62,324 nucleotides of DNA. Source: an uncultured bacterium. GTDB lineage: Bacteria > Calescibacteriota > Calescibacteriia > Calescibacteriales > Calescibacteriaceae. Every line of letters begins with the position of its first letter. The first letter of the stretch is position 1. Shown here one piece after another: positions 1-62,324 of the stretch. The position numbers and the translations under genes are program-made. The notes beneath the pieces are model-generated. The model searched no databases and was not told the origin of the DNA. It was given only the letters and a program-made list of their open reading frames with translations. The stretch lies in contig CALHPK010000021.1 in the NCBI GenBank assembly GCA_938036315.1, positions 1 to 62,324 on the forward strand, read 5' to 3'.

Positions 1-1233
1 AGCTTCTTCAAAATGTTCATCCTTGATGGGATTGCCCTTACTAAACTTTTTTAGTCCCTCTGGCAATGGAAGTTCATAATACCAAATTTCCTTTGTTGGT
101 CCAGGGCGTTCAAAAAATAACAAAGCAGTCTTTACATCAGAGTAGGGAGCAAAGGTGCCCGGGGGAAGGCTAATAATGGTATGAAGGTTAAAGTCCCTCA
201 AAAGTTGCTCTTTAACTTCTGCAAAGGGTCCACCACGGAAAAGAACTCCTTCTGGCACAACCATTCCGCACCTTGCACCATCCTTTGGCTTAAGCTTTTT
301 CATTATATGCTGTAAAAATAAAAGCTCCGTTGCTTGGGATTGTATTGGGAAGTTTTGCTGAATGTGTTTTCCTTCTTTACCACCAAAGGGTGGATTGGTC
401 AATATAACATCATAGCACTCTTTAGTTTCGCGGATGTTCTCTTCCAAGGTGTTTTTGCGTAAAATACGAGGGGAGCTAACACCGTGCAAAACCATATTCA
501 TCAATCCCAAAAGGGCTGGTATGGGCTTTTTTTCCTGCCCAAAAAAGGTTCTTTCTTGTAATTGCTTATAATCTTCAATAGTTTTTTCTTGTTTTCTCAT
601 CCAAAGATAAGCCTCTACCAAAAAGCCACAGGTACCGCAGGCAGGGTCATAAACAGTCTCGCCTATCTTTGGGTCTACAACCTCTACAACAAATTTAACT
701 ACTGGTCTGGGTGTATAAAACTCTCCGGCAAGCCTATTTTCGTTCCCAAGACGCCTTAGCAGTTCTTCATAGACTTGAGAAACCGTGTAAAGGTCATCTT
801 GGTTATAAAAGTCAATTTTGTCTATGATGGAAATAACATCCTTTAGATTGTATCCAGAAGCACAAACAATAATATTACGATCAGTAAAAACACCGCGAAT
901 AACATCTCTCAAGGAGTTTCCTTTCAAATCTCTCAGGTAGGGAATAAGTTCGGTATGCACAAATTTTAGCAGATCCTCGGCATCCCAATCCTTTTTAGCC
1001 CAATCCCGCCAGCGGTAGCTCTCTTTAATTATTGGTTTGTATTCCTTTCCTTCGATCTTAGCTTGTTCCTCCCATTCCTCTTCTTGGGCATCCAAAAGGC
1101 GCAAAAATAAAAGCCAAGCAATGTGCTCCACATACTCCATAACACCACTGCAATTATTATCTCGGCGCAAAATATCGCAAGCTCTCCATATTTCATTGGC
1201 AAGGGCTTCCTTAGTTTTTGGACTATTATTCAT
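1..1233 (-). CDS. hsdM: Type I restriction-modification DNA methyltransferase, HsdM (partial)
   Basis: N6-adenine methyltransferase subunit of a type I restriction system. It modifies host DNA and, with HsdS and HsdR, forms the restriction complex. The reading frame is open from an ATG at 1233 to the left edge, giving 411 residues; the C-terminus is off the window. The N-terminal helical domain is followed by the SAM-binding motif DPACGTCGF (about 622-648) and the catalytic motif NPPFGG (about 381-396), in family order. The ATG overlaps the hsdR stop (ATGA), so the two are probably translationally coupled. hsdS is not seen and would be expected further left. Intact as far as visible. Confidence 0.93.
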   Translation of the reverse strand, partial: MNNSPKTKEALANEIWRACDILRRDNNCSGVMEYVEHIAWLLFLRLLDAQEEEWEEQAKIEGKEYKPIIKESYRWRDWAKKDWDAEDLLKFVHTELIPYLRDLKGNSLRDVIRGVFTDRNIIVCASGYNLKDVISIIDKIDFYNQDDLYTVSQVYEELLRRLGNENRLAGEFYTPRPVVKFVVEVVDPKIGETVYDPACGTCGFLVEAYLWMRKQEKTIEDYKQLQERTFFGQEKKPIPALLGLMNMVLHGVSSPRILRKNTLEENIRETKECYDVILTNPPFGGKEGKHIQQNFPIQSQATELLFLQHIMKKLKPKDGARCGMVVPEGVLFRGGPFAEVKEQLLRDFNLHTIISLPPGTFAPYSDVKTALLFFERPGPTKEIWYYELPLPEGLKKFSKGNPIKDEHFEEA

Positions 1234-3920
1234 TTATAAACCTCCCATAAGGTATAAAGGCGCTCTCTTATTTTTTCTATTGCTGATCTTAATTCATCCA
1301 CTCCTCCAAAATGTTGGCTAATTTTGATTACACCACCCCATTCACGGAAGGGTGAGACATTAAAAATATCTGATTTTAATTGTTCTATTCCTCCCATGCG
1401 GTATTTGTCTAAAAGCTCTAAGATGGTTTCGCGGGCTTTTCCCTTATAAGAGTTGATAAAGGCTTGTTCACGGTTTAAAAAGGCAGTGACTCGGTCGCTG
1501 CGTGTGCGAAGTGGAGCCCCAAAGCTTATATGGGCAAGAAGGTCATAGTAATCAACATCCGTAAGCCCTTCCACTTCCGCCAAAAGGTCTGGACGTATGC
1601 CTACTTCCCTTAGTTTTCTAAGAAAATCTTGGCGACTGTCTGCATTAATCCATATGTTGCGAAGTTTTTCAAGGCTTGGAGCAAGTTTGCGCACATGCTG
1701 GCGTGTATAGTCTTTGTATTGCTCAAGGGTCAACTGCTCGCCAGTAGAATCTATAGTAAAAATAACCTCATCGGCTATATCTACCTGTAAACCTTCTACG
1801 CGTATTTTTTCCGTTTTGCTCTTTTCTGGTCTAAGGGCTACTTGGACTTGCAGAGTTTCATTTTCTACCGTATCTATCGATATCTCCCGCTTTACAAAGC
1901 CGCTTGCACTAACTATAAGGGTAAGCCTTCCTGCTGGGAGATGGCTAAAGAAAAATTTTCCTTCCTTGTCAGTTCTTATTGGACCTTGCTGACTGTTTGG
2001 TCCAGTTCTTACGCTTACCGATGCACCTGCTATAAGCTCGCCCGTCTGGTCGTGAAAAACTATACCTTCCAAGCTTGCGGTTAATGGACCCTCTGGCACT
2101 TCTGTTTTGGGGCTTGGTGGTAAATCCCATTGGTCAAAAATACGAGTGGCTCCCGTATAATCAATAATCCTAAACCAGTATTTTTCAGTTCTTTCATCTA
2201 TCCTGCTACCGCGCCCAATAATTTGCTTAAAAAGTACAGGAGAAGAAATAGTCTTCATAAAAACAATGTTTTTACAAGAGGGAACATCTACGCCAGTGGA
2301 TAAAAGCTCAGCAGTGGTGGCTACAACAGGGGCCTTTTTATCAGAGTCGGCAAAATCCTCCAACCACCTAAGGGCATTCTCACCCTCTTCGGAAATTATG
2401 GGCACTGCATAGTTATCAAGCCCAGTTTCTGGACCAAATTCATCTTGTAAAAGACGAGCAACATAACGGGCATGCTCCATATCAACGCAAAAGATTATGG
2501 TTTTTTCCATATGCCCAAATTGTCGCAATAGTTTTGCAAGGTGTTTAACCATTACTTGTGTACGGTCTGGTAATGTAATTTCGCGCTCAAACTGTGGAGT
2601 TGTGTAAACATCCCGAAGTTTTGCATCTTCTGGAATAAAGACTTCTGCTCCCTGTTCGATGGCATCCTCTATTCTCAATCCACTCTTATCAACGGTGGTG
2701 CGTACTTTATGAACTTTGTAGGTGGCAAGGAATCCATCCTCTATACCTTGCCAAAGGCTATATTGATAAGCTGGTGGGCGCCATTTACCAAGCTCGGGTT
2801 TTTCTGGGTCTATATAAACTTCTGGCTCTTCCGCGCAGAAGTAGGCATAAGTATCCACGTTCTCATCTTGCTTGGGCGTGGCTGTCATGCCAAGGTGTAT
2901 CGCTGAGGAAAAGTGATCTAAGATTTCTTTCCAAGTTCCCCAGCCGGAGCGATGGCATTCATCTATGATGATAAGGTCAAAGAAATCTTGAGGGAATTTT
3001 TCGAAAAGCTTTGTATTTTTATCATCTGGGCTCCAGAGGGTTTGGTATATGCCAAAGTATAGGTCGCGGTTAAGATTTGGTGGATGACCTTCTATTAAAT
3101 AGCGAGGATCACTGCTACCTGTTGCAAAGGGAGAAAAAGTATTGTATGCTTGATTTCTTAGCACTATACGATCTGCCAAGAAAAGCACGCGAGCTGGGCG
3201 GCCATCCGAGTGCCTCCTCTTTAGCCATCCAGACTTTACCAACTTCCAAACAATCTGGAAAGCAACAAAGGTTTTACCCGTTCCAGTAGCCATAGCAAGA
3301 AGTATACGCCTTTGCCCCCGCATTATTCGCAAAATTACTTCACGTATAGCTCTTTCTTGAAAATAATGGGGCTGCTTGCCACAAATACTTTCTGGGCAAT
3401 AAAGATAAAGCAAAGGATTATTTTTATGCTCCTCACCAGTTCCGTATACTTCAGGAGCTTGCTTAACACTTCCCTTTACAGGATCTTCAAGGCCTGTGTT
3501 TATTTTCCAGCGATACCAAAGCTCCTGTGGGCTTGGAAACTTATCAAGCTCCCGAGTTGTCTTAGTGAAAAAGTCATACTCTATTATTTTGTGCCCGTTG
3601 GTTGAGTAGGCAAAAGCAAGGCCAAGCTCTTGAGCGTATCTTTTTGCCTGTTCTAAACCTGCATCTGGTGGGCTACTCTCCGCTTTAGCTTCCACAACAG
3701 CTATGGGAAAGCCATCCGTATATCTCAGAAGATAATCTACCCTTTTGGGTTTAGCCCTTTTACCATTTCCCACAGGTATTATTTTTCCAGGGGCATATTG
3801 GTAGTTGAAAGTGTACGAAGCTTCCCTTGATATCTCTTTGTCGGTCCATCCAGCCTCTTTCAGCTTTGGCTCTATTAACCTTGCACGGGTTTCAGCTTCG
3901 TTTAAATACTCTCTTTGCAT
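1230..3920 (-). CDS. hsdR: Type I restriction enzyme R subunit (EcoEI-like HsdR) with an inserted carboxypeptidase-regulatory-like domain
   Basis: ATP-dependent translocase and nuclease subunit of the type I system, 896 residues. N-terminal PD-(D/E)XK nuclease: D62 and E77-A-K79. SF2 motor: Walker A MATGTGKT near residue 210, DECH box, LGMTATP, then a helicase C domain ending in a GRGSR motif VI. The C-terminus (about 710-896) resembles the EcoEI R C-terminal domain, placing it near the type IB family. Between motor and C-terminal domain, residues about 612-700 look like a carboxypeptidase-regulatory-like beta-sandwich (GxVxDxxTGxxIxGAxV, then TDxxGxFxFxxLPxG), unexpected in a DNA motor. First gene of the minus-strand operon. 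All core motifs are intact. Confidence 0.93.
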   Translation of the reverse strand: MQREYLNEAETRARLIEPKLKEAGWTDKEISREASYTFNYQYAPGKIIPVGNGKRAKPKRVDYLLRYTDGFPIAVVEAKAESSPPDAGLEQAKRYAQELGLAFAYSTNGHKIIEYDFFTKTTRELDKFPSPQELWYRWKINTGLEDPVKGSVKQAPEVYGTGEEHKNNPLLYLYCPESICGKQPHYFQERAIREVILRIMRGQRRILLAMATGTGKTFVAFQIVWKLVKSGWLKRRHSDGRPARVLFLADRIVLRNQAYNTFSPFATGSSDPRYLIEGHPPNLNRDLYFGIYQTLWSPDDKNTKLFEKFPQDFFDLIIIDECHRSGWGTWKEILDHFSSAIHLGMTATPKQDENVDTYAYFCAEEPEVYIDPEKPELGKWRPPAYQYSLWQGIEDGFLATYKVHKVRTTVDKSGLRIEDAIEQGAEVFIPEDAKLRDVYTTPQFEREITLPDRTQVMVKHLAKLLRQFGHMEKTIIFCVDMEHARYVARLLQDEFGPETGLDNYAVPIISEEGENALRWLEDFADSDKKAPVVATTAELLSTGVDVPSCKNIVFMKTISSPVLFKQIIGRGSRIDERTEKYWFRIIDYTGATRIFDQWDLPPSPKTEVPEGPLTASLEGIVFHDQTGELIAGASVSVRTGPNSQQGPIRTDKEGKFFFSHLPAGRLTLIVSASGFVKREISIDTVENETLQVQVALRPEKSKTEKIRVEGLQVDIADEVIFTIDSTGEQLTLEQYKDYTRQHVRKLAPSLEKLRNIWINADSRQDFLRKLREVGIRPDLLAEVEGLTDVDYYDLLAHISFGAPLRTRSDRVTAFLNREQAFINSYKGKARETILELLDKYRMGGIEQLKSDIFNVSPFREWGGVIKISQHFGGVDELRSAIEKIRERLYTLWEVYK

Positions 3921-3926
3921 CTTTTG

Positions 3927-3953
3927 CTAAACATTGACCTTGATTTCTTCCAT
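3927..3953 (-). promoter_or_regulatory. 8-codon mini-ORF in the hsdR leader
   Basis: An ATG at 3953, preceded by a purine-rich SD-like stretch (aggggga, about 3961-3967), opens an 8-codon frame MEEIKVNV and stops 6 nt before the hsdR ATG. hsdR itself has no obvious SD, so it may rely on re-initiation after this peptide. Alternatively it is the remnant of a deleted upstream gene. Confidence 0.35.
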
Positions 3954-4049
3954 ATTTTCTCCCCCTAAATTAGTTTTCCACCCTGTTTGAATGAAAAAGC
4001 AATATCAAAAAATTATATTATGAATTTAAATTGCGGGAGTATAAAAGCT

Positions 4050-4571
4050 ATGGACTTTTTTGAAGTGATAAAAAAGAGAAGATCTGTAAGAGCATTTCAG
4101 GAGGTAGAAGTTGAGGAAAGTAAACTGAGGATTATTTTTGAAACTATAAATTCTGCACCTTCCGCCGGAGATCTGCAGGCATATGAAGTTTTTGTTGTAA
4201 GGAGTGAGAGTAAGAAAAGGGAACTTGCTAAAGCTGCTTTTGGTCAAGATTTCATAGCTTCTGCTCCAGTTGTTCTTGTTTTTTGTGCAAATCCTAAAAG
4301 ATCGGCTTGGAAGTATGGTAAAAGGGGCGAGAAACTTTACTGTATTCAAGATGCTACAATAGCTTGCTCCTTTGCTCACCTTTCCGCTACAGCATTGGGA
4401 CTTGCCAGTGTTTGGGTCGGGGCTTTTTCGAATTCAGAAGTCCTTAAGATAATAGGCGCAGAAGATAAAGATCTTGTACCAATTGCTATACTGCCAATAG
4501 GGTACCCCGCCGAAAATCCATCTCCCACCCCACGTCGCCAGCTTTATGATCTAATCCACTTTGTAGATTAA
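4050..4571 (+). CDS. Nitroreductase family protein
   Basis: FMN-dependent NAD(P)H oxidoreductase of the nitroreductase fold, 173 residues from the chosen start. The N-terminus FFEVIKKRRSVRAFQ carries the family's FMN-phosphate-binding RRSxR motif. SAPSAGDLQAYEVFVV follows, and the end has LPIGYPAE. The start at 4050 begins two residues before the family's usual first helix and has gggag about 11 nt upstream. An in-frame ATG at 4020 is possible and could be leaderless. The physiological substrate cannot be told. Transcribed alone and convergent with leuS. Confidence 0.85.
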   Translation: MDFFEVIKKRRSVRAFQEVEVEESKLRIIFETINSAPSAGDLQAYEVFVVRSESKKRELAKAAFGQDFIASAPVVLVFCANPKRSAWKYGKRGEKLYCIQDATIACSFAHLSATALGLASVWVGAFSNSEVLKIIGAEDKDLVPIAILPIGYPAENPSPTPRRQLYDLIHFVD

Positions 4572-4594
4572 TAAATTACTACTTTCTTAGGCTT

Positions 4595-4610
4595 ATTAAT
4601 AATTATTAAT
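4595..4610. other. 16-bp AT-only perfect palindrome between convergent genes
   Basis: ATTAATAATTATTAAT is self-complementary. It lies just after the nitroreductase stop, in the gap shared with the 3' end of leuS. It may act as a weak hairpin or have no function; no T-run terminator is obvious. Confidence 0.3.
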
Positions 4611-4754
4611 CTGATCTGACTCGTGCAAAATCATAGGGATTCTGATTTTCAATAAACGATTCCCAATAAACAAAACAATAAAATAAAGGAATATCAAAGA
4701 TTATCTTTTCATCTTAGTAGCTAAATCTCATCAGAAGGGAGGCAATAAATTTTA

Positions 4755-7292
4755 CTATTCTCCTACTATAATGTTCAGAATCTTTCCTCTGACGAAGATA
4801 ACCTTTGTTATTCTCTTGCCATTGATATATTTTGAGATTTTGGGGTTTTTCATTGCTTCTTCAAGTGCTGATTTCTCATCGATATCGGTTGGAACTTCTA
4901 TTTCTCCTCTCAGTTTGCCGTTTATCTGAATGGGTAAAACAATCTTATCCGATACAAGAAGTTCTTCAAGTTTTTTGATCTCATCTGTTTTGAACCATGA
5001 GGATTCTGCCAAAGTTTTGTAATTTTTGTTGTTGATGTCTTCTTTCTCAAACTCTGATTTCAGCATATACCATATTTCTTCGCTGATATGTGGGGCGAGT
5101 GGATATAGAGCTTTTGTGAATCCCGCGGTTGCTCCAAGAAGAAACAGAATATCATTTTCGGTTTCGATCTCCGGTGCTTTGAGGAAATCTTCTAGTGAAT
5201 TTATAAATTCCATAAGCCTTGCTATAGCTGTATTAAATTTCAGCTCGTTCATATCTTTGTTCACCTGAGTTATAGCTTTGGCATATGATTTTTTCAGGGC
5301 TGAAAGTTTTGCGTTGCTAAGTCCTTCAATAAAGACGTTACTCTCGCTTACTTCAAATCTGCCCCAGGAACCTTTAGCTTTACCTTTTATGATGTGCGCA
5401 AATTTTATTATGGTTTGCCATGTGCGATTCAGGAACCTGTGAATTCCATTTACTCCTTTGTCTGACCACTCAAGATCTTTTTCTACTGGTGCAGCGAATA
5501 AAATGAAAAGTCTGGCAGTGTCTGCCCCATACTGCCTTACAATATCATCAGGGTCAACAACATTTCCCTTTGATTTTGACATCTTAGCTCCATCTTTTAT
5601 GACCATTCCCTGAGTGACAAGTTTTGTAAATGGCTCAGAGATATTTATGTATCCAAGATCTCTCAGAACCTTTGTGAAGAATCTCGCATAAAGAAGATGT
5701 AGCACTGCATGTTCTATCCCGCCTATATATATATCAACTGGCATATATCTTTTGACTAACGAGGTATTGAAGGGGTGGTTTGAGAAGTCAACTTTGTTTA
5801 GGTCACCTGAAAGGTATCCCAAAAAGTACCATGATGACTCGACAAATGTATCCATGGTATCAGTTTCTCTTCTGGCATAAGTTTTGCAATAGGGACATAT
5901 TGTTTTTTTCCATTCATCGAAGTCTTCCATTTTTGGTGGTAGAACTACGGGGAGGTTTTCTGGTTTTTCGGGGACTATTCCACAGTTTTCACAGTATATT
6001 ATTGGTATTGGTGCTCCCCAGTATCTTTGGCGCGAGATTCCCCAGTCTCTTAATTTGTAGCTTACAGCGTAGTCTCCAAAACCTTTCAGTTTTGCAAACT
6101 CTGTTATTTTCTTTTTGGCTTCCTGGGAATCTAATCCTGAGAATTCTCCAGAGTTTATGAGCAGACCTTTTTCTTCGTATGCTGATTGGGAGAAATCATG
6201 CTCTCCTTCATATGGAATTATGACGGGTTTGATTGGAATTTTATATTTTTCTGCGAATTTGAAATCTCTTTGGTCGTGTGCTGGAACGGCCATAATGGCG
6301 CCAGTGCCATAATCTGGTAGAACGTAGTTTGCTACCCATATTGGAACTTTTTCTCCTGTGAATGGATTCAGAGCGTATCTACCGGTAAATATTCCAAGAA
6401 TTTCTGTCCCTCTTTCTTCTTTTGACATTCTCATCACTTTTTCGCAAAATGATTCGACATCAGCCTTTCTTTCTGGTGTTGTTATCTGTACCACCAGATC
6501 GTGTTCTGGAGCCAGAGCCATAAAGGTTACACCAAAGAGTGTATCTGGTCTTGTTGTGAATATTTCTAGTTTCTCATCAGTTCCATCGATTGGGAAGATT
6601 ATTTTTGCCCCTTCAGATTTTCCTATCCATTCTTCTTGCATTTTTTTTACTCTTTCTGGCCAATCAAGTTTATCAAGTTCTGCCAGGAGTTCCTCAGCGT
6701 AGGCGGTAATTTTCAGGAACCATCCCCACATTCTCTTTTTGACAATATCGGTGTTACATCTCCAACATTTTCCACCTATTACTTGTTCGTTTGCTAAAAC
6801 TGTGTTACACTTGGTACAGAAATTTGTGAACCCAACCTTTCTATAAGCTATTCCCCTTTTGAACATTTCGATAAAGAACAGTTGTTCCCATCTGTAGTAG
6901 GCGGGAGATGATGTGTCTATCTCTCTTTCCCAGTTGTAGGATATGCCGAGTCTTTTCAGTTGTTTCTTCATATATGCTATGTTGTCTTGTGTCCACTTTG
7001 CTGGGTGTATTCCGTGCTCAATTGCGGCGTTTTCAGCTGGGAGTCCGAATGCATCCCATCCTATCGGATGCAGGACATCAAAACCTTTCATCCTCATAAA
7101 TCTGGCTACAGTATCACCTATTGAGTAATTTCTAACGTGCCCCATATGTATTCTGCCAGAGGGATAAGGGAACATAACGAGTGTATATAGTTTTGGTCCT
7201 TCCCCCTTCAGTCTGAATACAGCTTTTTCATCCCAAATCTTTTGCCACTTTTCCTCTACTTTTGCCGGATCATATTTTTCAAATTCGTTCAT
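4755..7292 (-). CDS. leuS: Leucyl-tRNA synthetase
   Basis: Class I aminoacyl-tRNA synthetase that charges tRNA-Leu, 845 residues, normal for bacterial LeuRS. PYPSGRIHMGHVRNYSIGD contains the HIGH motif (HMGH). A CP1 editing domain with TTRPDTLFG and the GTGAIMAVPAHDQRD segment follows. KMSKSKGNVVDPDDI is the KMSKS loop, and a C-terminal anticodon-binding domain ends the protein. Cysteine pairs (CTKCN, CWRCN; CENCG, CPYC) suggest zinc-binding inserts. Upstream, TATTGT lies at -11 to -6 of the ATG (7298-7303) and no SD is seen, suggesting a leaderless or near-leaderless message. Divergent from smpB. Confidence 0.98.
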   Translation of the reverse strand: MNEFEKYDPAKVEEKWQKIWDEKAVFRLKGEGPKLYTLVMFPYPSGRIHMGHVRNYSIGDTVARFMRMKGFDVLHPIGWDAFGLPAENAAIEHGIHPAKWTQDNIAYMKKQLKRLGISYNWEREIDTSSPAYYRWEQLFFIEMFKRGIAYRKVGFTNFCTKCNTVLANEQVIGGKCWRCNTDIVKKRMWGWFLKITAYAEELLAELDKLDWPERVKKMQEEWIGKSEGAKIIFPIDGTDEKLEIFTTRPDTLFGVTFMALAPEHDLVVQITTPERKADVESFCEKVMRMSKEERGTEILGIFTGRYALNPFTGEKVPIWVANYVLPDYGTGAIMAVPAHDQRDFKFAEKYKIPIKPVIIPYEGEHDFSQSAYEEKGLLINSGEFSGLDSQEAKKKITEFAKLKGFGDYAVSYKLRDWGISRQRYWGAPIPIIYCENCGIVPEKPENLPVVLPPKMEDFDEWKKTICPYCKTYARRETDTMDTFVESSWYFLGYLSGDLNKVDFSNHPFNTSLVKRYMPVDIYIGGIEHAVLHLLYARFFTKVLRDLGYINISEPFTKLVTQGMVIKDGAKMSKSKGNVVDPDDIVRQYGADTARLFILFAAPVEKDLEWSDKGVNGIHRFLNRTWQTIIKFAHIIKGKAKGSWGRFEVSESNVFIEGLSNAKLSALKKSYAKAITQVNKDMNELKFNTAIARLMEFINSLEDFLKAPEIETENDILFLLGATAGFTKALYPLAPHISEEIWYMLKSEFEKEDINNKNYKTLAESSWFKTDEIKKLEELLVSDKIVLPIQINGKLRGEIEVPTDIDEKSALEEAMKNPKISKYINGKRITKVIFVRGKILNIIVGE

Positions 7293-7357
7293 AACTTACA
7301 ATAATTTTATCTAATTAATTTTGGGATTTGTAGAGTTGAAAATTTTGAGAATATCGA

Positions 7358-7801
7358 ATGGGTGATAGAGTTATAGCCAAAAATAGGTTTGCCCACCTTT
7401 ATCAGGTTGAGGAAAAATATGTAGCTGGTATAGCCTTGAGAGGTTCTGAGGTAAAATCTATAAGGTTGGGAAAAGTTTCCATAGATGAAGCAGTTGTTAC
7501 ATTTGAGAGGGGGCGCCCGGTCATCTCCAATATGTATATAGCACCATATCAGAATTCGCCATTTAATCCAGATCCATCCAGAACAAGAGAATTGCTACTT
7601 ACAGAAAGAGAAATTAACAAGATTTTCGGGAAGGTAACTATAAGAGGTTACAAAGCTATACCACTTGCTGTCATCATAAGGGATAATAAACTCGTGAAGG
7701 TAGAAATTGGTGTAGGTAGAAAAAAGAAGCTTTGGGATAAGCGTCGTGAAATAATGGAGAAAGATCAAAGAAGAGTCGAAAGAGGAAAGAGGATTTTATA
7801 A
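7358..7801 (+). CDS. smpB: SsrA-binding protein SmpB
   Basis: Binds tmRNA and delivers it to stalled ribosomes for trans-translation. 147 residues, the usual length. The N-terminal IAKNRFAHLYQVEEKYVAGI and the EVKSIRLGKVSI core are typical, and the basic C-terminal tail (KKLWDKRREIMEKDQRRVER) is present. The ssrA (tmRNA) gene is not visible in this window. No clear SD precedes the ATG. Confidence 0.96.
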   Translation: MGDRVIAKNRFAHLYQVEEKYVAGIALRGSEVKSIRLGKVSIDEAVVTFERGRPVISNMYIAPYQNSPFNPDPSRTRELLLTEREINKIFGKVTIRGYKAIPLAVIIRDNKLVKVEIGVGRKKKLWDKRREIMEKDQRRVERGKRIL

Positions 7802-7810
7802 TTGAGTATT

Positions 7811-7829
7811 AAAACTTAAGTTAAGTTTT
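7811..7829. other. AT-rich inverted repeat after smpB
   Basis: AAAACTTAA-G-TTAAGTTTT is a perfect 9-bp inverted repeat ending in T residues, 10 nt after the smpB stop. It could serve as a weak intrinsic terminator, but the stem is almost entirely A/T. Confidence 0.3.
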
Positions 7830-7851
7830 TAATGCGAGCTTAAAATAATGC

Positions 7852-7877
7852 AAGTTTAAAAATGAAGTTTAAAAATG
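7852..7877. repeat. 13-bp perfect tandem direct repeat
   Basis: Two head-to-tail copies of AAGTTTAAAAATG (7852-7864, 7865-7877) lie in the smpB/tRNA-Val gap. One of many such short duplications in this window. Confidence 0.8.
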
Positions 7878-8019
7878 AAGGCACAGTACAACAAAGTTAG
7901 TATTAATTTGTTTGTATATTATTATTTATTTAGTTTTTGGATTTTTCGAGTTTAAAATTTTGGGTAAAATAAAAATTTTGGTGGGGTGTGGTTAAAGTTT
8001 GATTGATGTTCTGGCTATT

Positions 8020-8094
8020 GGGCGGGTAGCTCAGAGGTAGAGCGTTGGCCTTACAAGCCAAAGGTCAAGGGTTCAAGTCCCTTCCCGCCTACCA
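8020..8094 (+). tRNA. tRNA-Val (anticodon UAC)
   Basis: Full cloverleaf. Acceptor GGGCGGG pairs with CCCGCCT (one G-U). D arm GCTC-AGAGGTA-GAGC; anticodon stem TTGGC/GCCAA with loop CTTACAA (UAC); T arm AAGGG-TTCAAGT-CCCTT. Discriminator A is followed by an encoded CCA. The kinase start codon lies only 6 nt after the CCA. Confidence 0.97.
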
Positions 8095-8100
8095 CACATT

Positions 8101-9027
8101 GTGAATCTTGTCGTCGGTTCTATCAATCTTGATTTCACAATATATGTTCCAAGATTCCCAGAAGTCGGAGAAACAGTAACAGACGGTGATCTCTTCATCT
8201 CACCGGGAGGTAAGGGCTTTAATCAGGCTGTTGCAAGTAGTAGAGCGGGCGTCAAAACAAAGTTTGTCGGTGCTGTGGGAGATGATATTATGTGGGAAGT
8301 TATAAAGAAATTTGTCTCAGATGAAAAAATGCTCGAGACCGAAATCTTCATCCTCGGCGAAGAGCAAACAGGTTCCGCATTTATAGTGGTAGATAGGCTC
8401 GGGAACAATAGAATAGTAGTTTCTCCTGGAGCAAACAAGAAGATCCCAATTGATGACCTTATGCTTACCTTGGAGATGACAAAGTTTTCCCAAATTCTAC
8501 TTCAGTGCGAAGTTGATTACGAAGTGATTTCCAGAGTGATAGATTTTGCAAAAAAGAGAGGATGCAAAATTTTCTTGAATACCGCTCCATTCAAAAGCTG
8601 GGTGGAAGATGTCTATATGTCTGCTGATTTTCTTATTATGAATGAGATAGAGGCAAAGCTCCTGTGTAAATCATCTGAGCCTTCAGCTGACTCAGAAGAA
8701 ATGATATTGATTGCCAGAGAAATTCAGGGAAGAACCGGTAAATATGTCATTATAACTATGGGAGAGAACGGAGTTGTGGTGAAGGGTCCAGATATAGATT
8801 CACACTTCCCTGCTTTTGAAGTGACCCCAGTTGACACAACAGGGGCGGGGGATACTTTCTGCGGGTATTTTTCCGCCGAGATGTTAGCAAGAGGAGATAT
8901 AGTAGAAGCCATTAGAATTTCTTCAGTCGCCGCAGCTTTGTGTGTGACAAAAAAAGGAGCAGTATCATCTATACCAACAAAGACTGAAGTGGAAAAATTT
9001 TTATTCTCACTCAGCAGATCTGACTAA
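8101..9027 (+). CDS. PfkB-family carbohydrate kinase (ribokinase-like)
   Basis: Sugar kinase of the ribokinase/PfkB fold, 308 residues. The N-terminus reads VVGSINLDFTIYVPRFPEVGE followed by PGGKGFNQAVASSRAG, the family's first signature. DTTGAGDTFCGYF near residue 247 is the second signature and contains the catalytic Asp. Ribokinase is the closest recognisable relative, but substrate cannot be fixed by eye. The start is a GTG 6 nt downstream of the tRNA-Val CCA end. There is no room for an SD outside the tRNA, so the mRNA 5' end is likely made by tRNA 3' processing. No other ribose genes are nearby. Confidence 0.88.
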   Translation: MNLVVGSINLDFTIYVPRFPEVGETVTDGDLFISPGGKGFNQAVASSRAGVKTKFVGAVGDDIMWEVIKKFVSDEKMLETEIFILGEEQTGSAFIVVDRLGNNRIVVSPGANKKIPIDDLMLTLEMTKFSQILLQCEVDYEVISRVIDFAKKRGCKIFLNTAPFKSWVEDVYMSADFLIMNEIEAKLLCKSSEPSADSEEMILIAREIQGRTGKYVIITMGENGVVVKGPDIDSHFPAFEVTPVDTTGAGDTFCGYFSAEMLARGDIVEAIRISSVAAALCVTKKGAVSSIPTKTEVEKFLFSLSRSD

Positions 9028-9037
9028 AGTGTGGTCT

Positions 9038-9101
9038 GAGAATTTCCACATTAATGAATGAATATAAATGAGAATTTCCGCATTAATAAAGATGAATATA
9101 A
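9038..9101. repeat. About 32-bp imperfect tandem repeat, AT-rich
   Basis: Two copies starting GAGAATTTCC[A/G]CATTAAT at 9038 and 9070, each followed by a GAATATAAAT-type tail. Further partial copies of ATATAAATGATAA run to about 9118. They fill the gap between the kinase and the HEAT-repeat gene. Confidence 0.75.
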
Positions 9102-9228
9102 ATGATAAATATAAATGATAAACAAATAAATAAAAATAAAAAAAAGAAATTAAAAGGTAAATAGGGAGAAGGAGTAATGTAAAAGCGCAAAAGAATTTGA
9201 AATTGAATAATACTAAATTAATGAATTA

Positions 9229-10122
9229 ATGGAGGAATTAAAGATTATGGTGCAGGATGATATAAGAAGGCTGGAGGAGGCTATAAAAACAGGACGACCT
9301 GAGGATATAGTTGATATACTATCGTTTATCGAGTATAAAACTTCAAGTTTTACAACTGAAGAGTTGGAAAAGCTTGCCGAGAAACTTATAGAAATACTGG
9401 GGGCACGAAAGGGAGTAGCTACAAAAAAAGCCGAAAGTATGCTAAAATCTCTGTATCCTCATGTAAAGGAAAAGATTATTTCACATCTGTGGTCAGATAT
9501 CCCTTTCGTTAGAAATTCCGTCCTGGAAATAATAGCTTATCATAGGGATAGGGAGACAGTTAGGAAGCTGACTAAGGATAAAGATCAAGATATAAGAAAG
9601 TTCGGGATTGATATCGCCTTCAAAATAGGTGATACTGAAATATTAAGGCAAACCATTGATGATGAAGATTTGAACGTTGCGATCTCCTCAGCAGAATATC
9701 TGGCTGGACTTGGAGATAGATCAAGTATCGAACGCATAGTAGATAGACTTAGCAAGATTCCAGAGGATGATATCTGGTCAAAGCTATTTATTTTGGAAGC
9801 CCTCCTGAAACTTGAATATCAGGGAACTGTTGAGCTTGTGAAAAAGCATTTTAAAGATTTATCCGATTCACTCATTAGAAAATACTATATCAAAGCATGT
9901 GGCGTAAGTGGGAACAAAGAATATCTGAGCGAGCTTATCAATATCCTGAAAAATGAAAAATCAGATAAAAAAGAAGTTCTAAACTCACTTATTGTTCTCC
10001 TAAGATCTATAAGTTTAAGCCCCTCAGAGAAGGAGAGATTGAATGAAGCTCTAAGGCAGATTATCAAAGATCTGGGAGTTGAAGAACTTGAACTGGTTCA
10101 GGAAATCTATTCATTACTTTGA
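9229..10122 (+). CDS. HEAT-repeat-like alpha-solenoid protein
   Basis: Cytoplasmic-looking protein of 297 residues, almost entirely helical and without signal peptide or membrane segments. The middle has repeating two-helix units of about 30 residues (DIPFVRNSVLEIIAYHRD, DQDIRKFGIDIAFKIGD, DLNVAISSAEYLAGLGD), typical of HEAT/PBS-lyase-like repeats. These are protein-protein scaffolds, so no reaction can be assigned. An ATG at 9247 has ggagg about 11 nt upstream and is an alternative start. It precedes a secreted glycosidase-like gene by 57 nt, but a shared role is not evident. Confidence 0.75.
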   Translation: MEELKIMVQDDIRRLEEAIKTGRPEDIVDILSFIEYKTSSFTTEELEKLAEKLIEILGARKGVATKKAESMLKSLYPHVKEKIISHLWSDIPFVRNSVLEIIAYHRDRETVRKLTKDKDQDIRKFGIDIAFKIGDTEILRQTIDDEDLNVAISSAEYLAGLGDRSSIERIVDRLSKIPEDDIWSKLFILEALLKLEYQGTVELVKKHFKDLSDSLIRKYYIKACGVSGNKEYLSELINILKNEKSDKKEVLNSLIVLLRSISLSPSEKERLNEALRQIIKDLGVEELELVQEIYSLL

Positions 10123-10179
10123 AAAATTTTTTAAAATTATTATATATTGTTCTATAAAGTTTGAAAATTATTCTATCGT

Positions 10180-12813
10180 ATGATGAGATCGAACTTTACA
10201 TTTACTGTTTTGCTTATTATAACTCTGCCGTTTCTTGTTTTATGTGGGGGAAAAAAGGAAATAAAGACAGGTAATTTGAAGAAAGCTGGGGTTTGTTGCG
10301 TTGGTCAGGATGGAAGACCTCATTGCCCACCGCCAGAGTCCGGCTGTGTTGATTACCTCCCGTATGTGAAAGATGAGCAAGGTAGATATATTTTCATTCA
10401 CGGTATAAATCTATCCGGAAGCAATAAATTCCCAGTGAATGAAGATCCATGTACTTTTGAAGTGAGTGGCATACCTACATATGTTGGGAAACCCTTCCCT
10501 CTCGAAAAAGCAGATGAGTACTTTGCACAGATAAAAAATCTGGGATTCAACACTGTTAGGTTCTTAATTTCTATCGAAGGCGTTATGCCAGAATCTCCAG
10601 ATAGAATAGATGAAAAATATCTTGATTATATAGAGCAGTTAATTAAAAAGGCTGCTCAGTACGATATCTATGTCCTTATTGATTCCCATACAGATGCCGT
10701 CTTCTCACGGTTTCTTATCTCAAGATTCAATGATACTGAATCACCAATTGTTCAAAGATTAAGAACACTTTTATCTGTTGGAGGAGGTATTGGCGGGATA
10801 ATTCCAGTTGCAGAGACTATAGGAGCATTGATTCCAAACTCAGGCAAAAATAAGTGTAAAGGCAAAGATATTGATTTTCCCTATAACAATGCTGTTAGGG
10901 GAAATATGTTCCCAAAATGGGCGATCCAGGCTATCTTTCCCGAGAGAAACTTAGATTCTCATTTATGGGGGTACCCCAGAATTCTGTTTCTCCTTCGTAA
11001 ATTCATTGACAAAGAGGAAAACTGGCAGAAGATTGTAAATGTTGTTTCTAAATTCGACAAAAACATTGGAGAAATACTCAAGGGGTTGCGTTCTTCGGTG
11101 ATCAGTTTCATAGATGATGGACTTAAAAATTTCCCATCACTTGCTACCTTGACCTATGAAGAAATAATAACTGGAACTACAGATATGCTACCTTGGACAA
11201 ATTGGGGTACAAATGTAGTTTTTTCTTTAGATGTCCAGAGGTCTTGGGCTTCATTTTTTGCTGGAAAAGATGTCTATCCAGATTTATATGTAGAAGGGAA
11301 AAATATTCAAGAATATCTGCAGTCAGCTTATGAAAAGATGTGGAGTGAAGTTGCAAGAAGGGTTAAGAAATTGCGGGATCAGGGGATACAGAATGTGATC
11401 GGATATGATCTTATGAACGAACCAGGCGGATTTTTCTTAATTCTGACCTTGGCTGCAGCTTACTTTCAGATAGGTTCAAAAGATGGAGTTGTCAATCTTG
11501 TCGATCTGATATTCAATGATAAGCAGTTCTCAGAAGATCTGGTTGATATACTCATTGGGATTGGAATTCTTCCTGAGATCAAGAAAGACAATAGAGATGA
11601 AGTGAAAAAACTTTGGGGATTTGACAAAGCAAATCTTATTGCTATGCTTGGGCTCAACTATGGTTTTGACAGAAATTATATTTTACCATTTCATGAGAGG
11701 ATGGGTAAGGCAATTGAGAGGGAAGACCCAGATGCTATAATTTTTGTTGAGAAAACTATAGCATCGCTGGAGCAGTTCTTATTTTTCCTGTCCGGAGAGT
11801 CCGGATCAGAGACCTATTTTGACATCCCATACATACGCCCAAACCTCAGACAGGTTGTTTATGCTCCTCACTGGTACGCGGATATTTACCCGTTTCCTGG
11901 ATTTAACTCTCCTTATCGTGTGTTTCAAATTGAAGAAAAGAGGAGAAAGAGCAAAGAATACAAAAATTCAATATCTGGGATGATCTCAACTGCAAGAAAG
12001 TATATGGGAGGGGTTCCAGTAGTTTTGGGAGAATTTGGAACATACTTTACTCTGAGTAGTTCACCTGTGGGATTTGAGGGTGGGAGGTACATTGTTAATC
12101 TGAAGGATGGTAGCAAAGTAGAGGTTGACAGCATCTGGCGAGGTGCAGTCATCAGTGCAAGAGATGAAAATTTCATAATACCACGTCTTATTCTCAATGA
12201 TTACTATGAAGCTTTAGATGAGCTTGTTCTTTCAAGGATACAGTGGGTTTGGTCTTGGGAAAATGATGACTATAGAGGGGAGGGGTGGAACGCTGAGAAC
12301 TTCTCAATAGTTGAGCCGGTTCCTGCGTCAGAGTGCAGAGGGATAAAAAATCCGAGTGTGTGCGAAGGAGATCCTTACATAGCCCGTATTGACAACCAAA
12401 CTTATTTAGTCCCCAGAGGATACGATGTATATGTGCGCACACATCCGGATTTTCTGAGTGGGAAGCCGAAGTCTTTAAGGTTTTTTTCAAAGCTTCACTA
12501 CTTTGATCCTGAAAAGGGGATCGTCAACAGAGTTGGAGAGTTTGAGATGATGATGGAAAGCAAAGAGACAGATGCGCCGACCCAAATATACATCCCTTAT
12601 TATGTTTATTATCCCAAAGGGTTTTATGTGTGGGTGTCCGATGGCTATGTTGTTTATGACCACAAAAACTTCAGACTATACTGGTTTCCAGAAGTTGATG
12701 ACCCCGGTTTCGTTCATAAAATAACAATAAGAGGAATAATAGATGGACAGGTAAATGAGGATTGGGATTACTTTTTTAAAGAGGATACCGTTATATCGAG
12801 AAAAAGAAAGTAA
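10180..12813 (+). CDS. GH5-family endoglycoceramidase-like secreted lipoprotein
   Basis: Predicted exported glycoside hydrolase of 877 residues. The N-terminus is a signal peptide with FLVLC followed by GGKK, resembling a relaxed lipobox. A TIM-barrel of GH5/endoglycoceramidase type follows: FIHGINLSGSNKFP, GFNTVRFLISIEGVMPE, YDIYVLIDSHTD. YDLMNEPGG (near residue 410) contains the acid/base Glu and VLGEFGTYF (near 617) the nucleophile Glu. Between the early strands and NEP there is an unusually long insertion (about residues 175-400). A beta-rich C-terminal region (about 720-877) probably forms a sandwich. The glycan substrate is unknown. A beta-barrel gene follows 20 nt later, possibly its outer-membrane partner. 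Confidence 0.8.
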   Translation: MMRSNFTFTVLLIITLPFLVLCGGKKEIKTGNLKKAGVCCVGQDGRPHCPPPESGCVDYLPYVKDEQGRYIFIHGINLSGSNKFPVNEDPCTFEVSGIPTYVGKPFPLEKADEYFAQIKNLGFNTVRFLISIEGVMPESPDRIDEKYLDYIEQLIKKAAQYDIYVLIDSHTDAVFSRFLISRFNDTESPIVQRLRTLLSVGGGIGGIIPVAETIGALIPNSGKNKCKGKDIDFPYNNAVRGNMFPKWAIQAIFPERNLDSHLWGYPRILFLLRKFIDKEENWQKIVNVVSKFDKNIGEILKGLRSSVISFIDDGLKNFPSLATLTYEEIITGTTDMLPWTNWGTNVVFSLDVQRSWASFFAGKDVYPDLYVEGKNIQEYLQSAYEKMWSEVARRVKKLRDQGIQNVIGYDLMNEPGGFFLILTLAAAYFQIGSKDGVVNLVDLIFNDKQFSEDLVDILIGIGILPEIKKDNRDEVKKLWGFDKANLIAMLGLNYGFDRNYILPFHERMGKAIEREDPDAIIFVEKTIASLEQFLFFLSGESGSETYFDIPYIRPNLRQVVYAPHWYADIYPFPGFNSPYRVFQIEEKRRKSKEYKNSISGMISTARKYMGGVPVVLGEFGTYFTLSSSPVGFEGGRYIVNLKDGSKVEVDSIWRGAVISARDENFIIPRLILNDYYEALDELVLSRIQWVWSWENDDYRGEGWNAENFSIVEPVPASECRGIKNPSVCEGDPYIARIDNQTYLVPRGYDVYVRTHPDFLSGKPKSLRFFSKLHYFDPEKGIVNRVGEFEMMMESKETDAPTQIYIPYYVYYPKGFYVWVSDGYVVYDHKNFRLYWFPEVDDPGFVHKITIRGIIDGQVNEDWDYFFKEDTVISRKRK

Positions 12814-12833
12814 CAGTAATAGAGGATTGGGGT

Positions 12834-14192
12834 ATGGTAGTAATAAATATAAATACAATAGCTAAGAAACTTTTCCATTTGGGCTTTTCTGTGGTTCTAC
12901 TTTTACCTTCTTACTCATTTTCTCAAGAGGAAAAAATAGAATTTTACGGTTACTTCCAGAATTTTTTCATATTTAAGACAGACAGAGATTTTGATCCGTC
13001 TCCGGCTTTTTATGAGCCATGGGGACAAACCGTTGGAGTCTTTGGAACTTACGCTGAGCCAACTTTTAAATTCAATATAGATGATGCTAAAAAGTCCATA
13101 GGGATTCAGTCACTTTGGGGGTTTAACTTGTGGAGTAGGAATTCTCCGTTCTCACGACCTGATGAAGCTCAAGGTAAACAACTTTTCATATTCTTGAGAC
13201 AACTTTATTCTGATATCAAAACTCCAGCTGGTGTAGTTAAGGTCGGGTATCAATACTTTGCCGATCCCATAGAACTTTTTGTTAGACATTGGATAGGGGG
13301 GGTGAGGTTTCAAAGTGAGAGATTTCAAATATTTGTCGGCCAAGTTCCAGATCAGACATATGAAGGAATAGAGGTCTTCTCAAATAATTTTGTCAATGAT
13401 ACTTTTATTTTATCATTTGCGTACTCACAAGGGGGATTCTTACTGGGGGATGGTATTCCACAGGTGAATACGGGGTTTTTTGCTGGGCTTTACAATCTTT
13501 TTGATAATTCAGTTATTAGGAAACCAAAATTTGTTTCAAGTCTGGTATTTGGTTATTCATACAGCTCTGATAATCTTCAATTTCTTGGTGGAGTAGTTGG
13601 CCAAGGAGGGATATTTTTTAAAAGTGCGGTGGACGGCACAGATGAGGTTCATCTTGGGTCAGCTGTTCAATTTAAGCTTGCGAAAAAATCAAAGAATCTG
13701 ACTTTAGGTTGCGGTGTTATGCTGCTGAGTCCTGATGGTGGGAAATATAAAGATGGTATCAACACAGGTTTTATATATTCTGGCAAATCAATGAGTAGAA
13801 CATTACTTCTGACAGAAGATGAGGTGATTTTCAAGTCAGATAATATTGATCTTAATATTGGTGAGCAATTTTCTGCTTTTAGGATTATCAGGCCGGGTCT
13901 GTTGGTTATTGATGTTTGGGGAGATTTTATGTTATCCGATGCTCTTAGCATTTCCCCTGTTTTAGGAGCTGGTTTTTCTGGACAGAATCTTTCGGGCGAT
14001 TTTGCCGGGATGATTTATGGTTTGGAATTTTCCCCTGTATTCAGGTATATGAGAAAAAATCTTGTTTTTGATTTTGCAAACATATTTTTCGTTCCGGGTA
14101 AAGCGTCCTCTTATTTTATGAATTTAATTGATCCTGAAAAATTAAGAACATTCGTTTACTCGTTGGAACTTTCACTTAAGGTGTTTTTCTGA
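12834..14192 (+). CDS. Predicted outer-membrane beta-barrel protein
   Basis: 452 residues with a signal peptide (h-region LGFSVVLLLPSYSFS, likely cleaved before QEEK). It then shows alternating aromatic/polar strands and an aromatic C-terminal strand ending LSLKVFF, as in outer-membrane barrels. The opening IEFYGYFQNFFIFKTDRDF is porin-like. No precise family recognised. It starts 20 nt after the GH5-like gene with a gagg SD-like motif, so the two are probably co-transcribed. It may export or import oligosaccharides, but this is inference from position. Confidence 0.72.
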   Translation: MVVININTIAKKLFHLGFSVVLLLPSYSFSQEEKIEFYGYFQNFFIFKTDRDFDPSPAFYEPWGQTVGVFGTYAEPTFKFNIDDAKKSIGIQSLWGFNLWSRNSPFSRPDEAQGKQLFIFLRQLYSDIKTPAGVVKVGYQYFADPIELFVRHWIGGVRFQSERFQIFVGQVPDQTYEGIEVFSNNFVNDTFILSFAYSQGGFLLGDGIPQVNTGFFAGLYNLFDNSVIRKPKFVSSLVFGYSYSSDNLQFLGGVVGQGGIFFKSAVDGTDEVHLGSAVQFKLAKKSKNLTLGCGVMLLSPDGGKYKDGINTGFIYSGKSMSRTLLLTEDEVIFKSDNIDLNIGEQFSAFRIIRPGLLVIDVWGDFMLSDALSISPVLGAGFSGQNLSGDFAGMIYGLEFSPVFRYMRKNLVFDFANIFFVPGKASSYFMNLIDPEKLRTFVYSLELSLKVFF

Positions 14193-14226
14193 TTTTTTCG
14201 TGATAAAAGATTTTTTTTGTGATAAG
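14191..14226. repeat. 18-bp imperfect tandem repeat at a gene end
   Basis: GATTTTTTCGTGATAAAA and GATTTTTTTTGTGATAAG lie head to tail, starting at the stop codon of the barrel gene. Confidence 0.65.
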
Positions 14227-14368
14227 ATAAAATTTAAAAATTCAAATATAGAAAGAATCCATGTTATGATTGATGCAAAGGAGGAAGATTTAATTTTGAA
14301 AAATTAAAGCATAAGCTGTATCAGTGTATTGTATTGGCGAATTTAATCCTTGATGTGGAGAAGAGTTT

Positions 14369-15133
14369 TTATTCTTTTCTCACTGGGAATTTTGGCTGTA
14401 GTGCCTTGAAAAAGATGTCGCATTCTCTTTCGCTGTCAAATTGAAGGACAAGATTTATCACGGTTGTTTCGGTTTTTTCAACTTCAGCTCGAATTATTTC
14501 TCTGAATGTGTCGGAAGCAGTTTTCTCGATGTATCTTATATCATCAGGAGTAATGTTTTCCTTAGATAGTATCTTGCTCAGCTGTCCTATTTCTTTTTCT
14601 ATATATACTCTCCATTTATCGCCAGCGTTTTCGATTCTATGAGCAACCCCCTTTTCATTCAGTCTGTCCGATACCACTACTGCATCCTTTAAAGATGCAA
14701 AATCTCCCACAAATAATCTTATTCGGTTCACTTTTTTTCTGTCCTCAATCTCAATTGATGCGCTTTTGATCCCCATCTGAATAGCTGTATTTATAGCATC
14801 TTGGGCTAATGGTAGTTTCAGCTTGCATATCTTTTTTATCTCCTTTTCTTTTGCGTCCGCTATTTCGCTTTTCTCCTCGGATGTTCTGACTTTCTCATCT
14901 GTTTTTTCATCCCCCTTTTTCAGTAAACCGATGCCTTCAATGGCGCCTTTTAGCCTGGGTCCGAAAAACCTCACTTTGTACTCGATCAGTGCCCCGGAAG
15001 TCAGCAGAATAACAAGAAAGATAACAAAAGTATAGTTACGTCTAGGTTTTGCTTCGAACCCAGGAGGGACTTTAAGAAATATTTCCTCTATTCGCCTTAT
15101 TTTATCGGATGGAGAGTCCCAAGATCTGCTCAT
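14369..15133 (-). CDS. Single-pass membrane protein with SPOR-like domain
   Basis: 254 residues. A cytoplasmic basic N-terminus is followed by one transmembrane helix (about 33-50, VIFLVILLTSGALIEY), a charged low-complexity linker rich in Lys/Glu (about 72-100) and a C-terminal domain. There, IRLFVGDFASLKDAVVVSDRLNEKG and WRVYIEKE resemble the SPOR fold, which binds denuded peptidoglycan at division septa. Homology is suggestive only. It lies downstream of the GGDEF-like gene on the same strand with an 84-nt gap, so the two may form an operon. Confidence 0.6.
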   Translation of the reverse strand: MSRSWDSPSDKIRRIEEIFLKVPPGFEAKPRRNYTFVIFLVILLTSGALIEYKVRFFGPRLKGAIEGIGLLKKGDEKTDEKVRTSEEKSEIADAKEKEIKKICKLKLPLAQDAINTAIQMGIKSASIEIEDRKKVNRIRLFVGDFASLKDAVVVSDRLNEKGVAHRIENAGDKWRVYIEKEIGQLSKILSKENITPDDIRYIEKTASDTFREIIRAEVEKTETTVINLVLQFDSERECDIFFKALQPKFPVRKE

Positions 15134-15217
15134 TTTTCCCTATAGTTTATTCTCCTTCTCTATTTTCTTTCTTTTCTACTATTTACAAATTTACAAATTT
15201 TTATAATTTTTTGCCTT

Positions 15218-17053
15218 TTACAGTTCTTCGCCTTTTATCTCTTTGATTTTTGACTCTATTTTCTTTATGATGTCATCGACTTTTTGTATATCTGTTGCTG
15301 TTGACTCAACAACACATTTTAATTCAAGTTCGGGTAGAGCAGGAATGTCAGGGGCTGATAATATCTGATTTCTGATTCTCTCCTCAACTACGGTAGCGTT
15401 TTTGGCTTCTGTGTTCGGTAAAAGTAATGCAAAATCTCCCTCAGAAAGTCTAGCAGGGATGTCATATGTTCTTACTGATTTTTTCATAATTGCTGCTATT
15501 GCCTTTACTATGTCTTCCCAAACTATGTATCCGAATTTATCTATAATTTCTTTGCTATTTTCTATATTTATGAATACTATTCCAAAGTTTCTTTGGAATC
15601 TATTTAGTATTGATATTTCTCTTTTTACGCTTGTTTTGAAAAATGAGGAGTTGAAGAGTCCGGTGGTGTGATCGATTGATTGTAGGAGTCTGAGTTTTGC
15701 TACATAGTCACTTCTCAGGCAAGCAGCAGAGACATACCCAACCAAAGAATTCATAAATTCTTTTTCTTCTGGGATAAATGGGGTTTCCCTTTCTGCGATG
15801 AATTTTCCGTATATAATTTTACCTACTTCCCGCTTTACTCCTATTTCATAAGCTATTATGTTCTTGCCATCCATAGTTGTGGTGTCCCCATCTTGGAGCT
15901 TCTCAACTACATCTTGAGTAATAGAGGGCATTTCGGAAAACTTTACTTTATCGCTGTAGAATATTGCACATTTTGAGTTCGTTTTTATACCTGCAGTTTC
16001 AACTGCAATCTGAAATATCTTTTCTTTATCAAATTCATTAAGGATTGCCCTTGTTAATTCCTTTATGGCAGAAAGTAGTTCGTTCCTATATTTTATTTGG
16101 GCGTCTCTCCTTCTCAAACCTCTTATCATCTCGTTGAAGGTAGATATAAGTTTTCCAATGTCACCTTTAGCCTCATGTTTTATCTCATATTCAAAATTCC
16201 CTTTTTCAACCTCTGATGTCGCATAAATTAACTTCATAAGCGGTCTTCTTATATACACCAGTGATAGTACTGCAAAGAATATAACAGCAAAAACAAGAGC
16301 TGATATTATCCCTCTTGATGAGCTTTTAGCTAAATTGGAAGCCAGACCGAATATATTTTCTTCGTTCGGTATAATTTCTATCCTTAATCCACCCCCAAGT
16401 TCTACGACTGCATTTTTGAAGAACGTGTTCTCTGCTATTTTTTCATCAGAACTTATCAGTACTACATCCTTTGCAGAAAGCATATCTCGCAGGGCGGGGA
16501 GAAGTCTTATATCTACATTCTCCCCTATGGCTATTATCTTTTTCCTGTCTTCTGACCAACTAGCGGTTATAAGATACACTCCAATTCTTGTGTTTTGAAA
16601 GCCCTGGGAAAACGCCCCTTCGGGTATAGGCACTGTCTGAAGTAGCTCTGAGTTTGCGATTTCCACTTTTCCTGTGGGATCGGCTATGGCCAAGATGTCA
16701 TATAGGGTTTTGGCAAGCTTGTCTTCTATTATTTTCTCAGGTTCACCTGCAAATCTTTTTATGAAGTTTATGTGATCACTCTTTCTCCTCTCAATTATAA
16801 CAAATGCCCCTTCTTTCAATCTGCTCACTTCTTGTAAGTTCCAATCAGTTATAAAGTTCTTAAAGGCAAAGATTCCGAGCCACAGTATTGATATGAGTAA
16901 AACAAGTGAAAATAATACGAAACTTAAAGTAGTTTTTAGGACAACAGGTGAGAATTTGAATATGATCCAGCTGAGAAATATCAGTATGGCAATAAGTATC
17001 ACTCCGCTTATTATCACTGCTTGTGGAGATATCCCGATAATCTTTTCTATCAT
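15218..17053 (-). CDS. Membrane sensor with HAMP and degenerate GGDEF domain
   Basis: 611-residue inner-membrane signalling protein. Two N-terminal transmembrane helices (about 12-35 and 40-67) precede a periplasmic sensor region. A third helix (about 247-268) leads into a HAMP segment, a GAF-like region (about 330-460) and a C-terminal diguanylate-cyclase fold. The signature GGDEF reads SEGDF, and the metal-binding Asp of the upstream DxD-like strand is Asn (FINIENSKE). Cyclic-di-GMP synthesis is therefore unlikely, and it may be a receptor or regulatory pseudo-enzyme. A ggagggg SD is present upstream. Confidence 0.83.
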   Translation of the reverse strand: MIEKIIGISPQAVIISGVILIAILIFLSWIIFKFSPVVLKTTLSFVLFSLVLLISILWLGIFAFKNFITDWNLQEVSRLKEGAFVIIERRKSDHINFIKRFAGEPEKIIEDKLAKTLYDILAIADPTGKVEIANSELLQTVPIPEGAFSQGFQNTRIGVYLITASWSEDRKKIIAIGENVDIRLLPALRDMLSAKDVVLISSDEKIAENTFFKNAVVELGGGLRIEIIPNEENIFGLASNLAKSSSRGIISALVFAVIFFAVLSLVYIRRPLMKLIYATSEVEKGNFEYEIKHEAKGDIGKLISTFNEMIRGLRRRDAQIKYRNELLSAIKELTRAILNEFDKEKIFQIAVETAGIKTNSKCAIFYSDKVKFSEMPSITQDVVEKLQDGDTTTMDGKNIIAYEIGVKREVGKIIYGKFIAERETPFIPEEKEFMNSLVGYVSAACLRSDYVAKLRLLQSIDHTTGLFNSSFFKTSVKREISILNRFQRNFGIVFINIENSKEIIDKFGYIVWEDIVKAIAAIMKKSVRTYDIPARLSEGDFALLLPNTEAKNATVVEERIRNQILSAPDIPALPELELKCVVESTATDIQKVDDIIKKIESKIKEIKGEEL

Positions 17054-17207
17054 CTTCTTCTGCCCCTCCCTTCTCTCTATACAATTCTGAAATTAATTTA
17101 ATATTTTTGGGATTAATAAATCTTATTATTTAACTTTACTTTTTGTCGGTCAAAAGTTTCTGAATCGAGCGAACAATTAATTATGTTAAAATAATATAGA
17201 TTTCAAT

Positions 17208-17216
17208 ATGTCATAG
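17208..17216 (+). promoter_or_regulatory. 2-codon mini-ORF (ATG-TCA-TAG) before the reductase gene
   Basis: ATGTCATAG ends 12 nt before the start at 17229. The same motif with near-identical flank (ATGGCATAGATTTT...TGT-ATG) precedes flgC at 42971. Confidence 0.35.
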
Positions 17217-17228
17217 ATTTTCTATTGT

Positions 17229-18293
17229 ATGATATTCATATATGGAGCCTATGGGTATACTGGTAGGAAGCTTGTGGATTTACTTTCTGATAAAGATGTG
17301 GAATTGATTGTAGCTGGTAGGAATCCTGAAAAAATTGGGAGGCTTGTGGAGAGCATAAAAGCTAAAGGTAAAAAAGTGAGGCATTATGTTGTAGGACCAG
17401 ATCAGATAGAGGATCTTGATATACCTGAAGTGAGACTTGTTATAAATACTGCCGGTCCTTTTTCAGAATTTGGTGAGAGTATAGTTCGGTTTGCACTTCG
17501 GAATAATGCAAATTACATAGATTGCTCAGGAGAACCTCTGTGGGTAAAAAAGCTTTATGATGAGTATTCTTGGAGGTTTGCGCAGAAAAATTTATTCTTA
17601 TCTTCTGGTGTAGCTTGGGAAACAGTTGCAGGTGAACTTGTACTGAAAAAATTACTGAATTCTATAGATGTCAGTTCCTTAGGACTTAATCACAAGATCT
17701 ACATCGTATATCTTGGGGAGTTTAATATGTCTCCGGGGACGCTTCAATCTTCCTTATATATTATAAAGAACGGGGCGTGGCGATGGATGCAAGGTAAAAT
17801 GATACAGGTGAAGGTTGGTTCAGTATACTTTGAATTCGATTTTAAAGGAAGAAAATTCGGGGCTACAAACATAACAACAGCTGATATCATAAACCTGATG
17901 TTATTACTCGGAGAACTAAAGAATAAGATATCACTTGAAATTCTATTTGCTGGTAATATAAGACGGGTAATAATCTTTAGAATTGCTCTGAATATTCTAT
18001 ATTACGTTCTGAAGTCAAATTTTGCTTTTTCTCTGCTAAAGAGGATTCTTGATAAATTCTCTGAGCCTTCTGAATCCGATCGCATTTTAGCATCTTCGAT
18101 TGCATTTCTGCTAGATGATCTTTCAGGAAAAATTCTGAAGTTTCAATTTATCGACTCAGCCAAACCATACCTTGTTACTGCAAAGATACTGAGCTATGCT
18201 GTGGATAAGTTCATAGATGGTCAAGTAAAAGGGGTAGGATACACTTCTCCAACTCTCCTTTTTGATTTCCCAGAATATATTCTTTATCCTTGA
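17229..18293 (+). CDS. Saccharopine dehydrogenase-like NAD(P)-binding protein
   Basis: 354 residues. The N-terminal Rossmann motif IFIYGAYGYTGRKLVDLL and VAGRNPEK, then VINTAGPFSEFGESIVRFAL and NYIDCSGEP, match the saccharopine dehydrogenase NADP-binding family that includes trans-acting enoyl reductases. Exact reaction unknown. The gene stands alone. A diverged copy of its first about 50 bases is present in the downstream gap (18351-18398). Confidence 0.8.
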   Translation: MIFIYGAYGYTGRKLVDLLSDKDVELIVAGRNPEKIGRLVESIKAKGKKVRHYVVGPDQIEDLDIPEVRLVINTAGPFSEFGESIVRFALRNNANYIDCSGEPLWVKKLYDEYSWRFAQKNLFLSSGVAWETVAGELVLKKLLNSIDVSSLGLNHKIYIVYLGEFNMSPGTLQSSLYIIKNGAWRWMQGKMIQVKVGSVYFEFDFKGRKFGATNITTADIINLMLLLGELKNKISLEILFAGNIRRVIIFRIALNILYYVLKSNFAFSLLKRILDKFSEPSESDRILASSIAFLLDDLSGKILKFQFIDSAKPYLVTAKILSYAVDKFIDGQVKGVGYTSPTLLFDFPEYILYP

Positions 18294-18350
18294 TCATAAT
18301 GAAGTGCAATATACCATAAATGAGAAGTACTAAAAAAAGTCAGGTGCGAC

Positions 18351-18398
18351 GTATATAGAGCTTATGGGTGAACTGGTATAAAGCTTTGGATCTTTGTA
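18351..18398 (+). pseudogene. Relic of the 5' end of the 17229 reductase gene
   Basis: The segment matches 17238-17287 at about three quarters of positions with a one-base gap; shared blocks include TATGGGT, ACTGGTA and AAGCTT. It has no open frame, so it is most likely a decayed partial duplication. Confidence 0.55.
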
Positions 18399-18616
18399 AA
18401 TACTCTGAATCCTTGCGTATCTTCTTTTGAGTGCGGGATCCATTGTATCTTAAGAACAAGAAGAACAAGGAAACATTGTATCTAGTAAGAATTAAGAAAG
18501 TGGCAAAAAAGAGAATAAAAATTTTTAGCTAGGCTATACGAAGTAGTTCAAAACAAAATTAAAGATTCACACTATTGAAGATTTTTGCTATTTAAATAAT
18601 TTTAATAATTAGTAGT

Positions 18617-18622
18617 TATAAT
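18617..18622 (+). promoter_or_regulatory. -10 box TATAAT abutting the hemerythrin start
   Basis: TATAAT lies at -12 to -7 relative to the ATG at 18629, with no SD. Transcription would begin at or next to the start codon. A -35 element is not clear. Confidence 0.5.
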
Positions 18623-18628
18623 GCACAT

Positions 18629-19057
18629 ATGACGTTTATTGAATGGGTCGATAGAATAGTTACAGGTTTTGATGAGGTTGATAATCAGCACAAAAAGTGG
18701 ATTAGCATACTAAATGAACTTTACGTAGCTATGAAATTAGGTAAGAGTCAAGAAATAATAGATAAGGTTCTAAACGAATTTCACAGTTATACAATTTATC
18801 ATTTTTCAACTGAAGAAAGATATATGAAAAAGTATGGGTATCCGAAGTTTGTTGAGCATAAGGGACAACATGATAACTTTACAGCTAAGATAAAAGATTT
18901 TATGAAAAGAAGAGCAAGAGGGGAGGCTACCTTATCCATCGAACTTATGAACTTTCTGAAAGATTGGCTTATAAATCATATAATCACAAAAGATAAGGAG
19001 ATGTGCGCTTTTTTTCTTCAAAAGATGGGAGATACCGAAAAGGGTAAAGTATTATAA
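18629..19057 (+). CDS. Bacteriohemerythrin
   Basis: Oxygen-binding diiron four-helix protein, 142 residues. It carries the iron ligands in order: H in DNQHKKW, H...HFSTEER (second and third His plus Glu), HKGQH, and the final H...D in NHIITKDKE. No fused signalling domain. Probable roles are oxygen storage or sensing in a microaerophile or anaerobe. Monocistronic with a leaderless-type promoter; convergent with the next gene. Confidence 0.93.
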   Translation: MTFIEWVDRIVTGFDEVDNQHKKWISILNELYVAMKLGKSQEIIDKVLNEFHSYTIYHFSTEERYMKKYGYPKFVEHKGQHDNFTAKIKDFMKRRARGEATLSIELMNFLKDWLINHIITKDKEMCAFFLQKMGDTEKGKVL

Positions 19058-19090
19058 TTCAAAAGATCAAGAAAGATAAAAATTTAAAAA

Positions 19091-20194
19091 TCATATCGAG
19101 AGCTTAAAGAAGTAATATCTTGCAGAAATTCCTCCCACCTCTTTTCCTAGTTCTTTGCCGTATGTTCCAAGAAGTAGAGATAGGATTTTGAAGTTGAGTT
19201 CAAGAGCAAAACTCATCTGTACTTGTCCGATTCCAAAATAAAGAGAAAAAAATCTTTTGAAAGGTCCAAGATCAGTTGAAAGCTCAGTACCTATGAAGGT
19301 TCTTTTAAGCAGGCTTTTATCGTCCGATTGAGCAAAGAGTAAATCATGAAAATCTAAGTAAACCCCATAATTTATTTTTGATATTTTGTCTCTGTAAGAA
19401 GTTCCAAAATCAATAGTTATTTCTCTTTCTGGATCTAATATATCTCGTGTATCGAGCCCGAAGGATAAATTTTCTTTGAGAGGCTGAGGTTTGAATATAA
19501 GTCCTATATTAAACCCCCCGAATCCAATGTTACACCTGAATGGATATTTGCATTCTCCAGATGCGATTCTTTTCAGACCCGGTGAGATTTCCATCAGATC
19601 AGCAAATCCCGGAAAAACTGCGGTTATATTTCCGCTTAGTACTTCATTTTCTCTTATTTCTATTGACGTATTAGCGAACGCTTTGATTGGAGAGATAGAG
19701 AGGCCAACTTTCAAGGTATCATCTATAAAGCTTACTGCTCCGCCCAGGACAGATTGAACTGAGCTGGCAATTCCACTATTTATATCAATATTTGAAGGAG
19801 TTTTTGGGAGTATTAATGTAGATGTTTTTAAGAGAATGCCTAATCCGAAGGAGATATTTTTTGTTGTAAGAACAAGGTTGGGGAATGAATACATCTGGAA
19901 ACTGTATGCTTTACCAAAACTTTCCTTTAGTATACTTATGATTTCAGTTTTTTCTTTTTCAAGTAGTGTTAGGATGCGGCTTGTATCAGCTATAAGGGAA
20001 TAAGTTGAGTAAATCTCAATATCTACTATATCAAGACTTTTTGTCTTGTGTATCCCGGCTGGGTTGAAAAAGAAAGATGTTTGTGGTTCCTCAAGAGTTA
20101 CAGCTACTCCGCCTGTGCCATATGATCTCGGGCTTTTGTACTCCCAGATCTCAACTAAGCTTAAGTTTATTATAATTAATGAGATCTCAATCAT
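19091..20194 (-). CDS. Predicted outer-membrane protein, TraF/PorV-like
   Basis: 367 residues with a hydrophobic N-terminus (short signal peptide). The opening SPRSYGTGGVAVTLEEPQTS followed by FFFNPAG is characteristic of TraF/PorV/UPF0164-type outer-membrane barrels. The rest is beta-strand rich, ending ISARYYFFKLSI. Function unknown. A ggaggag SD precedes the ATG. It lies 18 nt downstream of a lipoprotein gene on the same strand, so the two are likely co-transcribed. Confidence 0.68.
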   Translation of the reverse strand: MIEISLIIINLSLVEIWEYKSPRSYGTGGVAVTLEEPQTSFFFNPAGIHKTKSLDIVDIEIYSTYSLIADTSRILTLLEKEKTEIISILKESFGKAYSFQMYSFPNLVLTTKNISFGLGILLKTSTLILPKTPSNIDINSGIASSVQSVLGGAVSFIDDTLKVGLSISPIKAFANTSIEIRENEVLSGNITAVFPGFADLMEISPGLKRIASGECKYPFRCNIGFGGFNIGLIFKPQPLKENLSFGLDTRDILDPEREITIDFGTSYRDKISKINYGVYLDFHDLLFAQSDDKSLLKRTFIGTELSTDLGPFKRFFSLYFGIGQVQMSFALELNFKILSLLLGTYGKELGKEVGGISARYYFFKLSI

Positions 20195-20212
20195 ATTGTT
20201 TCTCCTCCACTC

Positions 20213-21664
20213 TTAAAAGCAGAAAACAGGATCTTCTCTTGATTCAAGAATTTCTTTTACCGCATTTTCAACCAACTTTTTTATATTAATTTTTAATTCA
20301 TCTCCGGAAATATTACTTTGGTATTCAAGATTATTGCAAATTTCTGTGTATATATTTTCCTTATCCTGTTCTGTTGGTTTGCTGACGAAAATCTTTATGT
20401 AAATTGCTCTTTCTTTTTCTTGTTGGCAATCTGAATTTTTGGTTTTACAATCAAAGCATTCAACATCATCATATATTTGGAAATATATTGTAGTGTCTTG
20501 GGGGAAGGGTATATCTTTGATTTTTTCTAAAATTTTTTCAGAGACTTTTCTCCAATTTGTGCTTGATTCACACATATACATATTTTCCAATTCTTCTTCA
20601 TCGATTTTTCTTGGACACACCCAAATTCCATTTTCTCTGTCAACACCAGGTTTTGTTTCCACACTCTCTACAGTAATGCCCTGCTGGTAGATCTGCTCTA
20701 TTATACTTTGTGTTATGGTGTTCTGAAATTCTAGTGAGTATTTTTCGCAAATTGATGAAGCTGATTTCTGAAATGAATTAAAGAGTCTTCCTTCAAGCTC
20801 AGAGTATTTTTCTGCAAGGGAATCTAAAAATTCTGCAGGCTCTTCTCCATAGGTTCCGTTTTTTATAAGTCGTATAGCTATGATCAGATACTTTTCGAGA
20901 TCGAGAATTTTTTGTTTTTCTTTTTCATATGGCCACTCTTGCTTAAGTATACAGCACATAGAAGGGTTTTTAGGTTTTTTGCCTTCACAAGTTTTTTGAA
21001 TGTAGTGGTCAGGGTGTTTCATTATAACTGATGAAAGGATAGTTCTCCATACAAGAATTTTACCACTTATATATTCTATTGAATTTATCATTCTTTTTAT
21101 TTCAAATTTTTTTGTATTTTCATCTGGATTTACTGATATGTTACCATAGTTTGGGATATTAGCGGTCTCCTCAAGTCTCTTCCCATCTCCGAACATTACT
21201 TTTTCATATATTCTCTGAGCTTTGTATAAGTTGAAAATTTGCTTTTGTAGTTCTTTCTTGTCACTAAGAATTTTTTTTGTAATCTTAGAAAGTTCGCATT
21301 CGAAATCTTCTTTATTTATGTCAAGCTCTGATGCTTTAATAAATTCGTCCGCTGTGTTTCTGAAGTCTAATCCGGCTTCTCCTAGGTAGGATGCGAGGAG
21401 GTAGAAGGTTGCTTCCAGAAAATTGTAGAATTTATCAAGATCTACGTTATCAAATAAAGATTCTTCTGCTTTACTTACTGGTGGGAGATCCTTTGCTGTA
21501 GAGTTGACATATTTTTCGAGAATCTCTATAGCTTTACTCCAGTTACCTTCTGATGCGAGTTTCAGACCTTGTTCTCTTTCCGCTTCTTTTGAGCAATTGC
21601 TGAGTATTTGCTGAGTGGTGATGATCAGAAGAAAAATTATTATTCTGTTTGAGTTTACTTTCAT
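20213..21664 (-). CDS. Lipoprotein of unknown function, helical, cysteine-containing
   Basis: 483 residues from the chosen ATG. The start gives a classic signal (NRIIIFLLIITTQQILSNC) with lipidation at the Cys; an upstream in-frame ATG at 21727 would overlap the preceding gene. After the lipobox, EQGLKLASEGNWSKAIEILEKYV looks like one TPR-type helix pair. The middle and C-terminal parts contain several Cys (CEGKKPKNPSMCCILK, CFDCKTKNSDC), compatible with disulfides in an exported protein. No family recognised. Lies between nuoE-like and the barrel gene on the same strand. Confidence 0.72.
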   Translation of the reverse strand: MKVNSNRIIIFLLIITTQQILSNCSKEAEREQGLKLASEGNWSKAIEILEKYVNSTAKDLPPVSKAEESLFDNVDLDKFYNFLEATFYLLASYLGEAGLDFRNTADEFIKASELDINKEDFECELSKITKKILSDKKELQKQIFNLYKAQRIYEKVMFGDGKRLEETANIPNYGNISVNPDENTKKFEIKRMINSIEYISGKILVWRTILSSVIMKHPDHYIQKTCEGKKPKNPSMCCILKQEWPYEKEKQKILDLEKYLIIAIRLIKNGTYGEEPAEFLDSLAEKYSELEGRLFNSFQKSASSICEKYSLEFQNTITQSIIEQIYQQGITVESVETKPGVDRENGIWVCPRKIDEEELENMYMCESSTNWRKVSEKILEKIKDIPFPQDTTIYFQIYDDVECFDCKTKNSDCQQEKERAIYIKIFVSKPTEQDKENIYTEICNNLEYQSNISGDELKINIKKLVENAVKEILESREDPVFCF

Positions 21665-21683
21665 TATTCTGATCTTTATCGAT

Positions 21684-22340
21684 TTATTTTTCTCTGTTTT
21701 TTTTCCATGGGCAGGCTTCTTTTGCAATTTCTATTATTTTATCTACATCTTCTTCTTCTACGTTTCCGAATGATTTTTCTGTGTAAGGGATGTGTACGAC
21801 TGGGGCAAATTCACATCTTCCAAGGCATACCCACTCTCTTACCTCTACGTCTTCGGGTGCTTTTTTCCTGAAACTCTCCAATATTTTTTCTGATCCTTTT
21901 AGGTAGCAAGGGAGAGAGTTGCAGACGTATATTTCTGCTTTACCGTCAAATCCATGAAGCATCGTGTAAAATGAAGCGACTCCGAGAACGTATGCAGGGG
22001 ACACTCCGAAAAGCTGAGACAATTTTTCCATATACTCCTGATAGATAACTCCGAAATTTTTCTTTATATCATTAAGGGTTGGAAGGAGAGCTGAAGTCCC
22101 CTCTGGGAATTCGGCTTTTCTGCTGTTGAAGAAACTTTCTATCTTTTTAAGCTCGTCTTCTGTTATGCTACCTTTTTTGGGGAATCGCTGTTTTATAAAA
22201 AGTTCATTTGCCCACTCTTTCAGATTGTCTTTGTAGACGCCATATTCTGCGTCCAGAAATTCAAACGGAATTTGTTCATCTGGACTATGAATGTGCTCTA
22301 TTCCTTTTCTCCTTCTGATTATATTTTTCTGTTTTGACAT
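21684..22340 (-). CDS. nuoE: NADH dehydrogenase 24 kDa (NuoE)-like [2Fe-2S] protein
   Basis: Thioredoxin-fold ferredoxin of the NuoE/HoxE family, 218 residues including an N-terminal extension of about 65. LSQLFGVSPAYVLGVASFYTMLH is typical. The four cluster ligands are visible as CNSLPC and CLGRC. It normally passes electrons beside NuoF in complex I or in bifurcating hydrogenases, but no nuoF or nuoG is adjacent, so its partner must be encoded elsewhere. Promoter TAAAAT sits at -13 to -8. Confidence 0.9.
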   Translation of the reverse strand: MSKQKNIIRRRKGIEHIHSPDEQIPFEFLDAEYGVYKDNLKEWANELFIKQRFPKKGSITEDELKKIESFFNSRKAEFPEGTSALLPTLNDIKKNFGVIYQEYMEKLSQLFGVSPAYVLGVASFYTMLHGFDGKAEIYVCNSLPCYLKGSEKILESFRKKAPEDVEVREWVCLGRCEFAPVVHIPYTEKSFGNVEEEDVDKIIEIAKEACPWKKNREK

Positions 22341-22347
22341 GGCTTTT

Positions 22348-22353
22348 ATTTTA
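22348..22353 (-). promoter_or_regulatory. -10 box TAAAAT abutting the nuoE start
   Basis: Read on the minus strand, TAAAAT ends 7 nt before the ATG at 22340 and no SD intervenes, implying a leaderless transcript. Confidence 0.45.
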
Positions 22354-22624
22354 CTACTTTGTATTAACTTTTACTTCATTTTTTCCTATTTTATCTTTTG
22401 CAGGATAAATTAAAGCTCAATGTAAAAGATAATAGGCTGGAGATGTGGAAATTCAGTGTTAGGAAATTTAGGATACCGCAATTTAGGGATATTTTAAAAT
22501 AGCAGTTTTTAAGTTTGCATAAGGTAGTAAATGGTTTGAAATTTTTTGCATTACATTTGAGGGTAGGTATGATTTTGTTATTTTTGGTAACTTTTTTTGT
22601 TGCATATAAAATAAAAGAAGAAGT

Positions 22625-23869
22625 ATGACAGTTGAGGACATTGCAAGGAGGGCAAAAAGAGCTCAGATAGAACTCCTGAGGGCATCCGAGGCTAAGAAGA
22701 ATGCGGTTCTGTTAAAGATTGCTGAGTTTATAGATAAGAGAAAGGCAGAATTGTTGAATGAAAATCTCAAAGATCTGGAGTCAGCAAGATCAAAGGGGTT
22801 ATCATCTGCGATTATTGATAGATTGAGACTTGATGAAAAAAGAATAGCGGTAATGATATCCTCTTTACAGGAGATATCAAAGCTCCCAGATCCTATTGGA
22901 CAGATCATTGATATGAAAAGAAGACCTAATGGTATGTTAGTAGGGAGGATGAGGATTCCCCTTGGTGTTATAGCTGTGATATATGAGGCTCGCCCGAATG
23001 TAACTGTGGATGTTGCCGGTTTGTGTATAAAGTCCGCTAACGCCGTAATTCTCAGAGGTGGATCAGAGGCTTTGAATTCAAATCAAGTTCTCGTGAACAT
23101 AATAAAGGATGCTTTAAGTGAAGTCGGAATAAACCCTGATGTCGTTAGTCTTATAACAGATCCGTCTCGGGATAGAATTTTAGACATTATCAAATTGGAA
23201 GATCTTATTGATCTGGTTATTCCAAGGGGTGGGGAAGGACTTATAAAATTTGTGTCGGAAAATTCTCGAATCCCAGTTCTTAAGCATTATAAAGGGGTTT
23301 GTCACGTATTTGTCGATGAGTATGCTGATTTAGAAAAAGCATACCGAATATGTCTTAACGCTAAGGTTCAGAGACCCTCGGTGTGCAATGCTATGGAGAC
23401 TCTGCTTGTGCATAAGAACATAGCCGAAAAGTTCCTTCCTCGAATGGGGGATATCTATAAAGAGCATAACGTTGAGATCAGGGGATGCGAAATAACAAGG
23501 AGATATATCCCATTTGCAAAACCCGCAACGGAAGAAGATTGGTATGCAGAATACCTTGATTTAATATTAGCAGTAAAAGTTGTAAACTCTATAGATGAAG
23601 CAATAGAGCACATAAGAAAATACGGATCATCTCATACTGAATCAATAGTAACAGAAAACTATGAAAATGCAATGCGGTTTATAAAAGAAGTTGATTCATC
23701 TTCTGTTATGGTAAATGTCTCAACAAGATTCTCAGATGGATACGAATATGGTCTTGGTGCAGAGGTTGGAATATCTACAACAAAAATTCACGCATACGGG
23801 CCAATGGGACTTGAAGGTTTAACAACTTTAAAATGGATTGTTCTTGGAAATGGACAGATAAGAGAGTGA
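22625..23869 (+). CDS. proA: Glutamate-5-semialdehyde dehydrogenase (gamma-glutamyl phosphate reductase)
   Basis: Second enzyme of proline synthesis, reducing gamma-glutamyl phosphate with NADPH. 414 residues, normal length. Family motifs: IPLGVIAVIYEARPNVTVDVAGL, LRGGSEALNSN, IPRGGEGLI, and the catalytic Cys in QRPSVCNAMETLLVH. The C-terminal STRFSDGYEYGLGAEVGIST is also typical. proB is not adjacent. Followed by a gap containing a topA fragment copy. Confidence 0.97.
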   Translation: MTVEDIARRAKRAQIELLRASEAKKNAVLLKIAEFIDKRKAELLNENLKDLESARSKGLSSAIIDRLRLDEKRIAVMISSLQEISKLPDPIGQIIDMKRRPNGMLVGRMRIPLGVIAVIYEARPNVTVDVAGLCIKSANAVILRGGSEALNSNQVLVNIIKDALSEVGINPDVVSLITDPSRDRILDIIKLEDLIDLVIPRGGEGLIKFVSENSRIPVLKHYKGVCHVFVDEYADLEKAYRICLNAKVQRPSVCNAMETLLVHKNIAEKFLPRMGDIYKEHNVEIRGCEITRRYIPFAKPATEEDWYAEYLDLILAVKVVNSIDEAIEHIRKYGSSHTESIVTENYENAMRFIKEVDSSSVMVNVSTRFSDGYEYGLGAEVGISTTKIHAYGPMGLEGLTTLKWIVLGNGQIRE

Positions 23870-23930
23870 TTTCTCCAAGATTCCCCGTATGGAAGTAATT
23901 TTTCTGAAGTTTCACATCATTTTCTCTCTT

Positions 23931-24034
23931 AAGATCGGATGGGATTTTCTTTTGATGATATTCTGAGTTTAGCAAAAGAAAAACATCTTAAGGAGAAGCA
24001 TCAAAATATAGTTAACGAAAGAGATAAATGGTGA
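23931..24034 (+). pseudogene. Partial copy of topA coding sequence upstream of topA
   Basis: Positions 23931-23999 match 24211-24279 inside topA at about 90 % identity, exactly 280 bp apart and in the same orientation. The copy keeps an open frame of 31 codons from ATG 23939 to TGA 24032, starting MGFSFDDILSLAKEKHLKEK. The clear codon differences (T to A, G to E, E to K twice) are all non-synonymous, as expected of a relic without selection. A functional leader peptide cannot be excluded. Confidence 0.7.
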
Positions 24035-24042
24035 AAATGGAG

Positions 24043-24073
24043 TATAATAAAAGATATGGATTCTGGAGATTAG
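24043..24073 (+). promoter_or_regulatory. topA promoter with leaderless 5-codon mini-ORF
   Basis: TATAAT at 24043-24048 lies at -13 to -8 of an ATG at 24056. That ATG opens MDSGD-stop (24056-24073), ending 4 nt before the topA ATG. The mini-ORF contains ctggag, which could double as the topA SD. Confidence 0.45.
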
Positions 24074-24077
24074 TATT

Positions 24078-25934
24078 ATGTCAGGGGGGATTTCAGATGT
24101 GAAGAAGGTAATAATAGTCGAATCTCCAACAAAGGCTAGAAAGATTGCAGGATTTTTTCAAGGAACTTCACAAGTTCTTGCTACTTTTGGGCATATAAGA
24201 GATCTACCAAAAGATAGGATGGGATTTTCTTTTGATGATATTCTGAGTTTAACAAAAGGAGAGCATCTTGAGGAGAAGTTCAATTGGGTTTTGTTGAAAA
24301 GAAGAGTTGTCAGTTATATAAAAAAGCATATTGATAAGTTAGGCAGTGGCAGTCAAATATTAATAGCTACTGATCCTGACAGGGAGGGTGAAGCTATTGC
24401 TTGGCATATAGCAAAGGTTCTTAACATAAAGAATCCGTCCAGGATTGTGTTTTATGAAGTGACGAAAAAGGCGATTGAGGATGCTATAAAGAATCCACGG
24501 AAGATCGATATGAATTTAGTTTATGCACAGATTACAAGGAGGATTCTTGACAGAGTTGTGGGGTATACTATTTCGCCTATATTTTGGAGAGTTCGAAAGA
24601 ACTCCTCAGCTGGTAGGGTTCAATCAGCTGCCCTACACCTTATAGTTAATCGTTGGAAAGAGATAAGAGACTTTGTAAAGAAAGCTTATTATGTTATCTT
24701 TACAGATTTTGGACAGTGCCAGGCGTTTCTATATGAGCGATACAAAGATGAAGAGGGGAATTTCAGGATTAGGGTTAAACATTTTATTGATGAAGAGGAA
24801 GTGAAGGCTATTGTATCAAAGATAAAAGAGTTAGAAGTCACAAAGTGCCAAGAGATGATTGAGACTCGCTCTCCGTTGCCCCCGTATATAACATCTTCTC
24901 TTCTTCAAGATGCAAAGAATATTTTGGGATTCTCATCCGACTTTACTATGAAGCTTGCACAAAGCCTTTTTGAAAATGGTTTCATAACATATCATAGGAC
25001 TGATTCTTTTGAGATATCAGGAGAAGGCTTCAGAATTGCTCAGGAATTTCTTAAAGATTTTGAAGATATAGCTCAGGTTGGGAGGAAGTGGAAGGCAAGG
25101 GTGCGAAATGCTCAAGAAGCACACGAAGCAATAAGACTTACAGGGCAGGGGCTAAACTATTTCAGCAAACTCTACAAAGACTATGACTTAGCAGGAATAA
25201 AGAAAGCGAAGATATCACCACATTCGAAACTTCTTTTCCTTATAGGACTCAGATTTTTTTCATCACAGTGTAAGAATGCTGTCTACGATGCTTTGGAGAT
25301 AAACTTTAGCTCCCCAACTCTGAAGCCCGAGTATTTCTTCAGACTCAAAGTTAAAAAGTTAAAGTTCCCAGGATTTATGAAAATCTGGAAAATGCAAGAT
25401 GAGAAAGATGAAGAAGAGCTAGAAGGGGCTCATTTATATGATTTTGCCTATGAAATTGCAAAACAGGGTAAAATAGCAGTATCGCCCGGGAGAACTCCAA
25501 GTGTATCCTATAAAAAGGAATATACATCACCTCCTCCGCTCTACACCGAAGCAACCTTGATAAAAACTCTTGAGAAACTCGGGATAGGAAGACCATCGAC
25601 TTATTCTGTGATCATAAAGAGCCTTAAATCTCGAGGATATATAATGGAAGAGAAAGGAAAGATTATCCCAACACCAGATGGGATATGGCAGGATGAAATT
25701 TTGGAGAAAACTTTCCAGAAGATAATATCTCCACTTTTTACAGCAACAATGGAGGAGATTTTAGATAAAATATCAAGGGGAGAAGTTGATTGGATGTCTG
25801 AACTTTCGAATATGGTAAGATCGTATCTTGATGATTTTGAAAAATTCAAGAGTAAATTTGCCAGTCAGGTTCAGGAATCTGAATTTTTACCGGCTAGCTC
25901 TGGGAAAAGATCGGCTAAAAGTAGTAAAAAATAA
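24078..25934 (+). CDS. topA: DNA topoisomerase I
   Basis: Type IA topoisomerase relaxing negative supercoils, 618 residues. Toprim domain at the N-terminus (VIIVESPTKARKI; ATDPDREGEAIAWH). The catalytic Tyr is in FITYHRTDS, and GRPSTYSVIIKSLKSRGYI is the family's domain IV motif. The C-terminal zinc-ribbon repeats of the longer E. coli type are absent, and the protein ends in a basic Ser/Lys tail, as in some short bacterial TopA. The ATG at 24078 fits the domain start. Confidence 0.96.
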   Translation: MSGGISDVKKVIIVESPTKARKIAGFFQGTSQVLATFGHIRDLPKDRMGFSFDDILSLTKGEHLEEKFNWVLLKRRVVSYIKKHIDKLGSGSQILIATDPDREGEAIAWHIAKVLNIKNPSRIVFYEVTKKAIEDAIKNPRKIDMNLVYAQITRRILDRVVGYTISPIFWRVRKNSSAGRVQSAALHLIVNRWKEIRDFVKKAYYVIFTDFGQCQAFLYERYKDEEGNFRIRVKHFIDEEEVKAIVSKIKELEVTKCQEMIETRSPLPPYITSSLLQDAKNILGFSSDFTMKLAQSLFENGFITYHRTDSFEISGEGFRIAQEFLKDFEDIAQVGRKWKARVRNAQEAHEAIRLTGQGLNYFSKLYKDYDLAGIKKAKISPHSKLLFLIGLRFFSSQCKNAVYDALEINFSSPTLKPEYFFRLKVKKLKFPGFMKIWKMQDEKDEEELEGAHLYDFAYEIAKQGKIAVSPGRTPSVSYKKEYTSPPPLYTEATLIKTLEKLGIGRPSTYSVIIKSLKSRGYIMEEKGKIIPTPDGIWQDEILEKTFQKIISPLFTATMEEILDKISRGEVDWMSELSNMVRSYLDDFEKFKSKFASQVQESEFLPASSGKRSAKSSKK

Positions 25935-25955
25935 TACATCGGTTAGCCGTTTTTT
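25912..25955 (+). terminator. Probable intrinsic terminator of topA
   Basis: CGGCTAA (25912-25918, in the last codons) is the exact inverted complement of TTAGCCG (25943-25949), which is followed by T6. The 24-nt loop is longer than usual. Confidence 0.45.
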
Positions 25956-26053
25956 ATATACTCTTGTTATTCTTATATGCTCTTGAAAAATTTAGGATGC
26001 TTAAGTTTAGCAGGTAAGTAAATGGAAATATTGAGAATTGTTGTGTAGATCCT

Positions 26054-27841
26054 TTATAAATTTGTTCTGACTCCAAAGTTAATTCTAGGTTCGCCTTTTT
26101 GAGTGAAGCTATAGATTCCGCTAATGTATATTTCCGAACAGATTTCTGGCAAATTATATTTTATCATAGCTGAAAACTGTATAGGCATAAAGATATATGA
26201 TATATAAGATAAAGAAATTTGTGGAGCACTTGAGAATAAAGTCAAATCAGCAGATACGAAGTATTCCACTTTCCTACTCTGAAAGGCAGTCGATTTTGTA
26301 TCTTTGAAAAACAAAAAAGTATCCGCCGAATTTGTTGCCAAAAGATTAAAAGAGATCAGAAATCTTAGATTTGATATCGAAATATTAGAAAAAAATGATT
26401 GTCTCCCTAAAAAATTTTCGCTAAAGTACAGAAAACTTGTTTCTCCAGAAAAATTTCGTGGAAGGTAGTTTATTGAGAGTAGAAAAAGAGGAGTTATTCT
26501 GTTTTTTGAGTAGAGTAATCCGTTGGATATGGAAAGTGTAGAGAGAGCAAAAAGCGGAAGCGGAAAAGAAAGTCCAGCTTCTGGAACTAAGGATAGATTC
26601 GGAAATAAGCTACTCCCCCCAATGTGCAAATTGAAGGAATCTATCCACCACTCATATGCAAGTGATAGAAAACTGGGACTTATAAATATTTCTTCATATA
26701 GGTATTCATATAGCCTTGGAGGATGAAATATTGTGCTTCGGTCAAATATTGTATGTTGCGTGGATGAGTATAATTTTTGTGGTTGTTCAGATAGCCTTCC
26801 AAGCAGTCTTAATCCTTTGTAAGACAAATCAGCTTTTGTAAATGGATAAATTTTAAGCTCGGGTAGGTGAGAGAGTATCCCGGTTGAGACAGTGATATTA
26901 TTGGTTTGGATATTTGCTGAGTTTTCTGAAAACAAATTGTAATAAGTGAGATGATCTGAGAAAATATTTGTTTTATTTGTAAAAGAAAATTTAATATTTT
27001 GAGATTTTAGAAGATAGATATTTATCTCATTTCCGTAGAAAGAAAATGGAAGTCCTGCAATTTGAACATTCGCAGGGAAAGTTGACAAAAATTGCGAAGT
27101 TGTAAGAAAGGTCTTTATTCCAATGTGATATGAATTCCCAGATAGTAGAGTATCTCCTGAAAGTGAAAAAAGAGAGGGAGAATTAAATATCAATTCACTG
27201 TCAAATTTCTGGATATCTGTACTTTTTCTTTCATACTCAGTTTTTATTCCACCGAAAATCAGATTTTTTCTCCAGAAGTATAAAGAAGATAATGTTAGGT
27301 CTATATTTGGAAGTCCAAAGTAGGAGAAGGGTATAAAAAACTCTCCACCAGCTATTAATCCGTGTTTTTTTGATAACGATAAGTTTGGGTTTGAAAATCC
27401 TGGGCTTTTGCCATAAAGATCAAGTTTTTTAGGAAGAAAGGGCACTTTAAAAGCTAAGGTTTCCTTACCAAGGATTCTGACGCTTCCATTTGTGAGTTTT
27501 ATTTTCTCATCCTTGTCAGAGAAGGATAGGCTTTGTAAAAATACTCCCGTTTGAGGGCATTTAAGTCCGCAGAGAGACAGGCATATATTCCTGAGCTCAA
27601 AATCTGGATTCTTGAAAATAAAAGCTTCGGCTGTGAAATTGTGTGAGGATAAGTTCCCTGTTATGTTTTCTCCGTGATATAAAGCCTTCTGTATGTGGAC
27701 GCTGAAAGTTTCAAATTTGAATATTTTAGTGATGTATTGTATTGTTGCCCTTTCGCAGAAGATTTCGAATTGGTGGGTATATAATGTTGAGCTTTCAAGG
27801 TAGATTGTTTGATTAAGTAAAAGGACTCCGAGAATTATCAC
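26054..27841 (-). CDS. LptD/OstA-like outer-membrane protein
   Basis: 595 residues. Hydrophobic start, then a beta-jellyroll-like N-terminal region (about 20-150) as in OstA/LptA folds, followed by a long beta-rich region. Segments such as LAFKVPFLPKKLD and EFFIPFSYFGLPNIDLTLSS resemble the LptD junction between jellyroll and barrel. Ends with an alternating strand (RINFGVRTNL). The start overlaps the fabZ stop by 4 bp, so it is translationally coupled to a lipid-synthesis enzyme, consistent with LPS or outer-membrane assembly. Similarity is by pattern only. Confidence 0.6.
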   Translation of the reverse strand: MIILGVLLLNQTIYLESSTLYTHQFEIFCERATIQYITKIFKFETFSVHIQKALYHGENITGNLSSHNFTAEAFIFKNPDFELRNICLSLCGLKCPQTGVFLQSLSFSDKDEKIKLTNGSVRILGKETLAFKVPFLPKKLDLYGKSPGFSNPNLSLSKKHGLIAGGEFFIPFSYFGLPNIDLTLSSLYFWRKNLIFGGIKTEYERKSTDIQKFDSELIFNSPSLFSLSGDTLLSGNSYHIGIKTFLTTSQFLSTFPANVQIAGLPFSFYGNEINIYLLKSQNIKFSFTNKTNIFSDHLTYYNLFSENSANIQTNNITVSTGILSHLPELKIYPFTKADLSYKGLRLLGRLSEQPQKLYSSTQHTIFDRSTIFHPPRLYEYLYEEIFISPSFLSLAYEWWIDSFNLHIGGSSLFPNLSLVPEAGLSFPLPLFALSTLSISNGLLYSKNRITPLFLLSINYLPRNFSGETSFLYFSENFLGRQSFFSNISISNLRFLISFNLLATNSADTFLFFKDTKSTAFQSRKVEYFVSADLTLFSSAPQISLSYISYIFMPIQFSAMIKYNLPEICSEIYISGIYSFTQKGEPRINFGVRTNL

Positions 27842-28272
27842 TTTGGTGTACCTTCTGCGGCTACTATTTTTGAGGTTGCTACCTGTTCATTGTTGGCAAA
27901 GGCTTTGCAATCAAAAAACCAGATTTTTGCCTTTTTACTTTCGAGTATGCACTCGAGGATGATTTCTGCTGGGGGGATAATAGGCTTTTTAAATCTTGCT
28001 TCCCTTATGCCTGCAAGGTACATCGGTTTTCCTTTGGATTCTGGATACAAAGTTGCAGCGAGTATCCCGCATGTTTGTGCCATAGCTTCTATTATGATGA
28101 CGCCCGGGACTATGGGATTTTTTGGAAAATGATGCTCATACCAAAAATCCTTTTCCGATGTTCTTTTGAGAGCTATTATTTTCTTTTGGTCTTGATTTAT
28201 TTGTAGCACTTCATCAACGAATAGGAATCCTTCGCCGTGAGGTAGTATTTCCTTTATTTTTATTTTGTTCAT
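27838..28272 (-). CDS. fabZ: 3-hydroxyacyl-ACP dehydratase FabZ
   Basis: Hot-dog-fold dehydratase of fatty-acid and lipid A precursor synthesis, 144 residues. The active-site segment HHFPKNPIVPGVIIIEAMAQ contains the catalytic His and Glu, preceded by LPHGEGFLFVDEV. First gene of a minus-strand pair with the LptD-like gene. TAAATT sits at -12 to -7 of the ATG and no SD is seen. Confidence 0.95.
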   Translation of the reverse strand: MNKIKIKEILPHGEGFLFVDEVLQINQDQKKIIALKRTSEKDFWYEHHFPKNPIVPGVIIIEAMAQTCGILAATLYPESKGKPMYLAGIREARFKKPIIPPAEIILECILESKKAKIWFFDCKAFANNEQVATSKIVAAEGTPK

Positions 28273-28278
28273 TTTTTA

Positions 28279-28284
28279 AATTTA
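28279..28284 (-). promoter_or_regulatory. -10 box TAAATT abutting the fabZ start
   Basis: Minus-strand TAAATT ends 6 nt before the ATG at 28272, the spacing expected for a leaderless transcript. Confidence 0.4.
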
Positions 28285-28381
28285 GGATTTGCTTTTTGTT
28301 TATTGATGTAATTTTTATTTTTTGATATTTTTGATTTTTAGTTTTGGGGAATTTTGTTTTTTATATTTATTTTAGTTTGAT

Positions 28382-28454
28382 GCGGGCGTAGTTCAATGGT
28401 TAGAACACCAGCCTTCCAAGCTGGGGGTTGCGGGTTCGAGTCCCGTCGCCCGCT
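28382..28454 (+). tRNA. tRNA-Gly (anticodon UCC)
   Basis: Acceptor GCGGGCG/CGCCCGC; D arm GTTC-AATGGTTA-GAAC; anticodon stem CCAGC/GCTGG with loop CTTCCAA; T arm GCGGG-TTCGAGT-CCCGT; discriminator T. CCA is not encoded. tRNA-Thr follows 5 nt later. Confidence 0.97.
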
Positions 28455-28459
28455 CTTTT

Positions 28460-28534
28460 GCCCATGTAGCTCAGAGGTAGAGCGCCTCCTTGGTAAGGAG
28501 GAGGGCAGGGGTTCAAGTCCCCTCATGGGCTCCA
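28460..28534 (+). tRNA. tRNA-Thr (anticodon GGU)
   Basis: Acceptor GCCCATG/CATGGGC; D arm GCTC-AGAGGTA-GAGC; anticodon stem CCTCC/GGAGG with loop TTGGTAA; T arm AGGGG-TTCAAGT-CCCCT; discriminator T plus encoded CCA. The mreB start codon lies 8 nt after the CCA. Confidence 0.97.
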
Positions 28535-28542
28535 AGATTTAG

Positions 28543-29589
28543 GTGTTGAAAAACTTCTTCGCACGTATAGTTAGAGCTCCCGGAGATTTGGCTATTGATC
28601 TTGGTACTGCTAATACATTAGTTTGGCACTCAAAAAAGGGGCTTGTCATAAATGAACCTTCTGTTGTTGCGGTGATGACAGTCAAGGGGGTCAAGAGAGT
28701 TATAGCTGTTGGAAATGAAGCCAAAAGAATGCTTGGCAGAACCCCAGAAGATATAAAGGTAATAAGACCTCTCCGGGATGGTGTTATAGCAGATTTTGAT
28801 GTTGCTGAGGTTATGCTCTCTTATTTTATAAAGAAGGCGTTAGATGGGGGGGGAAGATTTCTAAAACCACGGGTGGTGATAGGAGTTCCATCAATTATAA
28901 CCCCTGTTGAAAGAAGGGCAGTAATTGAAGCTGCAGAACTTGCAGGAGCTGCTGAAGTTTTCCTCATAGATGAACCTATGGCTGCCGCGATAGGCGCTGG
29001 CCTCCCAGTAGATCAGCCCGTCGGCAGTATGATAGTTGATATCGGTGGTGGAACTACTGAGGTCGCAGTTATATCTATGTCAGGAATCGTTTGCTCAACA
29101 TCCTTAAAGACTGCAGGCGATGAATTCGATGAAGCAATACAATACTACGTCAGAAGAAAATATGGTCTTGTAATCGGAGAAAAAACAGCTGAGCAGATAA
29201 AAATCTCTATAGGCGCAGCTATGGAATTGGAACCAGAACTCAGTATGGAAGTGTTCGGTAGAGATGTCATAACCGGTATACCAAGGAGCGTAACAATTAC
29301 GCAAAGAGATGTCGTGGAGGCCTGTCAAGAGCACGTTTCAGCAATAGTTGCCGCAATAAGATCAACTCTGGAGAAAACACCACCTGAACTTTCCTCAGAT
29401 ATATACACAAGAGGAATTTATTTCTCCGGAGGAGGATCCCTTCTTCGTGGCTTAGATAAAGTTGTTGAAAAAGATACCGGTATAAAAACCATCGTTGTTC
29501 AAGATGCTCTGCTTGGAGTGGTAAAAGGTTGTGCTAAAGTACTCGAAGACATTGAACTTCTTGCAAGAATAAATTCAGCCTCAAGATGA
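28543..29589 (+). CDS. mreB: Rod-shape-determining protein MreB
   Basis: Bacterial actin that organises lateral wall synthesis, 348 residues. Phosphate-1 motif LAIDLGTANTLV, phosphate-2 MIVDIGGGTTEVAVIS and the adenosine motif YFSGGGSLLRGLD are all intact. The start is taken as GTG at 28543 (TTG at 28546 possible), 8 nt after tRNA-Thr, with no independent SD. It overlaps mreC by 4 bp in an mreBCD operon. Confidence 0.97.
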   Translation: MLKNFFARIVRAPGDLAIDLGTANTLVWHSKKGLVINEPSVVAVMTVKGVKRVIAVGNEAKRMLGRTPEDIKVIRPLRDGVIADFDVAEVMLSYFIKKALDGGGRFLKPRVVIGVPSIITPVERRAVIEAAELAGAAEVFLIDEPMAAAIGAGLPVDQPVGSMIVDIGGGTTEVAVISMSGIVCSTSLKTAGDEFDEAIQYYVRRKYGLVIGEKTAEQIKISIGAAMELEPELSMEVFGRDVITGIPRSVTITQRDVVEACQEHVSAIVAAIRSTLEKTPPELSSDIYTRGIYFSGGGSLLRGLDKVVEKDTGIKTIVVQDALLGVVKGCAKVLEDIELLARINSASR

Positions 29590-30302
29590 TTCTCAACAGA
29601 TTCTTCATCTCCGTGCTATTCATAGTCATATTGATTGTGCTCGATAAATTGAATGTTCAGTTCAGAATCCCAGGTTTTTCGTATATTCAGAACCTTTACC
29701 TTTATGAAAAGGATATATGCAAAGTTGATGCCATCGAAGAAGTTAACAAAATAGCCAAATCCCTGGAAGAGACACTTAATTTTCAATACGAAAGATTCAG
29801 CTCATCTTTGACCCATACTATATCAGCTCTTGATAGTGTTCGGATGAATGAAGTAAGATACAAAATTGTCATAGGTAAAGTTACATCGGTACTTCAGGAT
29901 GTCTTTCCAGAACAGATGTTTGTTGATGTTGGGAAACTCCATGGAGTCAAAAAGTATTCACTTGTTATAAAAGATGGATTCATATTTGGTAGGGTAGTCG
30001 AAGTTTGGGATAAGTCAAGCAAAATTTTGACCGTTTTTTCAGATGATTTTTACATAGATGCTGTGTTGCCAGGAGGAAGTAGGGCTATTCTAAGGGGAGG
30101 ATACGACGGAAACTTGAAGATATTTTTAAGCCTATCGGAAATCGAAGTATTCCAGGATGGGTTGACCGTATTTTCTGCCGGAGATAAATATAGTTCGCCA
30201 CCGGGACTAAAGGTGGGATTTGTTGGTGAAGGTGGTATAGTAAAATCACCCGTAAATTTAAATGATCTTGTTTTTGTTGCTATTCTGTCGCCAGAAAATT
30301 AG
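29586..30302 (+). CDS. mreC: Rod-shape-determining protein MreC
   Basis: Periplasmic, membrane-anchored scaffold of the elongasome, 238 residues (short for the family). One N-terminal transmembrane helix (FFISVLFIVILIVLDKL), a coiled-coil stretch (about 50-85) and the MreC beta domain (VFPEQMFVDVGKLHGVKKYSLVIKD follows the usual D-x-G-x-x-x-G-V pattern). Start overlaps the mreB stop as ATGA. Confidence 0.87.
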   Translation: MILNRFFISVLFIVILIVLDKLNVQFRIPGFSYIQNLYLYEKDICKVDAIEEVNKIAKSLEETLNFQYERFSSSLTHTISALDSVRMNEVRYKIVIGKVTSVLQDVFPEQMFVDVGKLHGVKKYSLVIKDGFIFGRVVEVWDKSSKILTVFSDDFYIDAVLPGGSRAILRGGYDGNLKIFLSLSEIEVFQDGLTVFSAGDKYSSPPGLKVGFVGEGGIVKSPVNLNDLVFVAILSPEN

Positions 30303-30311
30303 ATAGCTTTT

Positions 30312-30833
30312 ATGAGAAAACTAGCGGACGAGATAAGTATAGAGAAACTTTCTGTAGTCTCAATATTTGTATTTTTGATCTTTTTCCCATATTCTCTCTA
30401 TGGTTATTTAGCGTTTTTCCCAGATATATCTTGCGTTCTTTTGGGATATTGGCTAGCATCAAATGGGAGCAGGATTTATGGCATTATAATAATAGGAGGA
30501 GTTATAGCTATTCTGAGATATGTATTCGGTGGGGATGTTATCGTTTCTATATCTTTTGTAGTTGTGAGTTTTATTGTTTCGCTTCTGAGCTCTTATCTTG
30601 GCGGGATTCCTGCTAACATATATTCAGTTTTAGTCATAACTTTGCTGGGGCTTATCCCATCGGTCGTCTTCAGAGGGCTTATCTCGGATATTTTTATATC
30701 ATTTGAACTTCAGAAATTTCTGAAATTTTCAATTTATGTATTTTTAAAAATTGGTTCGACACTAATTTTTGTACTTGTCATTTACCCAATTGTTTATCAG
30801 CCTAAGTTAAAATTCCCGATTTTTATAAGGTAG
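30312..30833 (+). CDS. mreD: MreD-like integral membrane protein
   Basis: 173 residues with about five hydrophobic helices (for example VSIFVFLIFFPYSLYGYL and IIIGGVIAILRYVFG). The sequence is poorly conserved, as usual for MreD. Position 9 nt after mreC decides the assignment. Confidence 0.75.
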   Translation: MRKLADEISIEKLSVVSIFVFLIFFPYSLYGYLAFFPDISCVLLGYWLASNGSRIYGIIIIGGVIAILRYVFGGDVIVSISFVVVSFIVSLLSSYLGGIPANIYSVLVITLLGLIPSVVFRGLISDIFISFELQKFLKFSIYVFLKIGSTLIFVLVIYPIVYQPKLKFPIFIR

Positions 30834-30923
30834 AGTTAATTCTTAGAGATACTTAGGTAGGTACACAAGGATGCCCGGAACAGACAGATTTCTATACAGC
30901 TTGTGTGATTACTTTATGTGGCA

Positions 30924-31652
30924 TTACTTTATGTGTGGTGTTCTTGCCAGAGAAAAAGCTATGACTTTTTTACAGCCTCCTTCATTTTTAAGTATGTTAG
31001 CGCATGACGATAAAGTTGCTCCTGTTGTAGCTATATCATCAACAAGTAAGATTATTTTTCCTGCTACGGTATCTTTAGCTTTTTTGCTAAGCTTAAAAGC
31101 ATCTGAAGGATTCCTGAGTCTCTCTTCTATGCTTAGTTCAAGTTGTGAAGGTTTTTCCTTAACTTTCTCAAGGGCATAGACTATTGGCTTAGAATATAGC
31201 TTAGAAATAAGTGTAGCTATAGAGTATGAAGGATTATACCCACGTGAAATAAATTTTCTTATATGCGATGGGATGGGAACTATAGTGTCAAATTCATACT
31301 GAGATAGAATTTCTTTTATATCTTCAATGAAGTTATGTATCAGGAGGTATTTCCCATTGAACTTTATAAATTTCATAATTTCTGCCCCTATCCCATCATA
31401 CAAAAATATTGAGATAAGCTTATCGAATTTCGGATTGAGTTGTCTACAATCCTGACACTGTACCTCCTCTTCTGTAATGGGGAGAGAGCAAATTTCGCAT
31501 TTACGTATTTGCCTTAGAAATATTATTTCTCTAAAGCACAAGTTACACAAAAAAGATCTTCCTTCAGATTGCAGTTGCCCACAAATAATGCAGGTTGGAG
31601 GAAATACAAGAGATTCAATAGATCCACATATCTTAGATAGCCATTTTATCAT
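30924..31652 (-). CDS. comF: ComF-family phosphoribosyltransferase-like protein
   Basis: 242 residues. N-terminal zinc-finger cysteines (CIICGQ, CNLC, CEIC, CQDC) are followed by a PRTase domain with the PRPP loop ILLVDDIATTGATLSSCANIL. ComF proteins are linked to DNA uptake and recombination in competent bacteria, but other competence genes are not in this window. Convergent with mreD and divergent from a lipoprotein gene. A 4-codon mini-ORF ends 1 nt before its ATG. Confidence 0.92.
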   Translation of the reverse strand: MIKWLSKICGSIESLVFPPTCIICGQLQSEGRSFLCNLCFREIIFLRQIRKCEICSLPITEEEVQCQDCRQLNPKFDKLISIFLYDGIGAEIMKFIKFNGKYLLIHNFIEDIKEILSQYEFDTIVPIPSHIRKFISRGYNPSYSIATLISKLYSKPIVYALEKVKEKPSQLELSIEERLRNPSDAFKLSKKAKDTVAGKIILLVDDIATTGATLSSCANILKNEGGCKKVIAFSLARTPHIK

Positions 31653-31653
31653 A

Positions 31654-31681
31654 TTACAAAGTTTTCATAGTATTTAGGATA
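31654..31681 (-). promoter_or_regulatory. comF promoter with leaderless 4-codon mini-ORF
   Basis: Minus-strand TATCCT (31676-31681) is at -13 to -8 of an ATG at 31668. That ATG reads MKTL-stop (31668-31654) and stops 1 nt before the comF ATG at 31652. Confidence 0.4.
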
Positions 31682-31685
31682 GTGA

Positions 31686-31716
31686 TATAATCATTTGCAC
31701 TATGATTAAATTGTAA
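31686..31716 (+). promoter_or_regulatory. Lipoprotein-gene promoter with 4-codon mini-ORF
   Basis: TATAAT at 31686-31691, then ATG 31702 opens MIKL-stop (31702-31716). The main ATG follows 5 nt later at 31722. Confidence 0.4.
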
Positions 31717-31721
31717 ATGAT

Positions 31722-32378
31722 ATGGATAAAACGGAGTTAACAAACAGAATTAAGGCGAAGAATATCATTGCTTTGTTTATTATTGTGATTTTATCTTTTG
31801 CATCGTGTATAGAGATACATGCCCGTTTTAAGCTTAATTCTGATGGTTCTGGAAGGGGAAAAATAGAGTATGTTGTAGCAAAGGGAATATATTCTGCGCC
31901 AGATGATGCTCAGCTTGCCATAAACGAAGATAAAATCGCTGAAACCGTAGCTAAAAAGGATGGAGTAAGAGTGATAAGATCTGGAAGTAATTATGAGAAT
32001 GAAAATATGGTGAGAGTCTGGGTCGACTTTGAATTTGATGATATATCTAAACTTTCTGACGCATTTTTGCATTACAGACTTGAAAATATTGGAGATAAAA
32101 AGAAAGAGTTGAGGATAAGATACATATTAAAAGGTGAATTACATAAAAGAGAAATGCTGAAATCTATGTTTAAGGAACTTGTTTCAGATATTGAAATTGA
32201 GCTCCCAGGAAAGATAATCGCTACGAATGGCAAGATTCTATCTAGCAATAGAGTCAGGTGGGAAATCCCAGCAATGGAGGTAGTTGGTAGAGATGTCTCA
32301 GAAGATTTGGTTGTACAATTTGAAATTGACGGCAAAAAAAGTATCATTCAGAGAATAAAAGAAAAGTTTAAAAAATAA
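31722..32378 (+). CDS. Lipoprotein of unknown function
   Basis: 218 residues. A basic N-region and hydrophobic stretch (IIALFIIVILSFASC) end in a good lipobox (FASC). The mature part is mixed alpha/beta (ARFKLNSDGSGRGKIEYVVAKG) and resembles LppM/DUF3153-type lipoproteins, but this is a weak call. It has a highly charged C-terminus. Divergent from comF and followed by a peptidase-like gene. Confidence 0.7.
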   Translation: MDKTELTNRIKAKNIIALFIIVILSFASCIEIHARFKLNSDGSGRGKIEYVVAKGIYSAPDDAQLAINEDKIAETVAKKDGVRVIRSGSNYENENMVRVWVDFEFDDISKLSDAFLHYRLENIGDKKKELRIRYILKGELHKREMLKSMFKELVSDIEIELPGKIIATNGKILSSNRVRWEIPAMEVVGRDVSEDLVVQFEIDGKKSIIQRIKEKFKK

Positions 32379-32410
32379 TGTTAGTATATTACATAAACAT
32401 ACATGTATAT

Positions 32411-32482
32411 GTATGAATATAGATTCATGAATTATGAATTTCATTTGTTGATATAGATTTTGTGAATCATAAATTTCATTTT
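32411..32482. repeat. Imperfect tandem repeat, about 36-40-bp unit
   Basis: ATATAGATT...GAAT[TA/CA]T[G/A]AATTTCATTT occurs twice (about 32411-32448 and 32450-32482), filling the gap before the peptidase/propeller gene. Confidence 0.6.
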
Positions 32483-32501
32483 TATGAACCTAACTTTTTA
32501 G
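32470..32501 (+). promoter_or_regulatory. Promoter with 5-codon mini-ORF before the peptidase/propeller gene
   Basis: TAAATT at 32470-32475 is at -14 to -9 of ATG 32484, which reads MNLTF-stop (to 32501). The main ATG follows 10 nt later. Confidence 0.35.
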
Positions 32502-32511
32502 CCTATCCGCA

Positions 32512-35500
32512 ATGGTACCTATTGCGATATTTATACTGAGTTTTAATCTTACGAAAGATTGGTATGTGATTGAAACAACTCACTTTAATGTCTATTACTA
32601 TAGTGAAGTTTCTGATTTTGCTTTAAGGGCTGTAAATTTTCTTGAGATAGAGGTCTATCCGAAGGTGACACAAATTCTTGATATGCCCTTGGATAGGAAA
32701 GTTTCTGTGGTCATTGCAGATATAGATGACGTGGGAAACGGATTTGCACTTGAGATTTTTGATCAGATTTTTGTTGCTACTGCTGACATATATTTTATAT
32801 CATTGCGTGGCAGGCACCCTTGGCTTGAAGATGTATTAACTCATGAATTTACTCATATTGTAGCTCTCAGGAAGGTGAGAAAAACTCCCTACAGCATTCC
32901 AGCTTTCGGAATCTCCGCTGGTATTTTTTGCATTTTGGAACCGCTCTGTAAAATTTCTGGAAACCTCAGAGGAAAATCAACTCTTATGGGGGGTATTATT
33001 TCTGCGTACATACCTTACTCAGAGCCAGCTTACTTTACAGAAGGTATCGCTCAGCTTGTCACAGCAGAACTCGGTTACGATTCTTTAGATTCATATAGGA
33101 ATATGATGATAAGATCATTATTTTACCATAATAAACTTTATCCGCTTAAGGAGCTCGGGAATTTTTATTCTAAAACTGCGTGGGAGGGTGAGATAGTTTA
33201 TAACCATGGTTTCTCTTTCCTTACATTCATAAAAGAAAAATATGGCTGGGAGGCGATAAGAAAAGCAATTGTGCATGCATCAGGAATGTTGACCTTCTCA
33301 TATGAATCCTCCTTTGAATATGCAACAGGTAAAACTCTTGAAGATCTTGAAAAGGAATGGAAAGAATGGCTACTGCAGAAATATTCAGAGCAGATAAAAA
33401 AGTATGAGGAAGGAAGAGAAAATGGAATGGTTGGTAGAGTTGTCCCACTTGAAAGGCAAACGGTCGGACTATACAAACCCAATATCTATTGGGTATCACA
33501 ACCAAGGTTGTTCAAAGACGGATTTTTGGTTATTCAGGATGGAACTTTGATGTACTATCCTTCTTTATCCACATCTTCACCACAGAAATTGGGAGGGGTC
33601 CAAAGTTATTCTGTAAGTGGTACATACATAGCTTTTTCCTATCGTAAGTCAATGAAGAAATTCCTGCTTTGGGGGCAAATTCCTCAGGAGTATCTTCAGC
33701 TTGCGGTCGGATACTTGGTGGAGGAAGAAAAGGATGGAAAACACTTGCTTGCAATAAAAGATAAAAAGGATGTTGCACTTCGAGCTTCTTTTCCCGCATT
33801 CTCTCCAGATCTTTCAAAGATCGTATACGTCAAAACAGAACTTGACTCTCGCAATATATTCATATATGATATGAAAGAAAATAAAGAGGAAAGATTGACA
33901 GATTTCAAAGGTGGAAAGCAATTTATGTTCCCTTCATTTTCAATGGACGGAAAATATGTAGTAGCAGCTTACTTTGATGGTGTGAAACAAGACATAGTTC
34001 TGATAGATTCTCAAAAAAGGAACATAGATTCCGAAAGTGAGCTCACATTCATAACTTATGATATAGCAGAAGATAGAGATCCTATGTTTATTTCAGAAAG
34101 CCAGATACTATTTTCTTCAGATTCCGACGGAGTCTTTAATCTATATATCTATGATTTGGAGACCGGAGGGCTTTTTAAGATAACTGAAGAGCTTTCCGGA
34201 GCTATATTCCCACATTTTAGCAATGGAAAAATTCTTTATGTTTCATTTGAACCAGAAGGTTTTAGAGTAAAGGAGCTTACTATTGCTGATCTCCAGCCTA
34301 AAGGAGAAAGTGCAGATTACAAAAACGGTAAGATTCCGAATATTCTCAGAAGTGTTCAGCTTGCAAGCTATCAGAAAACCAATAGTGTGCAGGATGAAAA
34401 AGGTTATTATTTCAAAGTCAGTTCACCAAGAAGAGCAAGAGCTTTGGAATTGACAAGTCCGATATTCTTCCCTGAAGTGGGGGTTCCTCTGATTCCTCTA
34501 CTTACTCAATCATCTTCTAATTTTTTCCTACCGTTAGATCTTATAGGAGTTACAGTTGAAGGGGTTACCTTTGATAGGCTCGGAAGGTTTGAGCTTGGAG
34601 GTCGGGGCTTTATCGGTTTGCAGGGCTCAGCCTATATACAAACTAACATATCTTCATTTCACTTTGAGAATTTTATTCCTACCCTGAATCTTGGGGCATC
34701 CCGCTATAGGGTCATCCCAGTAGGTGAAACAACTGAATTTTCAGTATCGCAAGCAAGGATGTTTTATTCACTTTTTGGGGCAGGATGTGTTGTTATTCCT
34801 GTAATCTATGGAAGCCCAGGCAGAAGCCTTAATCTGTTCATAAGGGGTGGAGGAGAGATAAATTCAGTTTCAGTTAAGATTGGGGGTTTTACATTTATTC
34901 CATTTTCTCAATCTCTTTTGGCGAAATCCGCTCGCATATTGCCGGCTGGCTATGGAATAATGTCCTTTAAAGCACCTATTGGAACTGTCAGCATGGGAGC
35001 ACTCATTGGTGGAACTTTGTTTTATACAGCTATTGACGAATCTATTGAACAATTTAGAGAATCATTGAAAGTTACTCAAGATCGTTATTCCGCTCCACAA
35101 GTTTTCGGAAAGGTTATGTTATCTTATACTCTACCGGTCGGATACGATAAATCAGCCGGATTAGCTACTTACATCAATGGAGGATATACGTTCAGAGATG
35201 TGGATACCTTTGATGAATTCAGGGATGCCTATCTTGGGTATCTTCAGGTTTTTTTCGGAGAGATATTTTTAGAGGGAGGGGCTTTACTCCTACTTGATTT
35301 GTGGTCAGGTTATCTGCCACTTTTCAGAACTGCTGCTCTCCATAAGGTATCTCTTTTCAGTCTTTTTAATTCTTTTAGGTTTGCTCAAAGGGAGGAAAAA
35401 TTTTGGAGGGGTCTTTGCGATCAGGGCGGGTTTTGGTGTTCTCTATCTTTGGGAACTCAATTTTTTGCTTCTGTATTCTATAGATACAATTTATCAATTT

Positions 35501-35580
35501 ACGTTGTTGGCTCGCGCGGATTTCAGGATCCTTTGAAAGCTCCTTTTAGACTTTATTTGGGCATTGGTATAGGTTTCTGA
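32512..35580 (+). CDS. Exported HExxH peptidase-like / beta-propeller / beta-barrel protein
   Basis: 1022 residues. A short hydrophobic N-terminus is followed by a gluzincin 'peptidase MA'-like domain with LTHEFTHIVALRK (zinc HExxH, about residues 120-133) and YFTEGIAQLV (likely third ligand Glu). Residues about 310-620 form TolB/WD40-like propeller blades (FSPDLSKIVYVKTE, FSMDGKYVVAAYFDG). The last 350 or so residues are strand-rich and glycine-rich with an aromatic terminus (LYLGIGIGF), as in an outer-membrane barrel. Probably a surface or outer-membrane-anchored protease. panE follows 16 nt later and may be co-transcribed. Confidence 0.75.
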   Translation: MVPIAIFILSFNLTKDWYVIETTHFNVYYYSEVSDFALRAVNFLEIEVYPKVTQILDMPLDRKVSVVIADIDDVGNGFALEIFDQIFVATADIYFISLRGRHPWLEDVLTHEFTHIVALRKVRKTPYSIPAFGISAGIFCILEPLCKISGNLRGKSTLMGGIISAYIPYSEPAYFTEGIAQLVTAELGYDSLDSYRNMMIRSLFYHNKLYPLKELGNFYSKTAWEGEIVYNHGFSFLTFIKEKYGWEAIRKAIVHASGMLTFSYESSFEYATGKTLEDLEKEWKEWLLQKYSEQIKKYEEGRENGMVGRVVPLERQTVGLYKPNIYWVSQPRLFKDGFLVIQDGTLMYYPSLSTSSPQKLGGVQSYSVSGTYIAFSYRKSMKKFLLWGQIPQEYLQLAVGYLVEEEKDGKHLLAIKDKKDVALRASFPAFSPDLSKIVYVKTELDSRNIFIYDMKENKEERLTDFKGGKQFMFPSFSMDGKYVVAAYFDGVKQDIVLIDSQKRNIDSESELTFITYDIAEDRDPMFISESQILFSSDSDGVFNLYIYDLETGGLFKITEELSGAIFPHFSNGKILYVSFEPEGFRVKELTIADLQPKGESADYKNGKIPNILRSVQLASYQKTNSVQDEKGYYFKVSSPRRARALELTSPIFFPEVGVPLIPLLTQSSSNFFLPLDLIGVTVEGVTFDRLGRFELGGRGFIGLQGSAYIQTNISSFHFENFIPTLNLGASRYRVIPVGETTEFSVSQARMFYSLFGAGCVVIPVIYGSPGRSLNLFIRGGGEINSVSVKIGGFTFIPFSQSLLAKSARILPAGYGIMSFKAPIGTVSMGALIGGTLFYTAIDESIEQFRESLKVTQDRYSAPQVFGKVMLSYTLPVGYDKSAGLATYINGGYTFRDVDTFDEFRDAYLGYLQVFFGEIFLEGGALLLLDLWSGYLPLFRTAALHKVSLFSLFNSFRFAQREEKFWRGLCDQGGFWCSLSLGTQFFASVFYRYNLSIYVVGSRGFQDPLKAPFRLYLGIGIGF

Positions 35581-35596
35581 TAACAGCAGTTTAGGT

Positions 35597-36553
35597 ATGA
35601 AGTTTTTAGTTTTTGGAGCTGGAGCAGTAGGTTCCGCAATTGGATCAAGATTGGCTCTGGCAGGAAGTGACGTCCATCTTGTGGGAAGAAAAGAACATAT
35701 AGATAAAATAGCAAAAGAAGGATTAATAGTCAAGGGAATTTGGGGAGAAAATGTGATCAAAAATTTTAAACTTTCTTACTCTCCTCCTGAAGGAGAGTTT
35801 TTTGATGTGGTTTTGATAACAGTTAAAACATTCTCAACGGAGTCTGCAGGTAAGATGTTGAAGCAAGCTGGGATCAAAGCCAGAGCGTTTATATCGGTTC
35901 AGAATGGACTAGGGAACTATGAGATTCTTTCTCTTTATATTTCTCCTGTTATTTCCTCCCGGGTAATATTTGGTGTTGTTTTTGAAAAATACGGCGAGAT
36001 AGAAGTCACAGTTTGGGGAGGTCCAATTCTTTTTGGTTTCTGGAATCCTCTTGATAAGTCCGAGGAACTCAAAAGATTTCTCTCAGAAGTTGCTGATGTG
36101 TTCTGCAATGCAGGACTTGACTCAAAGTATGTCGATGATATAAGGACTCCGATCTGGGAGAAAGTGATTTATAACTCTGCTCTGAACCCTCTTAGTGTCA
36201 TTCTTGGATCAACTTATGGTGAGATAGTGGACAATGAATTTTCTTTGGAGATAGCAAAGGAAGTGATTTTTGAAGGGGTTGAGATTGCAAGACTTGAGGG
36301 AGCTAAGCTTGAAGACGGGGAGACATTTTTCAAGAAATTTCTGTACGAACTCATTCCTCCTACTCGAGAGCATACCTCAAGTATGATACAAGATATAAAA
36401 AGGCGTGGTAGAACTGAGATAGATTCTTTGTGCGGAGCTATTGTAAAATATGGCTTGAAACATAACAAATTTCCAAAATTTAATTATACTTTGTGGAAGT
36501 TGATAAAAGCTATTGAGATAAACAAGTTGAAAAAACGCAATACAGAATTCTAA
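35597..36553 (+). CDS. panE: 2-dehydropantoate 2-reductase (ketopantoate reductase)
   Basis: NADPH-dependent enzyme of pantothenate/CoA synthesis, 318 residues. N-terminal Rossmann FLVFGAGAVGSAIGSRLALAG. The C-terminal helical domain has KVIYNSALNPLSVILGSTYGE, with the catalytic Lys/Asn region, and SSMIQDIKRRGRTEID near the end. Normal length. Lies just after the peptidase/propeller gene and converges with enolase. Confidence 0.95.
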   Translation: MKFLVFGAGAVGSAIGSRLALAGSDVHLVGRKEHIDKIAKEGLIVKGIWGENVIKNFKLSYSPPEGEFFDVVLITVKTFSTESAGKMLKQAGIKARAFISVQNGLGNYEILSLYISPVISSRVIFGVVFEKYGEIEVTVWGGPILFGFWNPLDKSEELKRFLSEVADVFCNAGLDSKYVDDIRTPIWEKVIYNSALNPLSVILGSTYGEIVDNEFSLEIAKEVIFEGVEIARLEGAKLEDGETFFKKFLYELIPPTREHTSSMIQDIKRRGRTEIDSLCGAIVKYGLKHNKFPKFNYTLWKLIKAIEINKLKKRNTEF

Positions 36554-36589
36554 GTTGATTCTATTGAGATGTTTCTTTAACTTTTGTAG

Positions 36590-36607
36590 CGAACTACTCA
36601 TAGTTCG
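36590..36607. terminator. Hairpin between convergent panE and eno
   Basis: CGAACTA-CTCA-TAGTTCG is a perfect 7-bp stem with 4-nt loop, 37 nt after the panE stop and 21 nt after the eno stop. No T-run follows on either side, so a bidirectional 3'-end hairpin is only plausible. Confidence 0.4.
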
Positions 36608-36627
36608 TGTATGCAATTAGCTGAGGT

Positions 36628-37914
36628 TTAATGGAAGTTCTGTAAGATTTTCTTCCCGGCGAATTCTGTTTTGTATTTGCTTTCGATATAGATAAGCCTG
36701 TTGTATTTAGCTATCCTTTCCGAACGGGAGAGTGAGCCAGTTTTTATTTGTCCTGAATTTACAGCTACTGCTAGATCAGCTATGAATGTATCTTCTGTGT
36801 CGCCGGATCTATGAGATATTATTGTTTTGTAGCCAGAAAATTTAGCCATGTTTATAACTTCAATAGTTTCAGTAAGAGTTCCGATTTGATTTAGTTTAAC
36901 AAGAATGGCGTTTGCTATCCCTTTCTTTATCCCTTGTGAGAAGATCTTTGGATTTGTGGTGAAGATGTCATCTCCAACAATCTGAATATTTTTCTCTCGC
37001 AGGATCTTGGTCAGTTTTTCCCATCCTTCCCAATCAGATTCAGATAGTGGATCCTCTACTGAGATTATGGGATATTCCTGAATAAGTTTTACAATGTAAT
37101 CAATCATTTCATCGGAGTCAAGTTCTTTTCCTTCTTTTTTGAGTTGATAGGTTTTTTTAATCTCGTCATAAAATGAGGATGAAGCTAGATCGATAGCGAA
37201 GAATACCTCATCTCCGAGTTTGTATCCTGCTTTTTCTGTTGCTTTTGATATTATTTCAAGGGCTTGTTTGTTATCCTTGAGGGGTAGGGCGAAGCCTCCC
37301 TCGTCTCCAACTCCTATAGGCCATCCTTTCTCCTGAGCCAGGCTTTTTATTTTGTGGAAGATCTCAGATGCACATCTTATTGCATCCGAAAATGATCTAA
37401 AACCTACCGGGACAATCATATACTCCTGAAAGTCAATGTTCCAACCGGCGTGTTCTCCTCCGTTTATCACGTTGCAAAGAGGAACTGGGAGTATGTATCC
37501 TGACTTCCCGCCGAGGTATTCAAAAAGCTCGATACCGAGGCAGTTTGCTCCTGCCTTTGCGCACGCTAATGAGACCCCCAGTATAGCATTAGCACCCAGT
37601 TTTGACTTATTTTCGGTTCCATCAAGCTCTATCAGGACAGTATCTATCTCACGCTGATGCGTAACATCCCTCCCTTCGATTGCTCTGGAGATTTTATCCA
37701 CCACATTTTCTACAGCTTTTTTTACTCCTTTCCCATTATATCTTTTATCCCCATCTCGAAGCTCAACTGCTTCGTTTTTACCTTTTGAAGCCCCCGCAGG
37801 AACAATAGATATCCCCCTGATTCCTGATTCAGTCTCCACCTCCACAGCAATGGTGGGGTTACCTCTTGAGTCTAAAAATTCAAAAGCCCTTACCTTCTGT
37901 ATCCTCCTGCTCAT
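36628..37914 (-). CDS. eno: Enolase
   Basis: Glycolytic 2-phosphoglycerate dehydratase, 428 residues from the ATG at 37914. The frame is open further upstream, but the conserved start [17 protein letters not shown] fixes it. Metal and catalytic motifs are present: GDEGGFAL, the SVEDPLSE Asp/Glu, [25 protein letters not shown] and [24 protein letters not shown] at -13 to -8 and no SD suggest a leaderless message. Confidence 0.98.
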
Positions 37915-37921
37915 AGCAAAG

Positions 37922-37927
37922 ATTTTA
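37922..37927 (-). promoter_or_regulatory. -10 box TAAAAT abutting the eno start
   Basis: Minus-strand TAAAAT ends 7 nt before the ATG at 37914 without an intervening SD. Confidence 0.45.
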
Positions 37928-38093
37928 TAACGCTTATGTGCAGTGACATAAACTACAAGAAGATAATACAAAATAAAAGGATCTCCTAAAAAGTCCGAAA
38001 TGTTAGTGTAGTGTAGGGATTTTTGATAAAATTAAAGTGAGATTAAAATTTTCCGATTTTGCTATTTGTGAAATTGAGTTATGGTGTAGTGAT

Positions 38094-38273
38094 ATGAGTC
38101 GCATTGTACAGGTCGGATTGGCACAAGTGGGCATCTCTAACTTAAAATATATACAGAGATTCCAAAAAGAATCTGCTCGTAGACTTGTAGATACGCATGT
38201 TGTCCCTCTTACAAAATTGAATATAAGATCTAGTATGCTTAATAAAGGTAGAATGGTAGATAAAAGAATTTAA
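38094..38273 (+). CDS. Doubtful small ORF (59 codons)
   Basis: An open frame in the 355-bp eno/aldehyde-dehydrogenase gap. It starts MSRIVQVGLAQVGISN, or upstream at a GTG at 38037, and overlaps the convergent gene's end by 4 bp. No SD and no recognised family. The opening is faintly like the first strand of carbon-nitrogen hydrolases, so a decayed fragment is possible. The rest of the gap shows nothing else. Confidence 0.25.
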   Translation: MSRIVQVGLAQVGISNLKYIQRFQKESARRLVDTHVVPLTKLNIRSSMLNKGRMVDKRI

Positions 38274-39622
38274 TGATCTATAGAGATGCTTTTTATATTT
38301 ACAAATTCAAGGATTCCATACCTTGAAAGTTCTCTTCCTACTCCTGATTTTTTTACTCCACCAAATGGTAATCTAGGATCACTTCTTAGGATTCTGTTTA
38401 CTGCGATGTTTCCTGCTTCTATGTATTTTGCAATTTCCTTTGCTCTTTGTATATTTTTGGTAAAAATTGTCGCTCCAAGTCCGAAGTCAGATTTATTTGC
38501 TAGTTCTATTGCTTGATCATCTGTTTTGAATACTGAAATTGGCATTATGGGTGCAAATGTTTCTTCCTTAAAAACAGCTGAATTTATGTCTGCATCAACT
38601 ATTATTGTAGGTTGCATAAAGAATCCTATATCACCTATTTTTCTACCTCCGTAGATAAGTTTTCCATTTGATTCTCTTATGATTCTGAAAGCATTTTCAA
38701 GAAGATCTCGGCGAGCAAGAGGTCCCAAATCAACATCATCTAATGGGTTGCCGATTTTTAGTTTTTCAACTTTTGATATGACTCCTTTCAAAAATTTATC
38801 GTATATCCTGTCACTTACAAAAAATCTTTTTGCTGCTATACATACTTGCCCGCAGTTTGTCATTCTTGATTTGATAGCTGTCTCGATTGCCAGGTTCAGA
38901 TCGGCGTCTTCAAAGATTATGAATGGATCTGAACCTCCAAGTTCAAGGACGATGGGTTTTATGTTTTTTCCCGCTAGCTCTCCGACTGATTCTCCGGCTC
39001 TTACACTTCCTGTAAGAGATACTCCGTCTACTATGGGTATGATATGCTTTATATCTTCAACTTTCAAGAAAAGATTCAGGAGAATAGGCATATCGAGGTA
39101 TCTATTAAATATTTTTTCCAGCGTTTTGGCGCATAGGAATGTATTTGGAGAGTGTTTTAGGGCTATCACATTGCCAGCTGCTATTGCTGGCACAGCGCAT
39201 CTTATGACCTGCCAGAATGGGAAGTTCCAGGGCATTATAGCCAAGATAACCCCGAGAGGATCAAACTCTATGTAGCTTTCCTCAGCATCTGTTTTTACAT
39301 ACTCTGGTTTCAGAAATTCCGGTGATTTTTCTGCGAAATACTCGCAGGCAAAGGCGCATTTTTCAACCTCCGCTACCGCCTCTTTAAAAACTTTTCCCAT
39401 CTCCTCTGTGATGAGTTTTGCGTAATCTTTGCAGTTTGATCGTAGATCTTGCCCTATCTTTCTGATTACTTCCACCCTTTCTTCAATAGGAGTTCTTCTC
39501 CATTTCAGAAAGCTTTCTTTAAGTTTTGATATTTTGCTAAGAGCTGATTCAATATTTTCGTAGTTGTGTTCAGCTATTATTTGTTCAGTTGCTGGATTTT
39601 GAGATATTGCTTTATTTTCCAT
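38270..39622 (-). CDS. NAD(P)-dependent aldehyde dehydrogenase (succinate-semialdehyde type)
   Basis: 450 residues from the preferred ATG at 39622. Motifs: PLGVILAIMPWNFPFWQ, VSLTGSVRAGESVGELAGK, LELGGSDPF (general-base Glu) and NCGQVCIAAKRFFV (catalytic Cys), then EETFAPIMP. Closest in pattern to succinate-semialdehyde dehydrogenases of the shorter GabD type; substrate not provable. Two further in-frame ATGs upstream come from a 15-bp duplication (MIYPEMIYPDM). Divergent from the FTR1 gene across a 21-bp tandem repeat. Confidence 0.92.
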   Translation of the reverse strand: MENKAISQNPATEQIIAEHNYENIESALSKISKLKESFLKWRRTPIEERVEVIRKIGQDLRSNCKDYAKLITEEMGKVFKEAVAEVEKCAFACEYFAEKSPEFLKPEYVKTDAEESYIEFDPLGVILAIMPWNFPFWQVIRCAVPAIAAGNVIALKHSPNTFLCAKTLEKIFNRYLDMPILLNLFLKVEDIKHIIPIVDGVSLTGSVRAGESVGELAGKNIKPIVLELGGSDPFIIFEDADLNLAIETAIKSRMTNCGQVCIAAKRFFVSDRIYDKFLKGVISKVEKLKIGNPLDDVDLGPLARRDLLENAFRIIRESNGKLIYGGRKIGDIGFFMQPTIIVDADINSAVFKEETFAPIMPISVFKTDDQAIELANKSDFGLGATIFTKNIQRAKEIAKYIEAGNIAVNRILRSDPRLPFGGVKKSGVGRELSRYGILEFVNIKSISIDH

Positions 39623-39625
39623 ATC

Positions 39626-39655
39626 AGGATATATCATTTCAGGATATATCATTTT
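39626..39655. repeat. 15-bp tandem repeat duplicating the aldehyde dehydrogenase start codon
   Basis: AGGATATATCATTT[C/T] occurs twice head to tail (39626-39640, 39641-39655). Each copy carries an in-frame ATG on the minus strand. Confidence 0.8.
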
Positions 39656-39702
39656 TTATATTTTTTATATTTTAGATAAGATTTGTGTTGTGGGAAATCT
39701 TG

Positions 39703-39744
39703 GCGGGAAAGTTTGGCTTCATTGCGGGAAAGTTTGGCTTCATT
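39703..39744. repeat. 21-bp perfect tandem repeat between divergent genes
   Basis: GCGGGAAAGTTTGGCTTCATT is repeated exactly (39703-39723, 39724-39744). The 21-bp period puts both copies on the same helix face, and it is the most GC-rich part of this gap. It could be an operator for the iron-permease or aldehyde dehydrogenase gene. Confidence 0.8.
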
Positions 39745-39839
39745 TGGAATTAAGTTCTTTGCAATTTGTGTGCGTTACAAAGCCCAAATTTCCTGTTTTT
39801 TGAGCATTTTTATGTTTTGTGATAATACTTTTGTATGGT

Positions 39840-41684
39840 ATGAAAATGAAAATCATTATCAAAATTAAAACACTCGCTTTCTTCATACTCAGTACTCTAC
39901 CCGCTATCTCAGAATCAAGTGAGAATAAAGTGAAGCTCATCTATTCTCTCTCATCTTACATATATTCAAATTACCATACCGCAGTCAAGGATAATAAAGT
40001 GATATCAGAATTAGAATACGATGAAATGATAAGATTTTCTCAAGAAGTGTTTGAGCTAATGAAAACTTTAGAAAAGGGAAAATTTAAAAACTTTGATTCA
40101 GCATTGAAAGCAGCTGAACTTCTACACACAAAAGTGCTAGAGAAAGCAGAAGCAAAAGATGTAGAAGACCTTGCAAAAGAACTAATAAATTTCTCTATCG
40201 TAAATGGTGGATTAACTCTGACTCATCTCCCAGATTTCGCAGAAGGTGAAAAAATATATAAAGCAATGTGTCTGGTATGTCACGGTGAGCGGGGAGAAGG
40301 TGTAATGCAAGAAGGAGAAATGGTAGGTCATACTAATTTGTCGAAAGTCTCGCCAGCTCGTGTGTTTCTGACAACTATGTTCGGGATAGAAGGAACACCT
40401 ATGAGGAGCTTTGACCTCCAAGATAAGCAAAGGTGGTCGCTTTCCTTTTACGTATCTGCTCTGAAGTATCTTAAAGAACATAAAGCAGAGCAGAAAGACA
40501 GCGAGACAAAAGCCAATGTGAAAATACAACAAATTCTTGACTCCATCCATATGAATAACGATGAACTTGAAAAAACTTACAGTGAGGATTTAGCTCAACA
40601 AATAAGAGAGTCTATTTTCAACATTGGACACGTTGAATTCCTTAAAAAGGCACTTGAAGAATCTTTTGAACTTGTGAAAAACTCAGAATTTGAAAAAGCG
40701 AGAGCTCTCCTTTCATCAGCATATATGATTTTTGAGGAGGTAGAACCTACCTTGAAAATAAGAAATGCTTCAGATGTAACCTTCGTAGAAATAGGAATAC
40801 AGAAAATACTTCAGGAAATATCTAAACTAGAAGGTGCAATAGACCACAAGAATATTGGTGAGATTCAAAATATTACAGAGGTTGTTCTGAAAAGATTAGA
40901 TAAACTGGAGTCTTCGGCAGGTAAGTACGGAAAAGATCTTTCTGCATTCATTGTTGTTTTCAGGGAGGGGGTTGAGGCAATTCTAATAATAGCTGCAATT
41001 TTGGGTGTCGTATCTGCAGTAAAGATCTCTCCGATTCCGGTCTATTCTGGGGGGGTTTTTGGTGTGGTGCTCGGGGTGGCCCTGTGGGAGCTGACAGGTA
41101 AGATAATGAAAATTAATCAGGAGGTTATGGAGGGCGTGGTCACTTTGCTTGCAGTTTTGGTTATAATATGGGTCAGTTTCTGGGTTCTGGAAAAGGTCAG
41201 AGTAGGGAGACTGGAGGCATTTATGAAGAAGGTCAGAACCGCAGCTTATGGAAAGAATTATGTTTGGTTGTTTTTAGTTTCGTTTTTAGCAACATCCAGA
41301 GAAGCTGGAGAGACGGTTCTATTTTTGAGAGCAATAGGAGGTGGAGAAGTAGGAATCGTGTTGGGCTTTTTTTCCTTGATATTTGTTGCTGTTGTGGTGT
41401 ATTTTGCTAAACTTAAATTGCCTCTTAGATCATTCTTTTTGGGAACAAACATTCTTTTAAATGTCTTGGCAGTTGTTCTGATAGGTAAAGCTATAGAGGA
41501 GTTTCAGGAGGCTGGAATTATACCTATAACTTTTGTTGGCTTACCATTCCTTGGTGTATACACTACGCTACAGAAGTTTTTGCCACAGCTTACTTTGTTT
41601 CTTTTATTGTTCGGTGCTACTGCGGTAGGAGTTTTACATAACCTGAAAGCATCAAAAATGAGCTTAGAATCTAAACCTATCTAA
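39840..41684 (+). CDS. Cytochrome c-FTR1 family iron permease
   Basis: 614 residues. Signal peptide (IIIKIKTLAFFILSTLPAISES), then a helical periplasmic region and a c-type heme site CLVCHGERGEG (about residues 144-154). A coiled-coil stretch leads to a seven-helix FTR1 permease. The iron-handling motifs REGVE (helix 1) and REAGE (helix 4) are both present. The fused cytochrome may oxidise or reduce iron during import. The extended -10 TGTGATAAT lies just upstream (39819-39827). ATG 39835 opens a 2-codon frame overlapping the chosen start; ATG 39846 is an alternative. Confidence 0.9.
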   Translation: MKMKIIIKIKTLAFFILSTLPAISESSENKVKLIYSLSSYIYSNYHTAVKDNKVISELEYDEMIRFSQEVFELMKTLEKGKFKNFDSALKAAELLHTKVLEKAEAKDVEDLAKELINFSIVNGGLTLTHLPDFAEGEKIYKAMCLVCHGERGEGVMQEGEMVGHTNLSKVSPARVFLTTMFGIEGTPMRSFDLQDKQRWSLSFYVSALKYLKEHKAEQKDSETKANVKIQQILDSIHMNNDELEKTYSEDLAQQIRESIFNIGHVEFLKKALEESFELVKNSEFEKARALLSSAYMIFEEVEPTLKIRNASDVTFVEIGIQKILQEISKLEGAIDHKNIGEIQNITEVVLKRLDKLESSAGKYGKDLSAFIVVFREGVEAILIIAAILGVVSAVKISPIPVYSGGVFGVVLGVALWELTGKIMKINQEVMEGVVTLLAVLVIIWVSFWVLEKVRVGRLEAFMKKVRTAAYGKNYVWLFLVSFLATSREAGETVLFLRAIGGGEVGIVLGFFSLIFVAVVVYFAKLKLPLRSFFLGTNILLNVLAVVLIGKAIEEFQEAGIIPITFVGLPFLGVYTTLQKFLPQLTLFLLLFGATAVGVLHNLKASKMSLESKPI

Positions 41685-41730
41685 TTCAAACGTGGATTTT
41701 TTCAAGATGTGGAAATGATCTTAGAGGGGT

Positions 41731-41764
41731 CCGAGCTAAAAATCCCTCCGAGTTAAAAATCCAT
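41731..41764. repeat. 17-bp tandem repeat after the FTR1 gene
   Basis: CCGAGCTAAAAATCCCT and CCGAGTTAAAAATCCAT lie head to tail (15/17 identical). Confidence 0.75.
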
Positions 41765-41792
41765 TCTGGAATCGCTTGCTTATAGTGACTGT

Positions 41793-41816
41793 TATTTTAT
41801 CTTGTATTTTATCTTG
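41793..41816. repeat. 12-bp perfect tandem repeat upstream of gap
   Basis: TATTTTATCTTG is present twice exactly (41793-41804, 41805-41816). Confidence 0.8.
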
Positions 41817-41845
41817 AAATTTCCAATTATAAATCTATGAAGTAC

Positions 41846-41851
41846 TATTTT
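41846..41851 (+). promoter_or_regulatory. -10 box TATTTT abutting the gap start
   Basis: TATTTT is at -13 to -8 relative to the ATG at 41859, with no SD. Confidence 0.35.
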
Positions 41852-41858
41852 CTTTATT

Positions 41859-42854
41859 ATGAAGGTTGCGATAAATGGTTTTGGTAGGATTGGCAGGCTT
41901 ATTTTCAGGATAGGGTTTGATGCAGGTCTTGATATAGTTGCAGTCAATGACGTGGTTCCAACTGAAGTTTGTGCACATCTACTAAAGTACGATTCTGTAT
42001 TTGGAAGATACAGAAGGAAGGTTGAAGCCAAAAGTGGAGTGATGTTTGTTGATGGTAAGGAAGTTAAAGTTTTCTCCGAAAGTGACCCTGAGAAACTTCC
42101 GTGGAAAGATTTGGGTGTTGATATAGTTATTGAAGCTAGTGGTAAGTTTACCGAAAGAGATAAAGCAGAAAAGCATCTGAAAGCTGGGGCAGGAAAGGTA
42201 GTAATTACAGCTCCAGCGAAAAATCCAGATGTAACTATTGTGCTCGGAGCTAATGAAGATAAGTATAAATCTGATTACAGAATAATATCCAATGCATCCT
42301 GTACCACTAATTGTTTTGCTATGCTTGTCAAAGTTTTGCATGAAAGGTTTAAAATAGCTAAAGGTGAGTTGACCACTATTCATTCGTACACAAATGATCA
42401 GAGGGTACTGGATGCACCTCACAAAGATCTTCGGCGTGCCAGATCTGCAGCTACTAACATAATTCCTACTTCAACAGGTGCAGCAAAAGCCATATATGAT
42501 ATATTCCCGGATTTACGAGGAAAACTTACAGCTTTAGCAATAAGAGTTCCAACTCCCAATGTTTCTGCTTGTGATTTTACCTGCCTTGTTGAGAGATCCA
42601 TCTCAAAAGAAGATGTGAATCTTGCATTCAAGGAATACTCAGAAACAAAGCTCAAAAGATACTTAGTTTATACAGAAGATGATATTGTATCTTCGGATAT
42701 TATTGGAGAGCCAGCTTCATGTGTTTTCGATGCAAAACTCACCGACGTTGTAGATGGGAATTTGGTCAAGGTCGTAGGATGGTACGACAACGAATATGGT
42801 TACTCATGTCGTGTTGTGGATTTTGTCAAATACATCGCAGAAGTAGGAAAATAG
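41859..42854 (+). CDS. gap: Type I glyceraldehyde-3-phosphate dehydrogenase
   Basis: Glycolytic NAD(P)-dependent enzyme, 331 residues. N-terminal AINGFGRIGRLIFR Rossmann motif. The catalytic Cys is in SNASCTTNC and the partner His in TTIHSYTNDQRVLD. RRARSAATNIIPTSTGAAKA and WYDNEYGYSCRVVD complete the family pattern. Monocistronic. With eno and tpiA it shows lower glycolysis or gluconeogenesis. Confidence 0.98.
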   Translation: MKVAINGFGRIGRLIFRIGFDAGLDIVAVNDVVPTEVCAHLLKYDSVFGRYRRKVEAKSGVMFVDGKEVKVFSESDPEKLPWKDLGVDIVIEASGKFTERDKAEKHLKAGAGKVVITAPAKNPDVTIVLGANEDKYKSDYRIISNASCTTNCFAMLVKVLHERFKIAKGELTTIHSYTNDQRVLDAPHKDLRRARSAATNIIPTSTGAAKAIYDIFPDLRGKLTALAIRVPTPNVSACDFTCLVERSISKEDVNLAFKEYSETKLKRYLVYTEDDIVSSDIIGEPASCVFDAKLTDVVDGNLVKVVGWYDNEYGYSCRVVDFVKYIAEVGK

Positions 42855-42860
42855 GTAATA

Positions 42861-42884
42861 CGTGTCCTGCAACGTGCCCTGCAA
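42861..42884. repeat. 12-bp tandem repeat after gap
   Basis: CGTGTCCTGCAA and CGTGCCCTGCAA are adjacent. CAATAT...ATATTG (42882-42899) then forms a small inverted repeat. Confidence 0.7.
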
Positions 42885-42970
42885 TATGATGCGATATTGC
42901 TCTTGGGAGGAAAATTCATAGTAGCGGTTACATAGAGTTTGTATAGAACTACTTCAGGTAAAAATTTCCT

Positions 42971-42979
42971 ATGGCATAG
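42971..42979 (+). promoter_or_regulatory. 2-codon mini-ORF (ATG-GCA-TAG) before flgC
   Basis: It lies 17 nt before the flgC ATG. Flank and mini-ORF are nearly identical to those before the reductase gene at 17229. Confidence 0.35.
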
Positions 42980-42996
42980 ATTTTGCTATCACTTGT

Positions 42997-43530
42997 ATGA
43001 GAGCTTTTCTGAAAGCTCTGGAAATTTCTTCATCTGCTCTGACCGCACAGCGAATAAGAATAAACACGATAGCGTCGAACCTTGCAAATATACATACTAC
43101 AAGAACTGAGGAAGGTGGACCGTATGTAAGAAAAGAAGTTATCTTCAAAGCAAAGCCGGTTCAAGAGGAATTTTGGGTTGAAAAGAATATATTCCTAAGA
43201 CCAGTAGTTTTTCATTTGCTTTACCTTCCAGATTTCATAAGAGAAAGAATAAAAGATAGGCTACTCCCTACTAAAATTCCGGTGGATTCAACGTTGGCTC
43301 AAGTTGAGGTTGAAGGAATTGTCGAGGATCCAAGACCTCCAATCTTGAAATACGAGCCAGGGCATCCGGATGCAGATCAGTACGGTTATGTGGCATACCC
43401 TAATGTAAATCCAGTTGAAGAGATGGTAAACCTTATATCTGCTCAGCGCGCTTTTGAAGCCAATGTTGCGGCTATAAACGCAACCCGGCAGATTTCAGAT
43501 TTTGCACTAAATATAGGACGAAGAACTTAA
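42997..43530 (+). CDS. flgC: Flagellar basal-body rod protein FlgC
   Basis: Proximal rod component, 177 residues. The N-terminal ALEISSSALTAQRIRINTIASNLANIHTT is the flagellar rod/hook signature. The C-terminal YVAYPNVNPVEEMVNLISAQRAFEANVAAIN is the FlgC-specific end. A variable insert of about 35 residues (about 60-95) lengthens it slightly. No flgB or fliE lies beside it in this window, so flagellar genes are scattered or flgC is orphaned. A small unknown gene follows 17 nt later. Confidence 0.95.
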   Translation: MRAFLKALEISSSALTAQRIRINTIASNLANIHTTRTEEGGPYVRKEVIFKAKPVQEEFWVEKNIFLRPVVFHLLYLPDFIRERIKDRLLPTKIPVDSTLAQVEVEGIVEDPRPPILKYEPGHPDADQYGYVAYPNVNPVEEMVNLISAQRAFEANVAAINATRQISDFALNIGRRT

Positions 43531-43547
43531 ATTTAAATTAAATAAAA

Positions 43548-43760
43548 ATGGAAGTAAAAAAAATAGAGGAGTTAAATGAGATAATCAATTCAGTCTCAAG
43601 AAAGCTTAGCGAAGTACCTCAGGAGGACTTTTCAAAATTTTTGGATGATGCCGTACAGAAATATGAATCTGAAAATTCTGCAAAAACAATTATAAAACCT
43701 TTTGTTGATGGAATACAGCTGAGAAATATAATCTTTGAAACCGAGGATCAGGGGAAGTAG
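43548..43760 (+). CDS. Small acidic protein downstream of flgC, unknown
   Basis: 70 residues, helical, no signal peptide (starts MEVKKIEELNEIINSVSRKL). It occupies the place fliE often holds after flgC, but FliE's conserved C-terminal motif is not recognisable, so I do not call it FliE. Probably co-transcribed with flgC; its 3' end converges with the radical SAM gene. Confidence 0.55.
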   Translation: MEVKKIEELNEIINSVSRKLSEVPQEDFSKFLDDAVQKYESENSAKTIIKPFVDGIQLRNIIFETEDQGK

Positions 43761-43776
43761 GAAAAGGGCAAGGTAG

Positions 43777-44934
43777 TTATTCAGGAGAATAGAGGCAGGC
43801 CGGATCTTCTTCAAATAGATCTTGGTATTTAGCATACGCTCGTGCCCTTGAACCACCACATATATCCTTAAATTCGCATATACCACATCTCCCCTTAAAT
43901 CTTGCACCTCTTATGTCCCTCAGTATCCCATTATTGCGGTATATATCAACAATACTTTCTTCTCTTATATCACCTACCTTAAAAGGAAGAAACCCGCTTG
44001 GATAAACCTCCCCATTGTATGACACAAAAATTATACCCTTCCCATCCCGAGTTCCAAATGTTTGGGATTTCGGTTGAAACATAGGATCTCCTACAAGTCT
44101 TTTTAAGTTTTCTTTCAACTCTGTATAAAGCTTCCCGGGCTTGTACTTTTTGGGGATAAGTTCATTCTTTCTCCATATTACAATTCTTCTGAAAAAAGGT
44201 GCTTCTACCGTTCTTACTATAAATCCATAGTGTGATGCGTCGTATAAAAAATGCGATACATTTTCGTATTCAGGTGGAGTTATTTCTTCAGCTTTTGTGC
44301 CTCTTCCAGTTTTTATAAGGAAGAATACCTCCCATATTTTCACCTCGTAATCCTTGATTATTTTTACAATAGCAGGTAATTCTGTTACATTATATCTCAT
44401 TACTGTTGTGTTTATCTGAACTTTTATACCTTCTTTTACCAGATCTGATATAGCTTTCAAAGTTTGTTCAAAGTGCCCTTCTATTCCTCTTATACTATCG
44501 TGAACTTTTTGTGTTCCACCATCAAGGCTTATAGATATTGTCTTGATCCCTAATCCTTTTATTGTTGTTATAGCTTCCTTATTAAGAAGTGGGGTTACAG
44601 ATGGTGATAGACTTACTGTGATCCCGGATTTGGTGGCGTATTCAATAAGATCGTAAATATCTTTTCTTGTAAGTGGGTTCCCACCTGTTAGTATTAAGAT
44701 AGGAAGAGGATTGCCAAATTCCCTTAAGTTGTCTATAAGGCTTTTTGCTTCGGAGGTAGTAAGTTCTCCGGGAAGGGGGCTAAGTATTGCTTCCGCCCTA
44801 CAATGGATGCACTTGAGCTCACAAGCTCTCGTTACTTCCCAAAATACAAGTATCGGGTTTTTATCAAGATCAATTTTGTATTCAGTAGATTTATTCTCAG
44901 TAGATTTATTGATATCTCCACCGAGTCCTTCCAT
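43777..44934 (-). CDS. Radical SAM/SPASM domain protein (TIGR04053-like)
   Basis: 385 residues. The radical SAM CxxxCxxC site is CELKCIHC (about residues 38-45), with LTGGNPLTRKDI following. The C-terminal SPASM-like region has CGICEFKDICGGSRARAYA plus a late Cys (DPACLY), for an auxiliary Fe-S cluster. Resembles the TIGR04053 group related to the heme-pathway AhbC/AhbD enzymes. Substrate unknown and no peptide precursor is obvious nearby. The N-terminus contains a 15-bp duplication (NKSTENKSTE). Confidence 0.88.
   Translation of the reverse strand: MEGLGGDINKSTENKSTEYKIDLDKNPILVFWEVTRACELKCIHCRAEAILSPLPGELTTSEAKSLIDNLREFGNPLPILILTGGNPLTRKDIYDLIEYATKSGITVSLSPSVTPLLNKEAITTIKGLGIKTISISLDGGTQKVHDSIRGIEGHFEQTLKAISDLVKEGIKVQINTTVMRYNVTELPAIVKIIKDYEVKIWEVFFLIKTGRGTKAEEITPPEYENVSHFLYDASHYGFIVRTVEAPFFRRIVIWRKNELIPKKYKPGKLYTELKENLKRLVGDPMFQPKSQTFGTRDGKGIIFVSYNGEVYPSGFLPFKVGDIREESIVDIYRNNGILRDIRGARFKGRCGICEFKDICGGSRARAYAKYQDLFEEDPACLYSPE
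44882..44911. repeat. In-frame 15-bp tandem repeat at the radical SAM N-terminus
   Basis: TCAGTAGATTTATT[C/G] occurs twice and encodes the repeated NKSTE of the protein. Confidence 0.75.
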
Positions 44935-45136
44935 ACCTTCCCACCCCCAACTTCTTTTATTATATGCGATTGTAGTAAGATTTATTTAAATATTTTGATT
45001 TACTAATTTCAATGCAAATGTAAAGGAATGATGAACCGGAGATTTTAAACATTCAACTCAAATGCGCAAACAGAATATGCCCAAGTCAGAACATTCTCAA
45101 GACTTTAGCCTGTGAAACTTGATCTTTTTGTATATG

Positions 45137-45142
45137 TAAAAT
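45137..45142 (+). promoter_or_regulatory. -10 box TAAAAT abutting the recombinase start
   Basis: TAAAAT lies at -12 to -7 of the ATG at 45149 with no SD, the leaderless spacing. Confidence 0.45.
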
Positions 45143-45148
45143 TATATT

Positions 45149-46003
45149 ATGGAGATTTTTGATGATTTTATAAAATATCTTGAATCCCAAAACTTTTCGC
45201 CAAACACTATAAAAGCATATAAAAGAGATATCAAGGATTTTCTGAAATTTTTGGACAAGATTCATAAAAAGGTCGAAGATGTGATACCTGAGGATATTGA
45301 GAATTTTGTGAAGCTAATTTTGAAAGAAGGAAAAGAGGATAGTACGATTGAGAGAAAGCTTGCATCTCTGAAGTCATTTTTTCGTTTTGCCGAGGACAAA
45401 AGATATATCAAGATGAATCCAGCTGAGCTCGTTCCTTTCAGGAAAAGAAAAAAGAGACTGCCAGATTCTCTCACTGAAGAAGAGATGAGCGAGATTCTTA
45501 AAGTTGAGAAAGAAAGAGATAAAACTATACTTTATGTTTTTTACGGATGTGGATTGAGAATTTCTGAGCTTGCTAATCTGAAGCTTTCTGATATCGATTC
45601 AGGCTTTGAATTTATAAGGGTTAGGGGCAAGGGGGGAAAATGGAGAGTTGTCCCGATTCCATCACAGACGAAAGTTCAGCTTCAAAGATATGTAAAAGAA
45701 AGACTGAAAAATCACAGTACAGTGTCAGAGTATGTTTTTCTCAATAGATTCGGGGGAAGGCTTTCGGAAAGATATATAAGAGAACTTGTGAGAAGATATG
45801 GAGCTATTAAAACTGGAAAAAGAGTTTGGCCTCACCTTCTACGACACACGTATGCCCAGCATCTTCTAAAGAACGGACTGGACATAAGAATAATTCAAGA
45901 ACTTATGGGGCACTCATCAATAAATACAACACAAAAATATCTCAACGCTGAACTAGAGCATATTCTAGATGTGTACAGAAGATCACATCCTAGAGCTAAA
46001 TAA
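45149..46003 (+). CDS. Tyrosine recombinase XerC/XerD family
   Basis: 284 residues, full length for Xer. N-terminal SAM-like core-binding domain (FIKYLESQNFSPNTIKAYKRDI), then the catalytic domain. The first Arg is in YGCGLRISELANL, HLLRHTYAQHLL holds His and the second Arg, GHSSINTTQKYLN holds the last His and the nucleophile Tyr, and a Lys lies in RVRGKGGKWR. Probably the chromosome-dimer resolvase. No accessory element boundaries are visible, although a tRNA-Arg lies 1.3 kb downstream. Confidence 0.93.
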   Translation: MEIFDDFIKYLESQNFSPNTIKAYKRDIKDFLKFLDKIHKKVEDVIPEDIENFVKLILKEGKEDSTIERKLASLKSFFRFAEDKRYIKMNPAELVPFRKRKKRLPDSLTEEEMSEILKVEKERDKTILYVFYGCGLRISELANLKLSDIDSGFEFIRVRGKGGKWRVVPIPSQTKVQLQRYVKERLKNHSTVSEYVFLNRFGGRLSERYIRELVRRYGAIKTGKRVWPHLLRHTYAQHLLKNGLDIRIIQELMGHSSINTTQKYLNAELEHILDVYRRSHPRAK

Positions 46004-46091
46004 AATTGAATCGTACCTGAAAGATACACTAATTAGATCAAGCCTGAAAGTGTATAGATGCAATATGAAGAAATAACATATCATTAAAAAA

Positions 46092-46367
46092 TTATCTTAA
46101 GAAATCTTCTTCTATCGTTTTTATTATTTCTTTTGAGAAGTTTTGGGAAGTTGTGATATCTGATCGAATTCTTGCCTGCTGAGATTTTGTAAGTATGAAC
46201 ATCGCCTGTGGCTTTAAGACTCTCTGCTTTATAACTAATTCTCTAACTTTAATTTCTCTCTTCGGTTGTTTTTTAGATGCTTGCTGCGAGTAAGCGTAAG
46301 TGGTCCAGAATGCTGACACAAAGAAGCAGAAAATAAAAAGTATAAATCTTTTCAATAACTTTGGCAT
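46092..46367 (-). CDS. Small exported protein, unknown
   Basis: 91 residues with a clear signal peptide (KRFILFIFCFFVSAFWTTYA, cleavage near YS-QQ) followed by a basic mature part (KREIKVRELVIKQRVLKPQA). No family recognised. TAAATT is at -12 to -7 of the ATG with no SD. Convergent with the recombinase. Confidence 0.6.
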   Translation of the reverse strand: MPKLLKRFILFIFCFFVSAFWTTYAYSQQASKKQPKREIKVRELVIKQRVLKPQAMFILTKSQQARIRSDITTSQNFSKEIIKTIEEDFLR

Positions 46368-46373
46368 AGCACT

Positions 46374-46379
46374 AATTTA
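46374..46379 (-). promoter_or_regulatory. -10 box TAAATT abutting the small exported-protein start
   Basis: Minus-strand TAAATT ends 6 nt before the ATG at 46367. Confidence 0.4.
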
Positions 46380-46405
46380 ACAAACAGATGTATTTCTGAT
46401 TATAT

Positions 46406-46434
46406 TATAATCATATCGGATGAAATTTGGATAG
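46406..46434 (+). promoter_or_regulatory. Promoter with 4-codon mini-ORF before the RHH gene
   Basis: TATAAT at 46406-46411 lies at -14 to -9 of ATG 46420, which reads MKFG-stop (46420-46434). The main ATG follows after one codon (46438). Confidence 0.4.
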
Positions 46435-46437
46435 AAA

Positions 46438-46959
46438 ATGGAAAACTTCGGCGAGGCTATGAGACAAAGGGGGATTTCACTTAAAAATTTGATAAATGCT
46501 GCACTAAGTTATGCTGGAAAAGATAAAGCAAAGCTTAAAGCAATGTATGAATATTTGACTCGTGTTATTGAAATCAGGCTCGAGCAGGAGGTCCAGATGG
46601 ATGAGGAGGAATTGAAGGTAGCGTCAGGGAGCAATCAGAAAAAAATCGAACTCAAGCTCGATGAGAGTGTGAGAGATTTTATCGCATTTGCGGAAAGCTC
46701 TGGCAGATCCGCAAGTGGACTTATATGCGAACTTATAGTTAAGAAGTTCGGAGTGAATTATGATATTATGGTAAGAAAACCAAAGAGCAAAAAGTACGGT
46801 AATACAATATCTTTTAAAATACCAAAAAAATTGTATCAGTATATTCTCATGCAAAATAGTAGCGATAAACCGTTCTGCAAAATAATAAGAAAAATAATTG
46901 AGGACTTCCTGAGGTCAGCTAAAAGTAAAGATAATATCCGTAATGAAATCAGAATATAA
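46438..46959 (+). CDS. Protein with two ribbon-helix-helix-like segments
   Basis: 173 residues. The N-terminal third is helical and charged. It then shows two segments of the RHH pattern (beta-strand, helix, turn, helix): KKIELKLDESVRDFIAFAES with following helix (about 69-106) and NTISFKIPKKLYQYILMQNS with following helix (about 122-160). One chain could thus form a self-contained RHH DNA-binding unit, which normally needs a dimer. Candidate transcription regulator. A small basic-protein gene follows 117 nt later. The stop region is duplicated downstream. Confidence 0.6.
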   Translation: MENFGEAMRQRGISLKNLINAALSYAGKDKAKLKAMYEYLTRVIEIRLEQEVQMDEEELKVASGSNQKKIELKLDESVRDFIAFAESSGRSASGLICELIVKKFGVNYDIMVRKPKSKKYGNTISFKIPKKLYQYILMQNSSDKPFCKIIRKIIEDFLRSAKSKDNIRNEIRI

Positions 46960-46984
46960 AAAGTGAAATCAGAATATAAAAGAT
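46945..46984. repeat. 20-bp tandem repeat spanning a stop codon
   Basis: GAAATCAGAATATAAAAAGT and GAAATCAGAATATAAAAGAT are adjacent; the first copy contains the last codons and stop of the RHH gene. Confidence 0.8.
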
Positions 46985-47076
46985 GAATAATTAGGATATG
47001 GAAAATGAAAAGTTGATATGTGAAAGGGAGGTGAAAATCAACTTTCTTTGCTTGTAAGGAGAGGGAAGATAGCGGA

Positions 47077-47328
47077 ATGAGTAGCAGGTCAAGGAGAATG
47101 AAGAATAGAAAAAATAAAGATAAAACTAAAGAGTTAGCCTATAAAATAAAAATCAGTGATGAGATAGATAAAAGAGGTTATATGTGTGGTACTATAGCAG
47201 AGATATCTCATTGTTTAAAAATTCCCCAGAAGAAGCTAAGAGATATTCTCAAAAAGAGTAGGTGGTTTATTCTTGATAAAATAAAGGGTGCAAGGAGAGG
47301 GTATTACATTATACGGAGGAGGGAATAG
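47077..47328 (+). CDS. Small very basic protein, possible nucleic-acid binder
   Basis: 83 residues, Lys/Arg-rich N-terminus ([18 protein letters not shown]). A compact C-terminal part ([20 protein letters not shown] then [13 protein letters not shown]) could be a winged helix. No family recognised. SD-like aaggagaggg precedes the ATG. An 8-codon GTG frame (MKINFLCL, 47031-47057) with its own purine-rich site lies just upstream. tRNA-Arg starts 10 nt after the stop. Confidence 0.6.
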
Positions 47329-47337
47329 TAACTGGGG

Positions 47338-47411
47338 GTGCCCGTAGCTCAAAAGGATAGAGCGTCGGACTTCGAATCCGAAGGTTGCGGGTTCAACTCC
47401 CGCCGGGCACA
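47338..47411 (+). tRNA. tRNA-Arg (anticodon UCG)
   Basis: Acceptor GTGCCCG/CGGGCAC; D arm GCTC-AAAAGGATA-GAGC; anticodon stem TCGGA/TCCGA with loop CTTCGAA; T arm GCGGG-TTCAACT-CCCGC; discriminator A. CCA is not encoded. The whole tRNA lies inside the open frame of the next gene. Confidence 0.97.
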
Positions 47412-49161
47412 CTTTATCGTCACCCTTATCTTCTTGCTAAACTCCTGCAGTTCACTACACTTTACCCCCGTATACTTCGGAGTAATCTCTTCAGAACCAA
47501 ACCAAGTCTTATACCAACTGCCAACAGAAGATGTACAAGAAAAAAAGAACTTTGTAGGCTTTGAGGCTGAACCTTTGGTGATTGAATCAGAAGAAATAGA
47601 AATAAAGCTCAAAACATTCAAAGTCTATCAGATATCCAAAGAAAAAAAGTATTTGAGAGATGTTCTGACAAAGCAAAATGATTTAGTTCTATATGGTTAT
47701 CATCCATTCGCATCAGAGGGAAAATTCGGAGATCCAGAAATTTATAAAGATGCTGGGAAGATTGTCCTCAATATGTTTTTAATCTATCCAGTACAGTGCT
47801 TGTTTGATCTTGTTGCTCTGGGATTGCCTCTGTGGTGGCAGGGGGCATGTCCAACTTATCTTGTCTCTTTCTTGACTCTCCCAGTTGCGGTTGTAAAAAG
47901 TAAAGATCTAATATCGACTCAGGTAGAAACCTGGGTTTTAGAATCATCAGATCTTATTAAAGAAGATTATTCTGAACTTCTCTATAATGCCCCTTTGACA
48001 CTTGAGATATCATTATTCAATCAGGTTGTATCATCTCATATTATCCCATTCGATGGAAAGATTTCACAAGACTATATGTCAAGAATAATCTCATCTGCTT
48101 GTATTTCCATCTTTAGTAATTTTTATAATGTAGGAGATACTGAAAATTTATCGAATGCAATTTTTAAGCTAAACACTATGTTTGGTCAAGAAGAAGATCA
48201 AGAGCATAATATATTTCAGCTAAGTTTGATATTTCCGCCTGAGATTTCAATAGATGGCTCATATTATCGAATATCGAATAACCCTCGCTATCGGGTATCA
48301 GCAAGATACCTTAAGAGGCTTTCTGTTTTAGTTAAAGAGAAGCTCTATCGGAGTGCAGATTTTTATTTCTTTCAGGGGATAGTCGCCAGTTTACAAAATT
48401 CCAGAGAGTCCGTTAAATTTTTCCTTGAATGTTTGAAGATTGACCAGAAGCACCCATTGTGTAATGCTTATATAGGTGACTTTTATCTATCTGAGGGGAA
48501 TATTGAGAAAGGCCGGGAATTCGTGAATAGGGCATATGAATACTCTCAAGGCGACACGTTTGTGGTAAGGCTTAAAAATCAGTTTGTTGATCTTGAAAGT
48601 TCCATTGAGATTGTAGATAAGCTAGAGAAGATTTTGAAGAGCAGAAAACAAAAGATTGATGGTGGTGTAGTTGCTCTTGTTATGCAAGCAAGAAATAAAA
48701 TGGAAAACATTGATAAAAAATACATAAAAGATTTAGAGAGAAGACTTGATGATATAAAGAGAATAATAAAGAAGGTTCAGGAGAAGCAGAATTATCGTGA
48801 TATAAATTCTTACGAAGAGCTTGTTTACATAGGGGATTTTATCCTGTTAGATAAATATAATGTTGCCAAATTTGTGGAAAATCCTCTTGATTATAGTGGA
48901 AAGTATATGTGTATTGCTGGTGAGGTTATGCGACAACCTGAACTTAGAAACATTATTATTGATACATGGGTAATTGACAGCGACGGAGGGTTTGTCAAAT
49001 TCCCCTGGCTAAATGTCAGAATCCACGTTGGCATAGTTAATTCAAGATTTGTTAGACTTTTTACCGGAGCAACAAAAAACATATTTTGTGGAAAACTTGA
49101 GGGCGTAAAAAAGGTTGATGGCACTCTGCTACCAAACCTTAAAGCGTTATTTGTAAAATAA
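47338..49161 (+). CDS. Lipoprotein of unknown function whose open frame runs through tRNA-Arg
   Basis: The frame is open from a GTG at 47338 (first base of the tRNA). The signal-like core [12 protein letters not shown], with an acceptable lipobox Cys at codon 37, lies just after the tRNA, and the SRRAH before it is encoded by the tRNA 3' half. There is no ATG; the only other standard start before the Cys is TTG 47434, too late for a signal peptide. Real initiation is therefore unclear (GTG 47338 or a non-standard codon such as ATC 47416). The mature protein has a hydrophobic patch near residues 140-185, TPR-like helices (about 335-400) and a coiled coil (about 415-485). The C-terminal part [19 protein letters not shown] looks OB-like. 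Family unknown. Confidence 0.7.
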
Positions 49162-49162
49162 A

Positions 49163-49924
49163 TTGGAATTTATCAGAGATTATCGGAAGTTACTTAATAT
49201 TTTCTCTATGTATGCAGCTTTACCTTTGATTTTCGCCGTATCTCTATCTGGTGAAGAAATTATGAAGAAAGTAGATTCACTTCCGGTCCCCAAGTCTTCA
49301 GAAAGTCATGTCAGAATGATAATAAAGAAAGGAGATGATATAAGGGAGAGGAAATTGATTGTTTATACGAAAAATGAAGGAGGGAAAAGATATAGTGCGA
49401 CGAAGTTTCTGGAGCCAGCTGATGTAAGGGGAACTCAGTTCCTTCAGATTTCGAATGGAGAAACCTACCAATTTCTGTACCTCCCGTCGCTCAAGAAATC
49501 AAGAAGAATATCCGCATCTCAGAAATCTTCATCATTTATGGGAAGTGAGATTACTTATGAGGATATGGAAAGAAGAAAAGTAGATGACTATGAGCACAAG
49601 CTCCTGAGAGAAGATGATAATGTATATGTTGTAGAAACATACCCTAAAAAAAACATAGAAACGCAGTATTCAAAAGCTATCTCGTGGGTAGATAAGAAAG
49701 ATTTCTCTGTGCTAAAAATTGAGCTATATGATAAAAATGGGAAGCTCCTTAAGATCATTGAGAATCAGAATTCATTGATCAAAGATAAGTATATTATCCC
49801 TACAAGGACCAAAGTTTTCAATGTTCAAAATCAGAATCAGACGGAAATGATCGTTGATAAACTTGAGGTGGATATTGATGTGCCGAATCGATATTTTTCA
49901 GAATCTGCATTGGGGACCTGGTAA
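49163..49924 (+). CDS. Outer membrane lipoprotein-sorting (LolA-like) protein
   Basis: 253 residues from TTG 49163, which gives a basic N-region (RDYRKLL) before the signal h-region; ATG 49208 is an alternative without positive charge. The mature part matches the DUF4292/LolA-like 'outer membrane lipoprotein-sorting' family: RERKLIVYTKNEGGKRYSAT, QFLYLPSLKKSRRISASQK, FMGSEITYEDMERR. Such proteins carry lipids or lipoproteins across the periplasm. It starts 1 nt after the preceding lipoprotein gene, so they form an operon. Confidence 0.85.
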   Translation: MEFIRDYRKLLNIFSMYAALPLIFAVSLSGEEIMKKVDSLPVPKSSESHVRMIIKKGDDIRERKLIVYTKNEGGKRYSATKFLEPADVRGTQFLQISNGETYQFLYLPSLKKSRRISASQKSSSFMGSEITYEDMERRKVDDYEHKLLREDDNVYVVETYPKKNIETQYSKAISWVDKKDFSVLKIELYDKNGKLLKIIENQNSLIKDKYIIPTRTKVFNVQNQNQTEMIVDKLEVDIDVPNRYFSESALGTW

Positions 49925-49988
49925 AACCTTTGGTAAAGCTTTCTTTGTTTAAATTTTTGTAAATGCATTAAAGATTTAAAGATATATA

Positions 49989-49994
49989 TAAAAT
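49989..49994 (+). promoter_or_regulatory. -10 box TAAAAT abutting the rpsR start
   Basis: TAAAAT is at -13 to -8 of the ATG at 50002, and no SD lies between. Confidence 0.45.
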
Positions 49995-50001
49995 ATAAGC
50001 T

Positions 50002-50325
50002 ATGAAAACTGTAGGGAAAATGTGTAAAGCATGCTCTGGAGAGTATCCGCCAATAACGTATAAAAACTATGAATTTCTTTCCCAGTTTCTCACAAGTAAA
50101 GGAATGATAAAGTCCGGGAAAGCAGCGAATCTGTGTAGGAAACATCATCATCGGCTTTCTATTAGCATAAAAAGAGCCAGAGTCTTGGGACTGTTGCCAT
50201 TTACTACAATCAGTTACTCTATCCATCCTTCTGATCTTGTCAAGATCTTTGAACAGGATGAGGAATCGACTGCTCGAGGTGAGGAAGCCCCAAATATAGA
50301 AGGTGAGGAGGGTCAGGGTCAATGA
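50002..50325 (+). CDS. rpsR: Ribosomal protein bS18 with C-terminal extension
   Basis: 107 residues. The S18 core is clear: KMCKACSGEYPPITYKNYEF, then FLTSKGMIKSGKAANLCRKH and ISIKRARVLGLLPF. Cys-x-x-Cys plus Cys and His suggest a zinc-binding form. Beyond LLPF there are about 40 extra residues, the last of them acidic and Gly/Glu-rich (EESTARGEEAPNIEGEEGQG), unlike typical S18 of 70-90 residues. rpsF and ssb, the usual upstream partners, are absent here. Stop overlaps the rplI start (ATGA). Confidence 0.93.
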   Translation: MKTVGKMCKACSGEYPPITYKNYEFLSQFLTSKGMIKSGKAANLCRKHHHRLSISIKRARVLGLLPFTTISYSIHPSDLVKIFEQDEESTARGEEAPNIEGEEGQGQ

Positions 50326-50789
50326 AAGTATATCTCCTGACAGATATTGAAGGGCTTGGGGCTGAAGGGGAAGTTAAAGAAGTCTCAGATGGTTTTGCGA
50401 GAAACTTCCTTATAAGGAAAGGGTTAGCATCTGTTGCCTCGCCATCAATTGAAAAGCATATCAAAGACTTGGAAAAGGATAAGATCAAAAAAGAAGAAAG
50501 ATTGCTTAAATTTGCAGAAAAAGAAGCTGCTGAGCTCAATGGAAAAGCCTTTGAATTTTATGAACATTCCCGTGATAGTGGAGAGATATACGGTTCTGTA
50601 AGAAAAGAGCAGATAGAGGAGAAAATAATCTCAGCAATAAATCCAAAGTCAAGATTTGAGGTAAAGCTTGTGGAGCCTATAAAAAACTTAGGCGAACACA
50701 GTGTAGAGGTTATCTTTATGGGAAAGTTCAAATCAATAGTAAAAATTGTTGTAAAACCACTGGAGCAGAAAACAAAAAAGAACAAATGA
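50322..50789 (+). CDS. rplI: Ribosomal protein bL9
   Basis: 155 residues. The N-terminal domain carries the L9 signature (LLTDIEGLGAEGEVKEVSDG then FARNFLIRKGLA), followed by the long connecting helix (about 45-75) and the C-terminal domain with GSVRKEQIEEKI. Start and stop overlap its neighbours by 4 bp, so it is translated in the rpsR-rplI-cinA/nudix operon. Confidence 0.96.
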   Translation: MKVYLLTDIEGLGAEGEVKEVSDGFARNFLIRKGLASVASPSIEKHIKDLEKDKIKKEERLLKFAEKEAAELNGKAFEFYEHSRDSGEIYGSVRKEQIEEKIISAINPKSRFEVKLVEPIKNLGEHSVEVIFMGKFKSIVKIVVKPLEQKTKKNK

Positions 50790-51688
50790 TAGTCTCTCCG
50801 AGCTTCGGTGACCCCTCAAGGATTGCCGGGCAATTATTTTCTTTGCTTGACAAAAACAACCTCAAAATCTTTATTGTTGAATGTTCCACAGGAGGCTTTA
50901 TTTCAAGCCTCATAGTGAAAAACAAGGGAGCTTCAAGAGTATTTGAAGGGGGAATCATCCCATATTCGTACGAGATGAAAAAATACTTTGGCGGAGATCT
51001 CAGTGATGGAGCTGTTTCGGAAAGTTTTTTGAAATCTATTATGCTCAAGTGGGTAAATAATTCCAATATCGTTATCGGAGAAAGTTCAATACTTGGTCCT
51101 GCAGGGGGGACTACCTCAAAGCCTGTTGGGTTGTCTTTTGTTGGGGTTGCGTCAAAAATAGGAGTTTATACTTTTGTAAATTTGTTCACAGGCATGAGAG
51201 AGGAAATTCTTAGAAAAGTGGCTAGTTCAGCATTATTTTTTGCTATAAATCATCTGAAGGGAATGAATTTGAAAAGAAAAAGAGTTTCTTCTGTTTTTGT
51301 GCAGAAAAGAGATGGAAAAGTTCTTGTTCTCAGGCGTAGTATGAAAGTCGGTAGTTACCGGGGAAGATGGGGAGTGGTTTCCGGTCATATTGAGCAGGGG
51401 CTAGATCCTTATTCTACTGCATACAAGGAGCTTGGTGAAGAGGTGGGAATAAGTAAAGGGGATATAAAGAACCTCATTTCAGCTTCTCCTTTTGAGGTCT
51501 CAGATGAAAATCTGGGGGTAGTGTGGGAGATCTATCCTTTTAGGGCTGAGGTGGAAGATGTTGAAGTAAAAATAGATTGGGAGCATACTGACTTCAGATG
51601 GATAAACCCTGAGGATATAACAAAGCTCAGAACAGCTCCGTTTTTATATGAAGGGTATCTTAAAACTGTTTTTGCTCCTATTCGTTAG
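50786..51688 (+). CDS. CinA C-terminal (PncC-like) deamidase domain fused to a Nudix hydrolase
   Basis: 300 residues. Residues 1-160 match the CinA C-terminal/PncC fold: VECSTGGFISSLI, FEGGIIPYS, GAVSESFLKSI and LGPAGGTTSKPVGLSFV. PncC deamidates nicotinamide mononucleotide. The usual E-S-C-T-G-G motif is E-C-S-T-G-G here, with Ser and Cys swapped. Residues about 170-300 are a Nudix domain: Nudix box GHIEQGLDPYSTAYKELGEE followed by VGI, keeping E, E and E of REUxEE but with K for R and L for the first E. Possible pyridine-nucleotide recycling enzyme. Overlaps rplI at the start and tonB by 11 bp at the convergent 3' end. Confidence 0.82.
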   Translation: MIVSPSFGDPSRIAGQLFSLLDKNNLKIFIVECSTGGFISSLIVKNKGASRVFEGGIIPYSYEMKKYFGGDLSDGAVSESFLKSIMLKWVNNSNIVIGESSILGPAGGTTSKPVGLSFVGVASKIGVYTFVNLFTGMREEILRKVASSALFFAINHLKGMNLKRKRVSSVFVQKRDGKVLVLRRSMKVGSYRGRWGVVSGHIEQGLDPYSTAYKELGEEVGISKGDIKNLISASPFEVSDENLGVVWEIYPFRAEVEDVEVKIDWEHTDFRWINPEDITKLRTAPFLYEGYLKTVFAPIR

Positions 51689-52649
51689 AGAATCTAATTA
51701 GAAATTCAAGTTCGGTTGGGGGTGCTGGGAAAGGAGAAGAACCTTTCAGAGCCTTCATAACGAAAAGATCAAAATTTCTATCCCCGGACGTCTCTATAAC
51801 TTTGGCATCCGTTATATTTCCTTTGTCATCTATTTTTACATATACTGTTGTTATTAGCCTTCTGGATTTCATAGATGGAGGAATCTCGAAATTCTTCTGG
51901 ACTATTTCCTGAACAAGTTTTGCATATAGCAACTTTATATCCTCTTTTAGTCTAGGTGATTCGGTCCCGTTACTATCTTCGAGATATTCATTTATAAGGG
52001 AGGTAAGTTTACTTTCTATTTCTTCTGTGGTATATTCGGTATTTCCCCTTACTGATGATCTATTTTGTGTTGCACCAGCCTTGATATTCTTTGATGTTTC
52101 CAGACGTCCTGCGGTGTTGGCATTCTCTAAATTCATCTTCTCACTACCTTTTAGCTTTTTCTGTTCCGATCCTTTTTTTGTTGTTCTGCTGAAATTATTT
52201 TTTTCTATTCTGTTAAGATTAGATTTTGCTATTCCTTTTTCTTTATCTTTATTTTTATTTTTATCTTTATCTTTCTTATATTCTTCCCCTTTTTTGTGTT
52301 CTTTCTCTTTATTTTCGGTTTTTCTATTGGTGGGTGTTTGTTTTTCTTGGACGGTTTTATTTTCCTGAATAGCTTTTTGTTCCTTTGTTTGGGGTTTACT
52401 CTCTGTAGCTATGGGGGGTTGTGATTGATTATTGTTCTGCTCTGGAGTGAATTCGGGTTTATTCCTAGATTCTGATTCTACAGATGTGTTTGCTGTACCT
52501 TTTGGCAGTGCTCCTCTTACAGATACCCAGACTATCTTTTTCTCTTCCGCTCTTTTGAATTTTGATGACACTACTGTTCCTAATATGGTAAGGTGGAGTA
52601 TAATAGACAGGATGAGGGATATACGTAGTATTTTTTTCTCATTTTCCAT
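51678..52649 (-). CDS. TonB-family energy transducer
   Basis: 323 residues. One N-terminal transmembrane helix (ILRISLILSIILHLTILGTVV, reduced to the core about 8-27). A long low-complexity Lys/Glu/Asn/Gln linker (about 60-200) spans the periplasm. The C-terminal domain of TonB/TolA type has LITTVYVKIDDKGNITDAKV, SGDRNFDLFVMKAL and FPAPP. Links inner-membrane energy to outer-membrane transporters or to Tol-Pal. ExbB/ExbD are not in the window. TAAAAT is at -13 to -8 of the ATG. Confidence 0.85.
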   Translation of the reverse strand: MENEKKILRISLILSIILHLTILGTVVSSKFKRAEEKKIVWVSVRGALPKGTANTSVESESRNKPEFTPEQNNNQSQPPIATESKPQTKEQKAIQENKTVQEKQTPTNRKTENKEKEHKKGEEYKKDKDKNKNKDKEKGIAKSNLNRIEKNNFSRTTKKGSEQKKLKGSEKMNLENANTAGRLETSKNIKAGATQNRSSVRGNTEYTTEEIESKLTSLINEYLEDSNGTESPRLKEDIKLLYAKLVQEIVQKNFEIPPSMKSRRLITTVYVKIDDKGNITDAKVIETSGDRNFDLFVMKALKGSSPFPAPPTELEFLIRFSNE

Positions 52650-52656
52650 AAATTAT

Positions 52657-52662
52657 ATTTTA
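52657..52662 (-). promoter_or_regulatory. -10 box TAAAAT abutting the tonB start
   Basis: Minus-strand TAAAAT ends 7 nt before the ATG at 52649, with no SD. Confidence 0.4.
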
Positions 52663-52891
52663 CATCTTAATGGACTATATATTGACATATTAGGATATTG
52701 GCATATTGGGATATTGGGATTGTCAGCTTATATATTTGGTCTTGTAAGACTGTGATAAAAGCTATTTGAGTGGATTTGTTTTTGCTGATTGCTAATTTAG
52801 AGGCTATCTCTTTTCTGCAGTAATGTAAAACTGAAAAAAACTTTATTACCATATGTTCAAGATAATTTGAAGCTTGAGAGGAGGTGTAGAT

Positions 52892-54460
52892 ATGAAGGAT
52901 AGCGAAAAGAGCGAGAAGAAGACAAAGTATGATGTTCTTCTTGATAAAGAGAAGAAATTACTGGAGGCAGGTGGGAGGGAGCGTATAGAAAAACAGCTAA
53001 AGGAAGGCAAGCTCACTGCCAGGGACAGAATAATGATGCTATTTGATGAAGGAACATTTGAGGAGCTTGGAAGGTTTGTGGAGCATAGGGTATCTGATCT
53101 TGGTATGGAAGAGAAGAAATATCTTGGAGATGGAGTGATTGTTGGATACGGTAAAATAGACGGACGACTTGTTTATGCTTTTTCACAAGATTTCACAGTA
53201 TTTGGTGGATCGCTTGGGGAGATGTTTGCTAAGAAGGTTTGCAATGTGTTTGATCTTGCTGCTAAAACAGGTTCTCCAATAATAGGTCTTAATGATTCAG
53301 GTGGTGCGAGAATTCAGGAGGGAGTTTTATCTCTTGGGGGATACGGTGATATCTTCTTGAGGAATGTCAGATATTCTGGGGTGATACCGCAAATTTCAGC
53401 TATTATGGGACCGTGTGCTGGTGGGGCAGTGTATTCGCCAGCAGTTACGGATTTTATATTTATGGTCAAAAAGGTAAGCTATATGTTCATCACTGGTCCT
53501 GAGGTTACTAAGGCTGCTACCTATGAGGAGGTAACGAAGGAAGAATTGGGAGGTCCTGAGGTTCATGCTGAAAAGTCTGGAGTTGCTCACTTTATAGCGA
53601 AGAATGATGAGGAGTGCATAGAGATGATAAGAAAACTTATGTCATTTCTCCCGAGGAATTATCTTGAGGATCCTCCGTTTGTTCCCACAGATGATCCAGT
53701 TGATAGGCTTACTGGAGAGCTCAGGAGTATTATACCTGAGGATCCGAATTTAGCGTTTGATGTCAAGAATGTTATAGAGGTTGTAGTAGATAGGGGAACT
53801 TTTTTTGAGGTTCAGAGGGATTTCGCAAAGAATATAGTTGTGGGATTTGGTAGACTTGCTGGCAAGGTGGTAGGTATAGTTGCTAATAATCCGGATTATC
53901 TTGCTGGTTGTCTTGATATAAACTCATCTGAGAAGGCGGCTAGGTTTGTAAGATTTTGTGATGCTTTTAATATTCCTATAGTAACTTTTGTTGATGTTCC
54001 GGGATTTTTACCTGGTACGTATCAGGAGCACAATGGCATAATAAGGAGAGGGGCAAAGCTTCTTTATGCTTATGCTGAGGCAACTGTTCCGAAGATAACT
54101 TTAATTATGAGAAAGTCTTATGGTGGGGCTTATGTTGTGATGGGATCGAAACATCTTCTTGCAGATGTTGTTTTCGCTTTGCCTCAAGCTGAGATTGCGG
54201 TGATGGGACCGGAGGGGGCGGTTGATATAATTTTCAGGAAGGAAATAATGAGCGCGAAGGATCAGGCAAAAGTAAGGGCTAAGCTTATAGAAGAATACAA
54301 AGAGAAATTTGCCAATCCCTGGAGGGCTGCTGCATTGGGATTTGTGGATGATGTTATAAAACCTGAGGATGTAAGAAGAAAGATAATAAGGGCTTTGCTT
54401 TCGCTTGAGGATAAAGTTGAGAAACTTCCACCCAAAAAGCATGGGAATATCCCGCTTTAG
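52892..54460 (+). CDS. Acyl-CoA (propionyl/methylmalonyl) carboxyltransferase subunit
   Basis: Biotin-dependent carboxyltransferase beta-type subunit, 522 residues, full length for PccB/MmdA. Crotonase-like halves: FTVFGGSLGEMFAKKVCNVFD, GLNDSGGARIQEGV, GPCAGGAVYSPAVTDF; then VGIVANNPDYLAGCLDINSS, FVDVPGFLPGTYQEHNGIIR and KSYGGAYVVMGSK. An excellent SD (aggaggtg, 52879-52886) selects ATG 52892 over the upstream TTG. No biotin carboxylase or decarboxylase membrane subunit is adjacent, so carboxylase versus decarboxylase function is open. Confidence 0.95.
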   Translation: MKDSEKSEKKTKYDVLLDKEKKLLEAGGRERIEKQLKEGKLTARDRIMMLFDEGTFEELGRFVEHRVSDLGMEEKKYLGDGVIVGYGKIDGRLVYAFSQDFTVFGGSLGEMFAKKVCNVFDLAAKTGSPIIGLNDSGGARIQEGVLSLGGYGDIFLRNVRYSGVIPQISAIMGPCAGGAVYSPAVTDFIFMVKKVSYMFITGPEVTKAATYEEVTKEELGGPEVHAEKSGVAHFIAKNDEECIEMIRKLMSFLPRNYLEDPPFVPTDDPVDRLTGELRSIIPEDPNLAFDVKNVIEVVVDRGTFFEVQRDFAKNIVVGFGRLAGKVVGIVANNPDYLAGCLDINSSEKAARFVRFCDAFNIPIVTFVDVPGFLPGTYQEHNGIIRRGAKLLYAYAEATVPKITLIMRKSYGGAYVVMGSKHLLADVVFALPQAEIAVMGPEGAVDIIFRKEIMSAKDQAKVRAKLIEEYKEKFANPWRAAALGFVDDVIKPEDVRRKIIRALLSLEDKVEKLPPKKHGNIPL

Positions 54461-54520
54461 CTTAGTGTGGTTTTCAGATAAATTTATGTCTGTTGTATTT
54501 ACGGTTAAAATATAAGCAGC

Positions 54521-54592
54521 GGCGACGTAGCTCAGAGGTAGAGCAGGGGTCTCATAAGCCCTGTGTCGTGGGTTCGAGTCCCACCGTCGCCA
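54521..54592 (+). tRNA. tRNA-Met (anticodon CAU), elongator or Ile2 type
   Basis: Acceptor GGCGACG/CGTCGCC is fully paired, so it lacks the initiator's 1-72 mismatch. D arm GCTC-AGAGGTA-GAGC; anticodon loop CTCATAA with stem GGGGT/GCCCT; T arm GTGGG-TTCGAGT-CCCAC; discriminator A. CCA not encoded. A lysidine-modified tRNA-Ile(CAU) cannot be excluded. A protein start codon lies 8 nt downstream. Confidence 0.93.
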
Positions 54593-54600
54593 CCCAGTAA

Positions 54601-54999
54601 ATGAAGATCTACTCTCTTGAAGAAGCTCAGAGTGCCTGCTCTGAGATAAAGAAGATAGCAAAAGATATAAGTGTGAGAGGACGAGAGTATATGAAAGTTC
54701 TTGCTGAGGTTAACCAACTTATCATCAACTTTAAAGATAACCCATACGACAAAGAAGGGGTACTTGACAGAACTATAAGCTTGAGGAAAGAACTGCGTAG
54801 CCTGTTTGAAGCGATACAAAATTACAATGTAATCTTAAGAGATGTAGATAAGGGGACTGTTGATTTCCCATCTGAGATAGATGGAGAAGAGGTCTTTTTA
54901 TGTTGGCGTGCATTTGAGGAGCCCAAAATAATGTTCTGGCATAAAAAAAATGAACCATGTCATATGAGAAGACCTATCAAGGAAAACTCACAAGATTAA
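54601..54999 (+). CDS. DUF2203 family protein
   Basis: 132 residues, helical N-terminal half, then the family's C-terminal signature VILRDVDKGTVDFPSEIDGE, VFLCWRAFEEPKIMFWH and RRPI. Function unknown. Its ATG lies 8 nt after the discriminator base of tRNA-Met and has no SD, so it appears to be expressed from the tRNA transcript. Confidence 0.87.
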   Translation: MKIYSLEEAQSACSEIKKIAKDISVRGREYMKVLAEVNQLIINFKDNPYDKEGVLDRTISLRKELRSLFEAIQNYNVILRDVDKGTVDFPSEIDGEEVFLCWRAFEEPKIMFWHKKNEPCHMRRPIKENSQD

Positions 55000-55253
55000 T
55001 ACTCCAAGAAGTCTTAAAAATTCATATAAAAAAAAGATTTATTCTAAAAAAGTAAACTTACTATATATTTTGGAAATAGTCATATTTCTATCAAATTTAT
55101 CCGAATAAAAGTTTGATTTTCTAAATAAAAAGCCGAAAAATCCTTGAAAATTTAACTAAAAGAAATCTTTTTGCTAAAAATATAAACTGATATAAAACTG
55201 TTTAAAGTTTTAATGATACTTCGCAGAAAAATAAAAAAAAGGAGGTAACAGAA
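55000..55253. other. 254-bp AT-rich leader region of amt
   Basis: No gene. It is very A/T-rich with repeated motifs such as ATAAACTGAT-ATAAAACTG (about 55182) and several CTAAA[A/T]A blocks. No sigma-54 type GG-N10-GC element is evident. It ends in the strong SD aaaggaggtaac before the amt ATG. Confidence 0.5.
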
Positions 55254-57614
55254 ATGGAAATAAAAAGAAAAACCGGTGCATTAGTATTAGTAATCTTTTT
55301 ATTAGGTTTTGCGGATCTTCTCTTAGCTCAGGAACAGCTCAGCGATAACTTACCTATGATAGACACAGGAGACACCGCCTGGATGATTGTAGCTACTGCA
55401 CTTGTGATGCTTATGACTGTGCCGGGTCTTGCTATCTTCTATGGTGGACTCTCAAAGCAAAAAGATGTGCTCAACACAATCGCTATGTCCTTTATAGCTT
55501 TTGCAATCGTAAGTGTCCTTTGGGTTATTTGTGGCTATACCTTTACATTTGGTGACGACTTGTGGGGAATAATAGGTTATCCTGCCAAGCTCTTGCTTTC
55601 TGGTGTGGGAGTCAGTAGTGTTTCAGATTTTGCAAAGACGATTCCGGAATTTATCTTCGTGACCTATCAACTTACCTTTGCTGCTATAACGGTTGCACTT
55701 GTGAGCGGTGCTCTCATAGAAAGAATTAAATTTTCTGCATGGATATTGTTTTGCATATTTTGGATGATTTTTGTGTATGTCCCTATCGCACACTGGGTGT
55801 GGGGAGGGGGATTCCTTGCAAAACTTGGAGCTCTTGATTTCGCCGGTGGGACAGTGGTGCACATAAATGCAGGTGTAGCTGCACTTGTTGGCGTCTTAAT
55901 ACTTGGGAAAAGATTAGAGGTATCCTTGCTCCCGCATAACCTACCAATGGTAGCAATAGGCACAGGACTTCTATGGTTTGGATGGTTCGGATTTAATGCT
56001 GGCTCTGCACTGGCAGCAAGTGGGCTTGCATCAGCAGCATTTATAAACACAAATACTGCAACTGCTATGTCTGCTATATCCTGGATGTTTTCAGAATGGA
56101 TCTTCTCAAAAAGGCCAACAATACTTGGTATCGCATCGGGGGCTGTTGCAGGACTTGTTGCCATTACGCCAGCAGCAGGATTCGTAAATATCAAAGGAGC
56201 TATCGCAATAGGAATGTTAGCCGGGATAGTGCCATTCTTCGCAGTAGCATATGTAAAGCCAAAATTAGGATACGACGATGCTCTAGATGTATTTGGTATT
56301 CATGGAGTTGCAGGAATCCTCGGAGCGATACTGACCGGAATTTTTGCCGATCCAGCAATAAATGAAGCGGGAAAGGGACTTCTCTACGGGAATCCATCAC
56401 AGCTCCTTATCCAGATTATCGCTGTAGTAATCACGATAACATATGTATCCATAGTTACAGCTCTCATATTCCTTCTGATTAGAACAATTGTAGGGCTCAG
56501 GGTTGATCCAGACGATGAAATCAGTGGGCTTGATCAGAGCTGTCATGGAGAGAAATCATACAATCTGCATATAGGGAGATTAATTTTGATCCCTCTGATC
56601 TTCGGGGTATTGACCAGAGCGGAAGCTTCTGAGCTCAAGACTGAACTGTTGGGAACTTTGAATGTCAATGGTACTGTTAGTGTGTACACTTTATACCCCG
56701 GAGATGATAAAGGAATACATTACGATGCTGGTTCTGCTCTTTTTGTAGTGTCAAAGAATGCTGAACCTGTGGGTTTTACTATAAAGGGTGGTGCCTATGC
56801 ATTTCCTGTGGTCGGAGTAGGAATCTCAGGAACCACAAGCTCGACAGATTTGTTTAGTCCGATACCTGTGGCTTACCTGGAGCTAGCCCCAGCAAAAGGA
56901 TTTTCTCTTCAAGTCGGTAAACTTCATACTCTTTTGGGCTATGAATCTCCTTTTACTTATAACAATAATCACATACAGAGAGGTTTGATATGGAATATGC
57001 AACCGATTTTCCACAATGGGGTGAGACTATCTTATGCATCAGATCTGCTTGCCATTAATGTAGGAGTTAATGACGGCTTTTATTCTCTAAGTGCAAGTCG
57101 TCCAAGACCAGCTTTTGAAGGTGGTTTGAGTGTAACCCCAGTAGAAGGCTTCTCTTTGTTGTTCAATTTTATATTGCCAGATAAGGGTTCAGTCCCCAAC
57201 AAAACATCCTACCCTGCTAACAAAAGGTTGCTCAACATTATCGCTGTCTATACAGTTGGTCCTGTGGCTGGGGGTGTAGACCTTATGTACGCAGAGGCGC
57301 CACGTAATGCAGATGCTGGAGTGCCAGAGGTAGCAAAGGCAATAGGTGGATGTACGCATATTTCCTATCGTCTAAAATCTTTTGCAGTATCTGGGAGAGT
57401 AGAATATGTCATGGATAATGAAGATGGTGCTAATGATCTTGTAGGCTTGGGAGACGGGAATCGGGGCTGGACATTTACCCTAACGCCAGCATGGACCAGC
57501 GAGCAGTTATTCATAAAAGGAGAATTCTCTTATGTCAGAGCAGAAAAACCTTTTACCCAGAATAACAAAAATGTTCAGCCAAGATTGGGTGTTGAGGTAG
57601 GTTTTGTTTTCTGA
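55254..57614 (+). CDS. amt: Ammonium transporter Amt fused to an outer-membrane beta-barrel protein
   Basis: 786 residues in one frame. Residues 1-26 are a signal peptide (LVLVIFLLGFADLLLA). Residues 30-436 are a complete Amt/AmtB channel: GLAIFYGGLSKQKDVLNTI, the first pore His in PIAHWVWGGG, FAGGTVVHINAG, and the second pore His in FGIHGVAGILG. Amt ends at the usual cytoplasmic tail (GLDQSCHGEKSY). Without a stop, residues 439-458 form a second signal-peptide-like segment (HIGRLILIPLIFGVLTRAEA), followed by a 328-residue BBP2/porin-like barrel (LELAPAKGFSLQVGKLHTLL, ending LGVEVGFVF). Strong SD upstream. glnA follows, but no P-II gene is seen. An internal TTG at 56586 could start the barrel separately. 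Confidence 0.9.
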   Translation: MEIKRKTGALVLVIFLLGFADLLLAQEQLSDNLPMIDTGDTAWMIVATALVMLMTVPGLAIFYGGLSKQKDVLNTIAMSFIAFAIVSVLWVICGYTFTFGDDLWGIIGYPAKLLLSGVGVSSVSDFAKTIPEFIFVTYQLTFAAITVALVSGALIERIKFSAWILFCIFWMIFVYVPIAHWVWGGGFLAKLGALDFAGGTVVHINAGVAALVGVLILGKRLEVSLLPHNLPMVAIGTGLLWFGWFGFNAGSALAASGLASAAFINTNTATAMSAISWMFSEWIFSKRPTILGIASGAVAGLVAITPAAGFVNIKGAIAIGMLAGIVPFFAVAYVKPKLGYDDALDVFGIHGVAGILGAILTGIFADPAINEAGKGLLYGNPSQLLIQIIAVVITITYVSIVTALIFLLIRTIVGLRVDPDDEISGLDQSCHGEKSYNLHIGRLILIPLIFGVLTRAEASELKTELLGTLNVNGTVSVYTLYPGDDKGIHYDAGSALFVVSKNAEPVGFTIKGGAYAFPVVGVGISGTTSSTDLFSPIPVAYLELAPAKGFSLQVGKLHTLLGYESPFTYNNNHIQRGLIWNMQPIFHNGVRLSYASDLLAINVGVNDGFYSLSASRPRPAFEGGLSVTPVEGFSLLFNFILPDKGSVPNKTSYPANKRLLNIIAVYTVGPVAGGVDLMYAEAPRNADAGVPEVAKAIGGCTHISYRLKSFAVSGRVEYVMDNEDGANDLVGLGDGNRGWTFTLTPAWTSEQLFIKGEFSYVRAEKPFTQNNKNVQPRLGVEVGFVF

Positions 57615-57955
57615 GTTTCTTTCTTGATCTGAACCTTGGATCTGTTTGCCTAAAAATATTTACGCGATACCATAAGATGATCGGGACAAAAAATCCCTCA
57701 GGGCAAGAAATTCCCAACCTGTGTTGTTCACGAATATGGAAGAAAAATTTCAAGACAACCTCATCTTTGTTCTGCTTATGCAAAATTGATATATCACTAA
57801 ATATGGACTTAGATATATTAAATTATTCCTTTGTCATATATCATTTTTTTATTATGATTCGCGTAAAAATTTTTTGAAAATTTGGAAAATGAATAAATTT
57901 ACCTAAAAAATAAAATGGTATGAATAAAAAGTTTTCAAAAGGGGGTGAATAAGTT
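57615..57955. other. 341-bp gap between amt and glnA
   Basis: No supported gene; a 66-codon frame at 57677 has no family and no SD. The right third is A/T-rich and ends with a strong SD (aaagggggtgaat) before glnA. I see no clear NtrC or sigma-54 site. Confidence 0.5.
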
Positions 57956-59374
57956 ATGAAAAATGGAGTGATCAAGGAAGTCTTCGAGATGATAGAGAAA
58001 CATAAAGTTAGGATGGTTGATTTGAAGTTTACAGATTTTCTGGGACAGTGGCATCATTTTAGCGTTCCAGTGCATGAGTTAACCGAAAAATCATTTGAGG
58101 TGGGTTTCCCATTTGATGGTTCGAGTATTCGAGGTTGGAAGAGTATTGACGAAAGTGATATGTTTGTTGTTCCTGATCCAACTACTGCCTTTATAGATCC
58201 GTTTATAGAGGTTCCGACTATAAGTATGATTTGCAATGTTTACGATCCGATCACAAAGGAGAAATACGAAAGATGTCCTCGTTATATTGCTCAAAAAGCC
58301 GAGGCTTATCTGAAATCCACAGGAATAGCTGATGTGGCTTATTTTGGTCCTGAGGCTGAGTTTTTCATTTTTGATGATGTAAGATTTGATCAGAATACCC
58401 ATCAAGGGTATTACTATATTGATTCTGCCGAAGGGCAGTGGAACACAGGGCGTGATGATAAACCAAATCTTGCTTACAAGGTAAGATACAAAGAAGGATA
58501 TTTCCCTGTTCCTCCGATCGATTCGCTCAACGATATAAGGAACGAGATGGTTATGATTATGGAACAGTGTGGTTTTATAGTTGAAACTCAGCATCATGAG
58601 GTTGCAACAGCTGGTCAGGGTGAAATAGATTTTCGCTTTGCTCCACTTGTGAAATGTGGAGACAATGTCATGCTTTTTAAGTATATTGTCAAAAATGTTG
58701 CACGGAGGAGGGGGAAAGTAGCTACTTTTATGCCAAAGCCTATATTTGGGGATAATGGTTCTGGAATGCATTGTCATCAGAGTTTGTGGAAAGATGGGCA
58801 ACCTCTTTTTTACGGGGATGGATATGCAAATTTGAGCAAGATGGCACTTTATTATATCGGTGGGATCTTGAAACATGCTCCCGCTTTATGTGCTTTTACA
58901 AATCCGACGACGAATTCATACAAGCGCCTTGTTCCTGGTTTTGAGGCACCTGTAAATTTGGTATATTCATATAGGAATAGGAGTGCAGCTATACGTATTC
59001 CAGCAACATTAAGTCCTGCAGCAAAAAGGATAGAGGTGAGATTCCCAGATGGTTCTTGCAATCCATATCTTGCTTTTGCTGCTATGCTGATGGCAGGTCT
59101 TGATGGGATTATGAGAAAGATAGATCCCGGGGAGCCTCTTGATAGGGATATTTATTCTCTTTCTCCTTCTGAGCTTGAGGGGATACGTTCAACCCCCGGT
59201 TCTCTTGACGATGCTCTCAGAGCACTTGAGCAGGATCATAATTTCCTTCTTATGGGAGATGTCTTCACTATAGATGTCATAGAAACGTGGATAAAATACA
59301 AGTGGGAGAAAGAGGTCAATCAGTTGCGTATGCGTCCTCATCCGTATGAATTCCTGCTTTATTTTGATGTATAA
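57956..59374 (+). CDS. glnA: Glutamine synthetase type I
   Basis: ATP-dependent assimilation of ammonia into glutamine, 472 residues, as for GSI. Motifs: [41 protein letters not shown] and NRSAAIRIP. The ATP-site [12 protein letters not shown] is intact. A Tyr at the adenylylation-loop position ([10 protein letters not shown]) resembles the GSI-beta form, so covalent control is possible. Strong SD upstream. It follows amt, giving an ammonium uptake/assimilation cluster. Confidence 0.98.
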
Positions 59375-59455
59375 AATAAATACATTGATTATTTTGTAGA
59401 TCCACAGGTTTTCCATCTGCTCTGCTTTCATTTATTATTGGTGGAACATATGTTA

Positions 59456-60220
59456 TTAGAGGTGGAATACGAAATCAGCTATGATTTTGTTAAATTCGTC
59501 GGGTTTTTCCATAGCGGTCAGATGCCCAGCACCCTTGATAATTTTCATTTCTTTTATATTCCCACCGAGCATTTTTTTCATCAAATCAGGGGGTGTAAGG
59601 GGGTCTCTTTCTCCGGCTATGAGTAATGTTCTTGCTGGATTTTTCTGGATGGCTTCTGTGTAATCTCCTCTTGTTGCCATAGCGTAGAGGGCTTTTTTAG
59701 CTCCTTCCCACTGTGTATTTCTCGCCATTTTTAAAACTTCCTCTTTTAGTTCACCTTCATCTGGAGCGAGGGCAGGTATATATGCTTTTATCACCGGATC
59801 TATGCTCTTTGTTTCCTCTATTTTTTGTATAAGTTCAAATCTTTTCGATTTTGCTTCTTCAGAATCAGGGAAACTTCTTGTGTTGGCAAGTATAATATAA
59901 TGTGGTTTTACAATGGAGCGCAGAGCCATTGCCATAGCTATGTAGCCTCCCATAGATAACCCTACGATGCATATTTTTTTGTCCGAAGATATACCTTGTA
60001 TGATTTTTTCTACAAATTCTGCATATTCATCTATTGATGGTTTTTCATTTTTTATTCTCAGGTGGTGTTCTTTTCCAAAGCCCGGCAAATCTATTGCGAC
60101 TACGTAGGCTTTTTCAGAGAAAAACTCTAGTTGACTTTTCCACATGTTGGAGTTCAGGGGGAATGCGTGAATGAAGTAAAAGATGATGTTTTCTTTCATT
60201 TGTTTCTTTTGTTTATTCAA
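59456..60220 (-). CDS. Alpha/beta-fold hydrolase
   Basis: 254 residues. The nucleophile elbow is GLSMGGYIAMAMAL (Ser), the oxyanion region FIHAFPLNSNMW (HAF rather than HG), VVAIDLPGFGKE is the typical second strand, and the catalytic His is in GAGHLTAMEKPDEF. Acid in AGERDPLTPP. Substrate unknown. Its start overlaps the tpiA end by 8 bp, so it is the second gene of a tpiA operon. Confidence 0.88.
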   Translation of the reverse strand: MNKQKKQMKENIIFYFIHAFPLNSNMWKSQLEFFSEKAYVVAIDLPGFGKEHHLRIKNEKPSIDEYAEFVEKIIQGISSDKKICIVGLSMGGYIAMAMALRSIVKPHYIILANTRSFPDSEEAKSKRFELIQKIEETKSIDPVIKAYIPALAPDEGELKEEVLKMARNTQWEGAKKALYAMATRGDYTEAIQKNPARTLLIAGERDPLTPPDLMKKMLGGNIKEMKIIKGAGHLTAMEKPDEFNKIIADFVFHL

Positions 60221-60950
60221 AGTTTACTGCTATTTTGAAGAATTTTTGTGGATCAAGCGATGCACTGCCTACAAGTCCGCCATCACATATATCTTTAATA
60301 CTTTCTGCTACACTCTCATCTATACTTCCTCCATATAATACAGAAAAAGATTTGAACCCTTTTTCGGAGATTTCATTTTTTATAAAGTTAACCGCTGATT
60401 TTATATCTTCCTTTTTAGCTGGAATTCCTGTACCAATAGCCCACACTGGCTCATATGCTATTACTATTTCTTTTTTGAGACTTATTTGATCAAGAGCTTT
60501 GAGCTGACTTTTTAGTATTTCGAATGTTATGTTTTTCTCTCTTTCTTCTTTTGTTTCACCAATGCAGAATACTGGTAGAATGTCGTTTTCAATTGCTGAT
60601 TTCAATTTTTCTGATACGAATTGGTCGGATTCGCCGAAAATTTTCCTTCTTTCAGAGTGTCCTATTATCACGAAATCGACTTGCAGGTCTTTTAATTGAG
60701 ATATCGATACCTCTCCAGTAAAAGCTCCTGATTTTTGTGGGAAAAAATTTTGAGCACCAACAAGAATTGATGTTCCAATGCATGCTTGTTTCATAAAACT
60801 GATGTACGGAAATGAAGGAGCACAACCTATTTCTATCTTTGGTACCCTGAATTTGTAAAGTAGTTCAAGGAATACGTGGATCCATTTTTTATATTCCTCC
60901 AGATTTTTGTTCATTTTGAAGTTTGCTAAAACGAATCTTTTGGTGGACAT
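60213..60950 (-). CDS. tpiA: Triosephosphate isomerase
   Basis: Interconverts dihydroxyacetone phosphate and glyceraldehyde-3-phosphate, 245 residues. Active-site Lys in NFKMNK, His in IGHSERR, Glu in AYEPVWAIGTG, and phosphate-binding YGGSIDES and GGLVGSASL. Complete. First gene of an operon with a hydrolase. Confidence 0.97.
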   Translation of the reverse strand: MSTKRFVLANFKMNKNLEEYKKWIHVFLELLYKFRVPKIEIGCAPSFPYISFMKQACIGTSILVGAQNFFPQKSGAFTGEVSISQLKDLQVDFVIIGHSERRKIFGESDQFVSEKLKSAIENDILPVFCIGETKEEREKNITFEILKSQLKALDQISLKKEIVIAYEPVWAIGTGIPAKKEDIKSAVNFIKNEISEKGFKSFSVLYGGSIDESVAESIKDICDGGLVGSASLDPQKFFKIAVNFE

Positions 60951-61013
60951 AATATAATCAGTTTTTAGGATGACTGTATTTTTTCATATTTGTAGAAAAT
61001 TTCTTCTTTTATA

Positions 61014-61256
61014 TTATTTTTTCTTTATATAGAATTTGAAAATGCCTTCCTCTTCTACGGCGGATATAAGTTCATGACCTGTTTGTAGACAAAAGGCTGG
61101 GAAATCTCTTTTTGCTCCGGGGTCATCTGCTATGATAGCCAGGATGTCTCCACTTTTGAGTTCGTCTAGTTTCTTTTTAGCTTTTATAACAGGCATGGGG
61201 CACTTTAGCCCTCTTGCATCAAACTCTGTTGTGGGAGTTATCTCAACTTTTCCCAT
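61014..61256 (-). CDS. tusA: TusA-family sulfurtransferase
   Basis: 80 residues, full TusA fold. The active Cys lies in ARGLKCPMPVIKAKKKL, and GDILAIIADDPGAKRDFPAF is the family core. Relays sulfur as a persulfide in tRNA thiolation or sulfur metabolism. Starts 2 nt after the DsrE-like gene, so they are co-transcribed and probably work together. Confidence 0.95.
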   Translation of the reverse strand: MGKVEITPTTEFDARGLKCPMPVIKAKKKLDELKSGDILAIIADDPGAKRDFPAFCLQTGHELISAVEEEGIFKFYIKKK

Positions 61257-61258
61257 CT

Positions 61259-61789
61259 TTATATAAATAGTGAAATTTTTGCTTCTTTTGCTTCTGTCAG
61301 GAATGTGGTTGCTCCGACTATCTCTGAGACTTCATCAATAAGCTCTTCTTTTTTTATACCCAGAATTGAACAAGAAGTTGAACAGGCATAAAACTTAACA
61401 CCTGCTTCCTTTGCAGATTGAAAAAGATCTTCAAGGGTTGGGGATTTTGTCTGCTTTATTAACATTTTCATAAATGCTGGTCCAAGTCCAGCCATATTCA
61501 TCTTGGAGAGTTTGAGTGAGTTGAGTCCCTTTGGCATTGCAAGGCTCATCATCTTCTGAAGAAGGTTTTTAGATTTTAGCTCTCTTTTCTTTCTCACAAG
61601 CGATAGTCCCCAGAATGTGAAGAATATTGCCACATCAAATCCTATCGAAGCTGCTGTTGATGCTAGGGTCAGTACAGCAAAAGCTTTATCCATATCTCCG
61701 GAGAAACAAATTATTCTCATTTTGTCCTTTTTGCTACCACCCTCTATCTTAGAAGGATCTACAATTCCTATTTCTTTATCTTCAGGCAT
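61259..61789 (-). CDS. DsrE/DsrF-like (DsrE2-type) sulfur-relay protein
   Basis: 176 residues. Rossmann-like strand RIICFSGDMDKAFAVLTLAS, then FDVAIFFTFWGLSLVRKK, a long basic middle with Met/Lys-rich helices (MSLAMPKGLNSLKLSKMNM), and FYACSTSCSILG with candidate sulfur-carrying Cys. DsrE2 proteins exchange sulfur with TusA, matching its neighbour. TAAATT lies at -14 to -9 of the ATG. Confidence 0.9.
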   Translation of the reverse strand: MPEDKEIGIVDPSKIEGGSKKDKMRIICFSGDMDKAFAVLTLASTAASIGFDVAIFFTFWGLSLVRKKRELKSKNLLQKMMSLAMPKGLNSLKLSKMNMAGLGPAFMKMLIKQTKSPTLEDLFQSAKEAGVKFYACSTSCSILGIKKEELIDEVSEIVGATTFLTEAKEAKISLFI

Positions 61790-61958
61790 ATTACTTTAAT
61801 TTAATTTAGTCATTCAATATACATACATTAATATTCTGTGGAATTTTAAGTGCAGTGTAAAAACTGTATCGTAAAAACTGGAATCAGGATTCCTAAGTAT
61901 ACAGCATACAAAAAAGGGTCTTATGCGCTTACCTTCTTTTCATTCCTCCTTCCAAAGA

Positions 61959-62107
61959 TCAATCCACCTTAAGACCAAAAGCAATTGCATCCAGAAGCTC
62001 TGGTTTAATACCTTCTGTTTCCCCTTCCACCTCTACCCCTCCTTAATTTCTGCTTCTTTACCTTCTTTATATCCCAAAGGTCTTGTAACATCAATCTGAA
62101 AAGGCAT
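61959..62107 (-). pseudogene. Frameshifted small gene with strong SD
   Basis: On the minus strand, aaggaggtga (about 62116-62126) precedes ATG 62107, which encodes MPFQIDVTRPLGYKEGKEAE and stops at 62033 just after a GGGG run. Adding one base there continues into VEVEGETEGIKPELLDAIAF (stop at 61959), about 49 residues in all. The KEGKE tail and LLDAIAFGLKVD end resemble C-termini of PD-(D/E)XK/Rpn transposase-like proteins. It may be a decayed remnant or a one-base assembly error. Confidence 0.45.
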
Positions 62108-62224
62108 CTTCTGTATCACCTCCTTTTGTATACCTGAAAGCTAATTCAAAAATGTCTTCAATCTCGACACTCACGTGAAAATTATAAATAAATATGCTAT
62201 GAAATGAATCTTGCAAATTCTCCA

Positions 62225-62264
62225 TAAAATTCTTATATTCACTGTAAAATTTTTATATTTCCTG
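62225..62264. repeat. 20-bp imperfect tandem repeat
   Basis: TAAAATTCTTATATTCACTG and TAAAATTTTTATATTTCCTG lie head to tail near the right edge. Confidence 0.7.
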
Positions 62265-62324
62265 TGTGAAGAAAAAGCTACCAATAGGCATCCAGAGTTT
62301 CGAAAAAATAAGAACAGACAACTT

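Follow-up and report, generated by a model that had tools for sequence, protein, structure and literature searches.

Here, we report a single open reading frame, located in an uncultured bacterium of the Calescibacteriota, in which an ammonium transporter (Amt) and an outer-membrane porin of the BBP2 family follow one another through an internal signal-peptide-like segment. The frame lies in a contig of 62,324 nucleotides (CALHPK010000021.1, positions 1 to 62,324; the whole analysed stretch is hereafter the window). Overall, the open frame is real, its ancestry in a two-gene operon is well supported and a polyprotein serving two membranes is proposed as plausible. We put at roughly 55% the reading in which an acquired operon became fused and its product is a precursor that would be cut by signal peptidase, with the barrel going to the outer membrane. 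The features on which the argument is built are as follows.

55240 to 55245, forward strand: Shine-Dalgarno sequence AGGAGG of the amt start (sequence; duplex with the 16S tail, -12.6 kcal/mol)
55254 to 57614, forward strand: single open frame Amt-signal peptide-porin, 786 aa (ORF translation, Pfam)
55254 to 55328, forward strand: predicted N-terminal signal peptide of Amt, residues 1-25, hydrophobic, ending LLLA-Q (judged by eye)
55377 to 56561, forward strand: ammonium transporter domain PF00909, residues 42-436, 11-helix core, twin histidines H203/H350 (Pfam, NCBIfam, AmtB alignment, model)
56526 to 56567, forward strand: conserved Amt C-terminal tail GLDQSCHGEKSYNL, where relatives end (comparison with relatives)
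56568 to 56627, forward strand: internal signal-peptide-like segment, residues 439-458, HIGRLILIPLIFGVLTRAEA (hydrophobicity and terminal AxA, set against the signal peptides of relatives)
56572 to 56574, forward strand: out-of-frame TAG directly before the Shine-Dalgarno-like GGGAG (sequence)
56574 to 56578, forward strand: Shine-Dalgarno-like GGGAG, 7 nt before TTG 56586 (duplex -9.0 kcal/mol)
56586 to 56588, forward strand: possible internal start codon TTG, leader MIPLIFGVLTRAEA (Shine-Dalgarno scan)
56625 to 56630, forward strand: predicted signal peptidase I site AEA-S, residues 458/459 (alignment; relatives' mature barrel begins LELK)
56628 to 57611, forward strand: predicted mature porin barrel, residues 459-786, 16 strands, terminal Phe (Pfam, AlphaFold model, fold matches)
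56715 to 57611: BBP2 domain within the barrel (Pfam)
57956 to 59374, forward strand: glnA (glutamine synthetase), a separate downstream gene with its own Shine-Dalgarno sequence (ORF list, comparison, Shine-Dalgarno scan)

Translation of the frame from ATG 55254 to TGA 57612-57614 meets no internal stop between residues 1 and 786, so that the stop-less join claimed in the preliminary description holds, as does its naming of glnA as the next gene. Pfam assigns residues 42-436 to Ammonium_transp (433 bits) and residues 488-786 to BBP2 (206 bits), and two domains of such scores in one open frame do not co-occur by chance. A domain search of the genome assembly (1.87 Mb, 85% complete) found a single Amt and a single BBP2, both in the fused frame, which speaks against a dead copy. 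The open frame and its content of Amt plus porin are thus confirmed.

The Amt had been described as complete, and it is: the PF00909 match runs over profile positions 1-399 of 399 against a cut-off of 23.2 bits, the conserved tail is present, and NCBIfam TIGR00836 (amt) scores 475.6 bits against a cut-off of 343.3. E. coli AmtB (PDB IDs: 2nuu, 1xqe) aligns with Amt residues 35-436, a span that takes in the twin-histidine pore and the C-terminal tail; in the alignment to 2nuu, H203 and H350 fall on the AmtB histidines, and D195, F142, W183, F247, and S251 are conserved. By profile and pore residues, the Amt part is a member of the Amt/Mep family, with ammonium conduction as its putative activity. 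Its N-terminus is modeled at low confidence as a helix over residues 2-30. Where the AmtB chain stops after its cytoplasmic tail, the fused frame continues. One-frame C-terminal extensions are likewise found in Amt proteins with signalling domains (8qj3, 8qpf; chains of 644-661 aa); there the extra part is a cytoplasmic signalling domain, whereas the extension of the fused frame would be exported. Two further stop-less Amt frames (G184:C8:79386-80597 and G188:C155:2204-3433) were observed, of 674 aa, about 230 aa beyond a plain Amt.

The C-terminal part, described at first as an outer-membrane barrel, is a porin by BBP2 family and predicted fold. Taken alone, the barrel matches BBP2 (PF07642) over profile positions 34-339 of 339 with 209 bits (cut-off 26.2). 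AlphaFold2 prediction of residues 459-786 with 30 related sequences gave a confident 16-strand porin fold (mean pLDDT 89); the long strands are even in number and the C-terminal residue is aromatic (Phe), as is expected of BBP2 porins. Comparison of this model by Foldseek and VIA-align matched general as well as specific porins; the best were OprP and OprO of Pseudomonas aeruginosa, sharing the 16-strand fold (Z 27, rmsd 2.6-2.9 Å over about 300 residues), although identity is just 12-13%; no solved structure matching the barrel by sequence was found. The modeled fold indicates a porin, i.e., a class of protein, and the substrate is not readable from the fold.

Between the two parts, the hydrophobic segment HIGRLILIPLIFGVLTRAEA directly follows the Amt tail and is itself followed by SELK. 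The bases after YNL are CATATAGGGAGATTAATTTTGATCCCT, which in frame read HIGRLILIP..., the opening of the segment that ends TRAEA-S. The suggestion that this is an internal signal-peptide-like segment is supported by hydrophobicity, charge, and motif: its best 9-residue hydrophobicity is 2.9 vs 1.8-2.8 in the signal peptides of 16 relatives, it ends in AxA, and it is preceded by a charge of +1, the n-regions of the relatives carrying +2 or more. Please note that in the full-length model the segment is a short helix of low confidence and that the junction (residues 427-458) has pLDDT under 50, so the model adds little here.

What the two parts derive from is seen most clearly in the Aquificota (the phylum of G014, assigned from named loci), in which 119 of 136 genomes match. 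The pair is carried chiefly by the Aquificota family f95, where matches often span residues ~25-786 and contain one stop; identity is 60-65% for the five best. Junctions were read at 30 Aquificota loci (L138-L167) and at five further loci (L007, L053, L055, L056, L071), part of these junctions being known as open frames alone. The barrel lies directly downstream of Amt at 27 of the 30, a glutamine-amidotransferase-like gene stands between the two at 2, P-II occupies the downstream position instead at 1, and the amt-barrel pair is present at all five further loci. A stop follows the Amt tail in every direct pair read (32/32), and the layout is Amt tail, stop (TAA or TGA), Shine-Dalgarno sequence, ATG, signal peptide (usually 16-20 residues, longer in L143 and its like), and barrel. 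Most direct pairs have a strong Shine-Dalgarno sequence, the tightest being TAA GGAGGTATAGAC ATG, and in 14 of the 32 the barrel is in the Amt frame, one stop being the sole separation. At several of the L138-L167 loci, TAA and 12 nt alone lie between the amt and BBP2 frames; we know of no report of a tight amt-BBP2 operon in f95. The two loci L146 and L147, with the glutamine-amidotransferase-like gene between amt and porin, belong to the Aquificota whose Amt is nearest to that of the window. Outside Aquificota, BBP2 adjoins amt in several of 18 relatives over the cut-off (e.g., G061, G065, G074, G055, and G036).

The fused frame therefore shares with the Aquificota operon the same two proteins in the same order and a downstream barrel with its own signal peptide, with full-length identity of up to 65%; kinship holds for both parts, and the difference is that the operon consists of two genes and a stop, the fused frame of one cistron. 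That barrel genes are sometimes found beside amt, as had been remarked, is correct and understated, this being the usual arrangement in f95. No other stop-less Amt-BBP2 frame was found among the matches listed, from more than 500 genomes, where it would rank near the top, and a search of the viral collection found no relative. With every related pair that was read carrying two genes and a stop at this point, the condition named in the preliminary description as refuting, a conserved fused architecture is refuted, whereas the open frame of this genome stands. The pairing of amt and porin genes is a more solid result than the fusion.

How the pair came to be in this genome can be approached from phylogeny and gene neighborhood. 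In the Amt tree, the window copy lies among f95 sequences, beside two Aquificota (95% SH-aLRT), and in the barrel tree it falls inside the f95 clade (97/99), on a branch of 0.6 changes per site vs 0.1-0.3 for most f95 barrels. A contaminant contig from Aquificota is ruled out by the nearby carboxyltransferase gene (52874-54460), which is 81-84% identical to that of the organism's own family, and by the third-position GC, which is 0.34-0.35 in this gene as in amt, barrel, and glnA and makes a recent transfer unlikely as well. Comparison within the phylum covered four other genomes, all of one family; these carry a different stand-alone Amt (58-62% identity) and lack BBP2, on which ground a vertical origin was rejected. 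Because the pair groups with Aquificota and the nearby gene with the organism's own family, the amt-porin pair was probably acquired horizontally from an Aquificota type and later lost its stop; judged from these sequences, fusion is the derived condition, in one lineage. In three of the four same-family genomes a P-II gene directly follows the stand-alone amt. In the window genome the P-II gene is on another contig (L168, G000 contig C11, 20555-20872) and is followed, by eye, by the same small lipoprotein-like gene as in the relatives; it has no amt beside it, unlike in the relatives, and the native amt therefore seems to have been replaced.

Two observations on the surroundings may be added. 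Among 13 genomes compared, glnA is 68% identical to that of two Nitrospirota genomes vs 57-61% to that of the own family, and it may have arrived with or after the amt-porin pair. In the same-family genomes and G090, a gene near amt encodes an exported protein (L003:143-964, L004:167-994, L006:131-952, and L011:2921-3727; TPSTTFWAPSTPYLQPFG..., TPSTTYWSPCTMDIQPFG...); these are perhaps also outer-membrane proteins tied to ammonium uptake.

We propose that, with the stop lost, ribosomes on Amt would read through the porin signal peptide into the porin. Amt would fold in the inner membrane, its C-terminus being cytoplasmic like that of AmtB, and with this topology a signal segment inserting N-in after the tail would export the barrel. 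The positively flanked hydrophobic segment would re-engage Sec in that orientation, signal peptidase I would cut at AEA-S, and BAM would place the barrel so freed in the outer membrane, and there it may admit ammonium or other small solutes to the periplasm beside Amt. In the full-length model, about 14 residues separate the hydrophobic segment from the first long strand. This linker is probably too short for the periplasm, so that function of both parts would need the cut. A precursor cleaved by signal peptidase, the cleavage itself being predicted, is the best-supported mechanism; the occurrence of the fusion in one genome alone and the n-region charge of +1 vs at least +2 in relatives count against it. 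Of the self-processing precursor proposed in the preliminary description, release by signal peptidase is permitted by the topology, whereas an evolved, conserved design is contradicted by all relatives read, which keep the stop.

Fusion of this mode is not without precedent. FbcH (cytochrome b/c1) of Bradyrhizobium japonicum combines a polytopic inner-membrane protein and an exported protein in one frame with an internal signal peptide; its precursor is cut by signal peptidase, and both products remain in the inner membrane, where they form one complex. The fused frame likewise has a polytopic membrane protein and then, in the same frame, a segment with AxA that hydrophobicity, charge, and motif mark as signal-peptide-like. 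The one-frame join is what the two have in common, the proteins being unrelated, and while both FbcH products are inner-membrane proteins, the second part of the Amt-porin would go to the outer membrane. No earlier report of an Amt-porin fusion was found in the open literature searched; that the frame gives a working two-membrane polyprotein, and would be the first case of an inner-membrane channel fused to its outer-membrane partner, we suggest tentatively, at somewhat less than even odds.

Two alternatives turn on the junction, which in alignments is 10-15 nt shorter than in relatives. Some junction bases must have been lost; a clean loss of ~19 nt (stop, Shine-Dalgarno sequence, and ATG), as suggested by a multiple alignment, was not retained, since pairwise alignments mostly keep the Shine-Dalgarno sequence, placing GGGAG, by eye, over the relatives' GGAGG. 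It follows to ask whether most porin is made from the internal start TTG 56586 through this retained GGGAG and the short leader MIPLIFGVLTRAEA, read-through being a by-product. The GGGAG/TTG lies where relatives have Shine-Dalgarno sequence and ATG, and its duplex of -9.0 kcal/mol is the second strongest among the 50 in-frame ATG/GTG/TTG codons within the ORF. However, the TTG leader has 14 aa and no basic residue vs 16-20 aa and +2 or more in relatives, and without a stop each ribosome finishing Amt makes the fusion, so that an internal start adds to the precursor and does not replace it. We regard this account as unlikely, though to be taken seriously. The mature barrel would be identical by either route, cleavage or internal initiation. 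The claimed 1:1 ammonium conduits are weakened by the same Shine-Dalgarno-like sequence and TTG: with possible extra porin from the TTG, a correct precursor would still not imply a 1:1 output, and the stoichiometry is unsupported.

Somewhat less likely again is a one-base consensus or assembly error, the organism having an ordinary two-gene operon. With one base fewer between the Amt tail and the TAG, Amt would have 439 aa and be followed by a stop, a Shine-Dalgarno sequence, and a TTG start, near the relatives' layout, and 379 of 420 single-base indels in the 84-nt stretch put an Amt stop nearby with the TTG left as porin start. Yet there is no homopolymer run between the conserved tail and the TAG, just 9 of the 672 single-base changes there yield an Amt stop together with a porin leader of at least 15 aa, one base does not explain the shortening, and, read in the fused frame, the segment is convincing as a signal peptide. 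A real and recent fusion that is harmful or neutral, with Amt working, an uncut or mis-targeted barrel degraded, and the porin function lost, would suit the long barrel branch and the single genome, but we consider it quite improbable with the barrel frame intact to its last residue, the terminal Phe, the confident 16-strand fold, and the signal-like segment all in place.

General porins are usually taken to be the route of ammonium across the outer membrane. In the anammox bacterium Kuenenia stuttgartiensis, a BBP2 porin is strongly induced by ammonium limitation, and its role in ammonium uptake is a proposal by the authors of that work (PMC7438415). The amt-BBP2 pairing across a bacterial family fits, together with this induction, a porin serving ammonium uptake, and points to a BBP2 porin dedicated to this task where it is paired with amt. 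The amt-BBP2 operon of Aquificota makes such a specific ammonium porin testable, even if the join is an error. If the signal-peptidase-cleaved precursor is true, a single frame would supply both membranes by way of an internal signal peptide, and it would offer a direct test of the re-start of Sec after an 11-helix protein and of the hand-over of a barrel to BAM.
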